This document shows, one piece after another, positions 1 through 64,000 of a stretch of DNA of 64,000 nt. The stretch is from contig NZ_VIKA01000003.1 in NCBI RefSeq assembly GCF_006704265.1, positions 1 through 64,000 on the forward strand. The letters are read 5' to 3'. Source of the DNA: Elioraea sp. Yellowstone (lineage in GTDB: Bacteria; Pseudomonadota; Alphaproteobacteria; Acetobacterales; Acetobacteraceae). The notes below the pieces were generated by a model that saw only the letters and a list, made by a program, of their open reading frames with translations, did no database searches and was not told the origin of the DNA. The translations under genes were made by a program, and so were the position numbers. Each line of letters opens with the position of its first letter. The first letter of the stretch is position 1.

Positions 1-2
1 CT

Positions 3-557
3 GCGGCAACCGGCCATGCCGCGCTCTCCGGGGCGCGCGCCTGGGCGGTGCGGCTCGGCCGCTTCCGCGATCGCGGCGGCGCCCTCGCCGCAGCCCGTAT
101 CGCCGCGCACAAGGTCGCCGCCGGCTCGCTGCAGGTCGAGCAGATGCATGTGCGTGGCCGCACCGTCTGGGCCGCCCGACTCGCCCAGCTCACCGAGGCC
201 GAGGCGCGCCGGGTCTGCGCCAGCCGCCCCTACTGTGCACCGATCGCGCCCGGCGGCGGCGCCGTCCGGAGCGCCAAGGCGGCCGCGCGCGACTGGGCCG
301 TGCGGCTCGGCGTCTATCGCGATCGTGCCGGTGCGGTCGCGGCGGTGAAGCGGGCCCATGCGGCGCTCGCCTCGTCGCAGCCGGAGCCGAAGCTGACGCG
401 CGTACGCTTCGCCGGTCGGCCGGCTTGGCGTGCCGAACTCGTCAACCTCACCCGCGGCGAGGCGCACCGGACCTGCGCCCGCTGGCCCAGCCGTGCTCCC
501 GACTGCGTCGCCGTCGCGCCGACCGCTCTCGCCTCGGCAGGGAACGGCCAGGGCTAG
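3..557 (+). CDS. SPOR-repeat protein, C-terminal part (5' end outside window)
   Basis: The reading frame is open from the left edge to TAG at 555-557, so the true start lies upstream; a GTG at 48 is an internal valine. Two similar repeats are visible, each beginning WAVRLG-(R/V)-(F/Y)-RDR, followed by an Ala-rich helix, a V/F-x-GR-x-(V/A)WRA segment and an L/N-L-T-x-x-EA-x-R/H-x-C motif. This is the pattern of SPOR (peptidoglycan-binding) domains, which in alphaproteobacteria often sit at the C-terminus of periplasmic D,D-carboxypeptidases or lytic transglycosylases. The N-terminal domain is not visible, so the enzyme identity cannot be given. Cysteines recur at equivalent places in both repeats, which suggests disulfides in the periplasm (inference). 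Confidence 0.6.
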   Translation, partial: AATGHAALSGARAWAVRLGRFRDRGGALAAARIAAHKVAAGSLQVEQMHVRGRTVWAARLAQLTEAEARRVCASRPYCAPIAPGGGAVRSAKAAARDWAVRLGVYRDRAGAVAAVKRAHAALASSQPEPKLTRVRFAGRPAWRAELVNLTRGEAHRTCARWPSRAPDCVAVAPTALASAGNGQG

Positions 558-569
558 CGCGGTTTCCGG

Positions 570-770
570 TCAGTCCAGGTCATATCCCGCGGCGGTGAAG
601 TGGTGGGCGCATTCCTCCGGCGTGAAGGCGCCGATGATGTGGCGGGTGGCATTCGAAAGGCCATCGACGGTGTGCCGGGCTGCCGCGCGGAGCATGGTCG
701 TGAGCTTTGCGAAGGCGTACTCGATCGGGTTCGTGTCCGGGCACAGGACGGCAGGTAGAACAGGCCCGTA
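570..770 (-). pseudogene. IS630-type transposase remnant (C-terminal end)
   Basis: Reading leftwards from about 770, one frame gives LFYLP and the next gives CPDTNPIEYAFAKL, then a helical tail ending FTPEECAHHFTAAGYDLD and TGA at 570-572. The pair LP..(S)PD-x-NPIE followed by a FTPxECxxYFxxAGY tail is the hallmark of IS630-family DDE transposase C-termini. The motif is split across two frames, so there is a frameshift near 745-760, and the N-terminal and central parts of the transposase are missing. It is a dead fragment. Confidence 0.75.
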
Positions 771-771
771 C

Positions 772-900
772 CGGGCGGGGGCCATGGCGGCGCCATCTGC
801 GCAGGATCGGCCGCGAGATGCCGAAGCGCCGGCAAACGACGCCGCCATCGCGGACGTGCTGATGGAGCCGGATCCAGTCGAGCCGCGTTCTTGGGTCCAT
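772..900 (-). pseudogene. IS481-like transposase N-terminal helix-turn-helix fragment
   Basis: Starting at an ATG on the minus strand (898-900), the translation has TRLDWIRLHQHVRDGG followed by CRRFGISRPILRRWRRHG. This matches the N-terminal HTH found in IS481-like transposases (RLDW...CRxxGISRPTLRKW). It runs directly into the IS630 C-terminal remnant, so two unrelated IS relics are joined here. Everything downstream of the HTH in this element is missing. I see no terminal inverted repeats. Confidence 0.55.
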
Positions 901-1120
901 CGAACCGCCCGCGTGAGGCCCGGAGCCTGGTGGACAACGACGATCTCCGCCGCATCGCCCCGGACCGCCACACCGGCTTGCCGGAGAGCCAGGGCACAGT
1001 GAAACGATGCCTACGGCCCCCGCAGGTTAACGACCAGCGCCATCGTTCCGCCCACGTCTTCAGCGCGGCCTGCCCCAGCGTGACACCGGCACCGCCCTGG
1101 CGTTGTCCCGCGTCTCCGTC
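901..1120. other. Unassigned scar between IS relics and crotonase pseudogene
   Basis: No reading frame here carries a motif I can assign. It lies between two transposase fragments and a decayed enoyl-CoA hydratase end, so it is most simply read as rearranged junk from past insertion and deletion. Confidence 0.4.
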
Positions 1121-1357
1121 GCGGTGATCAAGCTGCTGCCCAAGAAGGGCGCAGGTGGGATCTGCCGCCGGCTCGCGTGCTTCAGCCCGATCGCCGCGCA
1201 GGCGGTGAGGGCCGCCCCGCGCCAAGCGCTGGAAGCACCACTCTCCGCCTGACTCGCCTACGAGAACGAGATGAACGTGCTGCGCCTCGCGACCGGCGAC
1301 CGCCTGGAGGGCATCGGCGCCTTCGCGGAGAGGTACGCGGCCGATCTCACGCGCTGA
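1121..1357 (+). pseudogene. Enoyl-CoA hydratase (crotonase) remnant, C-terminal, with in-frame stop
   Basis: In one frame the translation runs IKLLPKKGAGG, then SPIAAQAVRAAPRQALEAPLSA, an in-frame TGA at 1250-1252, then LAYENEMNVLRLATGDRLEG-IGAFAERYAADLTR and a final TGA at 1355-1357. The second and third pieces match the end of crotonase-family proteins (IAAQAVKRAL..., E...L..T.D..EGI.AF.EKR). The LLP-x-GAGG loop sits much too close to them, which indicates a large internal deletion. It abuts a MaoC-SDR-acyl-CoA dehydrogenase operon on the other strand, so it may once have belonged to the same acyl-CoA pathway (inference). No intact start is visible. Confidence 0.65.
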
Positions 1358-1796
1358 CCTTGCGGCGGACCATCATGTCGTTCTCGCCCTGCTGGACCAC
1401 GTCGCCGCGCTGGTTGGTCAGAGTCACCGCGATCGTCACGATGCCGCGATCGGGTTTCTTCGTTTCGCGCTTGGCGATGACACGAATGCGCGCGGCGATG
1501 CGGTCGCCGATCAGGATCGGCGCGGTGAATTTCCAGCGCCAGCCGAGCGAGACGATCGCGGCGAGCCGCACGGCGGCGCGGTTCTTCAGCCCATCGGCCA
1601 GCGCAAGACCAAGAAGGCCGTGTGCAACCCGCCCGGGATAGCCGATCGCTCGGGCGTAGTCGTCATCGACGTGCAGGTCGTAGAAGTCGCCCGTGAGCCC
1701 GGCGAAGCCGAGCACGTGGTGCTCGGAGACCGTGATGCCGGGCGTTTCGTAGTCCAGCCCGACCTCGATGTCCTCGTAGACAAGCGCCTCGCTCAT
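1347..1796 (-). CDS. MaoC family (R)-hydratase/dehydratase
   Basis: 149 residues of a hot-dog fold MaoC-type hydratase, expected to add water to or remove it from an acyl-CoA substrate. The signature is FAGLTGDFYDLHVDDDYAR followed by VAHGLLGLALADGL, holding the catalytic Asp and His. The ATG at 1794-1796 overlaps the TGA of the upstream SDR gene (ATGA), so the two are translationally coupled; together with the acyl-CoA dehydrogenase they form a three-gene operon. The 3' end overlaps the end of the crotonase relic on the other strand by about 11 bases. Substrate unknown. Confidence 0.85.
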   Translation of the reverse strand: MSEALVYEDIEVGLDYETPGITVSEHHVLGFAGLTGDFYDLHVDDDYARAIGYPGRVAHGLLGLALADGLKNRAAVRLAAIVSLGWRWKFTAPILIGDRIAARIRVIAKRETKKPDRGIVTIAVTLTNQRGDVVQQGENDMMVRRKVSA

Positions 1797-2557
1797 AGCC
1801 GGTGCAGGTGCAGTCCGCCGTCGATGTGGAACGCATCGCCGGTGGTGAAGGGAATGTCGCCGGCGGCAAGCGCGGCGATCGCGCGGCCGACCTCCTCGGC
1901 CTCGCCCCAGCGGCGGATCGGCGAGAGCCCGGCCTCGATGCGGGCGGTGTAGCGGTCCGCGACCGCGGCGGTCATGTCGGTGCGGATCACGCCCGGCCGG
2001 ATCTCGTGCACGGCGATTCCGGCATCGGCGAGCCGTATCGCGAACAGCTTGGCGGCCATCGAGGCGGCAGCCTTGGAGACGCAATACTCGCCGCGCTCGA
2101 CCGCCGGCATGAAGGCGTTGGCCGAGGAGACGAACAGCAGCGACCGCTTCCCGCGCGCGGGCGCATCCGCGCTGAGCATGCGGCGGGCGACCGCCTGGGC
2201 CAGGAAGAAGGCCCCGCGCGCGTTGACGCCGAGGCAGCGGTCGAACGAGGCCTCGGAGACGTCGAGCAGGTCGCCGCGCGCGAGCGCGCCGACGCCGGCG
2301 TTGTTCACCAGGCATTCCAGCCCGCCGAAGGCGGCCCACGCCGCATCGACGAGCGCGCCATGCGCCGCGGTCGCCGCCACATCGGCAGCGAGGAAGCGGA
2401 ACGCCCCGCCTGCCGCGGCCACCGCCGCCTCGGTCTCCGCTGCACCTTCCGCCTCGAGATCGGCGCCGACCACGTCGAAGCCGCGTGCGGCGAGGGCGGC
2501 GCAGGTGGCGCGGCCGATCCCCCGCCGCGCGCCGGTGACAAGCGCGGCGGGTCTCAT
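1793..2557 (-). CDS. SDR family oxidoreductase
   Basis: 254 residues with a Rossmann nucleotide-binding motif near the N-terminus ([14 protein letters not shown]), the NNAG motif ([11 protein letters not shown]) and the catalytic Ser...Tyr-x-x-x-Lys (LFVSSANAF ... [11 protein letters not shown]). The C-terminal [12 protein letters not shown] is the usual SDR end. It probably acts as a 3-ketoacyl- or 3-hydroxyacyl-CoA reductase/dehydrogenase, judging by its place between an acyl-CoA dehydrogenase and a MaoC hydratase; both junctions are 4-base ATGA overlaps. Substrate is inference. Confidence 0.85.
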
Positions 2558-3717
2558 GCGAGCAGCTCACGCGCCATGATCATGCGCTGGATCTGGTTCG
2601 TCCCCTCGTAGATCTGCGTGATCTTGGCGTCGCGGTAGAGCCGTTCCACCGCGACACCGCGGATGTAGCCCGAGCCGCCGTGGATCTGGACCGCATCCGC
2701 CGTGCGCGCCACCGCCGCGTCCGAGGCGAAACACTTGGCGAAGGAGGCCTCCAGGGTCGCGCGACGGCCGGCGTCGAGCAGTCGCGCGGCGTGGCGTACC
2801 ATCAGCCGCGCGGCATGCGTATCCTTCGCCATGTCGGCGATCATCCACTGTACGGCCTGGAACTCCGCGATCGGCCTGCCGAACTGCACCCGCGCCTTCG
2901 CATGGGCGATGCTCTCCTCGAGTGCGCGCTGGAGAATCCCGACCGCGAGCGCGCCGATGCCGACACGGCCCTTGTCCAGTACGCTCATCATCAGGTGGAA
3001 GCCGCGCCCGTCCGGGCCGAGCAGCGCATCCGCCGGGAGGCGAACGTCTTCGAATCGAAGACCGCCGACGGGCGAGGCGCGCTGACCCATCTTGTGCTCG
3101 GCGCGCAGCCGGGTGACGCCGGGTGCATCGAGATCGACCAGGAACGCCGCCATGCCGCGATGCCCCGCCTCGGGGTTCGTGCGCGCGAGCACCACGGCAA
3201 AATCGGCGAGCGGGCCCATGTGGATCCAGAGCTTGGTGCCGTTCAGCACCCAGCCCGCGCCGTCGCGCCGCGCGGTCGTCTTCAGCGCCGCGAGGTCCGA
3301 GCCCGCGCCCTCTTCGGTCAGCGCATAGGCGCAGCGCCGTTCGCGCGCGAGCAGCGGTCGGAGGTAGCGTGCCTGCTGTGCCGCCGTGCCGTGCTCGGCG
3401 AGCAGGGTCGCGACCAGCTCGACGAGGCCCACCTGGTCAGCCACCGAGGCATAGCCGCGCGCGAGTTCCTCCATCACCACCGCGTAGGCAAGCGCGCCCG
3501 CCCCCGTGCCACCCAGCGCCTCCGGCACCGTGATGCCGAACATCCCGAGCTCCGCAAGCGCGCGGTAGAGGTCCTCGGGGTACGCTTCGGTTTCGTCGAG
3601 TTCGGCAGCACGCGGGAAGATGCGCTCGTCGGCGAAGCGGCGCACGCTGGCGCGCAGCTGCGCGAGCGAGGCGTCGAGATCGGGATCGTCGGGCGCCCGG
3701 CCCGCAGCGTCCGGCAT
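2554..3717 (-). CDS. Acyl-CoA dehydrogenase
   Basis: 387 residues, the normal family length. It removes two hydrogens from acyl-CoA using FAD and passes electrons to ETF. Visible features: N-terminal helical domain; [11 protein letters not shown] and WIHMG segments of the flavin/substrate-binding beta domain; a C-terminal helical domain with [15 protein letters not shown]; and the end [18 protein letters not shown] containing the family catalytic Glu (YEGTNQ). The start at 3717 (MPDAAGRAP) is chosen because family homology begins soon after; the open frame continues upstream without recognisable sequence. First gene of a three-gene operon, divergent from the SDR at 3830. Confidence 0.9.
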
Positions 3718-3829
3718 GCCGTTTCCTCCGCGCTGGCCATCGTGGCCGAGGTGAACCGCCCCGTCCAGCTGGGCGTCTGGCGGTGGCACGCGCTGTGGTG
3801 CAGGCTTGCCGCACCGGAGGATGAAACGG

Positions 3830-4639
3830 ATGCAGGACAGCGTTGCGCTCGACGGCAAGGTCGCGATCGTCACCGGTGCGGGCTCGCGCGGCGAGGGGGT
3901 GGGCAACGGCCGCGCGACCGCGATCGTGCTCGCCCGGCGCGGCGCGCGCGTGCTGCTGGTGGACATCGAGCCCGGCTGGATGGAGGCGACGGCGAGGGCG
4001 ATCGCAGCCGAGGGCGGCCAGCACGCGGCGATCGTGGCGGATGTCTCGGACGGCGTGCAGTGCCGTACGGTGGTCGGGGCGGCAGTGGCGCGCTGGGGGC
4101 GGCTCGACATCCTGGTGAACAATGTCGGCATCTCCGGCCCCCCGGGCAACGCGGTGGAGGTCGATCCCGAGGCGTGGGACCGGGCCATGCGGATCAATGT
4201 CGGCTCGGTCATGCTGATGTCGAAATACGCGATCCCGGAGATGCGCAAGACCGGCGGCGGGGCGATCGTCAACCTCTCCTCGGTCGCCGGGCTGCTCGCG
4301 GGGCATCCCGGCCTGCTCTACGCCACCACCAAGGGCGCGATCGTGCAGATGACGCGCGCGATGGCCGCACACCACGGGCCGGAGGGAATCCGCGTCAACT
4401 GCGTCGCCCCGGGCTATGTCTACACGCCGATGGTGGCGGTGCGCGGGCTCGACGAGGCGGGCCGCGAGGCGCGCCGCCAGGCGACGCTGCTCAAGACCGA
4501 GGGCACCGCCTGGGACGTCGCCGAGGCGATCGCCTGGCTGGTCTCGCCGGCGGCACGCTGGGTCACCGGCATCACCCTGCCGGTCGATGCGGGCACGTCG
4601 GCAGGCAGCACGACGCTCGCCTCGCCGAAGCCGATCTGA
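3830..4639 (+). CDS. SDR family oxidoreductase
   Basis: 269 residues. Cofactor loop [16 protein letters not shown] is longer than the classical TGxxxGxG, followed by NNVGISGP, then the Ser (NLSSVAG) and the catalytic Tyr/Lys (LLYATTKGA). The C-terminus has the [10 protein letters not shown] motif. The start at 3830 is preceded by GGAGG (3816-3820) at 9 bases; an ATG at 3821 touches that site and is less likely. Divergent from the acyl-CoA dehydrogenase operon with about 110 bases between starts, so a shared regulatory region is possible. Substrate unknown. Confidence 0.85.
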
Positions 4640-4713
4640 GCCGCCATCGCCGCTCGCGGCGACCGCGCCGGTCTGGCCCTGCCACCTCCTGCCGCTCGGC
4701 GCGCCGGCCGAGA

Positions 4714-5715
4714 CTACGCCGCGGCTTCCGCGCCCGCGTACACGCGCGCGAGGATTTCATAGGAGCGCTTGCGCGCCTCGTGGTCGAAGATCTGCGCGGT
4801 GACGATCAGCTCGTCCGCCCCCGTGCGGGCGACGAACTCGGCGAGCCCGACGCGCACCGTCTCCGGCCCGCCGACCACGGCGATGCCGAGCGAGGCCTCG
4901 ATCACCGCACGCGCCTGCGGATCGAGCCGCACGGCGAAGTCCTCCACCGGCGGCGGCAGTCTCCCGGGCCGGCCCAGGCGACGGTTCAGCAGCGCCTGGA
5001 GATGCGAGGAGAACAGGTATCGCGCCTCGGCATCGGTCTCGGCCGCGACCACGTGCAGGCCGAGCATGGCGTGGGGCTTCGCGAGGTACTCCGACGGCCG
5101 GAACCGCTCGCGGTAGAGTGCCAGCGCCTGCATCATCTGCGCCGGCGCGAAATGCGAGGCGAAGGCGTAGGGCAGCCCCAGCGCGGCGGCGAGTTCGGCG
5201 CCGAAGGTGCTCGAGCCGAGGATCCACACCTCGACCTGTTCGCCCGCGCCGGGGGTCGCGACCACCGCCTGGCCGGGCTCGGGCGGCCGGAACCAGCCGA
5301 GCAGCTCGACCACGTCCTGCGGGAAGTTGTCGGCGTCGGAGGCGAGCGTGCGGCGCAGCGCCCAGGCCGTGCGCGGATCGGTGCCTGGCGCGCGACCGAG
5401 GCCGAGATCGATCCGACCTGGATGCAGCGCGGCGAGCGTGCCGAACTGCTCGGCGATCACCAGCGGCGCATGGTTCGGCAGCATCACCCCGCCGGCGCCG
5501 ATGCGGATCATGCGCGTTCCAGCCGCGACATGGGCGAGTGCCACGGCGGTGGCGGCGCTCGCGATACCCGGCATGTTGTGGTGCTCGGCCATCCAGAAGC
5601 GCCGGTAGCCCAGCGCCTCGACATGGCGGGCGAGGTCGGCGGCATTGCGCAGCGCGTCGCCGGGCGTGCTGCCGTCGGCGACGGGGGCGAGATCGAGCAC
5701 GGAGAGCGGGACCAT
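4714..5715 (-). CDS. LLM class flavin-dependent oxidoreductase
   Basis: 333 residues of a luciferase-like TIM barrel monooxygenase. Typical segments: [19 protein letters not shown] at the N-terminus, [50 protein letters not shown]. These match the subgroup of single-component LLM proteins of unknown substrate. Start MVPLSVLDL at 5715 is the family start; a TTG/GTG extension upstream adds 12 residues without homology. It lies 40 bases from the end of the amino-acid transporter operon and may be its last gene. Confidence 0.85.
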
Positions 5716-5755
5716 GCGACCGATATGGGGCCGCCCCGCCCGCGGCCGCAAGACG

Positions 5756-6489
<734 letters not shown>

Positions 6490-6493
<4 letters not shown>

Positions 6494-7851
6494 CGCCGCT
6501 GCCCGGCGCCGAGCCTGCGCTCGAGGTTCAGGCTGTACTGCGACATCAGGAAGCAGAACACGAAGTAGATCAGCGTGATGAAGAAGAACGGCTCTAGGAA
6601 CAGGCCGAGCCAGGTGGTGTCCTCGCCGACCGCACGCGCCATGCTGAGGAGGTCGAAGAGGCCGATGATCGAGACGAGGGTGGTGTCCTTGAACAGGCCG
6701 ATGAAGTTGCCGACGATGGTCGGGATCATGATCCTCAAGGCCTGCGGCATGATCACCAGCGCGGTCGATTGCCAGAAGCCCAGGCCTACCGCGGCGGCCG
6801 CCTCGTACTGGCCGCGCAGGATCGCCTGCAGCCCGCCGCGCACGATCTCGGCCATGTAGGCGGCGGCGAACAGGCAGACCGCGACGATCGCGCGCACCAG
6901 CCGGTTCACCTCCACGCCCACCGGCAGGAAGAGCGGCAGCATCGTGTTGAACATGAACAGGATGGTGATCAGCGGCACCGAGCGGAACAGCTCGATGAAG
7001 GCAGTCGAGCAGAGGCTGATGAACGGCATGTGCGACCGCCGGCCGAGTGCCAGCATCACGCCCGCGGGCAGCGAGAAGGTGATGCCGATGCCCGAGATCA
7101 CCAGCGTCAGGAACAGCCCGCCCCAGTAGCGCGTCGGCACCTCGCTGAGCGACCACTGCGCGGCGAGCGCGAGCGCGGCGAGATAGAGAACGGCGTAGCC
7201 GATGCGCGCGCGCAGCCGCGCGCTCTCCTCCGGCTGCTCCGCGTCGCCGGTCACGCGCGCGACGAAGGCGCCGAAGCTCAGGCCGGTGAAGCGCTCGCTG
7301 AACGTCGTCAGCCACACCCAGGCGAAGGCGGCGAGGCCGAGCGCGATCAGCGCGGTCCAGAGCAGGTCCTGCTCGCCGCCGTGGAAGAAGTAGGAGGCGG
7401 GGAAGGGATAGAGCAGCACCGCCGAGAGCCCGATCGCGAGCTTCGAGCGCACGCCCGGCAGCCAGAGCGGCAGGGCCCAGACCACCAGCATCAGGAAGGC
7501 GGCGTTGATGCGCCACACCTGGTCCTTCGGATAGAGGCCGTAGAGCAGGTTCGGGATCCAGGCGATCACGCCCGGCCAGCACGCGCCGGCACGGCCGACC
7601 TTGTCGAGGCACTCGCGGCGGTTCGACGCCTCCCACACCGCATCGACCAGCGCCCAGTTGATGATGGCGGCGAAGACGACGATCACGATATAGGCGCCGA
7701 GCAGGGTCAGGAGCGCATTCGACACCGAGGAGAACAGGTTCGCGCGCATCCATGCGATCGGCCCGATCGCGGAAGAGGGCGGCGCGCGTGAAGGCTTCGG
7801 CGCGAAGACCAGCGGACGGTCTGCGGTCGCGAGGCGGGACTCGTCCGGCAT
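6490..7851 (-). CDS. aapM: Polar amino-acid ABC transporter permease (AapM-like)
   Basis: 453 residues. N-terminal membrane part, a variable middle, and a C-terminal permease core with the HisM/GlnP segment [20 protein letters not shown] and the EAA loop ([26 protein letters not shown]). The extra hydrophobic N-terminal region and large size are typical of AapM/BztC rather than GlnP. Third gene of the transporter operon, three bases after aapQ. Confidence 0.9.
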
Positions 7852-7854
7852 GCC

Positions 7855-9051
7855 TCAGCGCTCCGTGATCTGGACACGACGGTTGTAGAGGTTCATCAGC
7901 AGCGACACGGTGAGGCTGACCGCGCAGTAGAACCCCATGGTCATCGCCACGATCGGGATCGCCCGGCCGGACTGGTTGAGCGAGGTGTTCATCCAGACGC
8001 TGACGAGATCGGGGAAGCCGATCGCGATCGCGAGCGAGGAGTTCTTCGTCAGGTTCAGGTACTGGCTGATCAGCGGTGGGACGATCACGCGCAGCGCCTG
8101 CGGCAGGATCACGAAGCGCATGATGCGCGCGGGCTTCACGCCGAGCGCGCGCGCCGCCTCGGTCTGGCCGTGACTGACCGACTGGATGCCAGCGCGCACG
8201 ATCTCGGCGATGAAGCAGGAGGTGTAGATCGAAAGCGCCACGATCAGCGCGCAGAAGGTCGGCGGCACGGAAAGCCCGCCGCGGAAGTTGAAGCCCCTGA
8301 GCGCAGGAATGTCCCAGGCGAGCGGCGAGCCGGTGAGCAGGAAGGTCGCGGTCGGCAGCAGCACGACCAGCCCCGTGCCGACCAGCACCGAGGGGAAGGA
8401 CCGCCCGGTCGCCTCGAGACGCCGGCGCGCCCAGCGATGGATCGCGACCGCGGCGACGATGCCGAGACCCAGCGCCACGCCGGTCCAGCCGAACCCGTCC
8501 TGCGGCACCGGCGCTGGGAAGTAGAAGCCGCGATTGTTGAGGAAGAAGGTGCCGCCCCACTCGATGCTCTGGCGCGGCACCGGCAGGAGATTGAAGAAGC
8601 CGAAATACCACGCGATGATCTGCAGAAGCAGCGGCGTGTTGCGCAGCACCTCGACGTACCAGCGCGCGAGGTTGCGGATCAGCCAGTTCGTCGAGAGCCG
8701 CGCGAGCCCCATCACCAGACCGATCGCGGTCGCGAGCACGATGCCGATCGCCGCGACCAGGAGCGTGTTAGCGATGCCGACCTGGAACACCCGGAGGTAG
8801 CTGTCGCCCTCGCGGTAGGGAATCAGCGTGAAGACGATGTTGAACCCGGCGGAGTAGCCGAGGAAGTCGAACCCCGCCGCCATGCCGCGCTGCGAGAGGT
8901 TCTCGATCGTGTTGGAGACGAGATACCAGAGTCCGCCCACCAGGATCGCGGCGGTGAGCAGCTGGTAGAACACCCCCCGCACGAAGGCGTCGTTGACGAT
9001 CGAGGTCGTCCTCGATGCCCCGGCGGCCGACCGTTGCGTCGCGGCCGTCAT
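7855..9051 (-). CDS. aapQ: Polar amino-acid ABC transporter permease (AapQ-like)
   Basis: 398 residues with segments [23 protein letters not shown] and [33 protein letters not shown] (EAA loop) typical of AapQ/BztB. The extra loop between the first and later membrane segments is characteristic of this pair. ATG at 9051 is chosen over a TTG at 9096, which would add 15 unconserved residues. Pairs with AapM to form the membrane channel. Confidence 0.9.
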
Positions 9052-9155
9052 TGTCGTGGCCTGCCCTGTCCGGCCGATCACGTGGACACGACGCAACGGG
9101 GATCCCCGCGCAGCCGCGAAGATCTCCTCGCGTCAGCCGCGCGGCGCGCTCCGCA

Positions 9156-10184
9156 TCACCGGAACGGCATCGCGTACATCAGCCCGCCCTTGGTCCAGAG
9201 CGCATTGAGCGACTCCTCCCGCGGGATGCCGACGGGGGTATTGGCGCCGACATGCCGCTCGTAGAGCTCGCCGTAGTTGCCGAGATGCCGGATGACGCGG
9301 ACCATGAAATCATTGGTCAGCCCCATGCCCTGACCGATATTGCCCTCGACGCCAAGGAGGCGCTTGATGTTCGGGTTGTCGGATTTGAGCATCTCGTCGA
9401 GGTTCCTCGAGTTCACACCGAGTTCCTCGGCCTCGATGAGACCCATCAGGACCCAGCGCACGATGTCGCCCCAGTTCTGATCGCCATGCCGCACGACCGG
9501 TCCCAGCGGCTCCTTCGAGATCGTCTCCGGAAGGATCACATGATCGTCGGGGGTCGGGAAGGCCGAACGCCGGGCGGCGAGGCCCGACTTGTCGTTGGTG
9601 TAGGCGTCGCAGCCGCCGCCGAGATAGGTCTCGACCAGCACGTTGACATTCTCGTTCGTCACCGCCTGGAGGCGCATGTTGTTGGCGCGGAAGTAGTCGG
9701 CGAGATTGAGCTCGGTGGTCGTGCCGGTCAGCACGCAGACGGTCGCCCCGTCAAGCTCCCTGGCCGACTTGATCCCCGACGCCTTGGGCACGAGGAATCC
9801 CTGGCCGTCATAGAAGTTCACACCAACGAACTCGAGGCCGAGTTGGCTGTCGCGCACGGCGGTCCAGGTCGTGGTGCGCGAGAGCATGTCGGACTCGCCG
9901 TTGGCGAGCGAGGTGAAGCGCACCGCCGAGGTGACCGACTGGTAGCGTACCTTGTCCGGATCGTCGAAGATCGCGGCTGCGACGGCCCGACACATGTCGA
10001 CATCGAGGCCGGACCACTTGCCGTCCGCCGACAGGGCATAGAAGCCTGGTGTCGGCAGCCCGACCTGGCAGTTCAGCGCGCCGCGTTGCTTGACTTGCGC
10101 GAGGGTCTGCTGCGCTCCGGCGTCCGCGCCGGTCATGGCGAACAGGACGGACGCTGCGCCGAGCAGCGTGAGGCTCTTCTTCAT
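9156..10184 (-). CDS. aapJ: Amino-acid ABC transporter substrate-binding protein (AapJ-like)
   Basis: 342 residues. Signal peptide MKKSLTLLGAASVLFAMTG with cleavage near ADAGAQQ, then the mature family start TLAQVKQRGALNCQVG and GLPTPGFYALSADGKWSGLDVD-CRAVAAAIF. WTAVRD, NFYDGQGFLVPK, GTTTELNLADYF and the C-terminal GNYGELYERHVG-N match AapJ/BztA binding proteins, which capture polar and other L-amino acids in the periplasm. ATG at 10184 has GGGAG at about 8 bases. First gene of the aapJQMP operon. Confidence 0.93.
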   Translation of the reverse strand: MKKSLTLLGAASVLFAMTGADAGAQQTLAQVKQRGALNCQVGLPTPGFYALSADGKWSGLDVDMCRAVAAAIFDDPDKVRYQSVTSAVRFTSLANGESDMLSRTTTWTAVRDSQLGLEFVGVNFYDGQGFLVPKASGIKSARELDGATVCVLTGTTTELNLADYFRANNMRLQAVTNENVNVLVETYLGGGCDAYTNDKSGLAARRSAFPTPDDHVILPETISKEPLGPVVRHGDQNWGDIVRWVLMGLIEAEELGVNSRNLDEMLKSDNPNIKRLLGVEGNIGQGMGLTNDFMVRVIRHLGNYGELYERHVGANTPVGIPREESLNALWTKGGLMYAMPFR

Positions 10185-10279
10185 GCGTGCCACGCTCCCA
10201 AGATCGTGAAGCCCTCGGACCCAGCCTGCCGATCCTTGATGCCGTCCGACATGTTCTGGGCCCTGACATGGAAGCCTAG

Positions 10280-10640
10280 CTATTTCGTCCGCTGATGCAA
10301 ACCATAAACGCAGTGGACGGAAGGGGCGCGGTTCGCCTCAAGGCTCTTTGGTCGAGCCGGAACGTGAGGGTGGCGGTGACCTGCTGCCCGCGTACTCCCT
10401 CGGCAGCGGATGTGGCAGCCCGTCGACAGCAGGCGGACGACGCGGGAGGGCAGTTTGTCGCGGCGCAGATCACGGGCGTGGTGCTGGAGCGGGACCACGA
10501 GGCGCCCTGGCTGCCGCAGGCGACGTGACATTTCGCGTCAGCCCGCGCCCTCGGTCTTGCCGATGTGATATCGAAACGTCCATTCCTGCGCGGGCCGACA
10601 ACAGTGCCGGGCGCTTTGAAGCGGGTGGCATCGATCATCA
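10280..10640 (-). pseudogene. IS5 (IS427-group) transposase relic with frameshifts
   Basis: Minus-strand reading from 10638 gives MIDATRFKAPGTVVGPRRNG, then a frame change to FRYHIGKTEGAG, then another to GLTRNVTCRLRQPGRLVVPL. Joined, this is the DDE core of IS5/IS427 transposases (MIDATHxKxHRT...IGRTxGGLNSKLHxVCDxxGRPL). At least two frameshifts and the loss of both ends make it inactive. It separates the amino-acid transporter from the homogentisate operon. Confidence 0.7.
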
Positions 10641-10771
10641 GCCGTTACGGCCGGCCAGCCAAGGCAGAAAGTGCTGCGGCGCTCCAGCCATCCATGCGCG
10701 GAACCCACGCCATGATCGCAGCCACTCCTGCAGATCACGGAGCCAGGGGGGCCATGAGCATCAGGATGGCA
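10641..10771. other. Gene-less stretch next to IS5 relic
   Basis: Minus-strand frames are broken and may include more of the decayed IS5 element, but I could not assign them. No promoter or RNA gene is recognisable. With the relic and the transporter's 5' region, the span without an intact gene runs from 10185 to 10771. Confidence 0.35.
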
Positions 10772-11416
10772 TCAGGATGCATCCGGCTGGGCCTCCGGCG
10801 CCGCGCGCTGCACTGCGGGAAGTGCCAGCATTGCCGCCTCGGCACGCAGCAGCGTCGGGTAGGGTTCCAGATCGAGCGCGAAACGCCGGGCATTGTAAAG
10901 CTGCGGCACCAGCGTGCAGTCGGCGATGGTCGGCGCGGCGCCGAAGCAGAACGGGCCCCTGCCGCCGGAGACCATCGCCTCGCAGGCCGCAAGCCCGCGC
11001 GACATCCAGTGATGGTGCCAGGCCTGCTGGGCGCCACCCGTCAGTTCCAGCACATCGGCGAGATAGGTGCGCACCATCAGGTTCGAGAACGGCGCGATCT
11101 CGCAGGCGATGGCGAGTGCGAAGGCACGCGCCTGGGCGCGCCGGATTGGTTCACGCGGCAGCAGCGGCGGGATCGGGTGTTCCTCCTCCAGCCACTCCAT
11201 GATCGCAAGCGACTGGGTGAGTGGCACGCCATCCACCTCGAGCGTGGGCACGAGCGCCTGCGGGTTCTTCGCGCGGTATTCCGGCCGGTGCTGCTCGCCG
11301 CCCTCGCGCACCAGGTGCACCGGCACCGAGGCATAGGGCAGGCCCTTTAGGTTCAGCGCGATGCGGACGCGGTAGGCGGCGGAGGAACGCCAGTAGGTGG
11401 AAAGCACGAGCGTCAC
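10772..11416 (-). CDS. maiA: Maleylacetoacetate isomerase (zeta-class GST)
   Basis: 214 residues. Isomerises maleylacetoacetate to fumarylacetoacetate with glutathione in tyrosine/homogentisate breakdown. The N-terminal thioredoxin-like domain has YWRSSAAYRVRIALNLKG, holding the zeta-class SSCS/SSAA-type active-site serines, then NPQALVPTLEVDG and LTQSLAIMEWLEE (glutathione site). The C-terminal helical domain includes TIADCTLVPQLYNARRF. Start is GTG at 11416, overlapping the TGA of the DUF2783 gene (GTGA). Last gene of the homogentisate operon. Confidence 0.92.
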   Translation of the reverse strand: MTLVLSTYWRSSAAYRVRIALNLKGLPYASVPVHLVREGGEQHRPEYRAKNPQALVPTLEVDGVPLTQSLAIMEWLEEEHPIPPLLPREPIRRAQARAFALAIACEIAPFSNLMVRTYLADVLELTGGAQQAWHHHWMSRGLAACEAMVSGGRGPFCFGAAPTIADCTLVPQLYNARRFALDLEPYPTLLRAEAAMLALPAVQRAAPEAQPDAS

Positions 11417-11649
11417 GGCACGGTGCCCTGGGGCTCCGCCGCGTCCGTGGGCGCGCGGATCGCCGCGCGCGCCATCGCGATCGCCTCGTGCAGCACCTCC
11501 GCATCGCCGATGTGGTTGGCGAGCAGCAGCACCAGCGCGGCGTCGAGCCGGCGGCTCTCGTCGGGCGAAAGGTCGCGATGCGCCGCGACCAGGGCGACGA
11601 ACGCGGCGTCGGGATCGCCGAGTCGCGGCTTGGTGTCGAGGGCGGGCAT
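11413..11649 (-). CDS. DUF2783 small protein, probable hydroxylase partner (MhaB-like)
   Basis: 78 residues: a compact helical protein (GDPDAAFVALVAAHRDLSPDES, LDAALVLLLANHIGDAEVL) recognised as DUF2783. It is joined by 4-base overlaps to the FAD monooxygenase before it and maiA after it. In Pseudomonas putida U, 3-hydroxyphenylacetate 6-hydroxylase needs a flavoprotein (MhaA) plus a very small coupling protein (MhaB). Size and gene order match that arrangement, so a coupling role for this protein is inferred; I did not compare it to MhaB directly. Confidence 0.75.
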   Translation of the reverse strand: MPALDTKPRLGDPDAAFVALVAAHRDLSPDESRRLDAALVLLLANHIGDAEVLHEAIAMARAAIRAPTDAAEPQGTVP

Positions 11650-13247
11650 CACGCCGCACTCCGCAGCGCGGCGGGGCGCTGTGCCCACATCCGCGCGAGC
11701 GCCTCCCCGAGCGCCTCCGGCGCGGGCGCGGCGAAGCGCGCGGCGACGTGCTGGTCGGGCCGGATCAGATAGGCCGCTCCGTCACGCGCGCCATAGCGCT
11801 CGGCCGCGACACCCTCGACCGGCAGGCGCAGCGCGGCGAGGCCCGGCAGCGCCGGGTCGGGCGCGGCGCCGAACAGCAGCAGCACCGGCCGCCCGCCCAG
11901 ACGGTTCAGGAGCCAGCCGTCCGGAATCGGCGCATCGACCGCCGCCGCGCCCGGAGGCGGACCCGCCGTCCAGGCCTCGCGGTCAAGCGTGCTGAGCGGT
12001 GTGGCGGCATAGCGGTGCGGCCCCGAGAGCCGGCCCGAGTTCACCATGCGGCGGGCGAAGTCGTGGCCGCGCGCGAGGCACAAGACGGCGTCGCGATAGG
12101 CGCGCGCGGCCTCGGTCTTCGGCGTGATGAAGTCGGTCGACCGGGTCGAGTGCAGGATGTTCTCGTCGGCGGCGGGGATGCGCTCGGCGTCATAGGAGTC
12201 GATCAGCGCCGCCGGGGCCTCGCCGCGCAGCACGGCGGCAAGCTTCCAGGCGAGATTGTCGGCATCCTGCACGCCGCCATTGCCGCCCCGCGCGCCGAAC
12301 GGGCTGACCTGGTGCGCGGCATCGCCGAGGAAGACGATGCGGCCGTGGACGAAACGTTCCAGCCGGCGGCAACGGAAGGTGTAGACGCTCACCCATTCCA
12401 GGTCGAAATCGATCTCCTCGCCCAGCATCGCGCGGATGCGTGGGATCACCCGCTCGGGGCGCTTCTCCTCCTCCGGGTCGGCCTGCCAACCGAGCTGGAA
12501 ATCGATGCGCCACATCCGATCCGGCTGCTTGTGCAGCAGCACCGACTGGCCGGGATGGAAGGGCGGATCGAACCAGAACCAGCGCTCGGAGGGGAACGAT
12601 AACTCGCCCTTGAGCACCACGTCGGCGATCAGGAACCGGTCGCGGAACACCTGGCCGACGAAAGGCAGGCCGAGGGCGGCCCGCACCGTGCTGCGCGCGC
12701 CGTCGCAGGCGAGCACCCACTCGGCGGTCAGCGCGTAGGCGCCCTCGGGCGTCTCGACCGTCAGCCGCACGTGATCCTCGCCGCGCTCGAGTGCTGCGAC
12801 GCGGGACCGCCAGCGCAGATCGACCAGCCCCGTGGCGGCGCATGCCTCCACCAGCCAAGCCTCGAGATAGTACTGCTGAAGATTGATGAAGGCCGGCATG
12901 CGGTGCCCGGTTTCGGGCAGCAGATCGAAGGCGTAGGCGAGGCGCGTACCGTGGAACACCTTGCCGACCTGCCAGGTCACCCCCTTGTCGAGCAGGCGCT
13001 GGCCGAGCCCCAGCCGATCGTAGATCTCAAGGGTGCGCTTGGCGAGGCAGATCGCGCGGCTGCCGATGCTGACGGTGTCGTCCTCGTCGAGCAGCACCGT
13101 GGCGATGCCGTGCCGCGCCAGATCGAGCGCCACGGTGAGCCCGACCATGCCGGCGCCGACGATCGCCACCCGATGATGCGAAAGCCCGCGATCGAGTTCG
13201 AGCGGTCGGCGGAACGGGAAGCGCGGGCTGGTCCAGGTCGCGGACAT
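11649..13247 (-). CDS. FAD-dependent aromatic hydroxylase (MhaA/MhpA-like)
   Basis: 532 residues of the class A flavoprotein monooxygenase family. FAD-binding GxGxxG (VAIVGAGMVGLTVALDL), the DG motif (LACDGARSTVR) and the GD motif (IVFLGDAAHQVSPFGARGGN) are intact, with a C-terminal thioredoxin-like domain of the phenol-hydroxylase type. Closest in style to 3-(3-hydroxyphenyl)propionate hydroxylase, but its place in a homogentisate operon with a DUF2783 gene points to 3-hydroxyphenylacetate 6-hydroxylase, which makes homogentisate (inference). Start MSATWTSPRFPFRRP at 13247; it ends in an ATGA overlap with the DUF2783 gene. Confidence 0.85.
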   Translation of the reverse strand: MSATWTSPRFPFRRPLELDRGLSHHRVAIVGAGMVGLTVALDLARHGIATVLLDEDDTVSIGSRAICLAKRTLEIYDRLGLGQRLLDKGVTWQVGKVFHGTRLAYAFDLLPETGHRMPAFINLQQYYLEAWLVEACAATGLVDLRWRSRVAALERGEDHVRLTVETPEGAYALTAEWVLACDGARSTVRAALGLPFVGQVFRDRFLIADVVLKGELSFPSERWFWFDPPFHPGQSVLLHKQPDRMWRIDFQLGWQADPEEEKRPERVIPRIRAMLGEEIDFDLEWVSVYTFRCRRLERFVHGRIVFLGDAAHQVSPFGARGGNGGVQDADNLAWKLAAVLRGEAPAALIDSYDAERIPAADENILHSTRSTDFITPKTEAARAYRDAVLCLARGHDFARRMVNSGRLSGPHRYAATPLSTLDREAWTAGPPPGAAAVDAPIPDGWLLNRLGGRPVLLLFGAAPDPALPGLAALRLPVEGVAAERYGARDGAAYLIRPDQHVAARFAAPAPEALGEALARMWAQRPAALRSAA

Positions 13248-13252
13248 CGGGC

Positions 13253-14221
13253 TCAGCCTCCGCCCGTCCCGCCGCCCTCGAGCGCGCGCCACATCTCGAG
13301 ATCGCGTGCCGCTGTCCAGACGCGCGGGCGATCGATGCCGAGGGCCTCGTCATAGGCACGGCTGACATTGAACGGCATGCAGTGCTCGAAGATCACCCAG
13401 TGGCCGAAATCCGGCCTGAGCGCGGACATCGCCGCGTCGTAGGTCTCCTTCAGCGGGGCGCCGCGTTGCGCGTAGGCACGCACGAGCGCGTAGAGCCGCG
13501 TGGTGAACGCTTCCGTCCCCTCGATCGCGCGCCGGCAGTCCTCGGGCGTGGTCAGCGCCGCGCCGCGCCCCGGCACCATCGCCACCGGATCGAGCGCGCG
13601 CAGCCCGGCGAGCGTTGCCGGCCAGTCGGTGAAGTGGGCGTCGCCGCAGTAGGGTGTCGCGCCGAACTCCACCGTGTCGCCCGCGAACAGCACGCGCTCG
13701 CGCGGCAACCAGACGACGGTGTCGCCCGCCGTGTGGGCGCGGCCGGCGTGCAGGATGCGCACCTCGCGCTGCCCGAGCCAGAGCGTGATCTCGCGCGCGA
13801 AGGTCAGGCTGGGCCAGGTGAGGCCCGGGATCGTGTCGCGGCCGCGGAACAGGCGCGGGAAGCGGCCGATCTCGCTCTCCATGTCGGCCGCACCGCGCTC
13901 GACGATCAGTGCCCTCGTGGCCGCCGAGGCGACGATGTGGTCGGCGCGGTAGGCCGCCGCCCCGAGCACGCGCACGGCATGGTAGTGGCTCAGCACCAGC
14001 CAGCGGATCGGCTTGTCGGTGACGCGCCGAATGCGAGCGATCACGTCCTCGGCCATCGCCGGGGTCGCCTGGGCATCCACCACCATCACCGCATCGTCGC
14101 CGACGATCACGCCCGAATTCGGATCGCCCTCCGCCGTGTAGGCGTAGAGGTCCGGGCCGATCTCGTCGAAGCTGACGCGCTTCTCGGCCAGATCGGCGGT
14201 GCTCGCGAAACCCTTGCTCAT
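13253..14221 (-). CDS. Metallo-beta-lactamase fold hydrolase with altered metal motif
   Basis: 322 residues. The MBL fold is clear (DPNSGVIVGDDAVMVVDAQ, LSHYHAVRVLGAAAY at about 78-90, RAHTAGDTVVWLP, VLFAGDTVEFG). The usual HxHxDH motif reads H79-Y-H81-A-V-R84, so the Asp and third His that hold the second metal are replaced. The other ligands (AHTAGD His, AGD Asp) look present, so a mononuclear site is possible. It sits between the fumarylacetoacetase-like and FAD hydroxylase genes with an ATGA overlap at 14221, so a role in the aromatic pathway is likely, but its reaction is unknown. Confidence 0.85.
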   Translation of the reverse strand: MSKGFASTADLAEKRVSFDEIGPDLYAYTAEGDPNSGVIVGDDAVMVVDAQATPAMAEDVIARIRRVTDKPIRWLVLSHYHAVRVLGAAAYRADHIVASAATRALIVERGAADMESEIGRFPRLFRGRDTIPGLTWPSLTFAREITLWLGQREVRILHAGRAHTAGDTVVWLPRERVLFAGDTVEFGATPYCGDAHFTDWPATLAGLRALDPVAMVPGRGAALTTPEDCRRAIEGTEAFTTRLYALVRAYAQRGAPLKETYDAAMSALRPDFGHWVIFEHCMPFNVSRAYDEALGIDRPRVWTAARDLEMWRALEGGGTGGG

Positions 14222-15240
14222 CACTCCCCCCTCTGGAACGGCACCACGCGCTGGTCGATCGCGCCGAAGATGCTCCGTCCGGCCTCGTCCGGCATCTCGA
14301 TGCGGATCGTGTCGCCCGTGCGCATGAACGGCGTGCGCGCCGCGCCTGTCTCGATCGTCTCGTACGTCCGCAGCTCCGCGATGCACGCGAAGCCGACGCC
14401 GCCGCCGGCGATCGTCGCACCGTGCAGCCCGCCCTGACGGTTCGACACCGTGCCGGCGCCCAGAATAGTGCCGGCGCCGAGGCGCCGCGTGCGCGCGGCA
14501 TGCGCGATCAGGCGCGGGAAGCCGAAGGCCATGTCCGCGCCGGCGTCCGGCCGGCCGAACAGCGTTCCGTTCAGCATGCAGATCAGCGCGCCGTGCACCC
14601 GATCGCCGTCCCAGGCGGCGCCGAGCTCGTCCGGGGTCACTGCGACCGGCGACAGCGCCGAGGCGGGCTTCGACTGGAAGAATCCGAAGCCCTTGGCGAG
14701 TTCGCCCGGGATCAGGTTGCGCAGGGAGACGTCGTTCACCAGCACGAACAGGCGGATCGTGGCGCGCGCCTCGTCCTCGGTCGCGCCCATGGGCACGTCG
14801 TCGAGGATCGCGGCGATCTCGGCTTCGAAGTCGAGCCCCCAGGCCTCGTCGCCGAGCGGGATGTCGTCGGTAGGGCCGAGGAACCCGTCCGACCCGCCCT
14901 GGTAGATCAGGGGATCGTTGCGGAAGGATGGCGGCATCTCGGCGCCGCGGGCGCGGCGGACCAGTTCGACATGGTTCAGGTAGGCCGAGCCGTCGGCCCA
15001 CTGATAGGCGCGCGGCAGCGGCGCTGCGCAGGCGCGCGGGTCGAAGGCGAAAGCCCCCTCGACCGTGCCTGTCTCCAGCGCCGCCGCCTCCTCGGCGAGC
15101 CGCGGCGCGATCTGCGCCCAGTCGTCGAGCGCGGCCTGCAGCGTCGGCGCCGCGCGGGCGGCAGCGGCGCTGCTGAGATCGCGCGTGACCAGGATCAGCC
15201 GGCCGTCACGCCCGTCCGCGCGCAGGGTGGCGAGCTTCAC
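14221..15240 (-). CDS. Fumarylacetoacetate hydrolase family protein
   Basis: 339 residues. Probably cleaves fumarylacetoacetate to fumarate and acetoacetate, the last step of homogentisate breakdown. Visible: Y-x-x-H region AYLNHVELVRRAR, metal-binding acidic motif GLDFEAEIAAILDD (ExE), LVNDVSLRNLIPGELAKGFGFFQSKP, and GAGTVSNRQGG near the C-terminus. The pattern is that of the bacterial short FAH clade found beside homogentisate dioxygenases. Its stop overlaps the MBL gene start (ATGA), and only 4 bases separate it from the dioxygenase gene. Confidence 0.88.
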   Translation of the reverse strand: MKLATLRADGRDGRLILVTRDLSSAAAARAAPTLQAALDDWAQIAPRLAEEAAALETGTVEGAFAFDPRACAAPLPRAYQWADGSAYLNHVELVRRARGAEMPPSFRNDPLIYQGGSDGFLGPTDDIPLGDEAWGLDFEAEIAAILDDVPMGATEDEARATIRLFVLVNDVSLRNLIPGELAKGFGFFQSKPASALSPVAVTPDELGAAWDGDRVHGALICMLNGTLFGRPDAGADMAFGFPRLIAHAARTRRLGAGTILGAGTVSNRQGGLHGATIAGGGVGFACIAELRTYETIETGAARTPFMRTGDTIRIEMPDEAGRSIFGAIDQRVVPFQRGE

Positions 15241-15244
15241 CGGC

Positions 15245-16381
15245 TCACTCCGCGGCGCGCTTGACCTTCCAGCTGTCGGCGTAGTCCGGCCACTCGACCG
15301 CCTGGGCGGCCGCGCCGATCTCGAGCGCGTCGCGGGTATCCAGCATCACCGCGTACTCGTCGGTCGCGGGCTTGGGCTGAACGAAGGCGCGCTCGAGCGC
15401 CTTCGGATGCGGCCCGTGCGTGAAGCCGCAGGGATGCAGCGTCATCATCCCGGCATGGATGTTGTCGCGCGAGAAGAAATCGCCCGCATGATAGAACAGC
15501 ACCTCGTCGTAGTCATCGTTGTTGTGAAAGAACGGAACCTTCAGGGCGCCCGGATCAGTCTCGAAGGGGCGCGGCGTGAAGGTGCAGACGACGAAACGGT
15601 TGGCGACGAAGGTGGTGTGTGCCGAGGGCGGCAGGTGGTAGCGGTGCGAGGCGAGCGGACGGATCTGCTCGACGTTGAGCTTCACCGGAGCGAGATCGCC
15701 GTGCCACCCGACCGCGTCCAGCGGGTTGAAGGGATAGGTGCAGACCGAGAGCGCATTGCCCCGCTTGATCACGACGCGCGTCGGCGTCTCGCCCTGCTGG
15801 GCACGGAACGCCTCGTCGATCGAAGGCGTCTCCAGCACCGCCGGATCGAAGATCGCGTGGTGCCCGAGCATGCCCTTCTCGGGCAGCATGTAGGTGGAGC
15901 CGGTCGCCTCGATCAGCAGGCAGACGGTCGGCTCGCGGCTTTCGATTCGCCACATGGTGGAACGCGGCAGCACGATGTAGTCGCCGGCGCGGTAGCTCAT
16001 GTGGCCGTAGTCGCAGAAGAGATCGCCCGCGCCTCGATGCACGAAGATCAGCTCGTCCCCGTCGCCGTTGCGCGCGAGATGGTCCATCGCCGCGGGGGCG
16101 CGCCAGAAGCGCAATCGCACATGCGCGTTGAACAGGATCTCGGCCGCATCGAAGGGCGACGGGTGCTGCGCGTTGATGCGCGCGAGGTCGAAGGCGCGCG
16201 GGCGCAGTGGCCCCTCCCAGGACGACCAGCCGGTCGGCGGATGGCGGTGATACATGTGCGTCGCCGGGCCGAAGAACCCCTCCTTGCCGAGCTCGCGCTC
16301 ATAGGTGCCCTGCGGCAGATCGGCGTGCGCCTGGCGGCTCGTCTGCCCTTCCAGGCGCGGGAAACGGATGTAGTGCTTCAT
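15245..16381 (-). CDS. hmgA: Homogentisate 1,2-dioxygenase
   Basis: 378 residues, the shorter bacterial form of the family (the human enzyme is about 445). It opens the ring of homogentisate to maleylacetoacetate using Fe(II) and O2. Visible segments: THMYHRHPPTGW, DELIFVHRGAGDLFCDYG, HHAIFDPAVLETP, VPFFHNNDDYDEVLFYHAGDF (iron-ligand His/Glu region) and LHPCGFTHGPHP with the distal His ligand. Start MKHYIRFPRLEG at 16381. First gene of the minus-strand operon hmgA-FAH-MBL-hydroxylase-DUF2783-maiA, divergent from marR. Confidence 0.9.
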   Translation of the reverse strand: MKHYIRFPRLEGQTSRQAHADLPQGTYERELGKEGFFGPATHMYHRHPPTGWSSWEGPLRPRAFDLARINAQHPSPFDAAEILFNAHVRLRFWRAPAAMDHLARNGDGDELIFVHRGAGDLFCDYGHMSYRAGDYIVLPRSTMWRIESREPTVCLLIEATGSTYMLPEKGMLGHHAIFDPAVLETPSIDEAFRAQQGETPTRVVIKRGNALSVCTYPFNPLDAVGWHGDLAPVKLNVEQIRPLASHRYHLPPSAHTTFVANRFVVCTFTPRPFETDPGALKVPFFHNNDDYDEVLFYHAGDFFSRDNIHAGMMTLHPCGFTHGPHPKALERAFVQPKPATDEYAVMLDTRDALEIGAAAQAVEWPDYADSWKVKRAAE

Positions 16382-16435
16382 CGCAACCCTCCCTGCGGCC
16401 GCGCCCTTGCGCCCGTCCGCGCTCACGGCAATACT

Positions 16436-16449
16436 GTTTCAGATGAAAC
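16436..16449. promoter_or_regulatory. Inverted repeat, probable MarR operator (hmgA/marR intergenic)
   Basis: GTTTCAGATGAAAC is a perfect 6-bp inverted repeat with a 2-base centre. It overlaps the marR start codon region and lies 55 bases upstream of hmgA on the other strand. MarR proteins bind such short palindromes in divergent promoters. A near-identical copy lies after marR (16949-16962). Confidence 0.6.
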
Positions 16450-16946
16450 GGATGTCAAGCGCTGCGCTCGCCGAGGCCGAGCCGTTCCTGCTCGAGCGCT
16501 TCCTGCCCTACGAGCTGTCGGTGACGGCGAACCGGGTAAGCCGGCTGTTCGCGCGTCGCTATGCCCGCACCTTCGGGCTGTCGATCCCTGAGTGGCGCTG
16601 CATGGCGGTGATCGGGCGTTATGCGCTGGTTTCCGCCACCGCGATCGTCGAACGGACCGCGATGGACAAGGTGAAGGTCAGCCGGGCGGTCGCGACGCTC
16701 CTTGCCAAGGGGCTGGTCCGCCGCAGTCCGCATCCGGCCGACCGCCGGCTGTCGCTGCTCGCCTTCACCGCGAAGGGGCGACGCATCTACGAGCAGATCG
16801 TGCCGCTCGCCCGCCGCATCGAGGCCGAGCTGATGGAGGTGCTGGGTCCGGCCGAGCGGACCGCGCTCAGCGCGATGCTCAGCCGGATCGCCGAGCGCGC
16901 GCGCGCGCTCGATGAACAAGCCCTTGACCAGGGCCTACCGGACTGA
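16443..16946 (+). CDS. MarR family transcriptional regulator
   Basis: 167 residues from ATG 16443 (164 from ATG 16452; neither has a clear ribosome site). A winged helix is visible: LSIPEWRCMAVIG, the recognition region DKVKVSRAVATLLAKGLVRR, then the wing HPADRRLSLLAFTAKGRRIYEQI, flanked by dimerisation helices. Such regulators usually repress catabolic genes until an aromatic ligand binds. Divergent from the homogentisate operon and followed by TRAP transporter genes, with matching palindromes on both sides, so it probably controls both and itself (inference). Confidence 0.88.
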   Translation: MKRMSSAALAEAEPFLLERFLPYELSVTANRVSRLFARRYARTFGLSIPEWRCMAVIGRYALVSATAIVERTAMDKVKVSRAVATLLAKGLVRRSPHPADRRLSLLAFTAKGRRIYEQIVPLARRIEAELMEVLGPAERTALSAMLSRIAERARALDEQALDQGLPD

Positions 16947-16948
16947 CA

Positions 16949-16962
16949 CTTTCATCCGAAAC
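16949..16962. promoter_or_regulatory. Second copy of the MarR-operator-like repeat, before dctP
   Basis: CTTTCATCCGAAAC agrees with the reverse complement of the 16436-16449 repeat (GTTTCATCTGAAAC) at 12 of 14 positions. It lies in the 43-base gap between marR and dctP, so the TRAP operon may be under the same regulator. Confidence 0.5.
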
Positions 16963-16989
16963 CAAATCTCGGATCCCTGGGAGGCATCC

Positions 16990-18033
16990 ATGCCCAGCCG
17001 TGTTCGCCGTCGCGCGCTGCTCGGCACCGTCGCCGCCATGCCGCTGTTCGCGATCGTCCGTCCGGCCGCGGCGCAAGCGGTCACGCTCTCCTTCTCCTCC
17101 TGGCTGCCGCCGCGCCATCCGATCGTCGAGAACGCCTACCGTCCGTGGATGGAGCAGGTACGCCAGGCCACCGAGGGACGCGTCACGGTACGCCTGCTGG
17201 CGCAGCCGCTCGGCGGGCCGCCGGCGCATTTCGACCTGGTGCGCGACGGCGTGGCCGATCTCGGCTACAGCCTGCACAGTTTCGTGCCGGGCGACCGCTT
17301 CCTGGTGCAGCGCGCGGCCGAGTTCAGCTTCCTCGGCGACGATGCCGAGGCGCTCTCGGTCGCCTACTGGCGCGCCTTCGAGAAGACGCTGCGCAAGGCC
17401 GACGAGCATCGCGGGGCGCACGTGCTCGGCGTCTATAATCACGGTCCCGGCAACATCCACACGAGGCCGCGCCAGGTGATGCAGCCGGGCGATCTCGCGG
17501 GGCTGCGATTCCGCGTGCCGGGCGGACACGCCTCCGACCTGATCCAGGCGCTGGGCGGGGTGCCGGTGCAGGCGCCGGCCGGCCAGATCTTCGAGATGCT
17601 GAGCCGCGGCGTGGTGGACGGCGTGACCATCACCTACGAGGCGATCACCTCGTTCCGGCTCACCGAGCATGTGCGCTTCACCACCACCATGCCGGGCGGG
17701 ATCTACAACACCTCATGGTTCTTCGTGATGAACCAGGCGAAGTGGGACGCGCTCGCGCCGAGGGACAGGGAGGCGATCAGCGCCGTCTCCGGCGAGGCCT
17801 TCGCGCGGCTGGTCGGCAAGGCGTGGAACGCGGCGGACCGGGTGGCGATCGAGCAGATGCGCGCGGCCGGCATCACCATCGCCCAGGGCGGCGAGGCGCT
17901 GGTGCGCGCGGTCAAGCAGGCCTCCGAGGCACTCGAGGCACGCTGGATCGAGGCGGCGCGCGGGCGCGGCGTGGATGGTGCTCGGGTGCTCGCCGAGATC
18001 CGCGCCGCGACGGGGGTGCGGCTGCCGGCGTGA
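16990..18033 (+). CDS. dctP: TRAP transporter substrate-binding protein DctP
   Basis: 347 residues. The signal sequence carries consecutive arginines (RVRRRALLGTVAAM) ending near AAAQA, so Tat export is possible. Mature segments: TLSFSSWLPPRHPIVENAYRPW, NHGPGNIHTRPRQV, DLAGLRFRVPGG (with the family Arg that binds the carboxylate), GGVPVQAPAGQIFEMLSRGVVDG, SWFFVMNQAKWDAL. It binds an organic acid in the periplasm; next to a homogentisate operon an aromatic acid such as a hydroxyphenylacetate is plausible (inference). GGGAGG lies 5 bases before ATG 16990. Confidence 0.92.
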   Translation: MPSRVRRRALLGTVAAMPLFAIVRPAAAQAVTLSFSSWLPPRHPIVENAYRPWMEQVRQATEGRVTVRLLAQPLGGPPAHFDLVRDGVADLGYSLHSFVPGDRFLVQRAAEFSFLGDDAEALSVAYWRAFEKTLRKADEHRGAHVLGVYNHGPGNIHTRPRQVMQPGDLAGLRFRVPGGHASDLIQALGGVPVQAPAGQIFEMLSRGVVDGVTITYEAITSFRLTEHVRFTTTMPGGIYNTSWFFVMNQAKWDALAPRDREAISAVSGEAFARLVGKAWNAADRVAIEQMRAAGITIAQGGEALVRAVKQASEALEARWIEAARGRGVDGARVLAEIRAATGVRLPA

Positions 18034-18536
18034 CGGCGCATTGCGCCATGGCCCGGGTGCTCCGCTTCGCATCCCTCGCTCTCGGACTGACCGTCGCGCT
18101 CGCGCTCTCGGCCATGGCCGTGGTGACGGTGGTGGACGTCACCGGGCGCTACCTGCTGAACGCCCCGCTGCCGGGCTCCTACGAGCTCGTCGGGCTGCTG
18201 CTCGCCGTGACCGTGTTCGCCGCGCTGCCGCTGGCGACACTGCGGCGCGAGCACGTGGTGGTGGATGTGCTGGACCATGTGCTGCCGCGCCGATTCGTCG
18301 CGTTCCAGGCGGGCTCGACCGCGCTCCTCGCAGCGGCAGCACTCGGCGCGCTCGCCTGGCAGCTCTGGGGACGCGGCGAACGGCTCGTGCTCGACAACGC
18401 GGCGACCAACCTCCTCGGGATCCCGCTCGCGCCCCTCGCCTTCTTCATGGCGATCTGCACCGCACTCGCCGTGCCGGCGGTGCTGGCCATGGCGGCCGCC
18501 TCGTTCCGCGGCCGGCTCGCTGCCGGCACGCACTGA
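18030..18536 (+). CDS. dctQ: TRAP transporter small membrane subunit DctQ
   Basis: 168 residues, four hydrophobic segments (LALGLTVALALSAMAVVTVV; ELVGLLLAVTVFAALPL; FQAGSTALLAAAALGALAWQLW; LAPLAFFMAICTALAVPAVL) with the family motif RREHVVVDVL. GTG at 18030 overlaps the dctP stop (GTGA); an ATG at 18048 is an alternative start. Forms the membrane complex with DctM. Confidence 0.88.
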   Translation: MTAHCAMARVLRFASLALGLTVALALSAMAVVTVVDVTGRYLLNAPLPGSYELVGLLLAVTVFAALPLATLRREHVVVDVLDHVLPRRFVAFQAGSTALLAAAALGALAWQLWGRGERLVLDNAATNLLGIPLAPLAFFMAICTALAVPAVLAMAAASFRGRLAAGTH

Positions 18537-18548
18537 GACCTTCGCATC

Positions 18549-19856
18549 ATGGGCGACATGTGGATCGCCTTCGGGGTGCTGTTCGCCCTGATCTTCCTGC
18601 GCATGCCGATCGGCCCTGCGATGCTTGTGGTCGGGCTGGTCGGCTTCGCCGACCTCGTGAGCTGGCGCGCTGCCCTGGCGATGCTGGGCACGACCGTGTT
18701 CGATGCCGCGCGGTCCTACACCCTGTCGGTGCTGCCGCTGTTCATCGTCATGGGGAACCTGCTCACGCGCGCGGGCGTCTCCCGCGAGCTGTTCGGTGCG
18801 GCCTACGCCGTGCTCGGGCATCGGCGCGGCGGGCTGGCGATGGCGACCATCCTGGCCGCCGGCGGGTTCTCTGCCGTCTCCGGCTCCTCGCTCGCCACCG
18901 CCGCGACCATGGCCCGGGTGGCGATGCCGGAGATGCGCCGCTACGGCTACGCGCCGGGCTTCGCTGCCGGCGCGGTGGCGGCGGGCGGCACGCTCGGCAT
19001 CCTGATCCCGCCGAGCGTGATCCTCGTCATCTACGGCCTGCTCACCCAGTCCGACATCGGCAAGCTGTTCATCGCCGGCATCCTGCCGGGGCTGCTGGGG
19101 GTGGCGATGTATGTGGGCGCCGCAGCGGCGGTCGCCGCCCTGCGTCCCGCGCTCGGGCCACCCGGCGAGCGGCACGGCTTGCGCCATCGGCTGCGCGCGT
19201 TGCGTGGGGTCGCGCCCACGCTCGGGCTGTTCGTGGTGATCCTCGGCGGCATCTATGTCGGCGTGTTCACGCCCACCGAGGCGGCCGGTATCGGCGCGGC
19301 GGTCGCGCTGGCGATCGCGCTCGCCCGCCGGGCGATCGGCCCGCGCGACCTGCTCGACGCGCTGGTCGAGAGCGGACGCACCACCGCGATGCTGTTCACC
19401 GTGATCATGGGCGCGCTGGTGTTCGGCAACCTGGTCAACGTCGCCGGCTTCCCGGATCTGCTGCGCGCGCTTCTGGAACGGTCCGCGCTCGGCCCCTGGG
19501 CCGTCGTGACGCTGATCGCCGTGATCTATCTGGTGCTCGGCTGCGCGCTCGAGAGCCTGAGCATGATCCTGCTCACCGTGCCGGTGTTCTATCCGGTGGT
19601 GCAGACGCTCGAACTCGGCCTCGACCCGGAGGCGGTGCTGATCTGGTTCGGCATCGTCGTGGTGGTGGCGACCGAGATCAGCCTGCTGACCCCGCCGATC
19701 GGCATGAACGTCTTCGTGCTGCGCGGCCTGCTACCCGACGTGTCGCTCGGCACGCTCTATCGCGGCGTGACGCCGTTCTGGCTCGTCGACATCCTGCGGC
19801 TGGGCCTGATCGTGCACGTGCCGGCGCTGAGTCTCGTCCTGCCCCGGCTGATGTAG
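18549..19856 (+). CDS. dctM: TRAP transporter large membrane subunit DctM
   Basis: 435 residues with many membrane segments and the family signatures LFIVMGNLLTRAGVSRELF, GGFSAVSGSSLATAATMARVA, GGTLGILIPPSVILVIYGLLT, FTPTEAAGIGA and LLTPPIGMNVFVLRGL. It is the ion-coupled translocation subunit that works with DctP and DctQ. Starts 12 bases after dctQ; last gene of the operon. Confidence 0.92.
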   Translation: MGDMWIAFGVLFALIFLRMPIGPAMLVVGLVGFADLVSWRAALAMLGTTVFDAARSYTLSVLPLFIVMGNLLTRAGVSRELFGAAYAVLGHRRGGLAMATILAAGGFSAVSGSSLATAATMARVAMPEMRRYGYAPGFAAGAVAAGGTLGILIPPSVILVIYGLLTQSDIGKLFIAGILPGLLGVAMYVGAAAAVAALRPALGPPGERHGLRHRLRALRGVAPTLGLFVVILGGIYVGVFTPTEAAGIGAAVALAIALARRAIGPRDLLDALVESGRTTAMLFTVIMGALVFGNLVNVAGFPDLLRALLERSALGPWAVVTLIAVIYLVLGCALESLSMILLTVPVFYPVVQTLELGLDPEAVLIWFGIVVVVATEISLLTPPIGMNVFVLRGLLPDVSLGTLYRGVTPFWLVDILRLGLIVHVPALSLVLPRLM

Positions 19857-19864
19857 CGGCCGGC

Positions 19865-19887
19865 GGCCGGGGGCGCCGCACCCGGCC
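19865..19887 (+). terminator. GC hairpin after dctM
   Basis: Arms GGCCGGG (19865-19871) and CCCGGCC (19881-19887) begin 9 bases after the dctM stop. There is no T-run, so intrinsic termination is only a possibility. Confidence 0.4.
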
Positions 19888-20362
19888 ACACCTTCTCGCA
19901 TAGCCTAGCGCGCCAGTGCGCTGCGCCGGCACACGATACGGACATTTCCGTCGCCGAAGCCCTCATCGCCACGGCGCCCGATGAGCTCGAAGAGCGTTGG
20001 CACAATCACGATGACGCAGAAGGCGGAACGGCCGAACATCGCCGGCACGGTCGGCCCCGACCGAGGGGCATCCGGTGCCGAACGACACTTCTCCCTCGCC
20101 GGACACGATCGGGTCCGGCGAGAAGTCGTCGCTCTGGCTGCGCTTCTCGCTACACGGGTCAAGCGCTCACGGCGCCTGCCTGCATCTCTCGGAGCGTGCG
20201 GCAGGCTGGCCGGGCGGCCGATCACAGCCGCGGGGCGGTGACCTCGGCGGAGGACAACGGCAGGGATCAAAAGCAGCCGCCGTGATTCGGCCAGCAAGTT
20301 GCCAGTGGATGCCGCTGCTGGTTTCCTCTCCTGGCGTCACCCCTGCCATCGCTGGAGCTGTC
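19888..20362. other. Gene-less stretch with a perfect hairpin
   Basis: No frame on either strand carries a domain I recognise; a minus-strand open frame (19905-20297) ends in AFCVIVIVPTLFELIGRRG but matches nothing I know. The notable element is a perfect 10-bp stem, CTCGCCGGAC (20095-20104) and GTCCGGCGAG (20113-20122), with an 8-base loop. It may be decayed mobile DNA. Confidence 0.4.
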
Positions 20363-22186
20363 GTGACCTCCCATCGTACCGACCATGCCGCGCTCGTCGC
20401 CCGTCTGCTCGCCGCTCCGGCTGCGACCATGCCGCGCTTCACCGGCAACGGCACGCTCCTGTTCCTCTGCGACGCGCCGGGCTCGGCGCAGGTCTTCGCG
20501 CGCGCGCCCAACGGTACGGTGACGCAGCGCACGGCGCATCGCGATGCCGTGACGAACCTCGCCGGCGCGCGCCAGGGCGGCTGGGCGATCTTCGCGCGCG
20601 ATCAGGGCGGCGACGAGCGGCACCAGCTCCATCTGCTGCCCGCCGACGGCCCGCCGCGCGCGCTGACCGACGACCCGCGCACCATCCATGGCTGGGGCGC
20701 CATCAGCCCTGACGGCAGCCGCATCGCCTACACGGCGAATAGCCGTGACCCAGCGCATACCGATGCCTGGGTGATGGATCTCGCGACCGGTGCGGCGCGC
20801 TGCGTACTGGAGGTGGAAGGTCCGCACGAGCTGCCCTGCTGGCACCCGGACGGCCGTGCGATCGTGGTGATGACGGCGCCGCGCAGCTACGAGAGCACGC
20901 TCTACCTGGTCGAGATCGACACCGGCGACATCACGGCGCTGACACCGCACGAAGGGGACTGGCGGCACCTCTCGCCCCACTGGCGCCGCGACGGCGGCTC
21001 GTTCTGGCTGCTGACCGACCGCGAGCGCGAGTTCCTCGGCGTGGCGACGATGGAGCCGGGAGGTGCACCGCGCTTCCTCCACGCCCCCGAATGGGATGTC
21101 GAGAAGCTCGAGGTTTCGCCGGACCAGCGCCGGCTGGCGGTGGTGGTGAACGAGGGCGGCTTCTGCCGCCTGCGCGTGCTCGATGCGGAGACCGGCGAGA
21201 TCGTTGTGTCACCCGATCATCCTGACGGTGCGATCACGGCGCTCTCCTGGTCGCCCGACGGCGCCTCCGTGGCCTTCGATCTCACAACCCCGACCACACC
21301 GCCCGCGATCTGGCTCGCGCGCGTCGCAGACGGCACGGCACGCTGCCTCTATCGCGCCGCCGAGCCGCCGGCGGCGCGGCCCTATGAGCTGCGCGAAGCG
21401 CCGAGCTTCGACGGCCGCCGCGTGCCGTTCTTCCTCGCCCTGCCCGCGGGCAAGGCGCCCCCCTCCGGCTGGCCCGTGCTCGTCTGGGTGCATGGCGGCC
21501 CGGCGAACCAGGCGCTGCCGAACTGGCGGCCGGATCTGCAGGCGGTGCTTGCCACGGGCATTGCGGTGGCGATCCCGAACGTCCGCGGCTCTTCGGGCTA
21601 TGGCCGGACCTACGCCGCCCTCGACGATCGCGAGAAGCGGCTCGACAGCGTGGCCGACCTCGCGGCCGTGCGGCAGCATCTCGCCACGCTGTCAGGGCTC
21701 GATCCCGATCGCGTCGCGGTGATGGGCCAGAGCTACGGCGGCTGGATGGTGCTCGCGGCGATGACGGAGTATCCCCATCTCTGGGCCGCCGGGGTCGAGT
21801 TCTACGGCATCGCGCGCTGGAAGACGTTCTTCGAGCGCACCGGTCCGTGGCGCGTGGGCCATCGCGCCGCCGAGTACGGCGATCCGGTCGCGGACGCCGA
21901 TCTGCTCGAGCGGCTCTCGCCGATCCACAAGGTCGACCGGATCGCCGCCCCGCTTCTGGTCGCGCAGGGCATGACCGATCCGCGCGTGCCGCCCTTCGAG
22001 AGCGAGCAGATCGTCGCCGCGCTGAAGGCGCGCGGCGTGCCGGTGCGCTACGTCACCTTCCCCGACGAGGGCCACGGCTTCACCAAGCGCGACAACCGCC
22101 AGCGCGTCTATACGGAGGTGGTGGAGTTCCTCGCCGCCCATCTGCTCGGGCGGAGCGGTCCGAGCGGGCTCAGGCCGCGCCCATGA
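20363..22186 (+). CDS. S9 family peptidase (prolyl oligopeptidase / acylaminoacyl-peptidase type)
   Basis: 607 residues. An N-terminal beta-propeller of WD-like repeats (ISPDGSRIAYTANS, WHPDGRAIVVMTA, VSPDQRRLAVVVN, WSPDGASVAFDL) precedes an alpha/beta hydrolase domain. Oxyanion segment WVHGGP, nucleophile Ser about 456 in GQSYGGWM, Asp about 538 in GMTDPRVPP and His about 571 in DEGHGF form a complete triad. It hydrolyses short peptides, releasing acylated or prolyl-linked residues. GTG at 20363 with CTGGAG upstream is chosen because homology begins there; the frame stays open upstream without family sequence. No signal peptide. Confidence 0.88.
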   Translation: MTSHRTDHAALVARLLAAPAATMPRFTGNGTLLFLCDAPGSAQVFARAPNGTVTQRTAHRDAVTNLAGARQGGWAIFARDQGGDERHQLHLLPADGPPRALTDDPRTIHGWGAISPDGSRIAYTANSRDPAHTDAWVMDLATGAARCVLEVEGPHELPCWHPDGRAIVVMTAPRSYESTLYLVEIDTGDITALTPHEGDWRHLSPHWRRDGGSFWLLTDREREFLGVATMEPGGAPRFLHAPEWDVEKLEVSPDQRRLAVVVNEGGFCRLRVLDAETGEIVVSPDHPDGAITALSWSPDGASVAFDLTTPTTPPAIWLARVADGTARCLYRAAEPPAARPYELREAPSFDGRRVPFFLALPAGKAPPSGWPVLVWVHGGPANQALPNWRPDLQAVLATGIAVAIPNVRGSSGYGRTYAALDDREKRLDSVADLAAVRQHLATLSGLDPDRVAVMGQSYGGWMVLAAMTEYPHLWAAGVEFYGIARWKTFFERTGPWRVGHRAAEYGDPVADADLLERLSPIHKVDRIAAPLLVAQGMTDPRVPPFESEQIVAALKARGVPVRYVTFPDEGHGFTKRDNRQRVYTEVVEFLAAHLLGRSGPSGLRPRP

Positions 22187-22548
22187 AGCCGATGGGCGTC
22201 AGCGGAGACTGCCGATCCGTGAGCCGACCACGCCGCCGTCGGCGCGCCTGAAGCGCGGCGCAAGCTCGTCACCCATCGCGGGCGGCCGGTCTGGCCGAAG
22301 AGGATGTCGGGCGGCAGGGCCTCGAGCGGCAGTTCGGCCCTCGGCGCGCAAGGCCGGGTCGGAGCGCGGGACCGGCGCGGGCAAGATCGCTGACGCGACC
22401 TCGAGTGCCTGACGGTCGGGCCGGCTTGCCTGGTAGCCTCCCGGTCGCGTGGGGACGGCACGAGACCGAGACGCGACCGGGTCGCGTGGCACAGCCGAGC
22501 CCGACGGCTGGGTCCGTCGTTCCTTGCGATCGCGCGGCGCCAGGAGGG
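22187..22548. other. Gene-less stretch
   Basis: About 360 bases between converging genes. Both strands have arginine-rich open frames typical of GC-rich noncoding DNA and none has a recognisable domain. No tRNA or strong terminator seen. Confidence 0.4.
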
Positions 22549-23385
22549 CTAGCCCTTCACCGCCCCTGCGGTGAGCCCGGCGACGATCCGCCGCTGGAAG
22601 ACGAGGACCAGCGCAATCAGCGGCACCGTCACGGTGACGGAGGCCGCCATGATCCGGCCCCAGGGCATCTCGAAGGCGCTCGCCCCGCTGATCAGGGCGA
22701 TCGCCACCGGCACGGTGCGCCGGTCGTCGGTGAGCGTGAAGGTCAGCGCGAACAGGAACTCGTTCCAGGCCGCGATGAAGGCGAGCAGGCCGGTGGTGAC
22801 CATCGCCGGCGCGAGCAGCGGCAGGAACACGCGCGTCAGCACGGTCCAGGACGAAGCGCCGTCGATCATCGCCGCCTCCTCGATCTGCACCGGCAGCGCG
22901 CGCACGAAGGTCGTCAGCACCCAGACCGTGAAGGGCAGGGTGAAGATCAGGTAGCTGAGGATCAGCGCCGGCAGCGTGTTGTAGAGCCCGAGCCAGCGGA
23001 TCAGCTCGAACAGGCCCGAGAGCACCGCCACTTGCGGGAACATCGACACGCCGAGCACGGTGACGAGCAGGAGCGATCGGCCGCGGAACGCCACGCGCCC
23101 CAGCGCATGCGCGGCCGTCAGCCCGAGTGCGAGCGAGATCGCGACCGTGCCGGCCGCGACCAGCACGGAGTTGACGATGTTGAGCCCGAAGGGCTGTTCG
23201 CGGAACACCTCGAGGTAGTTGTCCCAGCGCGGCGCGGCCGGGATCAGGGCGGTGTCGAACAGCGCGCTGCCCGCCTTGAACGAGGTCGCGACGGCCCAGA
23301 CGAACGGCAAGAGGGTGTAGGCGAGGATCAGCGCGGCGGCGAGATGGAGCCCGATCCGCCCGAGCCGTCGGCGCAGCCGCCTCAT
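22549..23385 (-). CDS. Carbohydrate ABC transporter permease (MalG-like)
   Basis: 278 residues, six hydrophobic segments. Hallmarks of the MalG/ThuG group: LLPFVWAVATSFK near the start, the EAA loop LPVQIEEAAMIDGASSWTVLTRVFLPLLAPA, and AFIAAWNEFLFALTFTLTDDRRTVPVAI. ATG 23385 overlaps the stop of the upstream permease gene (ATGA). It forms the membrane channel of a sugar importer with its neighbour. Last gene of the cluster. Confidence 0.9.
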   Translation of the reverse strand: MRRLRRRLGRIGLHLAAALILAYTLLPFVWAVATSFKAGSALFDTALIPAAPRWDNYLEVFREQPFGLNIVNSVLVAAGTVAISLALGLTAAHALGRVAFRGRSLLLVTVLGVSMFPQVAVLSGLFELIRWLGLYNTLPALILSYLIFTLPFTVWVLTTFVRALPVQIEEAAMIDGASSWTVLTRVFLPLLAPAMVTTGLLAFIAAWNEFLFALTFTLTDDRRTVPVAIALISGASAFEMPWGRIMAASVTVTVPLIALVLVFQRRIVAGLTAGAVKG

Positions 23386-24275
23386 CGTGCTGCCGGCGGC
23401 GCGGTGATGCGGCCGAGCCGGATGAACAGGGCAGCCGCGAGTGCGATCACCGCGAAGAGCACGGTCGAGGCGGCCGAGCCGTAGCCGGTATCCTGGAAGT
23501 CCACCATGTGCTGGCGGGCGTACACGGCCATGGTGGCGGTCGCGCTCGCGTTGCCGACCATCACGTAGATCAGGTCGAAGATGCGCAGCGCATCGAGGGT
23601 GCGGAAGATCACCGCCACCAGCAGGGCCGGGCGGATCGCCGGCAGCGTGACGACGAGGAACCGGCGGATCGCGCCGGCGCCGTCCACCATCGCCGCCTCG
23701 TGCAGCTCTCGCGGCACGGTCTGCAGCGCCGCCAGCAGCAGGAGGACCATGAACGGCGTCGTCTTCCAGACATCGACCGCGATCACCGACGCCATCGCCA
23801 GCGTGCGGTCCGCGAGCCAGGCCCGCGGAGCGTCCATCAGGCCGAAGGCCAGCAGCACCTCGTTGATCACGCCGTACTGGTCGTGCAGCATCCAGGCCCA
23901 GAGCTGCGCCGAGACCACTGTCGGGATTGCCCAGGGCACCAGGACCGCCGCGCGCAGCACGCCGCGCAAGCGGATCTGCGCGTCGAGCACCAGCGCGATC
24001 GCAAGCCCGAGCGCCGTCTCGAGCGCGACCGAGATGGCCGCGAAGACCAGCGTGTTCCGCACCGCGCGCCACCAGTCGGGATCCTCGAGCAGGAAGGCAT
24101 AGTTGGCGAGCCCGATGAAGTCGTGATCGCCGCCCGTCAGCGTGGCATCGGTGAAGGAGAGCCAGATCGTGCGCGCAAGCGGCCAGCCCGCGACCGCGGC
24201 GAGCGCGGCGAGCAGCGGCACGACGAAGAGCGCGGCCTCGCGCCGTCGTGCCGCGGCAGCCGAGGCGCGCCTCAC
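23382..24275 (-). CDS. Carbohydrate ABC transporter permease (MalF/ThuF-like)
   Basis: 297 residues. Segments WLSFTDATLTGGDHDFIGLANY, RAAVLVPWAIPTVVSAQLWAWML, VWKTTPFMVLLLLAALQTVPREL and the EAA loop HEAAMVDGAGAIRRFLVVTLPAIRPAL are typical of sugar permeases of the ThuF/MalF class. GTG start at 24275 overlaps the TGA of the binding-protein gene (GTGA). Confidence 0.9.
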   Translation of the reverse strand: MRRASAAAARRREAALFVVPLLAALAAVAGWPLARTIWLSFTDATLTGGDHDFIGLANYAFLLEDPDWWRAVRNTLVFAAISVALETALGLAIALVLDAQIRLRGVLRAAVLVPWAIPTVVSAQLWAWMLHDQYGVINEVLLAFGLMDAPRAWLADRTLAMASVIAVDVWKTTPFMVLLLLAALQTVPRELHEAAMVDGAGAIRRFLVVTLPAIRPALLVAVIFRTLDALRIFDLIYVMVGNASATATMAVYARQHMVDFQDTGYGSAASTVLFAVIALAAALFIRLGRITAPPAAR

Positions 24276-25531
24276 CACCGTTCGCCGCGGCGGATCCGGA
24301 CCAGGCGGCGCTCGAGCCCGGCGAGCGCGGCGCGCGCCTCGGCCTCGCCGGACAGGACCGAGTGCACGGCATTCCAGAACGCGGCGGACACCTGGTTGTA
24401 GCGCGCGCCGGTCACGTCCGAGGGTCGCGCGACGGCGGCGAGGAACACCTCGCGCAGCGCGCCGAAGAAGGGATTCGCGGCGAGCACCTCGGCGTCCTCG
24501 TAGAGCGGGGCGAGGGTCGGATTGAAGCCGCCCTTGATCGCGCGGCGCTTCTGCTCGGCGGCGGAGGTGAGGTACCGCACGAGCTCGACGGCCGCATCGG
24601 CATGCGTCGAGTAGCGCGACACCGCGAGCATCTCCCCGCCCAGGCCCGCGGCATGACGCCCGCCTTCGGCCTTCGGCAGCACCGCGACACCCACCCTGCC
24701 GCGCACGGGGCTGTCCGCGGCATTGGCGAGCGGCCAAGCATAGGGCCAATTGCGCATGAATACCGCATCACCGGTCTGGAACACGCCGCGCGCCTCCTCC
24801 TCGGCATAGGTGAGCACGCCGCGCGGGGCGATCGTGCCGATCCAGCCGGCAGCGCGTGCGAGTGCCGCGGCTGCGCGCGGGTTGGCGACCGTGATGCGTC
24901 CGTCCGGCTCGACGATGCGACCGCCGCCGTGGCTTGCGAGCCATTCCAGCGCGTTCACCGTCAGCCCCTCGTAGGCGCGCGCCTGGAACACGAACCCCCA
25001 GAGCCGCTCATGCCCTGCTGCACGTTCCGCGTTCATGATGACGCGCGCGGTCTCCTCCAGCTCGTCCCAGCTGGCCGGCACCGCGCGGCCGTGCTTCTCG
25101 AGCAGGTCGCGGCGGTAGTAGAGCAGGCCTGCGTTGGCGAACCACGGGATCGCCACCAGCCGGCCGTCCACCGTGTTGCCGGCGACGAGGGTGGGGAAAT
25201 GCGCCGCGATCTCTGCGCGGTCGAGGTGGCGGTGCAGATCGACCAGGTGCTCGGCCAGCATGCCGGGCCAGACGATGTCGACCTGGAAGACGTCGATGTC
25301 GCTCGACCGGGCCGCCAGGAGCTGCTGGAACAGCGCGAGCCGGTCGGTCGCACTCGGCGGCGTCGAGACCAGCGAGACGGCATGGCCGGTCCGCCGGGCC
25401 CAGGCTTCCGCGCCCTCGCGGCAGAGCTCCGCCTCGATCCCGACCGAGCCGCAGGCGATCGTCACGGTGGTGCGCGCCTCGGCGGCACAGGCGAGGGCGG
25501 CCATCGCCGCCGCGATCACGGACATCCTCAT
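24272..25531 (-). CDS. Carbohydrate ABC transporter substrate-binding protein
   Basis: 419 residues. Short signal peptide (MRMSVIAAAMAALACAAEA), then a family 1 solute-binding fold: DVFQVDIVWPGMLAEHLVDL, VAIPWFANAGLLYYRRDLLEKHG, PASWDELEETARVI, FVFQARAYEGLTVNALEW, FMRNWPYAW and GGEMLAVSRYSTH. The layout is that of trehalose/maltose binding proteins (ThuE/LpqY type); the actual sugar cannot be read from sequence. First gene of the cluster; no ATPase gene accompanies it. Confidence 0.88.
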   Translation of the reverse strand: MRMSVIAAAMAALACAAEARTTVTIACGSVGIEAELCREGAEAWARRTGHAVSLVSTPPSATDRLALFQQLLAARSSDIDVFQVDIVWPGMLAEHLVDLHRHLDRAEIAAHFPTLVAGNTVDGRLVAIPWFANAGLLYYRRDLLEKHGRAVPASWDELEETARVIMNAERAAGHERLWGFVFQARAYEGLTVNALEWLASHGGGRIVEPDGRITVANPRAAAALARAAGWIGTIAPRGVLTYAEEEARGVFQTGDAVFMRNWPYAWPLANAADSPVRGRVGVAVLPKAEGGRHAAGLGGEMLAVSRYSTHADAAVELVRYLTSAAEQKRRAIKGGFNPTLAPLYEDAEVLAANPFFGALREVFLAAVARPSDVTGARYNQVSAAFWNAVHSVLSGEAEARAALAGLERRLVRIRRGERW

Positions 25532-25788
25532 CGGCGTTCCTCCCGTGCCGTGATCATAGCCGTCGAGGTCGCGATCGGAACCCCGCAGGGTTCACGCGCG
25601 CGTGCGCAAGATCGTTCCATGGCCGGGACGAGCCGGTGCAGGATGGCGTCCGGCGTGAAGGTGTCGATCTCGCGGGCGTCGTACGCCGTCACCGCGCCTG
25701 CGACGGCGGAGAGGATCGGATGATCCTCGATATCAAGATGCTTGGGCCGCGCCGCGATGCGCCAGCGGCACACCACCATCCGCCGCAT
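25528..25788 (-). CDS. Possible small protein, function unknown
   Basis: An 86-codon frame (about 70 from a later start) containing HLDIEDHPILSAVAGAVTAYD and DTFTPDAILHRLVPAMERSC, which reads like a folded helical protein rather than shadow sequence. It ends 3 bases inside the sugar-binding gene start. No domain recognised; it could also be the remnant of a longer gene. Confidence 0.25.
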   Translation of the reverse strand: MRRMVVCRWRIAARPKHLDIEDHPILSAVAGAVTAYDAREIDTFTPDAILHRLVPAMERSCARAREPCGVPIATSTAMITAREERR

Positions 25789-26127
25789 GCCACCAGGAGT
25801 GCGGCGCCGCCCGCAGGGCAGGCGCGGTTCGGTGCCCCCAAGAGCGCGCTGTCATCGAGGCCCGCATCCTCGGAGAGGGGCCAGGACTGCCAGGCGAGGC
25901 CTGAGCCATCCGCGCCGTTGATCGCGTCCATTCCCGCTCCTCATGGCCGTCGGCATCGGTGCCGGCGCGACTCCCGGCACGGATACGCCCGGCGCCGCCG
26001 GTGCTGCGCAAGGTGCGCAGTGGCGGCATCACGCGAGGCTTGCAGCCGTCGCCAAGCTGTGACGCAATCCCGTTGACGGTGCCGCGCGACGGCGCCTGGG
26101 AAGCGACACGGGAGACGGAGACCGATC
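25789..26127. other. Gene-less stretch before dipeptide ABC operon
   Basis: No recognisable coding sequence. It includes the leader of the dipeptide-type operon, ending in GGGAGACGGAGACC before ATG 26128, a good ribosome-binding context. No clear promoter hexamers in this GC-rich DNA. Confidence 0.4.
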
Positions 26128-27744
26128 ATGCGAGCCGGCAGGACTGGCCTTGTCGCCGCCGCAGCGGCGATGGCGCTTGCGTGGGGGGGCGCTGAGAGCG
26201 AGGCGCGCACCCCGCGCGATGCGCTCGTGATGGCCTGGAACATCGACGCGATCCTGACGATGGATCCGGCACAGATCGGTGAGGTCGTCACGGACGAGAT
26301 CGTCAACAATGTCTGCGATCCGCTGATCTTTCTCGACCATGACGATCCCGCGAAGATGGTGCCTGGGCTTGCCGAGCGCTGGGAGGTGAGCGATGACGGC
26401 CTCACCTATACATTCCACCTGCGGCGTGGTCTGAAGCATCCATCCGGCAATCCGGTGACGGCGCAGGATGCCGAATGGAGCATCCGCCGCGTGCTCCATC
26501 TCGGCTTCGGCAACGCCGCGCAGTACACGCAGTGGGGGCTGTCCAAGGAGAAGGCGGAGGAGCAGATCCGGGCGATCGACGATCACACCTTGCAGATCAC
26601 GGTGCCGCAGCCCTGGCCGCCGAGTCTGTTCCTCTACGTGCTGACCGGTCGCCAGGGCTTCGTGCTGGACCGCAAGGCGATCGAGCCGCATGTCGCCACG
26701 CGGACCGACGGCAGCCCGGATTACGGCAATGCCTGGCTGAAGACCAACCTCGCCTGCGTCGGGCCGTACCGGCTCACGCGCTGGACCGCGTCCGACACCG
26801 TGATCCTGGAGCGCAATCCGAACTACTGGGGCGGCGATGTACCGATGCGCCGCGTCATCATCCGCCATGTCGTCGAGAGCGCGGCGCAGCGGCTGCAGCT
26901 CGAGCGCGGCGACATCGACGTCGCGCGCGACCTGAATGCCGAGGACCTCGCCGCCGTCGACGCCAGCCCGACCCTGAGGCTGAACGGTGCGCTGCGCCAT
27001 CAGCTCTACTACATCGGCGCCAACATGGACCATCCGATCCTGGGCAAGGATGATGTGCGCATGGCGATGCGCTACCTTGTCGACTACCAGGGGCTGGAGC
27101 GCACGGTGATGCGCTATTCCGGCAAGGCCTGGAACAGCTTCGCCCCGCAGGGCGCGTTCGGCGCGCTTCCTCCGGAGCGCGGCCTGGCCTTCCGGCTCGA
27201 CATCGAGAAGGCCCGCGAGCATCTCGCCCGCGCCGGCCATGCCGAGGGCTTCACGGTGAAGCTGATGCACGGCACGGCCTTCCCGTCCCCCGACATCGCG
27301 CAGCACTTCCAGGCGAATGCCGCAAAGGTGGGGATCAAGGTCGAGATCGAGCAGATGGCCTCGGGCCAGCTGTTCTCGCGCATGCGCGACCGCAACTTCG
27401 AGCTCGCCTTCCTCGCCTGGTCGCCCGGCTATCCGGACGCGGATGCGAACGCGATGCGGCACGTCTTCAACCCGGACAACCGGCCGGAGGCGAAGCAGAC
27501 GATGTTCCTCTCCTGGCGCGCCTCCTTCGACCGTCCGTGGTTCAACGAGGCGGTGCAGCGCGCCCGGCTGATCCGGGACGAGGAGGAGCGGCGGCAGCTC
27601 TACTACGAGATCCAGGAGCGCTTCATGCGCGAAGGGCCGTTCATGTACAACTTCCAGCAGATCCGCCAGCTTGCGATGCGCAACGAGGTGCGGGAGCTGA
27701 AGCACCACGCCTTCAAGGTGTTCTACACCACCGCGCGCAAGTAG
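26128..27744 (+). CDS. Dipeptide/oligopeptide ABC transporter substrate-binding protein
   Basis: 538 residues of the family 5 solute-binding proteins. Signal peptide TGLVAAAAAMALAWGGAESEA, then DAILTMDPAQIGEVVTDEIV, MVPGLAERWEVSDDGLTYTFHLRRGLKHPSGNPVTAQDAEWSIRR split over the classic SBP_bac_5 entry motif, GPYRLTRWTASDTVILERNPNYWGG, and YIGANMDHPILGKDDVRMA. It captures peptides or similar ligands in the periplasm for the permeases encoded next. First gene of a five-gene operon. Confidence 0.92.
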   Translation: MRAGRTGLVAAAAAMALAWGGAESEARTPRDALVMAWNIDAILTMDPAQIGEVVTDEIVNNVCDPLIFLDHDDPAKMVPGLAERWEVSDDGLTYTFHLRRGLKHPSGNPVTAQDAEWSIRRVLHLGFGNAAQYTQWGLSKEKAEEQIRAIDDHTLQITVPQPWPPSLFLYVLTGRQGFVLDRKAIEPHVATRTDGSPDYGNAWLKTNLACVGPYRLTRWTASDTVILERNPNYWGGDVPMRRVIIRHVVESAAQRLQLERGDIDVARDLNAEDLAAVDASPTLRLNGALRHQLYYIGANMDHPILGKDDVRMAMRYLVDYQGLERTVMRYSGKAWNSFAPQGAFGALPPERGLAFRLDIEKAREHLARAGHAEGFTVKLMHGTAFPSPDIAQHFQANAAKVGIKVEIEQMASGQLFSRMRDRNFELAFLAWSPGYPDADANAMRHVFNPDNRPEAKQTMFLSWRASFDRPWFNEAVQRARLIRDEEERRQLYYEIQERFMREGPFMYNFQQIRQLAMRNEVRELKHHAFKVFYTTARK

Positions 27745-27762
27745 CACGGCGGGCGGCACGTC

Positions 27763-28842
27763 GTGGCAGTGGACGGGACTGCCGTTGCGGCGGGCGCGGA
27801 GGCCGCCGGCCGGGAGCGCGCCGATCGGCTGCGTCGCCTCGGCCGCGAGGTCTTCCGGCAGGCGAGCGCGGTCGCCATCTCGCTGTTCGGACTGCTCGCC
27901 ATCACCTTCTTCATCGGTCGGCTGCTGCCGCTCGACCCGGTGGTGGCGGTGATCGGCGACGATGCGCCGCAATCGACCTACGACATGGTGTATCGCGAGC
28001 TGGGCCTGGACCGCCCGCTCTGGGAACAGTTCGCGATCTATGTCGGCAAGGTCCTGCAGGGCGATTTCGGTGCCGCGATCAACACCTCCAACCGGGTGGC
28101 CGACGACCTGCTGCGCGTCTTCCCGGCGACCGTCGAGCTCGCCACCGTCTCGATCGTGATCGGCGTGGGCCTGGGCATCCCCTTCGGCGTGATCGCCGCG
28201 GTGCACCGCGGCACGCTGATCGACCATGTCGTGCGCGTGGTCGGGCTGATCGGCTACTCGGCGCCGAACTTCTGGCTCGGGCTGATGGGGCTCGTGGTCT
28301 TCTACGCCATGCTCGGCTGGGTCGGCGGGCCGGGTCGCGTCAGCGTCTTCTACATCGACATGATCGAGCCGCGCACGGGGTTCCTGCTGATCGACTCGCT
28401 GCTCGCGAACGAGCCCGAGGTGTTCTGGAGCGCGGTCGAGCACATCGTCCTGCCGGCCTCGATCCTCGGCTACTCCTCGACCGCCTACATCGCGCGCATG
28501 ACGCGCAGCTTCATGCTCGAGCAGCTCAGCCAGGAATACGTGATCACCGCGCGCGTGAAGGGGCTCTCGCGCGCGCGCGTGGTCTGGCGCCATGCCTTTC
28601 CCAACATCATGGTGCAGCTCGTCACCGTGATCGCGCTCGCCTACGCCTTCCTGCTCGAGGGCGCGGTGCTGACCGAGACCGTGTTCGCCTGGCCCGGCTT
28701 CGGCCGCTACCTGACGCTCGGCCTGCTCGCCGGCGACATGAACGTGGTGCTCGCCTGCACGCTGATCGTCGGGCTGACTTTCATCGTGCTGAACCTGATC
28801 TCCGACATCCTCTACCGCCTGCTCGACCCGAGGACGCGATGA
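27763..28842 (+). CDS. Dipeptide-type ABC transporter permease (DppB-like)
   Basis: 359 residues. Membrane segment after FRQASAVAISLFGLLAITFFIGRLLPLDPV, ELGLDRPLWEQFAIYVGKVLQGDFG, a SAPNFWLGLMGLVVFY segment, and the conserved C-terminal block EYVITARVKGLSRARVVWRHAFPN (EAA loop) identify DppB/OppB. Starts with GTG 18 bases after the binding-protein stop. It has a long insert after YAMLGWVGGPGR compared with minimal DppB. Confidence 0.9.
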   Translation: MAVDGTAVAAGAEAAGRERADRLRRLGREVFRQASAVAISLFGLLAITFFIGRLLPLDPVVAVIGDDAPQSTYDMVYRELGLDRPLWEQFAIYVGKVLQGDFGAAINTSNRVADDLLRVFPATVELATVSIVIGVGLGIPFGVIAAVHRGTLIDHVVRVVGLIGYSAPNFWLGLMGLVVFYAMLGWVGGPGRVSVFYIDMIEPRTGFLLIDSLLANEPEVFWSAVEHIVLPASILGYSSTAYIARMTRSFMLEQLSQEYVITARVKGLSRARVVWRHAFPNIMVQLVTVIALAYAFLLEGAVLTETVFAWPGFGRYLTLGLLAGDMNVVLACTLIVGLTFIVLNLISDILYRLLDPRTR

Positions 28843-29768
28843 CGGCCGAGGTCCGCACCGAGGCTTCCGCGCAGGGCGGGCTGCGCGCCTGGCTGCTGGC
28901 CGAGACGGTCACGGGCCCCGGCCAGGCGCGCGCGCAGAAGCTCTATCTCGGCTGGCGCCGCTTCGCCGCGAATCCGCTCGCCCTGCTGGGCCTCGGCATC
29001 GTCCTCGCGCTCGTCCTGCTCGCGGTCCTCGCGCCGCTGGTCGCGACGCACGACCCGTTCGCGCAGAGCCTCGACCGGCGGCTGCTGCCGCCCTCTTCGT
29101 CGCATCTTCTCGGCACCGACGAGCTCGGCCGCGACATCTGGAGCCGCATCGCCTACGGGGCGCGCATCACGCTGATGATCGTGCTGCTGGTGGCGCTGAT
29201 CGCGGGGCCGCTCGGCCTGCTGATCGGCACCGTGGCCGGCTATCTCGGCGGCTGGGTCGATGTCGCGCTGATGCGGCTCACCGACGTGTTCCTCTCCTTC
29301 CCGGGCCTGATCCTGGCGCTCGCCTTCGTGGCCGCACTCGGCTCGGGGCTCGAGAACGCGATCCTCGCGATCGCGCTCACCGCGTGGCCGCCGATCGCGC
29401 GGCTCGCGCGCGCCGAGACGCTGACCGTGCGGCGCGCCGACTACATCGCCGCGGTGCGGCTCGCCGGCGCCTCCGATCTGCGCATCATCGTCCGCCACGT
29501 GATGCCGATCTGCATCCCCTCGGTGATCATCCGCATCACGCTGAACATGGCCGGCATCATCCTCACCGCCGCCGGTCTCGGCTTCCTGGGCCTGGGCGCG
29601 CAGCCGCCCTCGCCCGAGTGGGGGGCGATGCTCTCCACGGGCCGGGCCTACATGCTCGGCAGCTGGTGGCTCGCGGCCATGCCCGGGATCGCCATCCTGG
29701 TGGTCTCGCTCGGCTTCAACCTGCTGGGCGACGCGCTGCGCGACGTGCTTGATCCGAGATCGTCATGA
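28839..29768 (+). CDS. Dipeptide-type ABC transporter permease (DppC-like)
   Basis: 309 residues. N-terminal cytoplasmic stretch, then LALLGLGIVLALVLLAVLAPLVA, SHLLGTDELGRDIWSRIAYGAR (family hallmark), RLTDVFLSFPGLILALAF and the EAA loop DYIAAVRLAGASDLRIIVRHVMP. ATG overlaps the upstream stop (ATGA) and its own stop overlaps the next start. Confidence 0.92.
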   Translation: MTAEVRTEASAQGGLRAWLLAETVTGPGQARAQKLYLGWRRFAANPLALLGLGIVLALVLLAVLAPLVATHDPFAQSLDRRLLPPSSSHLLGTDELGRDIWSRIAYGARITLMIVLLVALIAGPLGLLIGTVAGYLGGWVDVALMRLTDVFLSFPGLILALAFVAALGSGLENAILAIALTAWPPIARLARAETLTVRRADYIAAVRLAGASDLRIIVRHVMPICIPSVIIRITLNMAGIILTAAGLGFLGLGAQPPSPEWGAMLSTGRAYMLGSWWLAAMPGIAILVVSLGFNLLGDALRDVLDPRSS

Positions 29769-30604
29769 ACGGGCCGATCCTCACGGTCGAAGGGCTCTCC
29801 GTCACCTTCCCCTCGCTGCAAGGGAAGGTGCCGGCGGTGCGCGGCGTCAGCTTCACGGTCGGGCGCGAGAAGGTCGGCATCGTCGGCGAGTCCGGCTCGG
29901 GCAAGAGCATGACCGGGCGCGCGATCCTGAAGCTCACGCCACCGCGAGCGCAGGTCGAGGCCCGGCACCTGCGCTTCCGCGGCATCGATCTCGTCGCGGC
30001 GAGCGAGCGCGAGATGCGCGGCATCCGCGGCCGCCGCATCGGCATGATCCTTCAGGACCCGAAGTTCGCGCTCAATCCGGTGCAGACGGTCGGGCGCCAG
30101 ATCGCCGAGGCGTTCCGCATCCACCGCCGCGCGAGCGGGACGGAGGCGAAGCAGCGCACGCTCGCCATGCTGGAGGCGGTGAGGATCCGCAACCCGCACC
30201 GCGTCTACGACCTCTATCCGCACGAGGTCTCGGGCGGCATGGGCCAGCGCATCATGATCGCGATGATGCTGATCCCCGAGCCCGACCTGCTGATCGCGGA
30301 CGAGCCGACCAGCGCGCTCGACGTTACGGTTCGGATCTCGGTGCTGCGCATCCTCGACGAGCTGGTGAGCGAGCGCGGCCTCGGCCTGATCTTCATCAGC
30401 CACGACCTCAACCTGGTCGCGACCTTCTGCGACCGGGTGCTGATCATGTATGCCGGCCGCATCGTCGAGAGCCTGCCGGCGGCGGAGCTGCACGCGGCAC
30501 GCCACCCCTACACGCGCGGCCTGCTCGAGAGCCTGCCGCGCATCGACGAACGGCGTGCGCGGCTGCCCGTGCTGGCGCGCGATCCCGCTTGGCTCATCGC
30601 ATGA
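29765..30604 (+). CDS. Dipeptide-type ABC transporter ATP-binding protein (DppD-like)
   Basis: 279 residues. Walker A GESGSGKSM (Thr/Ser replaced by Met after Ser), Q-loop MILQDPKFALNPVQTVG, signature VSGGMGQRIMIAMML, Walker [14 protein letters not shown] and H-loop FISHDLNLVA. C-terminal HPYTRGLLESLP is the usual DppD tail. Typical overlaps at both ends. One of two different ATPases in the operon. Confidence 0.92.
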   Translation: MNGPILTVEGLSVTFPSLQGKVPAVRGVSFTVGREKVGIVGESGSGKSMTGRAILKLTPPRAQVEARHLRFRGIDLVAASEREMRGIRGRRIGMILQDPKFALNPVQTVGRQIAEAFRIHRRASGTEAKQRTLAMLEAVRIRNPHRVYDLYPHEVSGGMGQRIMIAMMLIPEPDLLIADEPTSALDVTVRISVLRILDELVSERGLGLIFISHDLNLVATFCDRVLIMYAGRIVESLPAAELHAARHPYTRGLLESLPRIDERRARLPVLARDPAWLIA

Positions 30605-31398
30605 GCCGCGCCTTCGTCTCGGTGCGCGACCTGCGCGTCAGCTTCGGCCGCGGCGCGAGACTGATCCATGCCGTGGACGGCGTCTCGTTCGATGTCGCCG
30701 AGGGCGAGGTGTTCGGCCTGGTCGGCGAGTCCGGCTGTGGCAAGTCCACGATCCTGCGTGCGCTCTCCGGGCTCAACCCGGACTGGAGCGGCGAGGCGAC
30801 GATCGCCGGCCGGCCGGTCGCGCGCACGCGCGATCCGGCGATGGCGCGCACGGTGCAGATGGTGTTCCAGGATCCCTACGGCTCGCTGCACCCCAAGCAC
30901 ACGGTCGAGACCGCGCTGATGGAGCCGGTGCGGATCCACGGGCTTGGCGACGGGCCGCGGCGCATCGAGCGCGTGCTGACCGAGGTCGGGCTCTCGCCCG
31001 CGTTCCGCTACCGCTATCCGCACCAGCTCTCGGGCGGGCAGCGCCAGCGCGTGGCGATCGCACGCGCGCTGATCCTCGAGCCGCGCGTGCTCCTGCTCGA
31101 CGAGCCCACCAGCGCGCTCGACGTCTCGGTGCAGGCGGAGATCCTGAACCTGCTCTCCGACATCCGGCGCACGGAGAACCTGACCTACATCCTGGTCAGC
31201 CACGATTTCGGCGTGATCGCCCATATGTGCGACCGGGTGGCGGTGATGAACCACGGCGTGATCCTCGAGGAGCTGACCGTCGAGGCGCTCATGCAGGGGC
31301 GCATGCGCCACGCCTACACGCGTGAACTCTACGAGGCCTCCGCCGGCTACACGCGCCGGCTGGAGCGGAGCGGCGAGGAGGCCGACGTCGCAGCGTGA
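30601..31398 (+). CDS. Dipeptide-type ABC transporter ATP-binding protein (DppF-like)
   Basis: 265 residues. Walker A GESGCGKSTI, Q-loop MVFQDPYGSLHPKHTV, signature [15 protein letters not shown], Walker [16 protein letters not shown]-loop LVSHDFGVIAHMC. C-terminal HAYTRELYEAS. Start ATG overlaps the stop of the preceding ATPase gene. Partners DppD to power peptide import; last gene of the operon. Confidence 0.92.
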   Translation: MSRAFVSVRDLRVSFGRGARLIHAVDGVSFDVAEGEVFGLVGESGCGKSTILRALSGLNPDWSGEATIAGRPVARTRDPAMARTVQMVFQDPYGSLHPKHTVETALMEPVRIHGLGDGPRRIERVLTEVGLSPAFRYRYPHQLSGGQRQRVAIARALILEPRVLLLDEPTSALDVSVQAEILNLLSDIRRTENLTYILVSHDFGVIAHMCDRVAVMNHGVILEELTVEALMQGRMRHAYTRELYEASAGYTRRLERSGEEADVAA

Positions 31399-31635
31399 GC
31401 GGCCTGCCGCGTCCCGTCTCACGCGGGATTGCAGGGTGCGGCCGTTGCGGCGCCGGCCGGGTCTGTCGAACATCCGGCCGCGCCGAGATCGGCCCGCCCG
31501 GCCGATGAGTCGAAAGGGGTCACGGGGGGCCTGCCGCCGCTGGCATGCGACAGCCGGCACCTCCCCGGCCCTTGCCCCCCCGGCGTGCGCTTTCTATAGC
31601 AGCCTCCGCCCTTCCCCCGTGACCCGGAGTGCGAG

Positions 31636-33672
31636 GTGTCCCTCACCGAAGCGCCTGCCGCCTATCCCGCTCTGGACGCCATGGCCGAGCGGCTGGCCGA
31701 GACCGCCGGCCCCGAGCGCGCCCTGGCGGACGCCATCCGCGCGCTCGCGATCGACGCGGTCGAGGCCGCCAAGTCCGGGCATCCCGGCATGCCGATGGGC
31801 ATGGCCGATGTCGCCACCGTGCTCTGGACCCGCTTCCTCAAGTTCGACGCCGCCGATCCGCGCTGGCCGGACCGCGACCGCTTCGTGCTCTCGGCCGGAC
31901 ACGGCTCGATGCTGCTCTATGCGCTGCTGCACCTGACCGGCCATGATGGCATGGACATGGAGGAGCTGCGCGCCTTCCGCCAGCTCGGCAGCCGCACCGC
32001 CGGCCATCCGGAACACGGCGAGCACCCGGCGATCGAGACCACCACCGGCCCGCTCGGCCAGGGGCTCGCCACCGCCGTCGGCATGGCCATGGCAGAACGC
32101 ATGCTCGCCGCCCGGTTCGGGCGCAGCCTGGTCGACCACCGCACCTGGGTGATCGCCTCGGACGGCGACCTGATGGAAGGGGTGAGCCACGAGGCCGCCT
32201 CGCTCGCCGGGCACCTCAGACTCTCGAAGCTGACCGTGCTCTACGACGACAACGCGATCTCGATCGACGGGCCGACCAGCCTCGCCTGCTCGGACGACAC
32301 GCTGAAGCGCTTCGCCGCCTATGGCTGGGCCACCAAGCGGATCGACGGGCACGACCATGCCGAGATCGCCGCCGCCCTTGCCTATGCCCAGCGCTCGAAC
32401 CGGCCGACCCTGATCGCCTGCCGCACCATCATCGGCTTCGGTGCCCCGACCAAGGCCGGCACCGCCGCCACCCACGGCGCTCCGCTGGGCCCGGAGGAGG
32501 CGGCGGCCGCCAAGCGCGCGCTCGGCTGGGACGCGCCGCCCTTCACGGTGCCGGCCGAGATCGCACGCGCCTGGGCCGAGGCCGGCCGGCGCGGCGCCAA
32601 GGAGCGCATGGCGTGGCTGCGCCGCTACCAGCGCTCGCCCCAGCGCGCCGAGTTCGAGCGCGTGACCGCCGGCCGCCTGCCGGAGGGCTGGCGCGCCGCC
32701 CTCGATGCGTGGAAGGAGAAGGCGGCCGCCGAGCGGCCGAAGCTCGCCACCCGCCAGGCGAGCCAGAAGGCGCTCGAGGCGCTTGCCCCGGCGATCCCGG
32801 AGCTGGTCGGCGGCTCGGCGGATCTCACCGGGTCCAACCTCACGTACGTGAAGGCGATGGGCACGCTCTCGGCCCAGAACTGGGGCGGGCGGCACATCCA
32901 TTTCGGCGTGCGCGAGCACGGCATGGGCGCGGCCCTGAACGGCATGGCGCTGCACGGCGGGCTGGTCCCCTATGGCGGCACCTTCCTGGTGTTCAGCGAC
33001 TACATGCGCCCGGCGATCCGTCTCGCGGCGCTGATGAAGCAGCGTGTGGTCTACGTCTTCACTCATGACAGCATCGGGCTCGGCGAGGACGGGCCGACCC
33101 ACCAGCCGATCGAGCATCTCGCCGCGCTGCGGGCGATCCCGAACCTCCACGTGTTCCGCCCTGCCGATGCGGTGGAGACGGCCGAGGCCTGGGCGCTGGC
33201 GCTCGCGCGCACCGAAGGCCCTTCGGTGCTCGCGCTGACGCGCCAGGCGCTGCCGGCGGTGCGCACGGCGCACACGCCGGAGAACATGGTGGCGCGCGGC
33301 GGCTACGTGCTCGCCGAGGCCGACGGCCAGCGCAAGGCGACGCTGATCGCCTCCGGCAGCGAGGTGGCGATCGCGCTCGGGGCGCGCGATCTGTTGCAGG
33401 CCCAAGGCGTGCCGACCGCCGTGGTCTCGATGCCCTGTTTCGAGCTGTTCGCGCAGCAGGAGGAGGCCTGGCAGGCGGTCGTCCTCGGCGGCGCGCTGCG
33501 CGTCGGCATCGAGGCTGCCTGCGGCTTCGGCTGGGAGCGCTGGCTCGGCCTGTCCGGCATCTTCGTCGGCATGAGCGGGTTCGGCGCCTCCGGTCCCTAC
33601 GAGAAGCTCTACCGGCATTTCGGCATCACGCCGGAGGCCGTGGCGGCGGCGGTCACGCGCCGCCTGTCGTGA
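31636..33672 (+). CDS. tkt: Transketolase
   Basis: 678 residues, normal length. Transfers two-carbon units between sugar phosphates in the pentose phosphate or Calvin cycle with thiamine diphosphate. Visible: [53 protein letters not shown], the ThDP/Mg motif [25 protein letters not shown]...YDDN, and [20 protein letters not shown] in the pyrimidine domain. GTG start at 31636 with GGAG 7 bases before. First of a tkt-gap-pgk run; no fba follows in this window. Confidence 0.95.
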
Positions 33673-33694
33673 AAGGATCGGGAAGGAGACACAG

Positions 33695-34708
33695 ATGGCG
33701 GTGAAGGTTGCGATCAACGGCTTCGGCCGGATCGGACGGCTCGTGCTGCGGGCCATGGTCGAGTCGGGGCGGACGGATCTCGAGCCGGTGCTGATCAACG
33801 ATCTCGGCAGCGTCGAGGCGAACGCGCACCTCTTCCGCTACGACTCCGTGCACGGCCGTTTCCCCGGTACGGTCGAGACGGCGGACGGCACGATGACGAT
33901 CCGCCTCGGCAACCGGAGCTGGGGGCCGATCCGGGTCACGGCCGAGCGCGACCCCGGCAAGCTGCCCCTTGCGGGCGTGGACGTGGCCATGGAGTGCACG
34001 GGGATCTTCACCTCGAAGGAGAAGGTCCAGCCCCTGCTCGGCGCCGGGGCGCGCAAGGTCCTGATCTCGGCGCCGGGCGAGGGCGCGGATGCCACGGTGG
34101 TCTATGGCGTGAACCACGGCGTGCTCACCAGGGACATGACCGTCGTCTCGAACGCCTCCTGCACGACCAACTGCCTCGCGCCGATGGTGAAGGTGCTGCA
34201 CGACGCGTTCGGGGTCGAGCGCGGCTACATGGTGACCATCCACGCCTATACGGGCGACCAGGGCACGGTGGATACCCTGCACAAGGATCTGCACCGCGCG
34301 CGGGCGGCGGCCGTGAACATCATCCCCACCACCACGGGGGCCGCGCGCGCGGTCGGGCTCGTGCTGCCAGACCTCAAGGGCAAGCTCGACGGCACGGCCG
34401 TGCGTGTGCCGGTGCCGAACGTCTCGCTCGTCTCGCTCGATGCGAACCTGAAGCGCGCCGTCACCAGGGACGAGGTGAACGCGGCCATGAAGGCCGCCGC
34501 CGAGGGACCCATGAAGGGCATCCTCGACTACTCGGACGAGAAGCTCGTGAGCTCGGACTTCAACCACGTGGCCGCCTCGTGCAGCTTCGACGCGACCCAG
34601 ACCGCGGTGATCGAGGGCACGCTCGTGCGCGTGATGGGCTGGTACGACAACGAGTGGGGCTTCTCGAACCGCATGAGCGACACGGCGGCGCTCATGGGTT
34701 CGCTCTGA
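33695..34708 (+). CDS. gap: Glyceraldehyde-3-phosphate dehydrogenase (type I)
   Basis: 337 residues. NAD-binding start [17 protein letters not shown], the active-site block [12 protein letters not shown] with the catalytic Cys, then HAYTGDQ and [12 protein letters not shown]. Oxidises glyceraldehyde 3-phosphate to 1,3-bisphosphoglycerate. INDLGS after the first beta strands keeps the acidic residue expected for NAD preference (inference). 22 bases after tkt with GGAAGGAGA before the ATG. Confidence 0.96.
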
Positions 34709-35898
34709 TGGCGTTCCGCACGCTCGACGGGCTCGCCGTGCGCGGCAGGCGCGTGCTGCTGCGCGCCGACCTGAACGTACCGATGCAGGACGGGAAGGTG
34801 AGCGACCCCACGCGGCTGGAGCGGCTTTCGCCGACGATCCGCGAGCTCGCGGAGAAGGGCGCGAAGGTGATCGTGCTGAGCCACTTCGACCGGCCGAAAG
34901 GCAGGCGCGTTCCTTCCATGTCGCTCAGGCCGGTGGCCGAGGCGCTCTCCGGCGTGCTCGGCCGCCCCGTCGCCTTCGCCGAGGACTGCATCGGCGCGCC
35001 GGCCGAGACGGCGGTCGCCGCGATGCGGGAGGGCGATGTGCTGGTGCTCGAGAACACCCGCTTCCACCCGGGCGAGGAGCAGAACGACGCCGCCTTCGCC
35101 GATGCGCTGGCGCGGCTCGGAGAGCTCTATGTCAACGACGCGTTCTCGGCCGCGCACCGGGCGCATGCCTCCACCGAGGCGCTTGCGCGGCGCCTGCCTG
35201 CCTATGCCGGGCGGCTGATGCAGGCCGAGCTCGAGGCGCTCGAGCGCGCGCTCGGCGCGCCGGCGCGGCCGCTGGCGGCGATCGTCGGCGGCGCCAAGGT
35301 CAGCACCAAGCTCGACCTGCTCGGCAACCTGGTCGAGCGGGTGAACCTGCTGGTGATCGGCGGGGCGATGGCGAACACCTTGCTCGCCGCGCGCGGGATC
35401 GCCGTCGGTCGGAGCCTGCAGGAGCCGGACCTGCACGCGACCGCGCGCGGGATCGAGGCCAAGGCGAAGGCCGCCGGATGCGACATCCTGCTGCCGGTCG
35501 ACGCCGTGGTCGCGCGCGAGTTCCGGGCGCATGCGCCGACCGAGACGGTGCCGGTCGGCGCGGTGCCGGCGGAGGCGATGATCCTTGATCTCGGGCCGCT
35601 CACCTGTGCCGCGATCCTGGACCGGCTCGCCGAGTGCCGCACGCTGGTCTGGAACGGGCCGCTCGGCGCCTTCGAGACCCCGCCCTTCGACGCCGCGACA
35701 GTGCGCGTCGCCAGGGGGGTGGCGGGGCTCACCCGGGCAGGCCGGCTGCTCTCGGTCGCCGGCGGCGGCGACACCGTGGCCGCGCTGCGCCAGGCGGGGG
35801 TGGCCGAGGATCTGAGCTATGTCTCCGCCGCGGGCGGAGCCTTCCTCGAATGGCTGGAAGGCAAGACGCTGCCGGGGGTGGCGGCCCTCGCCGCCTGA
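34708..35898 (+). CDS. pgk: Phosphoglycerate kinase
   Basis: 396 residues. Signature [18 protein letters not shown], substrate residues in [11 protein letters not shown] and [11 protein letters not shown], hinge [14 protein letters not shown], nucleotide-domain [14 protein letters not shown] and [16 protein letters not shown]. Makes ATP and 3-phosphoglycerate from 1,3-bisphosphoglycerate. ATG shares one base with the gap stop (TGATG), so the two are coupled. Confidence 0.96.
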
Positions 35899-36149
35899 CT
35901 CGGCGTCTGCTGGCGGTGCTGCTCGCCGCCGCCGCGCTGCCGACGCGCGCCCGCGAGACCTGTCTGCCGGCACAGAGCGCGGCCGGCGCGACCGACCGGT
36001 GCGTGCGTTATCCCGGCTTCACCCCGCCCGGCAGCGGGGCGCGCTGCAGCGGCTGCGGGTGCCGCGGCGGACCCGGCTGTCGCAAGGCCGACGGGTCGTG
36101 TGCCTCCTGGCGTGATCGGGTGGTGCCGGACTGCCGCGCCCGTCGGTAG
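35850..36149 (+). CDS. Small cysteine-rich secreted protein, overlaps pgk end
   Basis: 99 residues in another frame, starting inside the last 49 bases of pgk. After a Gly/Arg-rich start, [17 protein letters not shown] looks like a signal peptide; the mature part has eight cysteines ([36 protein letters not shown]). The hydrophobic segment followed by a Cys-rich tail is unlikely by chance. I do not know a named family. A start downstream of the overlap is not available in this frame except CTG. Confidence 0.45.
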
Positions 36150-36154
36150 GCACA

Positions 36155-36179
36155 AACCCAACATACGCACGCATGGGTT
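36155..36179. terminator. Short hairpin after the glycolytic run
   Basis: AACCCA (36155-36160) and TGGGTT (36174-36179) form a 6-bp stem with a 13-base loop just after the Cys-rich gene. Weak; there is no T-run directly after it. Confidence 0.25.
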
Positions 36180-36213
36180 GCGGGACGTCTCGCATTAACT
36201 CATTCTTAACCAC

Positions 36214-36447
36214 ATGCGTGCCAGAACCCTGCGCATGGTTCCGCTCTCTTCCCTTGCCGCGTTCTCGCAGTCGGCCTCGGCCGCGCTGCAGGTGCGCGAC
36301 AGCCGGCCGGTGGGCGGCACGCAGGGGATCGGCGGCGTTGAGCGCCAGCTGATAGCCACTCCCCCCAAGCCTGCGCATCCGGTTCTGCCAGCGCAGCCGC
36401 CGTCCGGCCCGCTGCCGCGGGGCTCCCTGCTCAACCTGACCATCTGA
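36214..36447 (+). CDS. Small hypothetical protein
   Basis: 77 residues: MVPLSSLAAFSQSASAALQV, then VGGTQGIGGVERQLIATPPK and a Pro-rich end finishing GSLLNLTI. Preceded by relatively AT-rich DNA (CATTAACTCATTCTTAACC) that could hold a promoter. No membrane segment or domain recognised. It could be genuine because the frame is low in arginine, unlike shadow frames nearby. Confidence 0.4.
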   Translation: MRARTLRMVPLSSLAAFSQSASAALQVRDSRPVGGTQGIGGVERQLIATPPKPAHPVLPAQPPSGPLPRGSLLNLTI

Positions 36448-36537
36448 CGCCCGCTCTGGCGGTCGGATCGCGTCCGCTCGCGCGGGTCTGATCCGTTCGC
36501 GTGCGCCCGCCGCTGGCGCGCCACAGTCTTGCGCGAG

Positions 36538-36957
36538 ATGCTGACGTGCATGGCCGATGCGAGCGTCAGCGGACCCCGCGTCCGGACGGCACCGGCGGGC
36601 GACACCCGCGCGCGCCAGATCTGTCCTGAATGCGGCTTCGTCGCCTGCGAGACCCCCGAAGTGGCGGTCGGTTCGGTTGCCGTGCATGACAGCCGCGTGC
36701 TGCTCTGTCGGCGCGCGATCATGCCCCGCAGGGGGGGCTGGACGCTGCCCGCCGGCCTCCTCGAACTCGGCGAGGCCGCCGGGGAGTCTCTGTCTATCGG
36801 CCCGACCGAGGAGTCGGGCGAGGTGGGCCTGTTCGGCCGGGAGGAGATCCCGTGGGACGACATCGCCTTTCCCCCCGTGCGCCGGGCGTGCAGCCACTGG
36901 CAGGAGAGCGCAGGTGCGGCGTCCTGGCCGGCGCGCGGCAATCCGGTGCCGGCATGA
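36538..36957 (+). pseudogene. Nudix hydrolase with internal deletion
   Basis: 139 residues from ATG 36538 (or 36550). It has the N-terminal zinc-ribbon piece CPECGFVACETPEVAVGSVA, LLCRRAIMPRRGGWTLPAGLLELGE, then jumps to GPTEESGEVGLFGREEIPWDDIAFP. In intact members (about 180 residues) the Nudix box REAxEExG and some 45-50 residues of fold lie between these two parts. Here the box is missing its REUxEE helix, so the protein should be inactive. Frame is kept, so a shortened product may still be made. It overlaps the next gene's start (ATGA). Confidence 0.65.
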
Positions 36958-37295
36958 GGGCGTTCCTGCTGCTGGCGCTGGCTGCCTTCGGCGCTGTGGG
37001 CGCCCAGGCGAATCCCTTCCTCAGGCAGGGCATCATGCTCGAGGAGGTGCCCTTCGCACCCTCCCGGCCGGACGAGGCGCCGGGCCTCGCGCCGGCACCG
37101 CCGCCCGCGGCTGCGGAGCCGGAGGCGGCGGTCGACGGCGTTCGGCTCTCGCCGGGCGCCACCCTCGCGCCGAGCCTTCTCGATCCCGGCCGGATCGATC
37201 GCGGGCTGGACGGACCGACGGGCGGGGCGGACGGCCCGATCGGCCGGCGCCTGCTCGATGCCGGGCCGGGCATCATGCTCCAGCAGCGGTTCTGA
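36954..37295 (+). CDS. Secreted small protein, function unknown
   Basis: 113 residues. MRAFLLLALAAFGAVGAQA is a clear signal peptide with an AxA-type site, then NPFLRQGIMLEEVPF, an Ala/Pro-rich linker and a C-terminal part RLLDAGPGIMLQQRF that echoes the GIMLEE near the mature N-terminus. ATG overlaps the TGA of the Nudix pseudogene. Predicted periplasmic; no family recognised. Confidence 0.5.
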   Translation: MRAFLLLALAAFGAVGAQANPFLRQGIMLEEVPFAPSRPDEAPGLAPAPPPAAAEPEAAVDGVRLSPGATLAPSLLDPGRIDRGLDGPTGGADGPIGRRLLDAGPGIMLQQRF

Positions 37296-37638
37296 ATCGC
37301 CTCGGAGCCTTCGTCGCAACGACGGCAGTCCATGGCCCGGCGGGCGCGTCCGCCGGGTGATGGCCCCCGCTCGACCTTCGGTTCCGGCGCCGGACGGGCC
37401 CCGAGCGCAGTGGACCGGGACCACGCGGCGACGGCATCGCCGCACGGGACGATGCCGCGCGGACGGCATGACCGGCGCCGAGGCGTGCATCCCGGATGCC
37501 CCCATGCTGTTCCGCAGGGGCCGGCACGACCGCCATCCTCTTGGCATCCGGCGATACGTCCTGGATGCGCCGCTAGGGATCACCGAACCGAGGCGATGAT
37601 CACCTCCGGGTTGCGCCTCGCCCCGGGATCCGCGCCGC
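37296..37638. other. Gene-less stretch between converging genes
   Basis: About 340 bases between the secreted protein and the end of the CHAT-lipase gene. Open frames here are Arg/Pro-rich and look noncoding. No hairpin with a T-run was seen. Confidence 0.4.
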
Positions 37639-40600
37639 TCACCCCGGCGTCAGCCGGAACTCCGGGTTGCCGTAGAGCACGTAGTTCGCCCAGTCGCCGA
37701 GGTTGCGTTCGCGCACCTTCGCCCGCCCGTCGATCAGCGCGCGGCCGAGCGGATCGCCGCGCAGCAGGCCACTGTAGAACGCGTCGGCGAAGGCGGCGGC
37801 GCCGGCATCGCCCACCGGCCAGTAGGTGCCGAGATAGTTCGCCACGCCCCCGGCGAGGAAGGACTCGGCGAAGCTGACCGTCGAGCGGATCGGCTGATCC
37901 GTAGCCTCCTGCTGCTGCCCCGGCCTGCGCACGCGCGCCGCCTCGCAGGCGTTGAAGAACACGAGCGAGGGAAGCTGGCGCAGCGCGGCGAGGTCTGCCC
38001 CCGCCAGCACCTCCTCGCCGGCGCAGATGATGCCGCTGCGGCCGCGGTTGTCGGGGTCGAAGAACGCATGGCCCGCATAGTGCACCACGTCGTACTCGCC
38101 GGACTGGAAGCGCTCGATGAGCGTGTTGCGGCGCGCCTCCTTCCGGTGCAGCACGGTCAGGCGGATCTCCGGCCGCCGACTGAGCATGACCTGGATGCGC
38201 TCCCCCTCGGCCTCGGCCCCCTCGAGATCCTCGGTCGGGTTGACCACCAGCAGCATGGAGAGGCCGGGTGTGCGCGCACGCTCCTCGTTCCACTTCGCCA
38301 CCGACAGCACCCCGCCGTCGTAGCGGTGCGTGAGCCCGCCCGCGAGCGCCGGCGAGATCTCGCCGAGGCGCAGCGTCTCCCACGGGATCCGCGAGGTCGG
38401 CGCGTCGTGCACCACGACCAGGGGCGGCTGCGAAGGACCGGCAAGCTCACGCGCCAGCACCTCGCGGATCTCGGGCGCGAGCACGCTCTTGGCCAGCGTG
38501 GCGCCGAAACGGTCGGCGTCGCGCGCGAGCGGCAGGCCGCGGCGGGCGAGGGCGCGTGCCTGCTGGTCGAGCGCCGTGTCGTCCACCGGCATCCGCCCCT
38601 GGACGATCGCGGCCTTCCCGCCCGCGGTCAGCACCGAGGCGACCACGCTCGCCCGCCCGTCCGCCGCCACCTCCTGGCGCGTCAGCAGGTAGACGGCCTG
38701 GCGCAGCGGCGCCGGCCCGGTCGCGCGGGTCACCGCCGGAGCCGGCAGTTCGCGTTCGTTCAGCGTCACCTCCACCTCGCCGAACAGGTCGGAGCGCAGC
38801 AGGCGGTGGAAGGTCTCGCGCAGTTCGGCAAAGCGGTCGGCGTCGAGCTCGCAGATGGTGAGGCCGCGCAACCGCCCGCCCGGCACGGTGGCGAGCGCGC
38901 GCACGAAGCCGCGCAGCAGGTGCTCGAGCGCGCCGGCGGCGGTGCCGCCCGTCGCCGCGCCAATCGGAACGATCGCAAAATCGTCGAGCCGGGTGAGCAG
39001 GGCCGTGCGCATGATGTTCTCGCCGACCAGCTCGAGCACGTCGTCGACGTATTCGGTGACGCTGCCGAGGCCGGCGAGGATCACCGACTGCGCGCCGAAG
39101 CGGTGCCGCCCGGTCGGGAAGCAGGTCACCTCGCCCGCCTCGCCCGACACCATGCGCCGCTCGATCAGCTGGCTGAGCGCGCCGCCGAGTTCCTGGTCGA
39201 CCGCCGCCGCCGCGCCGCCCGGCGCGACGTTGCGGAACGCGCCGATCACGTAGGCATCCGCGCGCACATCCGTGATGCTGCCGCAGACGAGGTCGATGTC
39301 GAGGCGCTGGCGCTGCCGGCGCAGCACGACGAAATTGCTGAGCAGCCCGCCGGTTCCGTCGCCCGTGTCGCGGCGCGCTCCCGCCGTGCTTTCGGCGGTC
39401 GGCTCGGGCGGGGCGGCGAACTCCGCGAGCAGGCTGCGCTGCTCGCGCGCCGCGAGTGCCCGGCCGCGCTGCGCCGGCGGCGGGATGCGCGCGGCGAGCG
39501 CCGAGTCGCTGACCGAACGTGCCGCCACCGCGCGCCGCACGCCCCGCGCCGCGTCGAAGACGGGAAGCTCGTCGGTCCTGCCGGTGGCGAGCAGCGTATC
39601 GACGGCGCGCGCCACGCTCGCGCTGTTCGGCATCCCGCCATGCCCGGCGGCGGTCACCCAGGTCGGGCGGCCGGGCACGACCGCGAGGTCGAGCGGCACG
39701 GTGCCGTCACCCTCCGGCGCGAGGTCGTAGACGAACTCGTCCTTCTCCGCGTCCAGCCGCGCATCGACCACGGTCTCGTGGCCGTTGCCGACGATCAGCA
39801 GGAAGCGGTCGTCGGGTTCGGGTAGGTCCGTCTGGGCCTTTCGCGCTGCGGCAAGCATGGCGGCGTCGGGCCGGGTCCCCCTGGCGGGCCAGGAGGCCGG
39901 GTCGAACAGATCGAGCCGGCGCAGCCGGGGCGAGGGCATCATCTCCAGGAGGCCCGGGAAGGTGCCGAAGATCCCGGCGAGCTCGGCCGGATCGTGCCGG
40001 GTGTCGATCAGCGCGACCTTGTTGACGACGGAATGCACGCCCCGGAACGCCTGCACGGGCGAGTAGGAGCCGAAATGCGGCGTGCCGAGCGTGACGATCC
40101 GCCCCTCTTGCAGGTTCCTCGGCCGGTGCCTGAGCGCTGCGCGCGCCACCAGACCGCCCATGCTGTGGGCGACCAGGTGGGTGGTCCGGCCGGGCACGGC
40201 GTCGATCGCGCGCGCGAGTTCGGCGCCGAGCCGGTCGAGGCCGAGGCGCCAGTCGTAGTGCCAGAACTCGGCGTCGTGGCCGGCGATGCGCAGCCTGAGC
40301 TTGAGCGCCAGATAGGCCGCGAGCAGCACGCCGAGCGAGCGCACCCGGCCCGGGTCACCCGCGGGGCCGAGCCGGAGCAGCGCGAGCCTGCCGCCGAAGA
40401 TGTCGGCCGGATCGATCCAGACCACGTCCTGGAACGGCCAGGTTCCGGGGAAGCCAAGCTTCGAGCCCATGATGCCGTGCAGGATCAGCACCCGCTCGCC
40501 GCCCCGCACCGAGCGCGTGGACGCCTGGCGGGCGAGCTGGCTGAGCTCGGCATAGCCGGCCGGGCCGAACAGATCCTCGAGCAGTCCGGGCTGGGCGCCG

Positions 40601-40758
40601 GTGCGCAGCGCCTCCTCGACCGCGTCGTCGGCCATGTCGATCGGCGAGGGGGGCAGGGGAACGGGCCGCTCCGCCGGCGGCGGGGCGGCGCGGCCGGCGC
40701 CGGACCTGGCGTTCTTGCCGCGGCGGCGGGCAGGAGCCTTGCGCGGGGGGCGAGCCAT
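37639..40758 (-). CDS. Lipase-like hydrolase / macro-like / CHAT protease fusion protein
   Basis: 1039 residues. Region 1 (about 85-395) is an alpha/beta hydrolase of the triacylglycerol-lipase/PGAP1 type: oxyanion LILHGIMGSK, nucleophile S199 in HSMGG, with D351 (EGDGTVP) and H373 (AAGHGGMPNS) completing a triad. Region 2 (about 486-640) begins DIDLVCGSITDVRADAYVIG and has VILAGLGS, resembling the macro-like N-domain of M17 aminopeptidases. Region 3 (about 780-1039) is a CHAT caspase-like protease with H897 in HYAGHAF and C938 in FFNACEA, ending YVLYGNPEFRL. No signal peptide or clear membrane span; the N-terminus is basic. GGAG precedes ATG 40758. It stands alone between plus-strand housekeeping genes. 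Function unknown; a CHAT-controlled lipase is inferred. Confidence 0.85.
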   Translation of the reverse strand: MARPPRKAPARRRGKNARSGAGRAAPPPAERPVPLPPSPIDMADDAVEEALRTGAQPGLLEDLFGPAGYAELSQLARQASTRSVRGGERVLILHGIMGSKLGFPGTWPFQDVVWIDPADIFGGRLALLRLGPAGDPGRVRSLGVLLAAYLALKLRLRIAGHDAEFWHYDWRLGLDRLGAELARAIDAVPGRTTHLVAHSMGGLVARAALRHRPRNLQEGRIVTLGTPHFGSYSPVQAFRGVHSVVNKVALIDTRHDPAELAGIFGTFPGLLEMMPSPRLRRLDLFDPASWPARGTRPDAAMLAAARKAQTDLPEPDDRFLLIVGNGHETVVDARLDAEKDEFVYDLAPEGDGTVPLDLAVVPGRPTWVTAAGHGGMPNSASVARAVDTLLATGRTDELPVFDAARGVRRAVAARSVSDSALAARIPPPAQRGRALAAREQRSLLAEFAAPPEPTAESTAGARRDTGDGTGGLLSNFVVLRRQRQRLDIDLVCGSITDVRADAYVIGAFRNVAPGGAAAAVDQELGGALSQLIERRMVSGEAGEVTCFPTGRHRFGAQSVILAGLGSVTEYVDDVLELVGENIMRTALLTRLDDFAIVPIGAATGGTAAGALEHLLRGFVRALATVPGGRLRGLTICELDADRFAELRETFHRLLRSDLFGEVEVTLNERELPAPAVTRATGPAPLRQAVYLLTRQEVAADGRASVVASVLTAGGKAAIVQGRMPVDDTALDQQARALARRGLPLARDADRFGATLAKSVLAPEIREVLARELAGPSQPPLVVVHDAPTSRIPWETLRLGEISPALAGGLTHRYDGGVLSVAKWNEERARTPGLSMLLVVNPTEDLEGAEAEGERIQVMLSRRPEIRLTVLHRKEARRNTLIERFQSGEYDVVHYAGHAFFDPDNRGRSGIICAGEEVLAGADLAALRQLPSLVFFNACEAARVRRPGQQQEATDQPIRSTVSFAESFLAGGVANYLGTYWPVGDAGAAAFADAFYSGLLRGDPLGRALIDGRAKVRERNLGDWANYVLYGNPEFRLTPG

Positions 40759-41084
40759 GGCGTCTCCTCTCCATGCCGGATCGTCGGCGCAACAAGCTTG
40801 CAGCTTCGACCGGGCCGCGCAAGCCGAGCCTGCGGATGTCCGCGATCCCCCGGCGGCCGGCCGGCCGCGGCTCAAGCCGCCGTGAGCGGCGTCGAGGACC
40901 GGCCTGCGTGCGACGCAGTCCCGGGCCGGGCGCTTGCGGCTTGCTTTTTTTCGTCCCCAGCGTCAGAAAGCCGCCGATCCGGAAGCGTGGCGCGGTCGTG
41001 GCGGTGGCGAGCACCCCCGCCCGCCGCGCCCGCAGCTTTTGACGAGACCCCGGCAGGGCCGGGGCGACGACCCAGGAGGCCGCC
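40759..41084. promoter_or_regulatory. Divergent leader between CHAT fusion gene and fusA
   Basis: About 325 bases with no gene. It must hold promoters for both genes. A CTTGCTTTTTTTCG run at about 40940-40955 is the only T-tract in the area. Strong ribosome sites lie at both ends (GGAGAGGAG before the fusion gene, CCAGGAGGCCGCC before fusA). Confidence 0.45.
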
Positions 41085-43163
<2,079 letters not shown>

Positions 43164-43177
43164 CCGGCACCTGACAC

Positions 43178-43201
43178 GCTCCCGCCGGCGGTGGCGGGAG
43201 C
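43178..43201 (+). terminator. Hairpin after fusA
   Basis: Perfect 9-bp stem GCTCCCGCC (43178-43186) and GGCGGGAGC (43193-43201) with a 6-base loop, starting 15 bases after the fusA stop. No T-run, but position and stability fit a terminator. Confidence 0.6.
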
Positions 43202-43284
43202 GGGGTGGGCGGCCGGGCCGGAGACGCGCTCACACCGCCGTGCGGCCGCTGGCGCGCGGCCGTACGGCACGCTACCCAGTGCCC

Positions 43285-46543
<3,259 letters not shown>

Positions 46544-46594
46544 AGGCGACGCCCCCCTTGCGCCGGCGCGGTGCGGGATGATTCCCTGCGGGCC

Positions 46595-46924
46595 ATGTCG
46601 CTTGCCTCGGAACTGAAGCGCCGCGTGCTCGCCGCCGTGCCGCCCGTGCTCGGGCTGGCGCTGGTCGGGTTCTTCGCCTGGCATACGCTGCACGGCAGCC
46701 GCGGCCTGATCGCGCTCGGCGCGATCCAGGAGCAGATCGCGCTGGCCGAGAGCGAACTCGCGCGGCTCGAGGCCGAACGGATCCGGCTCGAGCGGCGGGT
46801 GGGCGCGCTGCGTGCCGAGCACCTGGACGGCGACGCGCTCGATGAGCGGGCGCGGCTGATGCTGAACATGGTCCGGCCCGACGACATCGTGCTGCCCTAC
46901 GGGCCGAACGAGCGGCTCTACTGA
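46595..46924 (+). CDS. Septum formation initiator family protein (FtsB/DivIC-like)
   Basis: 109 residues. One membrane segment (VLAAVPPVLGLALVGFFAWHTL) followed by a heptad coiled coil (EQIALAESELARLEAERIRLERRVGAL) and the family end DALDERARLMLNMVRPDDIVLPY. FtsB-like proteins link FtsL and FtsQ in the divisome. Position between eno and pdhA is the common alphaproteobacterial order, supporting the call. A GTG at 46571 would add 8 residues. Confidence 0.88.
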   Translation: MSLASELKRRVLAAVPPVLGLALVGFFAWHTLHGSRGLIALGAIQEQIALAESELARLEAERIRLERRVGALRAEHLDGDALDERARLMLNMVRPDDIVLPYGPNERLY

Positions 46925-47348
46925 GCCGAAGCCGGGCGGCGCGCGCGGAGGACCGCGCCGATTGCCGCCGGCGCCAGCCAGCCGGTTGCGCCGAGGCGGG
47001 CCGCCTGCCTGAGCAGCGCTTCGCCCTCGGGGGAGACCCCGCGTCGCAGACCGGCCCCCGTGCGCCATGGCCGGCCCAGCCTGCGGCGGGACCGCGGGCC
47101 CGCGAGCCGGGCAGGCGCCCAGAATCGCGCCGCCGGGCGCGCAGCGCGTTCCGGGCCGTACGCTCGAACCGCCGGTCTGCCGAGGCACCGGCCGCGCGCA
47201 CGTTTCGCAGCATCGCCTCCGCCGTGCCGGACGCTCTGTTGCGTCCGGCGGGCTTGGTGGGCAACAGTTTCCCCTGTCTTGCCAGTCTCATGCACCGCCT
47301 TTAGGTGCAGGGACGCACGACCGGACCGATCCGACGGGGGGAACGAGG
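46925..47348. promoter_or_regulatory. Leader region of the pyruvate dehydrogenase operon
   Basis: About 420 bases. Just before pdhA a stem TGCACC (47291-47296) and GGTGCA (47304-47309) with a 7-base loop lies in the presumed leader, and GGGGGAACGAGG precedes the ATG. The AT-richer AACAGTTTCCCCTGTCTTG upstream may be promoter. A minus-strand open frame ends in a protein-like [20 protein letters not shown] stretch, but I do not call it. Confidence 0.4.
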
Positions 47349-48374
47349 ATGGCAACCGCCGACACCGCCGCTCAGGGCAAGAAGGGCAAGGCAGCCAAGC
47401 CCCTCGCCATGACGCGCGAGGAACTGCTCAAGGCGTTCCGCGAGATGCTGCTGATCCGGCGCTTCGAGGAGAAGGCCGGCCAGCTCTACGGCATGGGGCT
47501 GATCGGCGGGTTCTGCCACCTCTACATCGGCCAGGAGGCGGTGGTGGTCGGCATGCAGTCCGTGCTGAAGCCCGGCGACCAGGTGATCACCTCGTACCGC
47601 GACCACGGCCACATGCTGGCCTGCGGCATGGACCCGCGGGGAGTGATGGCGGAGCTGACCGGGCGCATCGGCGGCTACTCGAAGGGCAAGGGCGGCTCGA
47701 TGCACATGTTCTCGCTCGAGAAGGGGTTCTACGGCGGCCACGGCATCGTCGGCGCGCAGGTCAGCCTCGGCGCCGGGCTCGCCTTCGCCAACTGGTATCG
47801 CGGCAACGACCATGTCTGCCTGACCTATTTCGGCGAGGGCGCGGCCAACCAGGGGCAGGTCTACGAGAGCTTCAACATGGCGGCCCTCTGGAAACTGCCC
47901 TGCGTCTTCATCATCGAGAACAACCGCTACTCCATGGGCACCGCGCAGGCGCGCGCCACCACCTCGACCGATCTCTCGCAGAAGGGAGCACCCTGGGGCA
48001 TCCCGGGCATGCAGGTCGATGGCATGGACGTGCTGAAGGTGCGCGAGGCGGCGGAGGTGGCGGTGCAGCACTGCCGCGCCGGCAAGGGGCCCTATCTGTT
48101 GGAGGTCCTGACCTACCGCTACCGCGGCCACTCGATGTCGGATCCGGCGAAGTACCGCACCCGCGAGGAGGTGCAGAAGATGCGCGAGACGCGCGATCCG
48201 ATCGAGACCGCGCGCAAGGTGCTGGTCGAGACGCTGGGGGTGGCCGAGAACGAGTTGAAGGCGATCGAGGAGGAGGTGCGCGCGATCGTGCAGGAGGCGG
48301 CGGACTTCGCGCAGCAGAGCCCCGAACCGCCGGAGAGCGAACTCTGGACCGACGTGCTGACCGAGGCGGCCTGA
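47349..48374 (+). CDS. pdhA: Pyruvate dehydrogenase E1 component, alpha subunit
   Basis: 341 residues. Decarboxylates pyruvate with thiamine diphosphate. Visible: [31 protein letters not shown] split over the family entry block, [26 protein letters not shown], the ThDP motif [18 protein letters not shown]...IENN, and the loop [15 protein letters not shown] that carries phosphorylation sites in mitochondrial relatives. First gene of pdhA-pdhB-pdhC, with lpd following. Confidence 0.96.
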
Positions 48375-48391
48375 GGGCAGGGGACGCGATC

Positions 48392-49750
<1,359 letters not shown>

Positions 49751-49771
49751 GGTCGGGGAGAGGGACGGACG

Positions 49772-51067
49772 ATGGGCACGCAGATCCTGATGCCGGCGCT
49801 GAGCCCGACCATGACCGAGGGCACGCTCGCGCGCTGGCTGAAGAAGGAGGGCGACACGATCAAGGCGGGCGACGTGATCGCCGAGATCGAGACCGACAAG
49901 GCGACCATGGAGGTCGAGGCGGTCGACGAGGGGGTGCTGGCGAAGATCCTGGTGCCGGAGGGCACTGCCGGCGTGGCGGTGAACGCGCCGATCGCCGAGC
50001 TTGCCGGCGAGGGGGGCGCCAAGCCCGCGCCGGCGCCGAAGCCTGAGGCGAAGGCCGAGGCGCAGAAGGCGGCGCCGGCGCCCGCGGCAAAGGCTGCGTT
50101 CGATCCGCAGCCCGATCCGCCCAAGGCGGGCAACGGCCACGACAGGGGCGAGCGCGTCTTCGCCTCCCCGCTCGCGCGGCGCATGGCCGCGCAGGCCGGC
50201 ATCGATCTCGCCACGCTGAAGGGCAGCGGGCCGAACGGGCGCATCGTGAAGGCGGATGTGGAGGCGGCGATGGCGGTGGCGGCGCCGAGGGGCGAGGCTG
50301 CGCCGGCAGCCGCCGCGCCCGCACCGGCACCGGCCCTCGCGCCGAAGGCCCCGGCCCCGTCGATCGCCGTGCCGCACACCCTCGTGCCGCACTCGACGAT
50401 GCGCAAGGTGATCGCGCGTCGCCTCTCCGAGAGCAAGGCGACGATCCCGCACTTCTACGCCACGGTGGACGTGGAGCTCGACGCGCTCCTGAAGCTGCGC
50501 GCGGAGCTCAACGCGAAGTCGCCGAAGGACGGGCCGGGGGCTTGGAAGGTCTCGGTCAACGACATGATCATCAAGGCCTCGGCGATCGCGCTGCGCCGGC
50601 TGCCGAAGGTGAACGCGTCCTGGCAGGACGACGGGATGGTGATGTACCAGGACGTGGACATCTCCGTCGCGGTCGCGATCCCGGACGGGCTGATCACGCC
50701 GATCATCCGCAAGGCGGACCTCAAGGGCCTCGCGACGATCTCGAACGAGATGAAGGACCTCGCCGCGCGGGCCAGGGCCGGCAAGCTCAAGCCCGAGGAG
50801 TTCCAGGGCGGTTCGTTCTCGATCAGCAACATGGGCATGATGGGGGTGAAGGACTTCGCCGCCATCATCAACCCGCCCCAGGCCGCGATCCTGGCGGTGA
50901 GCGCGGGCGAGCAGCGTCCGGTGGTGAAGGACGGGGCGCTCGCGATCGCGACCGTGATGACGGTGACGCTCAGCGTCGATCATCGGGTGATCGACGGCGC
51001 CTTGGCGGCGGAGTGGCTCGGCGTGTTCAAGGGGATCGTCGAGGACCCGCTGCAGATGATGCTTTGA
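49772..51067 (+). CDS. pdhC: Pyruvate dehydrogenase E2, dihydrolipoamide acetyltransferase
   Basis: 431 residues. One lipoyl domain (1-80, Lys in [10 protein letters not shown]), linker, peripheral-subunit-binding domain ([35 protein letters not shown] split at about 130-170), second linker, then the catalytic core with [23 protein letters not shown] spanning the CoA site and the active-site [13 protein letters not shown]. Transfers the acetyl group to CoA and forms the complex core. Confidence 0.95.
49874..49939 (+). repeat. 66-base exact repeat, copy 2 (lipoyl domain of pdhC)
   Basis: Second copy of the repeat at 48494-48559, 1380 bases downstream. A direct repeat of this kind could recombine and remove most of pdhB. 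Confidence 0.8.
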
Positions 51068-51074
51068 AGTGAAG

Positions 51075-51206
51075 CCGGGGGAGAGCGTCCTCTCCCCCGG
51101 CCCCCCTGATGAGGGTGCCCCTCCCGTTGGTCGGGGCACGCGTCGCGACCAGCGGGAGCGACGCTCTCCCTAGGGGTGCGCGAGGGGAGAGGACGCTCTC
51201 CCCTCG
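51075..51206. repeat. Palindromic intergenic element between pdhC and lpd
   Basis: The 132-base element starts with an 11-bp perfect hairpin, CCGGGGGAGAG-CGTC-CTCTCCCCCGG (51075-51100), and ends with another, CGAGGGGAGAG-GACG-CTCTCCCCTCG (51181-51206). Their central 20 bases are exact reverse complements of each other and the loops CGTC and GACG are complementary. Inside, CTCCCGTTGGTCG and CGACCAGCGGGAG form a third stem (12 of 13). It resembles REP/BIME-type or MITE-type intergenic elements. Confidence 0.75.
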
Positions 51207-51224
51207 CTGTTCTTGGAGGTGTGG

Positions 51225-52625
51225 ATGGCAGACCAGTACGACCTGATCGTGATCGGCGGCGGCCCGGGCGGCTATGTCGCGGCGATTCGTGCCAACCAGC
51301 TCGGCCTGAAGACCGCACTGGTCGAACGCGAGCATCTCGGCGGCATCTGCCTGAACTGGGGCTGCATCCCGACCAAGGCGCTCTTGCGCTCCTCCGAGAT
51401 CAACCACCTGCTGCACACGCTCGACGCCTACGGCTTCGCGGCCGACAACCCGCGCTACGATTTCGCGAAGGTGGTCAAGCGCTCGCGCCAGGTCGCGGGC
51501 CAGCTCTCGGCCGGCGTGAAGCACCTCCTGAAGAAGAACAAGGTCACGGTGATCGACGGCCACGGCAGGCTCGCCGGCCCGCAGACCGTCGTGGTGGAGA
51601 GGGACGGCAAGAAGGTCGCGGATCTCAAGGGGCCGCACATCCTGCTCGCCACCGGCGCGCGCGCGCGCGTGCTGCCGGGCATCGAGCCGGATGGCGAAAC
51701 GATCTGGACCTACAAGGAAGCAATGGTGCCCAAGGCGATGCCGAAATCGCTGCTGGTGATCGGCTCGGGCGCGATCGGCATCGAGTTCGCCTCCTTCTAC
51801 GCCAACATGGGCGCCAAGGTGACGGTGGTCGAGGTGCTCGACCGCGTGCTGCCGGTGGAGGACGAGGAGATCTCCGCCTTCGCGCACAAGGCTTTCACCA
51901 GGCAGGGCATGACGATCATGACCGGCGCCAAGGTGCAGGGCGTGAGGAAGAATGGCGGCGGCGCGAACGTCATCGTCGAGGATGCCAAGGGCAAGGTGCA
52001 CGAGATCGCCGTCGAGAAGGTGATCAGCGCGGTCGGCATCGTCGGCAATGTCGAAGGCATAGGCCTGGAAGGCACCAAGGTGAAGGTCGAGAAGACCCAC
52101 GTCGTCACCGACGGCTACGGCCGAACGGACGAGAAGGGGGTCTACGCGATCGGCGACCTGACCGGCCCGCCCTGGCTCGCGCACAAGGCCAGCCACGAGG
52201 GGGTGGTCTGTGTCGAGGCGATCGCGGGCAGGAACGACGTCCACCCGATCGACCCGACGACCATCCCCGGCTGCACCTATTGCCGGCCGCAGGTGGCCTC
52301 GGTGGGGCTGACCGAGGCGGCGGCGAAGGCCAAGGGGTATCAGGTGCGGGTGGGTCGCTTCCCCTTCATCGGCAACGGCAAGGCGATCGCGCTCGGCGAG
52401 CCCGAGGGGCTGGTCAAGACGGTGTTCGACGCCAAGACAGGGGAACTGCTCGGCGCGCACATGGTGGGCGCCGAGGTGACGGAGATGATCCAGGGCTACG
52501 CGATCGCGCGCACGGCGGAGCTCACCGAGGCGGAGCTGATGCACACCGTGTTCCCGCATCCGACGCTCTCGGAGATGATGCACGAGAGCGTGCTCGACGC
52601 GTATGGCAGGGTGATCCACATCTGA
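51225..52625 (+). CDS. lpd: Dihydrolipoamide dehydrogenase (E3)
   Basis: 466 residues. Reoxidises dihydrolipoamide of E2 using FAD and NAD. Visible: FAD motif LIVIGGGPGGYVAAIRA, redox disulfide GGICLNWGCIPTKALL, NAD motif LLVIGSGAIGIEFASFY, YAIGDLTGPPWLAHKA, and the C-terminal His-Glu pair in HPTLSEMMHESV. GGAGG at 51214-51218 is 6 bases before ATG 51225. Separated from pdhC by the palindromic element, so it may be expressed with or without the operon. Confidence 0.95.
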   Translation: MADQYDLIVIGGGPGGYVAAIRANQLGLKTALVEREHLGGICLNWGCIPTKALLRSSEINHLLHTLDAYGFAADNPRYDFAKVVKRSRQVAGQLSAGVKHLLKKNKVTVIDGHGRLAGPQTVVVERDGKKVADLKGPHILLATGARARVLPGIEPDGETIWTYKEAMVPKAMPKSLLVIGSGAIGIEFASFYANMGAKVTVVEVLDRVLPVEDEEISAFAHKAFTRQGMTIMTGAKVQGVRKNGGGANVIVEDAKGKVHEIAVEKVISAVGIVGNVEGIGLEGTKVKVEKTHVVTDGYGRTDEKGVYAIGDLTGPPWLAHKASHEGVVCVEAIAGRNDVHPIDPTTIPGCTYCRPQVASVGLTEAAAKAKGYQVRVGRFPFIGNGKAIALGEPEGLVKTVFDAKTGELLGAHMVGAEVTEMIQGYAIARTAELTEAELMHTVFPHPTLSEMMHESVLDAYGRVIHI

Positions 52626-52634
52626 GAGCTGCCG

Positions 52635-52673
52635 CACCGGTATCCGCGATCGTCGCGGGTGACGGTTCCGGTG
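52635..52673. terminator. Hairpin between lpd and osmC (converging genes)
   Basis: Outer stem CACCGG (52635-52640) with CCGGTG (52668-52673) and inner stem CCGCGA (52644-52649) with TCGCGG (52653-52658), 10 bases after the lpd stop. Likely a terminator. Confidence 0.55.
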
Positions 52674-52746
52674 CCGGACGGGGGCGGCTGGCCCGGACCC
52701 GCACCCGCACCTGACGCGGGTGGCGACTGCGCGAGGGGGCGCGCCG

Positions 52747-53178
52747 TTACGCCAGCGTCCACTCCAGCGTCACCTTGGCATTCAGCACCTTCGACACCGG
52801 GCAGCCCGACTTCGCGGCCTCGACGATGGTGGCGAACTTCTCCCGATCGATCCCCGGCACCTCGGCATGCAGCGTCAGCGCCGAGCTCGTGATCGCGAAG
52901 CCGCCGTCCTTCGGCTCGACCGTCACCGCCGCCTTGGCGGCGAGCTGCTTCGGCTTGAACCCCTCCTTCGACAGCCCGAAGGACAGCGCCATCGCGAAGC
53001 ATCCCGCATGCGCCGCGGCGATCAGCTCCTCGGGATTCGTGCCCGGCGCGTTCTCGAAGCGCTGCGCGAACGAGTAGCGCGTGCCGGACAGGATCGCCGA
53101 AGGCGTCGTCAGCGTGCCCGATCCCTCCTTGCCCGTGCCTTCCCACACCGCCTCGGCCGTGCGCGTGATGCCTGCCAT
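52747..53178 (-). CDS. osmC: OsmC family peroxiredoxin
   Basis: 143 residues. Reduces organic hydroperoxides. The two reactive cysteines are present: C60 in HAGCFAMAL and C126 in SGCPVSKVL, as is RFENAPGTNPEELIAAAHAGC typical of OsmC rather than Ohr. AAGGAGG precedes ATG 53178. Divergent from the peroxiredoxin gene, so both may share oxidative-stress control. Confidence 0.92.
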   Translation of the reverse strand: MAGITRTAEAVWEGTGKEGSGTLTTPSAILSGTRYSFAQRFENAPGTNPEELIAAAHAGCFAMALSFGLSKEGFKPKQLAAKAAVTVEPKDGGFAITSSALTLHAEVPGIDREKFATIVEAAKSGCPVSKVLNAKVTLEWTLA

Positions 53179-53353
53179 GGCTTCCTCCTTCCGGTAGTCG
53201 CTGGAGCCCCAGCCTGCCACGTCGGCGGCAGGCTTGTCAGCCCGGGCGGGTTTTGCCGGATCCGGAACGGATATCTCGTTCTCCGGGGAGTGGTGTTCGG
53301 TTCTGCCGTCCAGCGGCAGCGCGCGGGAAGCGCGCAGCAAGGGAGAGACTGCG
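53179..53353. promoter_or_regulatory. Divergent promoter region osmC / 1-Cys peroxiredoxin
   Basis: 175 bases between two antioxidant genes read outward. No clear OxyR or OhrR palindrome was seen. Ribosome sites: AAGGAGG for osmC, AAGGGAGAG for the peroxiredoxin. Confidence 0.45.
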
Positions 53354-54016
53354 ATGACCTTGCAGATCAACGACACCGCCCCGGACTTCGAGGCCGACAC
53401 CACCGAGGGCCGGATCCGCTTCCACGAGTGGCTCGGCTCGTCCTGGGGCGTGCTCTTCTCGCACCCGAAGGACTTCACGCCCGTCTGCACCACCGAACTC
53501 GGCGTGGTCGCGAAGCTGAAGGGCGAGTTCGACAAGCGCGATGTCAAGATCGCCGGCCTGAGCGTCGATCCGGTGGACGACCACAAGCGCTGGGCCGAGG
53601 ATATCCGCGAGGTGATGGGGGCGGCGCCGAACTACCCAATGATCGGCGATCCCGAACTCAAGATCGCCAAGCTCTATGGCATGCTGCCAGCCACCGCCGG
53701 CGACACCGCCCAGGGCCGCACCCCGGCCGACAACCAGACCGTGCGCAACGTCTTCGTCATCGGCCCCGACAAGAGGATCAAGGCGATCATCGCCTATCCA
53801 ATGACCACGGGCCGCAACTTCGACGAGGTGCTGCGGCTGATCGACTCGCTGCAGCTCACCGCCAGGCACAAGGTCGCGACGCCGGGCAACTGGAAGCAGG
53901 GCGAGGACGTGATCATCGCCGGTTCGGTGAGCGACGAGGAGGCCAGGAAGACCTATCCGCAGGGCTGGAAGTCGCCGAAGCCCTATATCCGCATCGTGCC
54001 GCAGCCGACCGGCTGA
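53354..54016 (+). CDS. 1-Cys peroxiredoxin (Prx6 type)
   Basis: 220 residues. The peroxidatic cysteine is C45 in HPKDFTPVCTTELG, and it is the only cysteine in the protein, so there is no resolving Cys and an outside thiol must recycle it. The long C-terminal domain (ARHKVATPGNWKQGEDVIIAG...) is typical of the Prx6 group. Detoxifies hydrogen peroxide and alkyl hydroperoxides. Confidence 0.94.
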   Translation: MTLQINDTAPDFEADTTEGRIRFHEWLGSSWGVLFSHPKDFTPVCTTELGVVAKLKGEFDKRDVKIAGLSVDPVDDHKRWAEDIREVMGAAPNYPMIGDPELKIAKLYGMLPATAGDTAQGRTPADNQTVRNVFVIGPDKRIKAIIAYPMTTGRNFDEVLRLIDSLQLTARHKVATPGNWKQGEDVIIAGSVSDEEARKTYPQGWKSPKPYIRIVPQPTG

Positions 54017-54027
54017 GCCGGCTCAGC
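54012..54027. terminator. Palindrome covering two converging stop codons
   Basis: GCTGAGCCGGCTCAGC is a perfect 16-base palindrome containing the TGA of the peroxiredoxin gene (54014-54016) and the TGA of the minus-strand sulfatase-like gene (54023-54025). It may act as a compact two-way terminator, though a loop-less stem would need to open at its centre. Confidence 0.4.
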
Positions 54028-55258
54028 GCCGGGCGGCGCGTCCCGCGCTTGTCTCCGCCCCTGCGCCGAGCGCCGCGGCAAGCCGCGCCTCGAGCCGTTC
54101 ACGGAGTGCCGCATGGGCGGGGCTCGCGCCGAGATCGGCACGCTCATCCGGATCGGCATCGAGATCGAAGAGCTGCGGCGGCTGCCCGGGGCGGCAGATC
54201 AGTTTCCAGCGCTCGTCGCGCAGCATCACCGTGGGCTCACGCCCGCCGGCCGGCCGGTGCTCGGCGACCACCGCGCGCGCCGGCCGCGCGCCGCGGGCGA
54301 GGGCCACGAGCGAGCAGGTCCCCTCGGGGGCCTCGGCCGCCAGACCGAGCGTGTCGAGCACGGTCGGGAACAGGTCGCGCAGGCTGACCGGGGTGGCCAC
54401 CACCGTGCGCTGCGGCACGCCGTGCCCGGCGAGGATCATCGGCACGCCGACACTCTCCTCGTGCAGGCTCGGCGTGCCCCAGAGCCCCCGCAGCCCCGCG
54501 CTCTCGCCGCGCGTCGCGGCATAGAGGACGCGCGTGGAGAGGACGAGCCCGGTCTGCTCCAGGCAGTCGAGGATGCGGCCGACCTGCTCGTCGGCGAAGG
54601 CGACCAGCCCGTAATAGGCCGCAAGCCTGCGCCGCAGCGCTGCCTCGTCCTCGGCGGGGGGCGGCCCAAGCAGGGGAAGCCGCTCGGGATCGGCGGCGTA
54701 GTAGTGCTCGGGCGGCGCGATCAGCGGATATCCCGGGGTGGCGAGGCTGACCAGCAGGCACCAGGGGGCGCCCTGGCGCGGCGCCTCCTCGCGCAGCCAG
54801 ATCTGCGCCTCCGAGGCGATGTCGCGGTCGGCCCGCGTCTGGTCGCTCTCGCCCGGCCCGGCCGATGGTCCGGCCGCCGGCAGCGCCGCCGCGGCGCCGG
54901 CGAGACGGCGATGGGAGAAGCCGTGATCGCCGCCGGCAGGGGCGCGGCAGGCGAGCGCGCCGATCGCGACCACGGTGCGGCCTGCGTCGCGCACGGCATG
55001 CTGCCAGGCGGGGATGGCGCCGTCGTAGGGATCGTCGTCGCCGAGATGGCGCCCGATCGCCGTCGGCATCCGCCCGGTCGCGAGCGCGGCGAAGGACGGG
55101 GCGCGCGCGGTCGCCGGCGCATAGGCGGCGACGAAGCGCGTGCCGCGACGGGCGAGCGCGTCGAGATGGGGCGTGCGCACGACAGGGTGGCCGGCGCAGG
55201 AGAGCGCCCGCGCCTGGTGGGCGTTCGACAGGATCACGAGCATGTTTTTCGCTGCCAT
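54023..55258 (-). CDS. Sulfatase-fold protein lacking catalytic residues (pseudo-sulfatase)
   Basis: 411 residues. The fold is recognisable: GHPVVRTPHLDALARRGTRF, then AYAPATARAPSFAALATGRMP where active enzymes have AYC...C-x-P-S-R. The formylglycine Cys/Ser is R52 and the motif Arg is F56. The N-terminal metal Asp pair is S11-N12, and the DHGDN metal motif is T249-R-G-E-S253 before GLRGLWGTPSLHEESVGVPMI. The C-terminal MLRDERWKLI and LFDLDADPDERADL are kept. The fold is maintained while every key ligand is lost, so a binding or regulatory role is more likely than hydrolysis (inference). Confidence 0.8.
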   Translation of the reverse strand: MAAKNMLVILSNAHQARALSCAGHPVVRTPHLDALARRGTRFVAAYAPATARAPSFAALATGRMPTAIGRHLGDDDPYDGAIPAWQHAVRDAGRTVVAIGALACRAPAGGDHGFSHRRLAGAAAALPAAGPSAGPGESDQTRADRDIASEAQIWLREEAPRQGAPWCLLVSLATPGYPLIAPPEHYYAADPERLPLLGPPPAEDEAALRRRLAAYYGLVAFADEQVGRILDCLEQTGLVLSTRVLYAATRGESAGLRGLWGTPSLHEESVGVPMILAGHGVPQRTVVATPVSLRDLFPTVLDTLGLAAEAPEGTCSLVALARGARPARAVVAEHRPAGGREPTVMLRDERWKLICRPGQPPQLFDLDADPDERADLGASPAHAALRERLEARLAAALGAGAETSAGRAARR

Positions 55259-55359
55259 CTCCGCTCCCTTCCCTGGTTCCGGCCAGAAACATGAGGCCTT
55301 CGCCTCTGCCGTGAACGCTTCCGCTTGAAGCCGACGCTCCGAGGGGCGATCTCTTGACC

Positions 55360-55632
55360 ATGGAGCGGGAGCGCGAGACCGTCGAGACCTGGGAGGTGGA
55401 GGTGCTGCCGGCCGATCGGGCCGGCAGGCGCGAGGCGCCGCCGCCGGGCTCGCGCGTGCTGCGCACGGCCGTGCTGGTGGCCGCGATCGCCGCGGGGCTC
55501 GGCATCCTGGCGCTTCTGGTCGCGTTCGCCGCCACCGTCGCCCTGGTTGCCGTGCCGGTGGCGCTCGGTGCCATGCTGGTCGCCTGGGCCGGGGTGAAGT
55601 GGCGCAGCTTCCAGGCGCGGCGCGGCCGCTGA
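55360..55632 (+). CDS. Small membrane protein, function unknown
   Basis: 90 residues. An acidic/polar N-terminus (ERETVETWEVEVLPADRAG) then a double hydrophobic stretch (LVAAIAAGLGILALLVAFAATVALVAVPVALGAMLVAWAGV, about 40-80) that could form a hairpin of two membrane helices, and a basic tail. ATG 55360 is preferred to a TTG at 55354. 35 bases upstream of the host-attachment family gene, probably cotranscribed. Confidence 0.6.
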   Translation: MERERETVETWEVEVLPADRAGRREAPPPGSRVLRTAVLVAAIAAGLGILALLVAFAATVALVAVPVALGAMLVAWAGVKWRSFQARRGR

Positions 55633-55667
55633 TCCCGCACGTCGCCATCACCGAGGAGAGGGAGCCC

Positions 55668-56126
55668 ATGCCGAACCGTACCACCTGGTTCGTGATCGCC
55701 GATGCCGCGCGCGCCGAGGCGCTGGTGAAGCGCAAGGGCGTGTCGGGCTACGAGACGGTGCGCACCTGGGAGAACCCGGACGTGCACGCCAAGGCGCACG
55801 AGCTGGGCGAGGACAAGCCGGGGCGCGCCTTCGACAGCCTGGGTCCGCACCGCAGCGCGATGGAGCCGCGCGAGACGCCGAAGGAGGCGGCGAAGAAGGA
55901 CTTCGCACGCGAGCTCGTCGCGGCACTCGAGGCCGCGGTCACCGCCGGCGAGACCCAGGCGATCGTTCTGGTGGCGCCGCCGAAGCTGCTCGGCGAGATG
56001 CGTGCGCTGATGCCGGCGGGACTCGCTGCCGCCGTGCGCGAGGACCACGCCAAGGACTATACCCAGTTGCCGCGCGCTGAACTGTTCGCGCGGCTCGACG
56101 AGATGCGCCCGGTCGGCGCCGGCTGA
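55668..56126 (+). CDS. Host attachment family protein
   Basis: 152 residues of the family named for a protein required for plant attachment in Agrobacterium. Typical start TTWFVIADAARAEALV, then DKPGRAFDSLGPHRSAMEPRETPKEAAKKDFARELVAAL broken over the conserved middle, and IVLVAPPKLLGEMRALM near the end. The fold resembles the eRF1/Rof-like group; the biochemical role is unknown. GAGGGAGCCC precedes the ATG. Confidence 0.85.
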   Translation: MPNRTTWFVIADAARAEALVKRKGVSGYETVRTWENPDVHAKAHELGEDKPGRAFDSLGPHRSAMEPRETPKEAAKKDFARELVAALEAAVTAGETQAIVLVAPPKLLGEMRALMPAGLAAAVREDHAKDYTQLPRAELFARLDEMRPVGAG

Positions 56127-56326
56127 CCGACCGTTCCGGCCGATCGCCGCCATCGTACCGGCGCCTCGGCGCGGCCCTGACGGCCCTGGCGCCGACCTCT
56201 TGCCGGGCCGCGCGCCGCCTCCTAAGTCGCTGCCGCGGCTCGGCCCTCGTGCCGGGAGCGTCCTCGCACAATCAGCGTCTGACGGCTTCGTGTGTCCATG
56301 AACGCGCGAACGAGAGGGGGGTGCGC

Positions 56327-57382
56327 ATGAGGATCGGCATGGTCGCCCCGCTTGCCGAGAGCGTCCCGCCGGCGCTCTACGGCGGCACCGAGCGGGTCGT
56401 GCATTACTTGACCGAGGAGCTGGTGCGGCTCGGCTGTGAGGTGACGCTGTTCGCGGCGGGCGATTCGCGGACGTCCGCGAGGCTCGTCGGCTGTGCGCCG
56501 CGTGCGCTCCGCCTCGACCCCGCGGTGCGGGATCAGCTTCCGCACCACATCGCCATGCTGCGTACCGTGCGCGAACAGGCCGACCGGTTCGACCTGATCC
56601 ACGCCAACATCGACTGGCTCCACTATCCGGCCCTCCTGGATCGGCTGGGCCGTACGCTGACCACGCTGCACGGGCGGCTCGACCTGCCCGACCTCCGCGC
56701 CGTGCATCACGCCTACCCGGAAGCGCCGCTGGTCTCGGTGTCCGAGGCGCAGCGCGCGCCGCTCGCGGATCTGCGCCTCAACTGGATGGGCACGGTGCAT
56801 CACGGCCTGCCAGCCGATCTCTACCGCCCCTCGACCCGCGGCGGCGACACCCTGCTCTTCCTCGGCCGCATCTCGCCCGAGAAGCGGCCCGACCGCGCGA
56901 TCCGCATCGCAGCGGCGGCCAGGATGCGGCTGCGCATCGCCGCGAAGGTGGATGCGGTGGACCGGGACTACCATGAACGCGAGATCGCGCCGCTGATGCG
57001 CGCGCACGATGTCGAGTTCGTGGGCGAGGTGGACGATGCCGGCAAGCAGCGTCTGCTCGCCGAGTCGCGCGCGCTGCTCTTCCCCATCGACTGGCCCGAG
57101 CCCTTCGGCCTAGTGATGATCGAGGCGATGGCGTGCGGGACACCCGTGATCGCCTGGCGCTGCGGGTCGGTGCCGGAGGTGGTCGAGCCCGGTGTGACCG
57201 GCTTCATCGTCGCCTCCGAGGCGGAGGCGGCCGAGGCGGCGCGGCGCGCCGTGCTGCTGGACCGCGGCCGCATCCGCGCCCGTTTCGAGGCGCGCTTCAC
57301 GGCCGAACGCATGGCGCGCGACTATCTCGCGATCTACGCGCGCCTGTGCGAATCCGCCTCCCAGCGGCCGATCGCCGCCTGA
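56327..57382 (+). CDS. Glycosyltransferase family 4
   Basis: 351 residues of a GT-B enzyme. N-terminal RIGMVAPLAESVPPALYGGTERVVHYL, linker HGLPADLYRP, donor domain LFLGRISPEKRPDRAI, and the E-x7-E motif EPFGLVMIEAMACGTPVIAW with GSVPEVVEPGVTGFI. Transfers sugar from a nucleotide donor; acceptor unknown. Ribosome site GAGAGGGGGG. Directly before an amylo-alpha-1,6-glucosidase gene, so a role in storage or surface glucan is plausible (inference). Confidence 0.88.
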   Translation: MRIGMVAPLAESVPPALYGGTERVVHYLTEELVRLGCEVTLFAAGDSRTSARLVGCAPRALRLDPAVRDQLPHHIAMLRTVREQADRFDLIHANIDWLHYPALLDRLGRTLTTLHGRLDLPDLRAVHHAYPEAPLVSVSEAQRAPLADLRLNWMGTVHHGLPADLYRPSTRGGDTLLFLGRISPEKRPDRAIRIAAAARMRLRIAAKVDAVDRDYHEREIAPLMRAHDVEFVGEVDDAGKQRLLAESRALLFPIDWPEPFGLVMIEAMACGTPVIAWRCGSVPEVVEPGVTGFIVASEAEAAEAARRAVLLDRGRIRARFEARFTAERMARDYLAIYARLCESASQRPIAA

Positions 57383-57435
57383 GCGGCGGCCGGCAGGGCG
57401 CGGCCGCCGGCGTGGCCGGCCCAGGAATGCCCGCG

Positions 57436-59613
57436 ATGAACGAGCCGCTCGCCCCGCCCGCGATCCAGTTCTACATCCCCGCCACGACGTCGCTCGCGGA
57501 GCGCCGTCCGCGCACCCTCAAGCACGGCGACATGTTCGGCCTGTTCGATCCCGACGGCGACATCGCCGAGGGTGAAGCAAGCCCGGACGGGCTCTATTTC
57601 CGCGACACCCGCGTTCTCTCCCGCCTCACCCTGACGATCGAGGGGCGGCGGCCGATCCATCTCTCCTCGCGGGTGAGCGACGACAACCACCTGCTGACGG
57701 TGGACCTGACCAATCCCGACATCCTCGGCGCCGACGGGCGGCTGGTTCTGCCGCGCGACGTGATCCATCTGATGCGCACGCGCTTCCTGCACGACGGCAC
57801 GTGCTTCGAGCGGCTGCGCCTGGAGAACTTCGACAGCACGCCGCGCGAGGTGGAGCTCGCGATCGCCTTCGCCGCCGATTTTGCCGATCTGTTCGAGGTG
57901 CGCGGCCATCGCGCAAGCGGACGCGGGACGATCGCGACGCGGAGCGAGCCCGACCGCGCGGTCCTCTCGCACACGGCGCGCGACGGTCTGGTCACCGAGG
58001 TGACGCTGGCGGCCGCACCACAGCCGGCGACGTCGGCGCCGGGCCGGTTCGTCTGGCGGGTGCGGCTTCCGCCCGGGGCGCGCCGGGTGGTCGAACTGCG
58101 GATCGGCGTGCGGCAGGACGGCAAGGGCGCCTCTGTCGGCGTCCATCCGCCCTTCGCCGCTTCGCTGCGTGCGGCACGCCGCAGCCTGCGCGCGGATGCG
58201 CGTCGCGCCGCCGCGATCGAGACCTCGAACGAGGTGGTCAACGAGATCCTCTGCCGCGCCGCAGCCGACCTCTGGATGCTGACGGCGCGGACGCCGCACG
58301 GCCTCTATCCCTACGCCGGCATTCCATGGTTCAGCACGGTGTTCGGCCGCGACGGGCTGATCACCGCGCTGGAAACGTTGTGGATGGATCCCGAACTTGC
58401 GCGCGGCGTGCTGCGCTTCCTCGCCGCGACCCAGGCCACGAGCACCGACCCGGCGCGCGACGCGGAGCCCGGCAAGATCCTGCACGAGCTCCGCGCGGGC
58501 GAGCTCGCGCGCCTGGGCGAGGTGCCGTTCGGCCGCTACTACGGCAGCGTCGATGCGACCCCGCTCTTCGTGCTGCTCGCGGGGCTCTACCATCGCCGCA
58601 CCGGCGACCAGGCGACCATCCGCGCGATCTGGCCCGCGATCGAGGCCGCGCTCCGCTGGATCGACACCCATGGCGATCGCGACGGCGACGGTTTCGTCGA
58701 GTACGCCGCCGCGCGTGGCGCCGGGCTGGTCAACCAGGGCTGGAAGGACTCGGGCGATTCGGTGTTCCATGCCGATGGCAGCCTCGCGCGCGGACCGATC
58801 GCGCTCGCCGAGGTGCAGGGCTACGTCCATGCCGCCAAGCGCGAGGCCGCACGGCTCGCGCTGCGGATGGGCGATCGCGCGCGGGCGGATGCGCTCGAGC
58901 GGGAGGCGGAGGCGCTGCGGCATCGCTTCGATGCCGCCTTCTGGTCGGAGGAGCTCGGCTGCTACGCGCTCGCCCTCGACGGCGAGAAGCGGCCCTGCCT
59001 GGTGCGGAGCTCCAACGCGGGCCAGCTCCTGTTCACCGGAATCGTCGGGCCCGAGCGCGCCGCGCGCCTGGTCGATCTCCTCACGGCACCAGCCTTCTTC
59101 TCCGGCTGGGGCATCCGGACCATCGCCGAGGGCGAGGCGCGGTACAATCCGATGTCGTACCATAACGGCTCGATCTGGCCGCACGACAACGCGCTGATCG
59201 CACTCGGCTTCGCCCGCGCGGGTTTCGGCGAGGCCGCGCTCAAGGTGTTCGGTGCCCTGATCGACGCGGCGGCGGCGATGGATCTGCGCCGTCTGCCCGA
59301 GCTCTACTGCGGCTTCCGCCGCCGCCCCGGCACGGGACCGACGCTTTATCCGGTGGCCTGCGCGCCGCAGGCCTGGGCCGCCGGCGCGATCCTGGGCGTG
59401 CTCGGCGCGGTGCTCGGCCTCGAGATCGAGGCCGAGCCCGGCGCGGTGACGCTTCGTCATCCGCGCCTGCCGCCGGTTCTGGAGCAGGTGCGCATCAGGG
59501 GGCTGCGCGCGGGCGAGGGCAGCGTCGATCTCCTGCTGCGCCGCCACGGCGAGGACGTGGCGGTGAACGTGCTGGCACGGCGGGGCGATGTTGCGGTGAG
59601 GGTCGTGCTGTAG
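57436..59613 (+). CDS. Amylo-alpha-1,6-glucosidase / glycogen debranching-type protein
   Basis: 725 residues. An N-terminal beta domain (HGDMFGLFDPDGDI, GLYFRDTRVLSRLTLTI) of the GDE_N_bis type precedes an (alpha/alpha)6 barrel: YPYAGIPWFSTVFGRDGLITALETLW, FGRYYGSVDATPLFVLL, NQGWKDSGDSVFHADG, NPMSYHNGSIWPHDNALIA. Conserved acidic residues in FGRDGL and GWKDSGD fit the catalytic barrel. Acts on alpha-1,6 branches of glucans or related sugars. ATG 57436 has CCAGGA 9 bases before. 53 bases after the glycosyltransferase; its stop nearly meets the amidase stop. Confidence 0.88.
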   Translation: MNEPLAPPAIQFYIPATTSLAERRPRTLKHGDMFGLFDPDGDIAEGEASPDGLYFRDTRVLSRLTLTIEGRRPIHLSSRVSDDNHLLTVDLTNPDILGADGRLVLPRDVIHLMRTRFLHDGTCFERLRLENFDSTPREVELAIAFAADFADLFEVRGHRASGRGTIATRSEPDRAVLSHTARDGLVTEVTLAAAPQPATSAPGRFVWRVRLPPGARRVVELRIGVRQDGKGASVGVHPPFAASLRAARRSLRADARRAAAIETSNEVVNEILCRAAADLWMLTARTPHGLYPYAGIPWFSTVFGRDGLITALETLWMDPELARGVLRFLAATQATSTDPARDAEPGKILHELRAGELARLGEVPFGRYYGSVDATPLFVLLAGLYHRRTGDQATIRAIWPAIEAALRWIDTHGDRDGDGFVEYAAARGAGLVNQGWKDSGDSVFHADGSLARGPIALAEVQGYVHAAKREAARLALRMGDRARADALEREAEALRHRFDAAFWSEELGCYALALDGEKRPCLVRSSNAGQLLFTGIVGPERAARLVDLLTAPAFFSGWGIRTIAEGEARYNPMSYHNGSIWPHDNALIALGFARAGFGEAALKVFGALIDAAAAMDLRRLPELYCGFRRRPGTGPTLYPVACAPQAWAAGAILGVLGAVLGLEIEAEPGAVTLRHPRLPPVLEQVRIRGLRAGEGSVDLLLRRHGEDVAVNVLARRGDVAVRVVL

Positions 59614-59616
59614 TCG

Positions 59617-60435
59617 TCAGGCCCCGATCCGGCGCAGGAAGGCGCCGTGCACGAAGCCGTCCGGCGTGCCGTCGCCCTGCAGGTCGACCTGGCGCCACTC
59701 GCCTGCCTCGCGCAGCACGCGCAGCCTCGTTCCCGGCGCGAGCGACTTCAGCACCGCGAAGCCGGTGCCGGGACCGCCGCGCAGGTTGAGCGAGTCCCGC
59801 ACCGTCACCTCGAACGCGCCGAGATCGTCGTCGCGCAGCGTGCCCGATCCCGCAGCACCCCCCTGGTTCTGGTAGCGCGCCATCGGAAAGGCCGGACCCG
59901 GATCCAGCTTGCGGCCGGGCGAGATGTCGTCGTGGCCCACCACCTCCTGGATGGTCGGATAGGCCGCGCGCAGCGCGGCGACGATCGCGTCGAGCGCCCT
60001 GAGCTGGGCCTCCGGGTAGAGCTCCCACGCCATCACCGGCCCGCCGTTCCTGTGCGCCGCCACCATCACCTCGTGGGGCGCGAAGATGCGCAGGCCCGCG
60101 CGCGTCCAGCCCTCCGAGGTCTGGCGGTCGAGGAAGCCGAAATTGGCGATCTCGATGCCGATCGCGTGCCGATTGAGCCCGTCGAAGCCGCGCCACGAGG
60201 AGGGGCCTGCATGGAAGGCGGCGACGTTGAACGGCACCGTCTGGATGATGCCCCCGTCGCGATCGACGAAGAGATGCGCCGAGAGGCCGCGGTCGCGGAT
60301 CGCACGCACCGAGGAGAGCGCCGAGCCGCCGGCGGTGTAGTGCATGACGATGAAGCGCGGCGTGATCCTGCCGCCGACATGCGGCGACTCCTCGAACGTG
60401 ATGCCGTCGAGACGGTTGCGCTTGACCTCGAGCAT
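59617..60435 (-). CDS. N-acetylmuramoyl-L-alanine amidase with C-terminal SH3-like domain
   Basis: 272 residues. Amidase_2 domain: FIVMHYTAGGSALSSVR (zinc His), SAHLFVDRDGGIIQTVPFNV, FHAGPSSWRG, HAIGIEIANFG and VGHDDISPGRKLDPGPAFP (second His and Asp). C-terminal SH3b-type domain with DSLNLRGGPGTGFAVLKSLAPG and GFVHGAFLRRI. Cleaves the bond between muramic acid and the stem peptide. No signal peptide is visible, so it may act in the cytoplasm on recycled muropeptides (AmpD-like) or be exported another way. GGGGAGAGG precedes ATG 60435. Confidence 0.88.
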   Translation of the reverse strand: MLEVKRNRLDGITFEESPHVGGRITPRFIVMHYTAGGSALSSVRAIRDRGLSAHLFVDRDGGIIQTVPFNVAAFHAGPSSWRGFDGLNRHAIGIEIANFGFLDRQTSEGWTRAGLRIFAPHEVMVAAHRNGGPVMAWELYPEAQLRALDAIVAALRAAYPTIQEVVGHDDISPGRKLDPGPAFPMARYQNQGGAAGSGTLRDDDLGAFEVTVRDSLNLRGGPGTGFAVLKSLAPGTRLRVLREAGEWRQVDLQGDGTPDGFVHGAFLRRIGA

Positions 60436-60554
60436 GGACCTCTCCCCTTCATCGCGACGGTGACCATAACGACAGCGCAGCGGCCGGTCACCGAGGAATG
60501 GGCCTCCGCGCCCAGGAGGCGCTGCCCGCGCCTCGGGCGGGCGTCGGCACGCGG

Positions 60555-61847
60555 CTACACCGGCACGCGGCCGAACAGCGCCGACAGCAGGGCATAGAGC
60601 GCGGCGCCGACGGCGGCGCCGAGCAGCGTGCCGTTCAGCCGGATCATCTGCAGCTCGCGCCCGACCTTGAGTTCGATCCGCTCGACCAGGTCCTGGTCGG
60701 ACCAGCCGGCCACCTTGGCGGCGACGAAGCCCTCGATCCGCGCCTGCGCCCGCGGCGCGAGCGCGGCGACGACCTCCTCGACCAGCCGGTTCAGCCCGTG
60801 CCGCGCCTGCTCGTCGTGCTCGAGCGTGCGGCCGAGATTGGCGATCATGGTGGCCAGGGCGGCGACGATGCGGCTCTCCTCGCGCTCGATGTCGAAACGC
60901 GCCATCTGCGAGAGCCTGAGCACGGCATCCTCGAGCCAGGCGGCGACGGTCGGATGCGCGAACACGGACCGGATCGCGCGCGCGAGGTCGGCGGCGCGCG
61001 CGGGATCGTGCTCGAGCCGGTCGATCTCGCTCTCCACCCAGGCGTCGAAGGCGGCGCGCAGGTCGCTGTCGGAGGGCTCGATGCGGGCGAGCTCGGCGTT
61101 GATGCTGGCGAGCACCTTCTTCGCGATCCAGGCTCCCGCGACCCATTGCACGACCTTGCCGCCCTGCTCGGCGACCCGGCTCTCGATCGCGACGCGCAGC
61201 TTCTCCTCGTTCGCCGCGAGCGTGGCCTTCACCTGGGCGAGCGCATAGCCGAACACCTCCTGGTGCTGGCCGCCGTCGAGCAGGGTGCGCAGCAGCCGTC
61301 CGGCCAGCCGTCCCGTCCCCGGCCCGGCGACGATGCGCGGCAGGAGCCGGCGCAGCACGGTCTGCGCGCGCCCCTCGGCAAGGGAGTCGAGCAGGCGCGG
61401 CAGGAAGGGCGCGAGCGCGGCCGCCGCGCGCCGCGCCGCCACCGGGTCGGCGAGCCAGCGCGCCGCGGCGGCGGCCACGTCCACGCCCTCCACACCCCTG
61501 CGGATGCTCTCGGGAGTGAAGAACTGGCGTGCGACGAAGCGGCCCATGCCGCCGGCTAGGCGTTGCTTCTCGCGCGGGATCAGCCCGCCGATGCCGGTCC
61601 AGCGGCCGAACGGGTAGCGGAACAGCGCGTTGACCGCGAACCAGTCCGCGACCGCGCCGACGAAGCCGGCCTTCGCGGCGGCGTGCGCGAGGTCGACCCA
61701 CCAGGCGCGTGGCGGCTCGACCGCGTAGAGCCCGACGGTCGCGGCCAGGGTCGCCGCCATCGCCGCGCCGGCATAGAGGCGCCAGCGCGCGAGCCGTGCC
61801 CGCTCCTCGGCGCGTTCCCGGATGGCCGGGTCGATCGGTCCGTGCAT
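60555..61847 (-). CDS. DUF445 membrane protein
   Basis: 430 residues. N-terminal membrane segment (LYAGAAMAATLAATVGLYAV), the family block AHAAAKAGFVGAVADWFAVNALFRYPFG followed by IPREKQRLAGGMGRFVARQFFTPE, a long helical/coiled middle, and a C-terminal membrane segment (LNGTLLGAAVGAALYALLSALFG). Members are inner-membrane proteins of unknown role. Start MHGPIDPAIRE at 61847 avoids overlap with the next gene upstream. Confidence 0.88.
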   Translation of the reverse strand: MHGPIDPAIRERAEERARLARWRLYAGAAMAATLAATVGLYAVEPPRAWWVDLAHAAAKAGFVGAVADWFAVNALFRYPFGRWTGIGGLIPREKQRLAGGMGRFVARQFFTPESIRRGVEGVDVAAAAARWLADPVAARRAAAALAPFLPRLLDSLAEGRAQTVLRRLLPRIVAGPGTGRLAGRLLRTLLDGGQHQEVFGYALAQVKATLAANEEKLRVAIESRVAEQGGKVVQWVAGAWIAKKVLASINAELARIEPSDSDLRAAFDAWVESEIDRLEHDPARAADLARAIRSVFAHPTVAAWLEDAVLRLSQMARFDIEREESRIVAALATMIANLGRTLEHDEQARHGLNRLVEEVVAALAPRAQARIEGFVAAKVAGWSDQDLVERIELKVGRELQMIRLNGTLLGAAVGAALYALLSALFGRVPV

Positions 61848-61897
61848 CGGGTCCGACCTTACGTGAGGGAGGAGGGGCGCCGGAAGCGCGCGGCGGG

Positions 61898-62785
61898 TCA
61901 CGCTGGCGCGGGGCGGGCCGGCCGGGTGGCCAACGCGAGCCCGGCGAAGATCAGCACCGCGGCCGGCAGCGCGAGCGCGCCGGGGATCTCGGCGAAGAAC
62001 ACCCAGCCCCAGAACAGTCCGGTCAGCACAATCACGTAGCCGACCTGGCTGACGAACACCCCGCCCTGATGCGTGAGCAGCCGGAAGTAGATCAGGTAGG
62101 CGGCGGCCTGCAGCATGCCCTGGATCAGGGCGAGCGCAGTCGCCGCGTCCGCGTCCGGCAGCCGTGCTTGGCCGAACGCCAGCGCGGCGGGGACGAGCCA
62201 GAGCACCGATGCGGCAAGCGTGCCGGCGGCCAGCACGAGGGGCGGGGCCGCCGGCGGGCGGAAGCGCACCGCGAACAGGTTCGATGCGGCGTAGCAGGCC
62301 GGGATCAGGCCGGAGAGCGCGGCCCAGGCGACCGATCCGCCCGCCGGCAGCACCGCGCCGGGCGACAGCGCCAGCGTCGTGCCGGCGAGCGCCAGCACCA
62401 CGCCGACCGCGCGTCGGCGGGTCGCGCGCTCGAGCCCCGCGGCGGCGGCGAGGAGGAAGGTGAGCAGGGGCGAGGCGGGGATCACCATCGCCAGCACACC
62501 CGCCGGCAGGTGCTGCAGCGTGACGAAGACCAGCGTGCCCGGCACCGCCGAGCCGAGCAGCCCGGCGCCGACATAGAAGCCGAGCGCGGCGGCATCCGCG
62601 GGCGGGATCTCGCGCCGCACCCAGGAGATCGCGGCCAGGATCGCCGCCGCCGCCGCCGTGTAGAACAGGGCATAGCCGACCGGCCCGATCCCATCCCCGA
62701 CCGCGAGCTTGCCGACCGCCGGAGTGACACCCCAGATCGTGCCGAGCGCGGCCAGGAGGAGGAGGGCGAGGGGCGAGGCCGGCAT
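61898..62785 (-). CDS. EamA family (drug/metabolite) transporter
   Basis: 295 residues with about ten membrane helices in two EamA repeats (LLLLAALGTIWGVTPAVGKLAV at the start of the first; WAALSGLIPACYAASNLFAVRF at the start of the second). Likely an inner-membrane exporter of a small metabolite; substrate unknown. Upstream of DUF445 by 50 bases, same strand. Confidence 0.88.
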   Translation of the reverse strand: MPASPLALLLLAALGTIWGVTPAVGKLAVGDGIGPVGYALFYTAAAAAILAAISWVRREIPPADAAALGFYVGAGLLGSAVPGTLVFVTLQHLPAGVLAMVIPASPLLTFLLAAAAGLERATRRRAVGVVLALAGTTLALSPGAVLPAGGSVAWAALSGLIPACYAASNLFAVRFRPPAAPPLVLAAGTLAASVLWLVPAALAFGQARLPDADAATALALIQGMLQAAAYLIYFRLLTHQGGVFVSQVGYVIVLTGLFWGWVFFAEIPGALALPAAVLIFAGLALATRPARPAPA

Positions 62786-62966
62786 TACGGTGCCGCGCGG
62801 TGGCGGGCGGCCGAGTCCCGGTCGCGGTTGCGGCCGGGACGGCATGGCTGCGGCCCGACCCATGCGTGGCGGATCAACAGGTTGCACGCGCCTCTTGTCC
62901 CTCCCGTTGCGGTGCCGGCTCGTCATGATTGAACCGGGCCGGGCGGAAGGGCATGCTCCGCGCCGC

Positions 62967-63677
62967 ATGCGTCCCCCGGCCACCCCGACCCGCGAGATGC
63001 TCAGGCTGCCGCACGGCCCCACCGAGGTCGAGTGGCGGCGCAGCGCGCGCGCGCGGCGGGTGACGCTGCGGATCGATCCCGCAGCCGGGGCGGTGGTGGT
63101 GACGCTGCCGCTGCGCGCCGGGCGGGGGCAGGGCATGGCCCTGTTGCAGGCGCACAGCCGTTGGGTGGCGGACCGGCTGGGCGCGCTGGCGCCGCACGTG
63201 CCGTTCGCGGACGGCGCGATGGTGCTGCTGCTCGGCGAACCTCATCCGATCCGGCATTGTCCCGACGGACTTGGGGGAGTGTGGCTGGAGGCGGGCGAGA
63301 TCCGGGTCGCCGGCGACCCCGCGTTCCTGGCACGGCGGGTCGCCGACTGGTTCCGCGCCGAGGCGCGGCGGCGCATCACGCCGCGCGCGCTCGATCACGC
63401 GGCGCGGATCGGCAGGTCGGTGCGCCGGATCGCGATCAAGGACCAGCGCAGCCGCTGGGCCTCCTGCGCGCCGGACGGGACGCTGGCGTTCTCGTGGCGG
63501 CTCGTGATGGCACCGGAATGGGTTCTCGACTATGTCGTCGCCCACGAGGTCGCGCATCTGCGCGAGATGAACCACTCGGCGCGCTTCTGGGCGCTGGTCG
63601 CGTCGCTCACCCCGCATGCCGCGGCGGCCAAGTCGTGGCTGGCCCGCAACGGGGCGCGTCTCCTGCGCTACGGTTGA
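62967..63677 (+). CDS. M48 family metallopeptidase, YgjP-like (DUF45)
   Basis: 236 residues. Beta-rich N-terminus (EVEWRRSARARRVTLRIDPAAGAVVVTLP), then the family middle (VRRIAIKDQRSRWASCAPDGTLAFSWRLVMAP) and the zinc site YVVAHEVAHLREMNHSARFW. YgjP-type proteins are small cytoplasmic metalloproteins often near restriction systems or housekeeping genes. Start is uncertain: ATG at 62926, 62967 or 62997 are in frame with no strong ribosome site. Confidence 0.88.
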   Translation: MRPPATPTREMLRLPHGPTEVEWRRSARARRVTLRIDPAAGAVVVTLPLRAGRGQGMALLQAHSRWVADRLGALAPHVPFADGAMVLLLGEPHPIRHCPDGLGGVWLEAGEIRVAGDPAFLARRVADWFRAEARRRITPRALDHAARIGRSVRRIAIKDQRSRWASCAPDGTLAFSWRLVMAPEWVLDYVVAHEVAHLREMNHSARFWALVASLTPHAAAAKSWLARNGARLLRYG

Positions 63678-63692
63678 GGGGATGTGCGGCTC

Positions 63693-63721
63693 GGAGGGGA
63701 GGGCCGGTCGCCGCCCCCTCC
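63693..63721. terminator. Hairpin between M48 gene and acnA (converging)
   Basis: GGAGGGG (63693-63699) and CCCCTCC (63715-63721) form a 7-bp GC stem with a 15-base loop, 16 bases after the metallopeptidase stop. Confidence 0.4.
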
Positions 63722-63798
63722 GGCGGTCATGCGTGGGAAGCCGCCGCGGCGGGCCGCAATCCCGTCCGTGCCCTGGCCCCCGATCCCGGACCGGAGCG

Positions 63799-64000
63799 CT
63801 ACGCCGCCTTGGCCATGCCGCGCAGCACGTAGTGCAGGATGCCGCCGTGGCGATAGTACTCGACCTCGTCCACGGTATCGATGCGGCAGAGCACCGGCAC
63901 CCTGTCGACGGCGCCGGTCGGCCGGTGGATCACCAGCTGAAGCTCCATGCGCGGCTTGAGGTCGGCGAGACCGAGGATGTCCAGCACCTCCTCGCCGGTG
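63799..64000 (-). CDS. acnA: Aconitate hydratase, C-terminal fragment (cut by window edge)
   Basis: The last about 66 residues: TGEEVLDILGLADLKPRM, then a basic beta stretch with VDRVPVLCRIDTVDEVEYYRHGGILHYVLR. The pattern ...CRIDT-x-(D/E)EV-x-YY-HGGIL-YVLR is the end of AcnA-type aconitases, which interconvert citrate and isocitrate. The start is to the right of the window. A GTG at 63985-63987 is internal. Confidence 0.9.
   Translation of the reverse strand, partial: TGEEVLDILGLADLKPRMELQLVIHRPTGAVDRVPVLCRIDTVDEVEYYRHGGILHYVLRGMAKAA

Follow-up and report, generated by a model that had tools for sequence, protein, structure and literature searches.

Predicted conflict systems that combine an alpha/beta-hydrolase with a peptidase of the caspase superfamily have already been described: in the MoxR-vWA-VMAP ternary systems, caspase-superfamily domains were reported never to occur without an alpha/beta-hydrolase (Kaur et al. 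2020; PMC7159879). Other alpha/beta-hydrolases, fused to death-like adaptor domains, have been predicted to be death effectors acting on membrane lipids (Kaur et al. 2021; PMC8195603). In bacterial gasdermin operons and CARD-NLR systems a protease controls a membrane-damaging effector, and certain variants of the CARD-NLR systems have phospholipases or endonucleases in place of gasdermin (PMC13236601). A CHAT domain with a His-Cys dyad is found in the TPR-CHAT protein (Csx29) of Craspase, and in the Thoeris TM-macro ThsA a macro-fold domain is joined to a membrane-damaging part (PMC11204291).

The gene described here lies in a window of 64,000 nucleotides from Elioraea sp. Yellowstone and encodes a single chain in which an LCAT/PGAP1-like alpha/beta-hydrolase is followed first by an M17_N-type macro-like domain and then by a caspase-like protease of the CHAT type. 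Whereas the MoxR-vWA-VMAP systems distribute hydrolase and peptidase over two genes, both reside here on one chain, with the macro-like domain between the enzymes and a caspase of the CHAT type, and MoxR, vWA and VMAP genes are absent among the window neighbours. Since the pairing as such is published, the new element is the single-chain form; a literature search for a single-chain hydrolase / macro-like / CHAT core found no published description. The fusions with death-like adaptors share a hydrolase predicted to act on membrane lipids. However, no death-like or EAD domain was recognised in the window protein, in which protease and hydrolase share the chain. Control of a membrane-damaging effector by a protease, as proposed below, would be shared with gasdermin and CARD-NLR systems, but here the lipase is fused to the protease, with no separate NLR gene and no gasdermin gene among the window neighbours scanned. 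In contrast to Craspase, the chain includes both lipase and macro-like domains; it has no Pfam match to TPR, and Cas7-11 is missing from its housekeeping neighbourhood. Compared with TM-macro ThsA, the predicted effector is an enzyme instead of transmembrane helices and the macro domain is of the M17_N type; no TIR-domain ThsB gene is present in the window, TIR or SIR2 genes being found beside relatives only. Larger proteins of Paracoccus, Azotobacter and Ensifer, annotated only as 'CHAT domain-containing protein', possess the same core with all catalytic residues but are longer at both ends, with an additional DUF7379 hydrolase at the N-terminus and an extension at the C-terminus.

The pairing of caspase-like protease and lipase in bacterial conflict loci rests on neighbourhood evidence, and we know of no mechanism for it. 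A fusion in which both active sites are conserved renders the coupling testable with one gene and a few point mutants. Moreover, through a macro-like domain between the two enzymes, a caspase-like protease could come under the control of NAD-based immune signals.

Domain architecture and active sites

The fusion gene is a 1039-codon open reading frame on the minus strand, preceded by a good ribosome-binding site, with a product of 1039 residues (Table 1). The initial annotation had located it correctly, and the five catalytic residues it named in the hydrolase (S199, D351, H373) and the CHAT domain (H897, C938) are all correctly numbered.

Table 1. Features of the fusion gene, in window coordinates
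Feature	Position	Strand	Basis
Whole gene, lipase / macro-like / CHAT fusion	37639..40758	-	open frame, end-to-end conservation in three relatives
Shine-Dalgarno-like GGAGAGGAG upstream of ATG (ATG at 40758)	40764..40772	-	sequence reading
Alpha/beta-hydrolase, LCAT/PGAP1/DUF676-like, residues 85-400	39559..40506	-	Pfam matches, conserved blocks
S199, hydrolase nucleophile (HSMGG)	40162..40164	-	invariant 12/12
D351, hydrolase acid (GDG)	39706..39708	-	invariant 12/12
H373, hydrolase base (HG)	39640..39642	-	invariant 12/12
Variable linker 401-476, lipase to macro-like; candidate processing region	39331..39558	-	conservation per 20 residues
Macro-like (Peptidase_M17_N type), residues 480-676, GSIT at 493-496	38731..39321	-	Pfam PF02789, AlphaFold2, Foldseek
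CHAT caspase-like protease, residues 751-1031	37666..38508	-	Pfam PF12770 E 1.6e-29; also Peptidase_C25
H897, CHAT catalytic His	38068..38070	-	invariant 12/12
C938, CHAT catalytic Cys	37945..37947	-	invariant 12/12

The hydrolase displays a Ser-Asp-His triad in the expected order and a nucleophile elbow of the form AHSMGG, in which Ala replaces the first Gly. Around residues 168-246 Pfam detects weak alpha/beta-hydrolase matches (DUF676 with 21.2 bits against a cut-off of 20.3). The LCAT and PGAP1 scores of the window protein fall slightly under the Pfam cut-offs, that for LCAT being clearly exceeded by the relatives from Bradyrhizobium and Rhizobium leguminosarum GLR17. We infer a lipid substrate. 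At the opposite end of the chain, the alignment to the CHAT profile spans positions 3-289 of 289, and the intact His-Cys dyad predicts proteolytic activity. Both the complete triad and the CHAT domain with its dyad had been recognised in the initial annotation.

The same annotation had proposed a macro-like domain of the M17-N type between the two enzymes, with which a Pfam match, a structure model and a structure search agree. Peptidase_M17_N (PF02789) matches residues 504-597 above its cut-off (E 2.4e-9), and AlphaFold2, supplied with three sequences, folds residues 480-676 with a pLDDT of 82.6 and a pTM of 0.83. In a Foldseek search of the PDB this model retrieved the N-terminal domains of leucine aminopeptidases at the top (E 2.6e-9; TM 0.73 for E. 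coli PepA), followed by designed serine hydrolases and the natural macro domains of macroH2A (2.4e-7), Af1521 and E. coli YmdB, from which the domain is assigned as macro-like. The structure search was used in place of a profile comparison with PepA proteins, which was weak and included some wrong template frames. No Pfam match to the M17 catalytic domain of leucyl aminopeptidases was obtained in the fusion protein, the M17_N part being followed by CHAT instead. In the window genome the fusion gene is the sole match to Peptidase_M17_N, while the searched genomes of the same genus have one or two each, suggesting that the leucyl aminopeptidase normally present is either absent or falls into an assembly gap.

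Macro domains often bind ADP-ribose, and the Asp of the GDIT motif in those that do so contacts adenine. Where GDIT is expected, the window protein and its three full-length relatives all show GSIT or GSLT; the Asp is replaced by Ser in the window protein, and the GDIT Asp typical of ADP-ribose binding is found in none of the four. For the PepA N-domains, ADP-ribose binding is not known to us.

Between hydrolase and macro-like domain, the linker is the internal stretch of lowest conservation, with a short conserved stretch only near R441 and F447. Neither a signal peptide nor a clear transmembrane segment was seen by hydropathy along the 1039 residues, as had been noted before for the signal peptide. 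For the full-length chain, AlphaFold2 run on an alignment of three sequences yielded no usable model (pLDDT 33.9), and assignment of the CHAT and hydrolase folds thus rests on profile matches and residue conservation. Among the defence models of PADLOC none matched the full length of the fusion protein; the Borvo BovA model matched the CHAT part only (E 3.9e-6, profile 521-669 of 711).

Relatives and distribution

Homologues with the same domain order fall into two families. Besides the window protein, the first comprises full-length relatives from Bradyrhizobium sp. 21 (62% identity to the window protein), R. leguminosarum GLR17 (47%) and a planctomycete MAG (38%), the R. leguminosarum copy originating from a plasmid search and the other two from a genome scan. 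Family 2 is the larger group and consists of proteins of about 1,800-2,000 residues from Paracoccus, Azotobacter, Ensifer, a genome of the genus Bradyrhizobium and three members of other classes in the same phylum. The hydrolase / macro-like / CHAT core of these proteins is collinear with the window protein, and the extension behind CHAT matches TPR or TPR-S in some of them. A comparison by hhalign shows the middle domains of the two families to be homologous (probability 97.2, E 3e-11). In seven family-2 proteins (loci L007, L009, L010, L018, L070, L071 and L077) two nucleophile motifs were observed per chain, HSRGG followed by HSMGG or HSLGG.

Across both families, despite their very different length, the Ser-Asp-His residues of the hydrolase and the His-Cys residues of CHAT are unchanged in all 12 aligned proteins, so degraded catalytic sites were not encountered in homologues. 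No other observation argues as strongly as this joint conservation that both enzymes are functional, and that they act in the same process.

The distribution of the gene is patchy. Of 399 Bradyrhizobium-family genomes searched, only that of Bradyrhizobium sp. 21 gave a full-length match, none of 384 other genomes in the class sample contains a full-length copy, and phage records and viral contigs yielded no relatives. The gene is also absent from six congeners, in which homology to the window stops at or before 37295 on the left and resumes at 40904-40939 on the right. In these congeners both the PGK-side block and EF-G are conserved, but not next to each other. A species-specific gene-order junction of this kind (37295-40939) would be expected if the gene were mobile or had been gained recently. 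A foreign base composition was not supported, third-position GC being 0.93 compared with 0.93-0.95 in the neighbours.

Gene neighbourhoods

In the window the fusion gene is flanked on the left by transketolase, GAPDH, PGK, a short Nudix-like frame and a small unassigned frame, and on the right by EF-G, an ABC transporter and enolase. The Nudix-like frame (36529-36957) matches the first third only of the Nudix profile with an irregular-looking Nudix box and may be decayed. These are housekeeping genes, and no partner gene was found among the neighbours scanned. The earlier claim that a partner gene is lacking consequently holds for the window but fails for two of the three close relatives.

Directly downstream of the Bradyrhizobium sp. 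21 gene follows a SIR2 + CHAT gene (L004, 13187-15280), the SIR2 part of which matches Thoeris ThsA models (E 1e-32). In its CHAT part the His is kept and the catalytic Cys is replaced (NTHY for NACE), making it a probable pseudo-protease, which could dock to the active CHAT. In R. leguminosarum GLR17 a SIR2-pYEATS gene starts 2 bases past the stop codon and is followed by an Endonuclease_NS gene. A family-2 gene in a further genome (locus L071) precedes a TIR gene, and on a plasmid of R. leguminosarum 31B (L093, 960-14337) a macro-like/CHAT/TPR-S protein devoid of the lipase is situated between two TIR genes. The upstream one of these, the one scanned, encodes TIR-nSTAND1-WD40 in what resembles an NLR-like locus, which a muramidase-like gene adjoins. 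The Azotobacter plasmid copy has type I restriction genes nearby.

In total, NAD-consuming enzymes occur at four of about 12 loci, which were chosen by availability and are not a random sample: SIR2 at two, TIR at one, and two TIR genes without the lipase at one. The loci of the planctomycete, Paracoccus and Qingshengfaniella have no such partner. The counts are suggestive of an association, though not of a universal one. A SIR2 partner as a general feature was rejected, being absent from the window genome and from beside the planctomycete copy. The link to defence that the initial annotation drew is supported by relatives, through SIR2-CHAT, SIR2-pYEATS, TIR, TIR-nSTAND1-WD40, EndoG-like nuclease and type I restriction genes; homologues are not confined to housekeeping contexts.

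Proposed function and alternatives

The core recurs in distant lineages, and several of the bacteria concerned have NAD-consuming immune genes next to it, which makes a self-contained device for cell suicide or against invaders the probable function. We propose, with roughly even confidence for and against, that the window gene encodes a cell-suicide effector that acts on its own and belongs to the apoptosis-like conflict type, its lipase being controlled by CHAT. The proposal builds on the domain order, the intact sites, the macro fold, conservation across phyla, the patchy distribution and the conflict-type neighbours of relatives. At rest, the lipase would be kept inactive by the remainder of the chain. 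A trigger, probably sensed via the macro-like domain or by partner assembly, would switch on the CHAT protease. Candidate triggers are a ligand derived from NAD, a partner and a component of a phage; where relatives have SIR2 or TIR neighbours, a product made from NAD may be what is sensed. Active CHAT might then cut either a partner protein or the flexible linker that joins the lipase to the macro-like domain. Owing to its low conservation the linker is the natural cleavage place, with the stretch from R441 to F447 as a candidate. The released lipase could harm the cell's own membrane, whereby the invader would be stopped. We infer each of these steps, from autoinhibition and cleavage to signal and cell death; gating of the lipase by the protease is plausible, and sensing of an NAD product by the macro-like domain is conceivable. 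Against the suicide-effector reading count the lack of a partner among the housekeeping neighbours of the window, the lack of a SIR2_2 domain and of a second CHAT protein in the window genome (which contains one CHAT protein and belongs to the same class as Bradyrhizobium), the transporter genes adjoining the planctomycete copy, the absence of an NAD-consuming neighbour from most of the family-2 loci examined, and the missing full-length PADLOC model.

A more specific form of the proposal, which we consider doubtful, is a one-protein analogue of pyroptosis, in which the macro-like domain would read an NAD-derived signal and turn on CHAT, which would cut its own linker and free a membrane-destroying lipase. 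Sensor, protease and executioner would then reside on one chain. Alternatively, binding of an ADP-ribose-type product of SIR2 or TIR to the macro-like domain could itself be the main switch in place of lipase proteolysis, with CHAT cutting other proteins in parallel. The confirmed macro fold, the SIR2 or TIR genes adjoining four relatives and the ThsA match of the Bradyrhizobium partner would fit such a switch. However, the window genome lacks SIR2_2, GSIT replaces GDIT, PepA N-domains are the top structural matches and several relatives have no SIR2 or TIR neighbour, which makes this reading unlikely.

An orphan position among genes of central metabolism and translation, together with the transporters beside the planctomycete copy, would suit a cytosolic enzyme, lipase or esterase, that serves ordinary lipid or storage metabolism, has its turnover set by its own CHAT domain and plays no role in defence. 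Such a function appears improbable in view of the patchy occurrence, with absence from congeners and from all 384 other class-sample genomes as a full-length gene, and of relatives located on a plasmid and next to conflict-type genes. Delivery of the protein into other cells as a toxin, for instance as a type VI lipase effector, might be suggested by the presence of lipase and protease on one chain and by a weak match of a related hydrolase (locus L072) to Tle3. Yet no signal peptide or secretion-associated domain was found in the protein and no VgrG, PAAR or immunity gene nearby, and we regard delivery as very unlikely indeed.

Returning to the suicide-effector reading, the hydrolase also occurs outside the core. 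In Qingshengfaniella the same hydrolase (39%) is fused to trypsin, which replaces the macro-like/CHAT part, and on rhizobial and other plasmids this trypsin module is found joined to an EndoG-like nuclease instead. Lipase and nuclease in the same place beside a protease are as expected of interchangeable death effectors, and the effector slot appears to be exchangeable.

As a separate observation, two conjugative plasmids of Rhizobium (L019, 5749-12675; L020, 1760-12633) carry a conserved row of genes for a stand-alone LCAT-like hydrolase, a protein of about 577 residues and a metallo-beta-lactamase-like protein, the last of which matches LmuA/Avs1 models in L019. Peptidase (trypsin-like in L019, S8 in L020), nuclease and FRG-pYEATS genes are located near these rows, which look like an undescribed defence or conflict locus.
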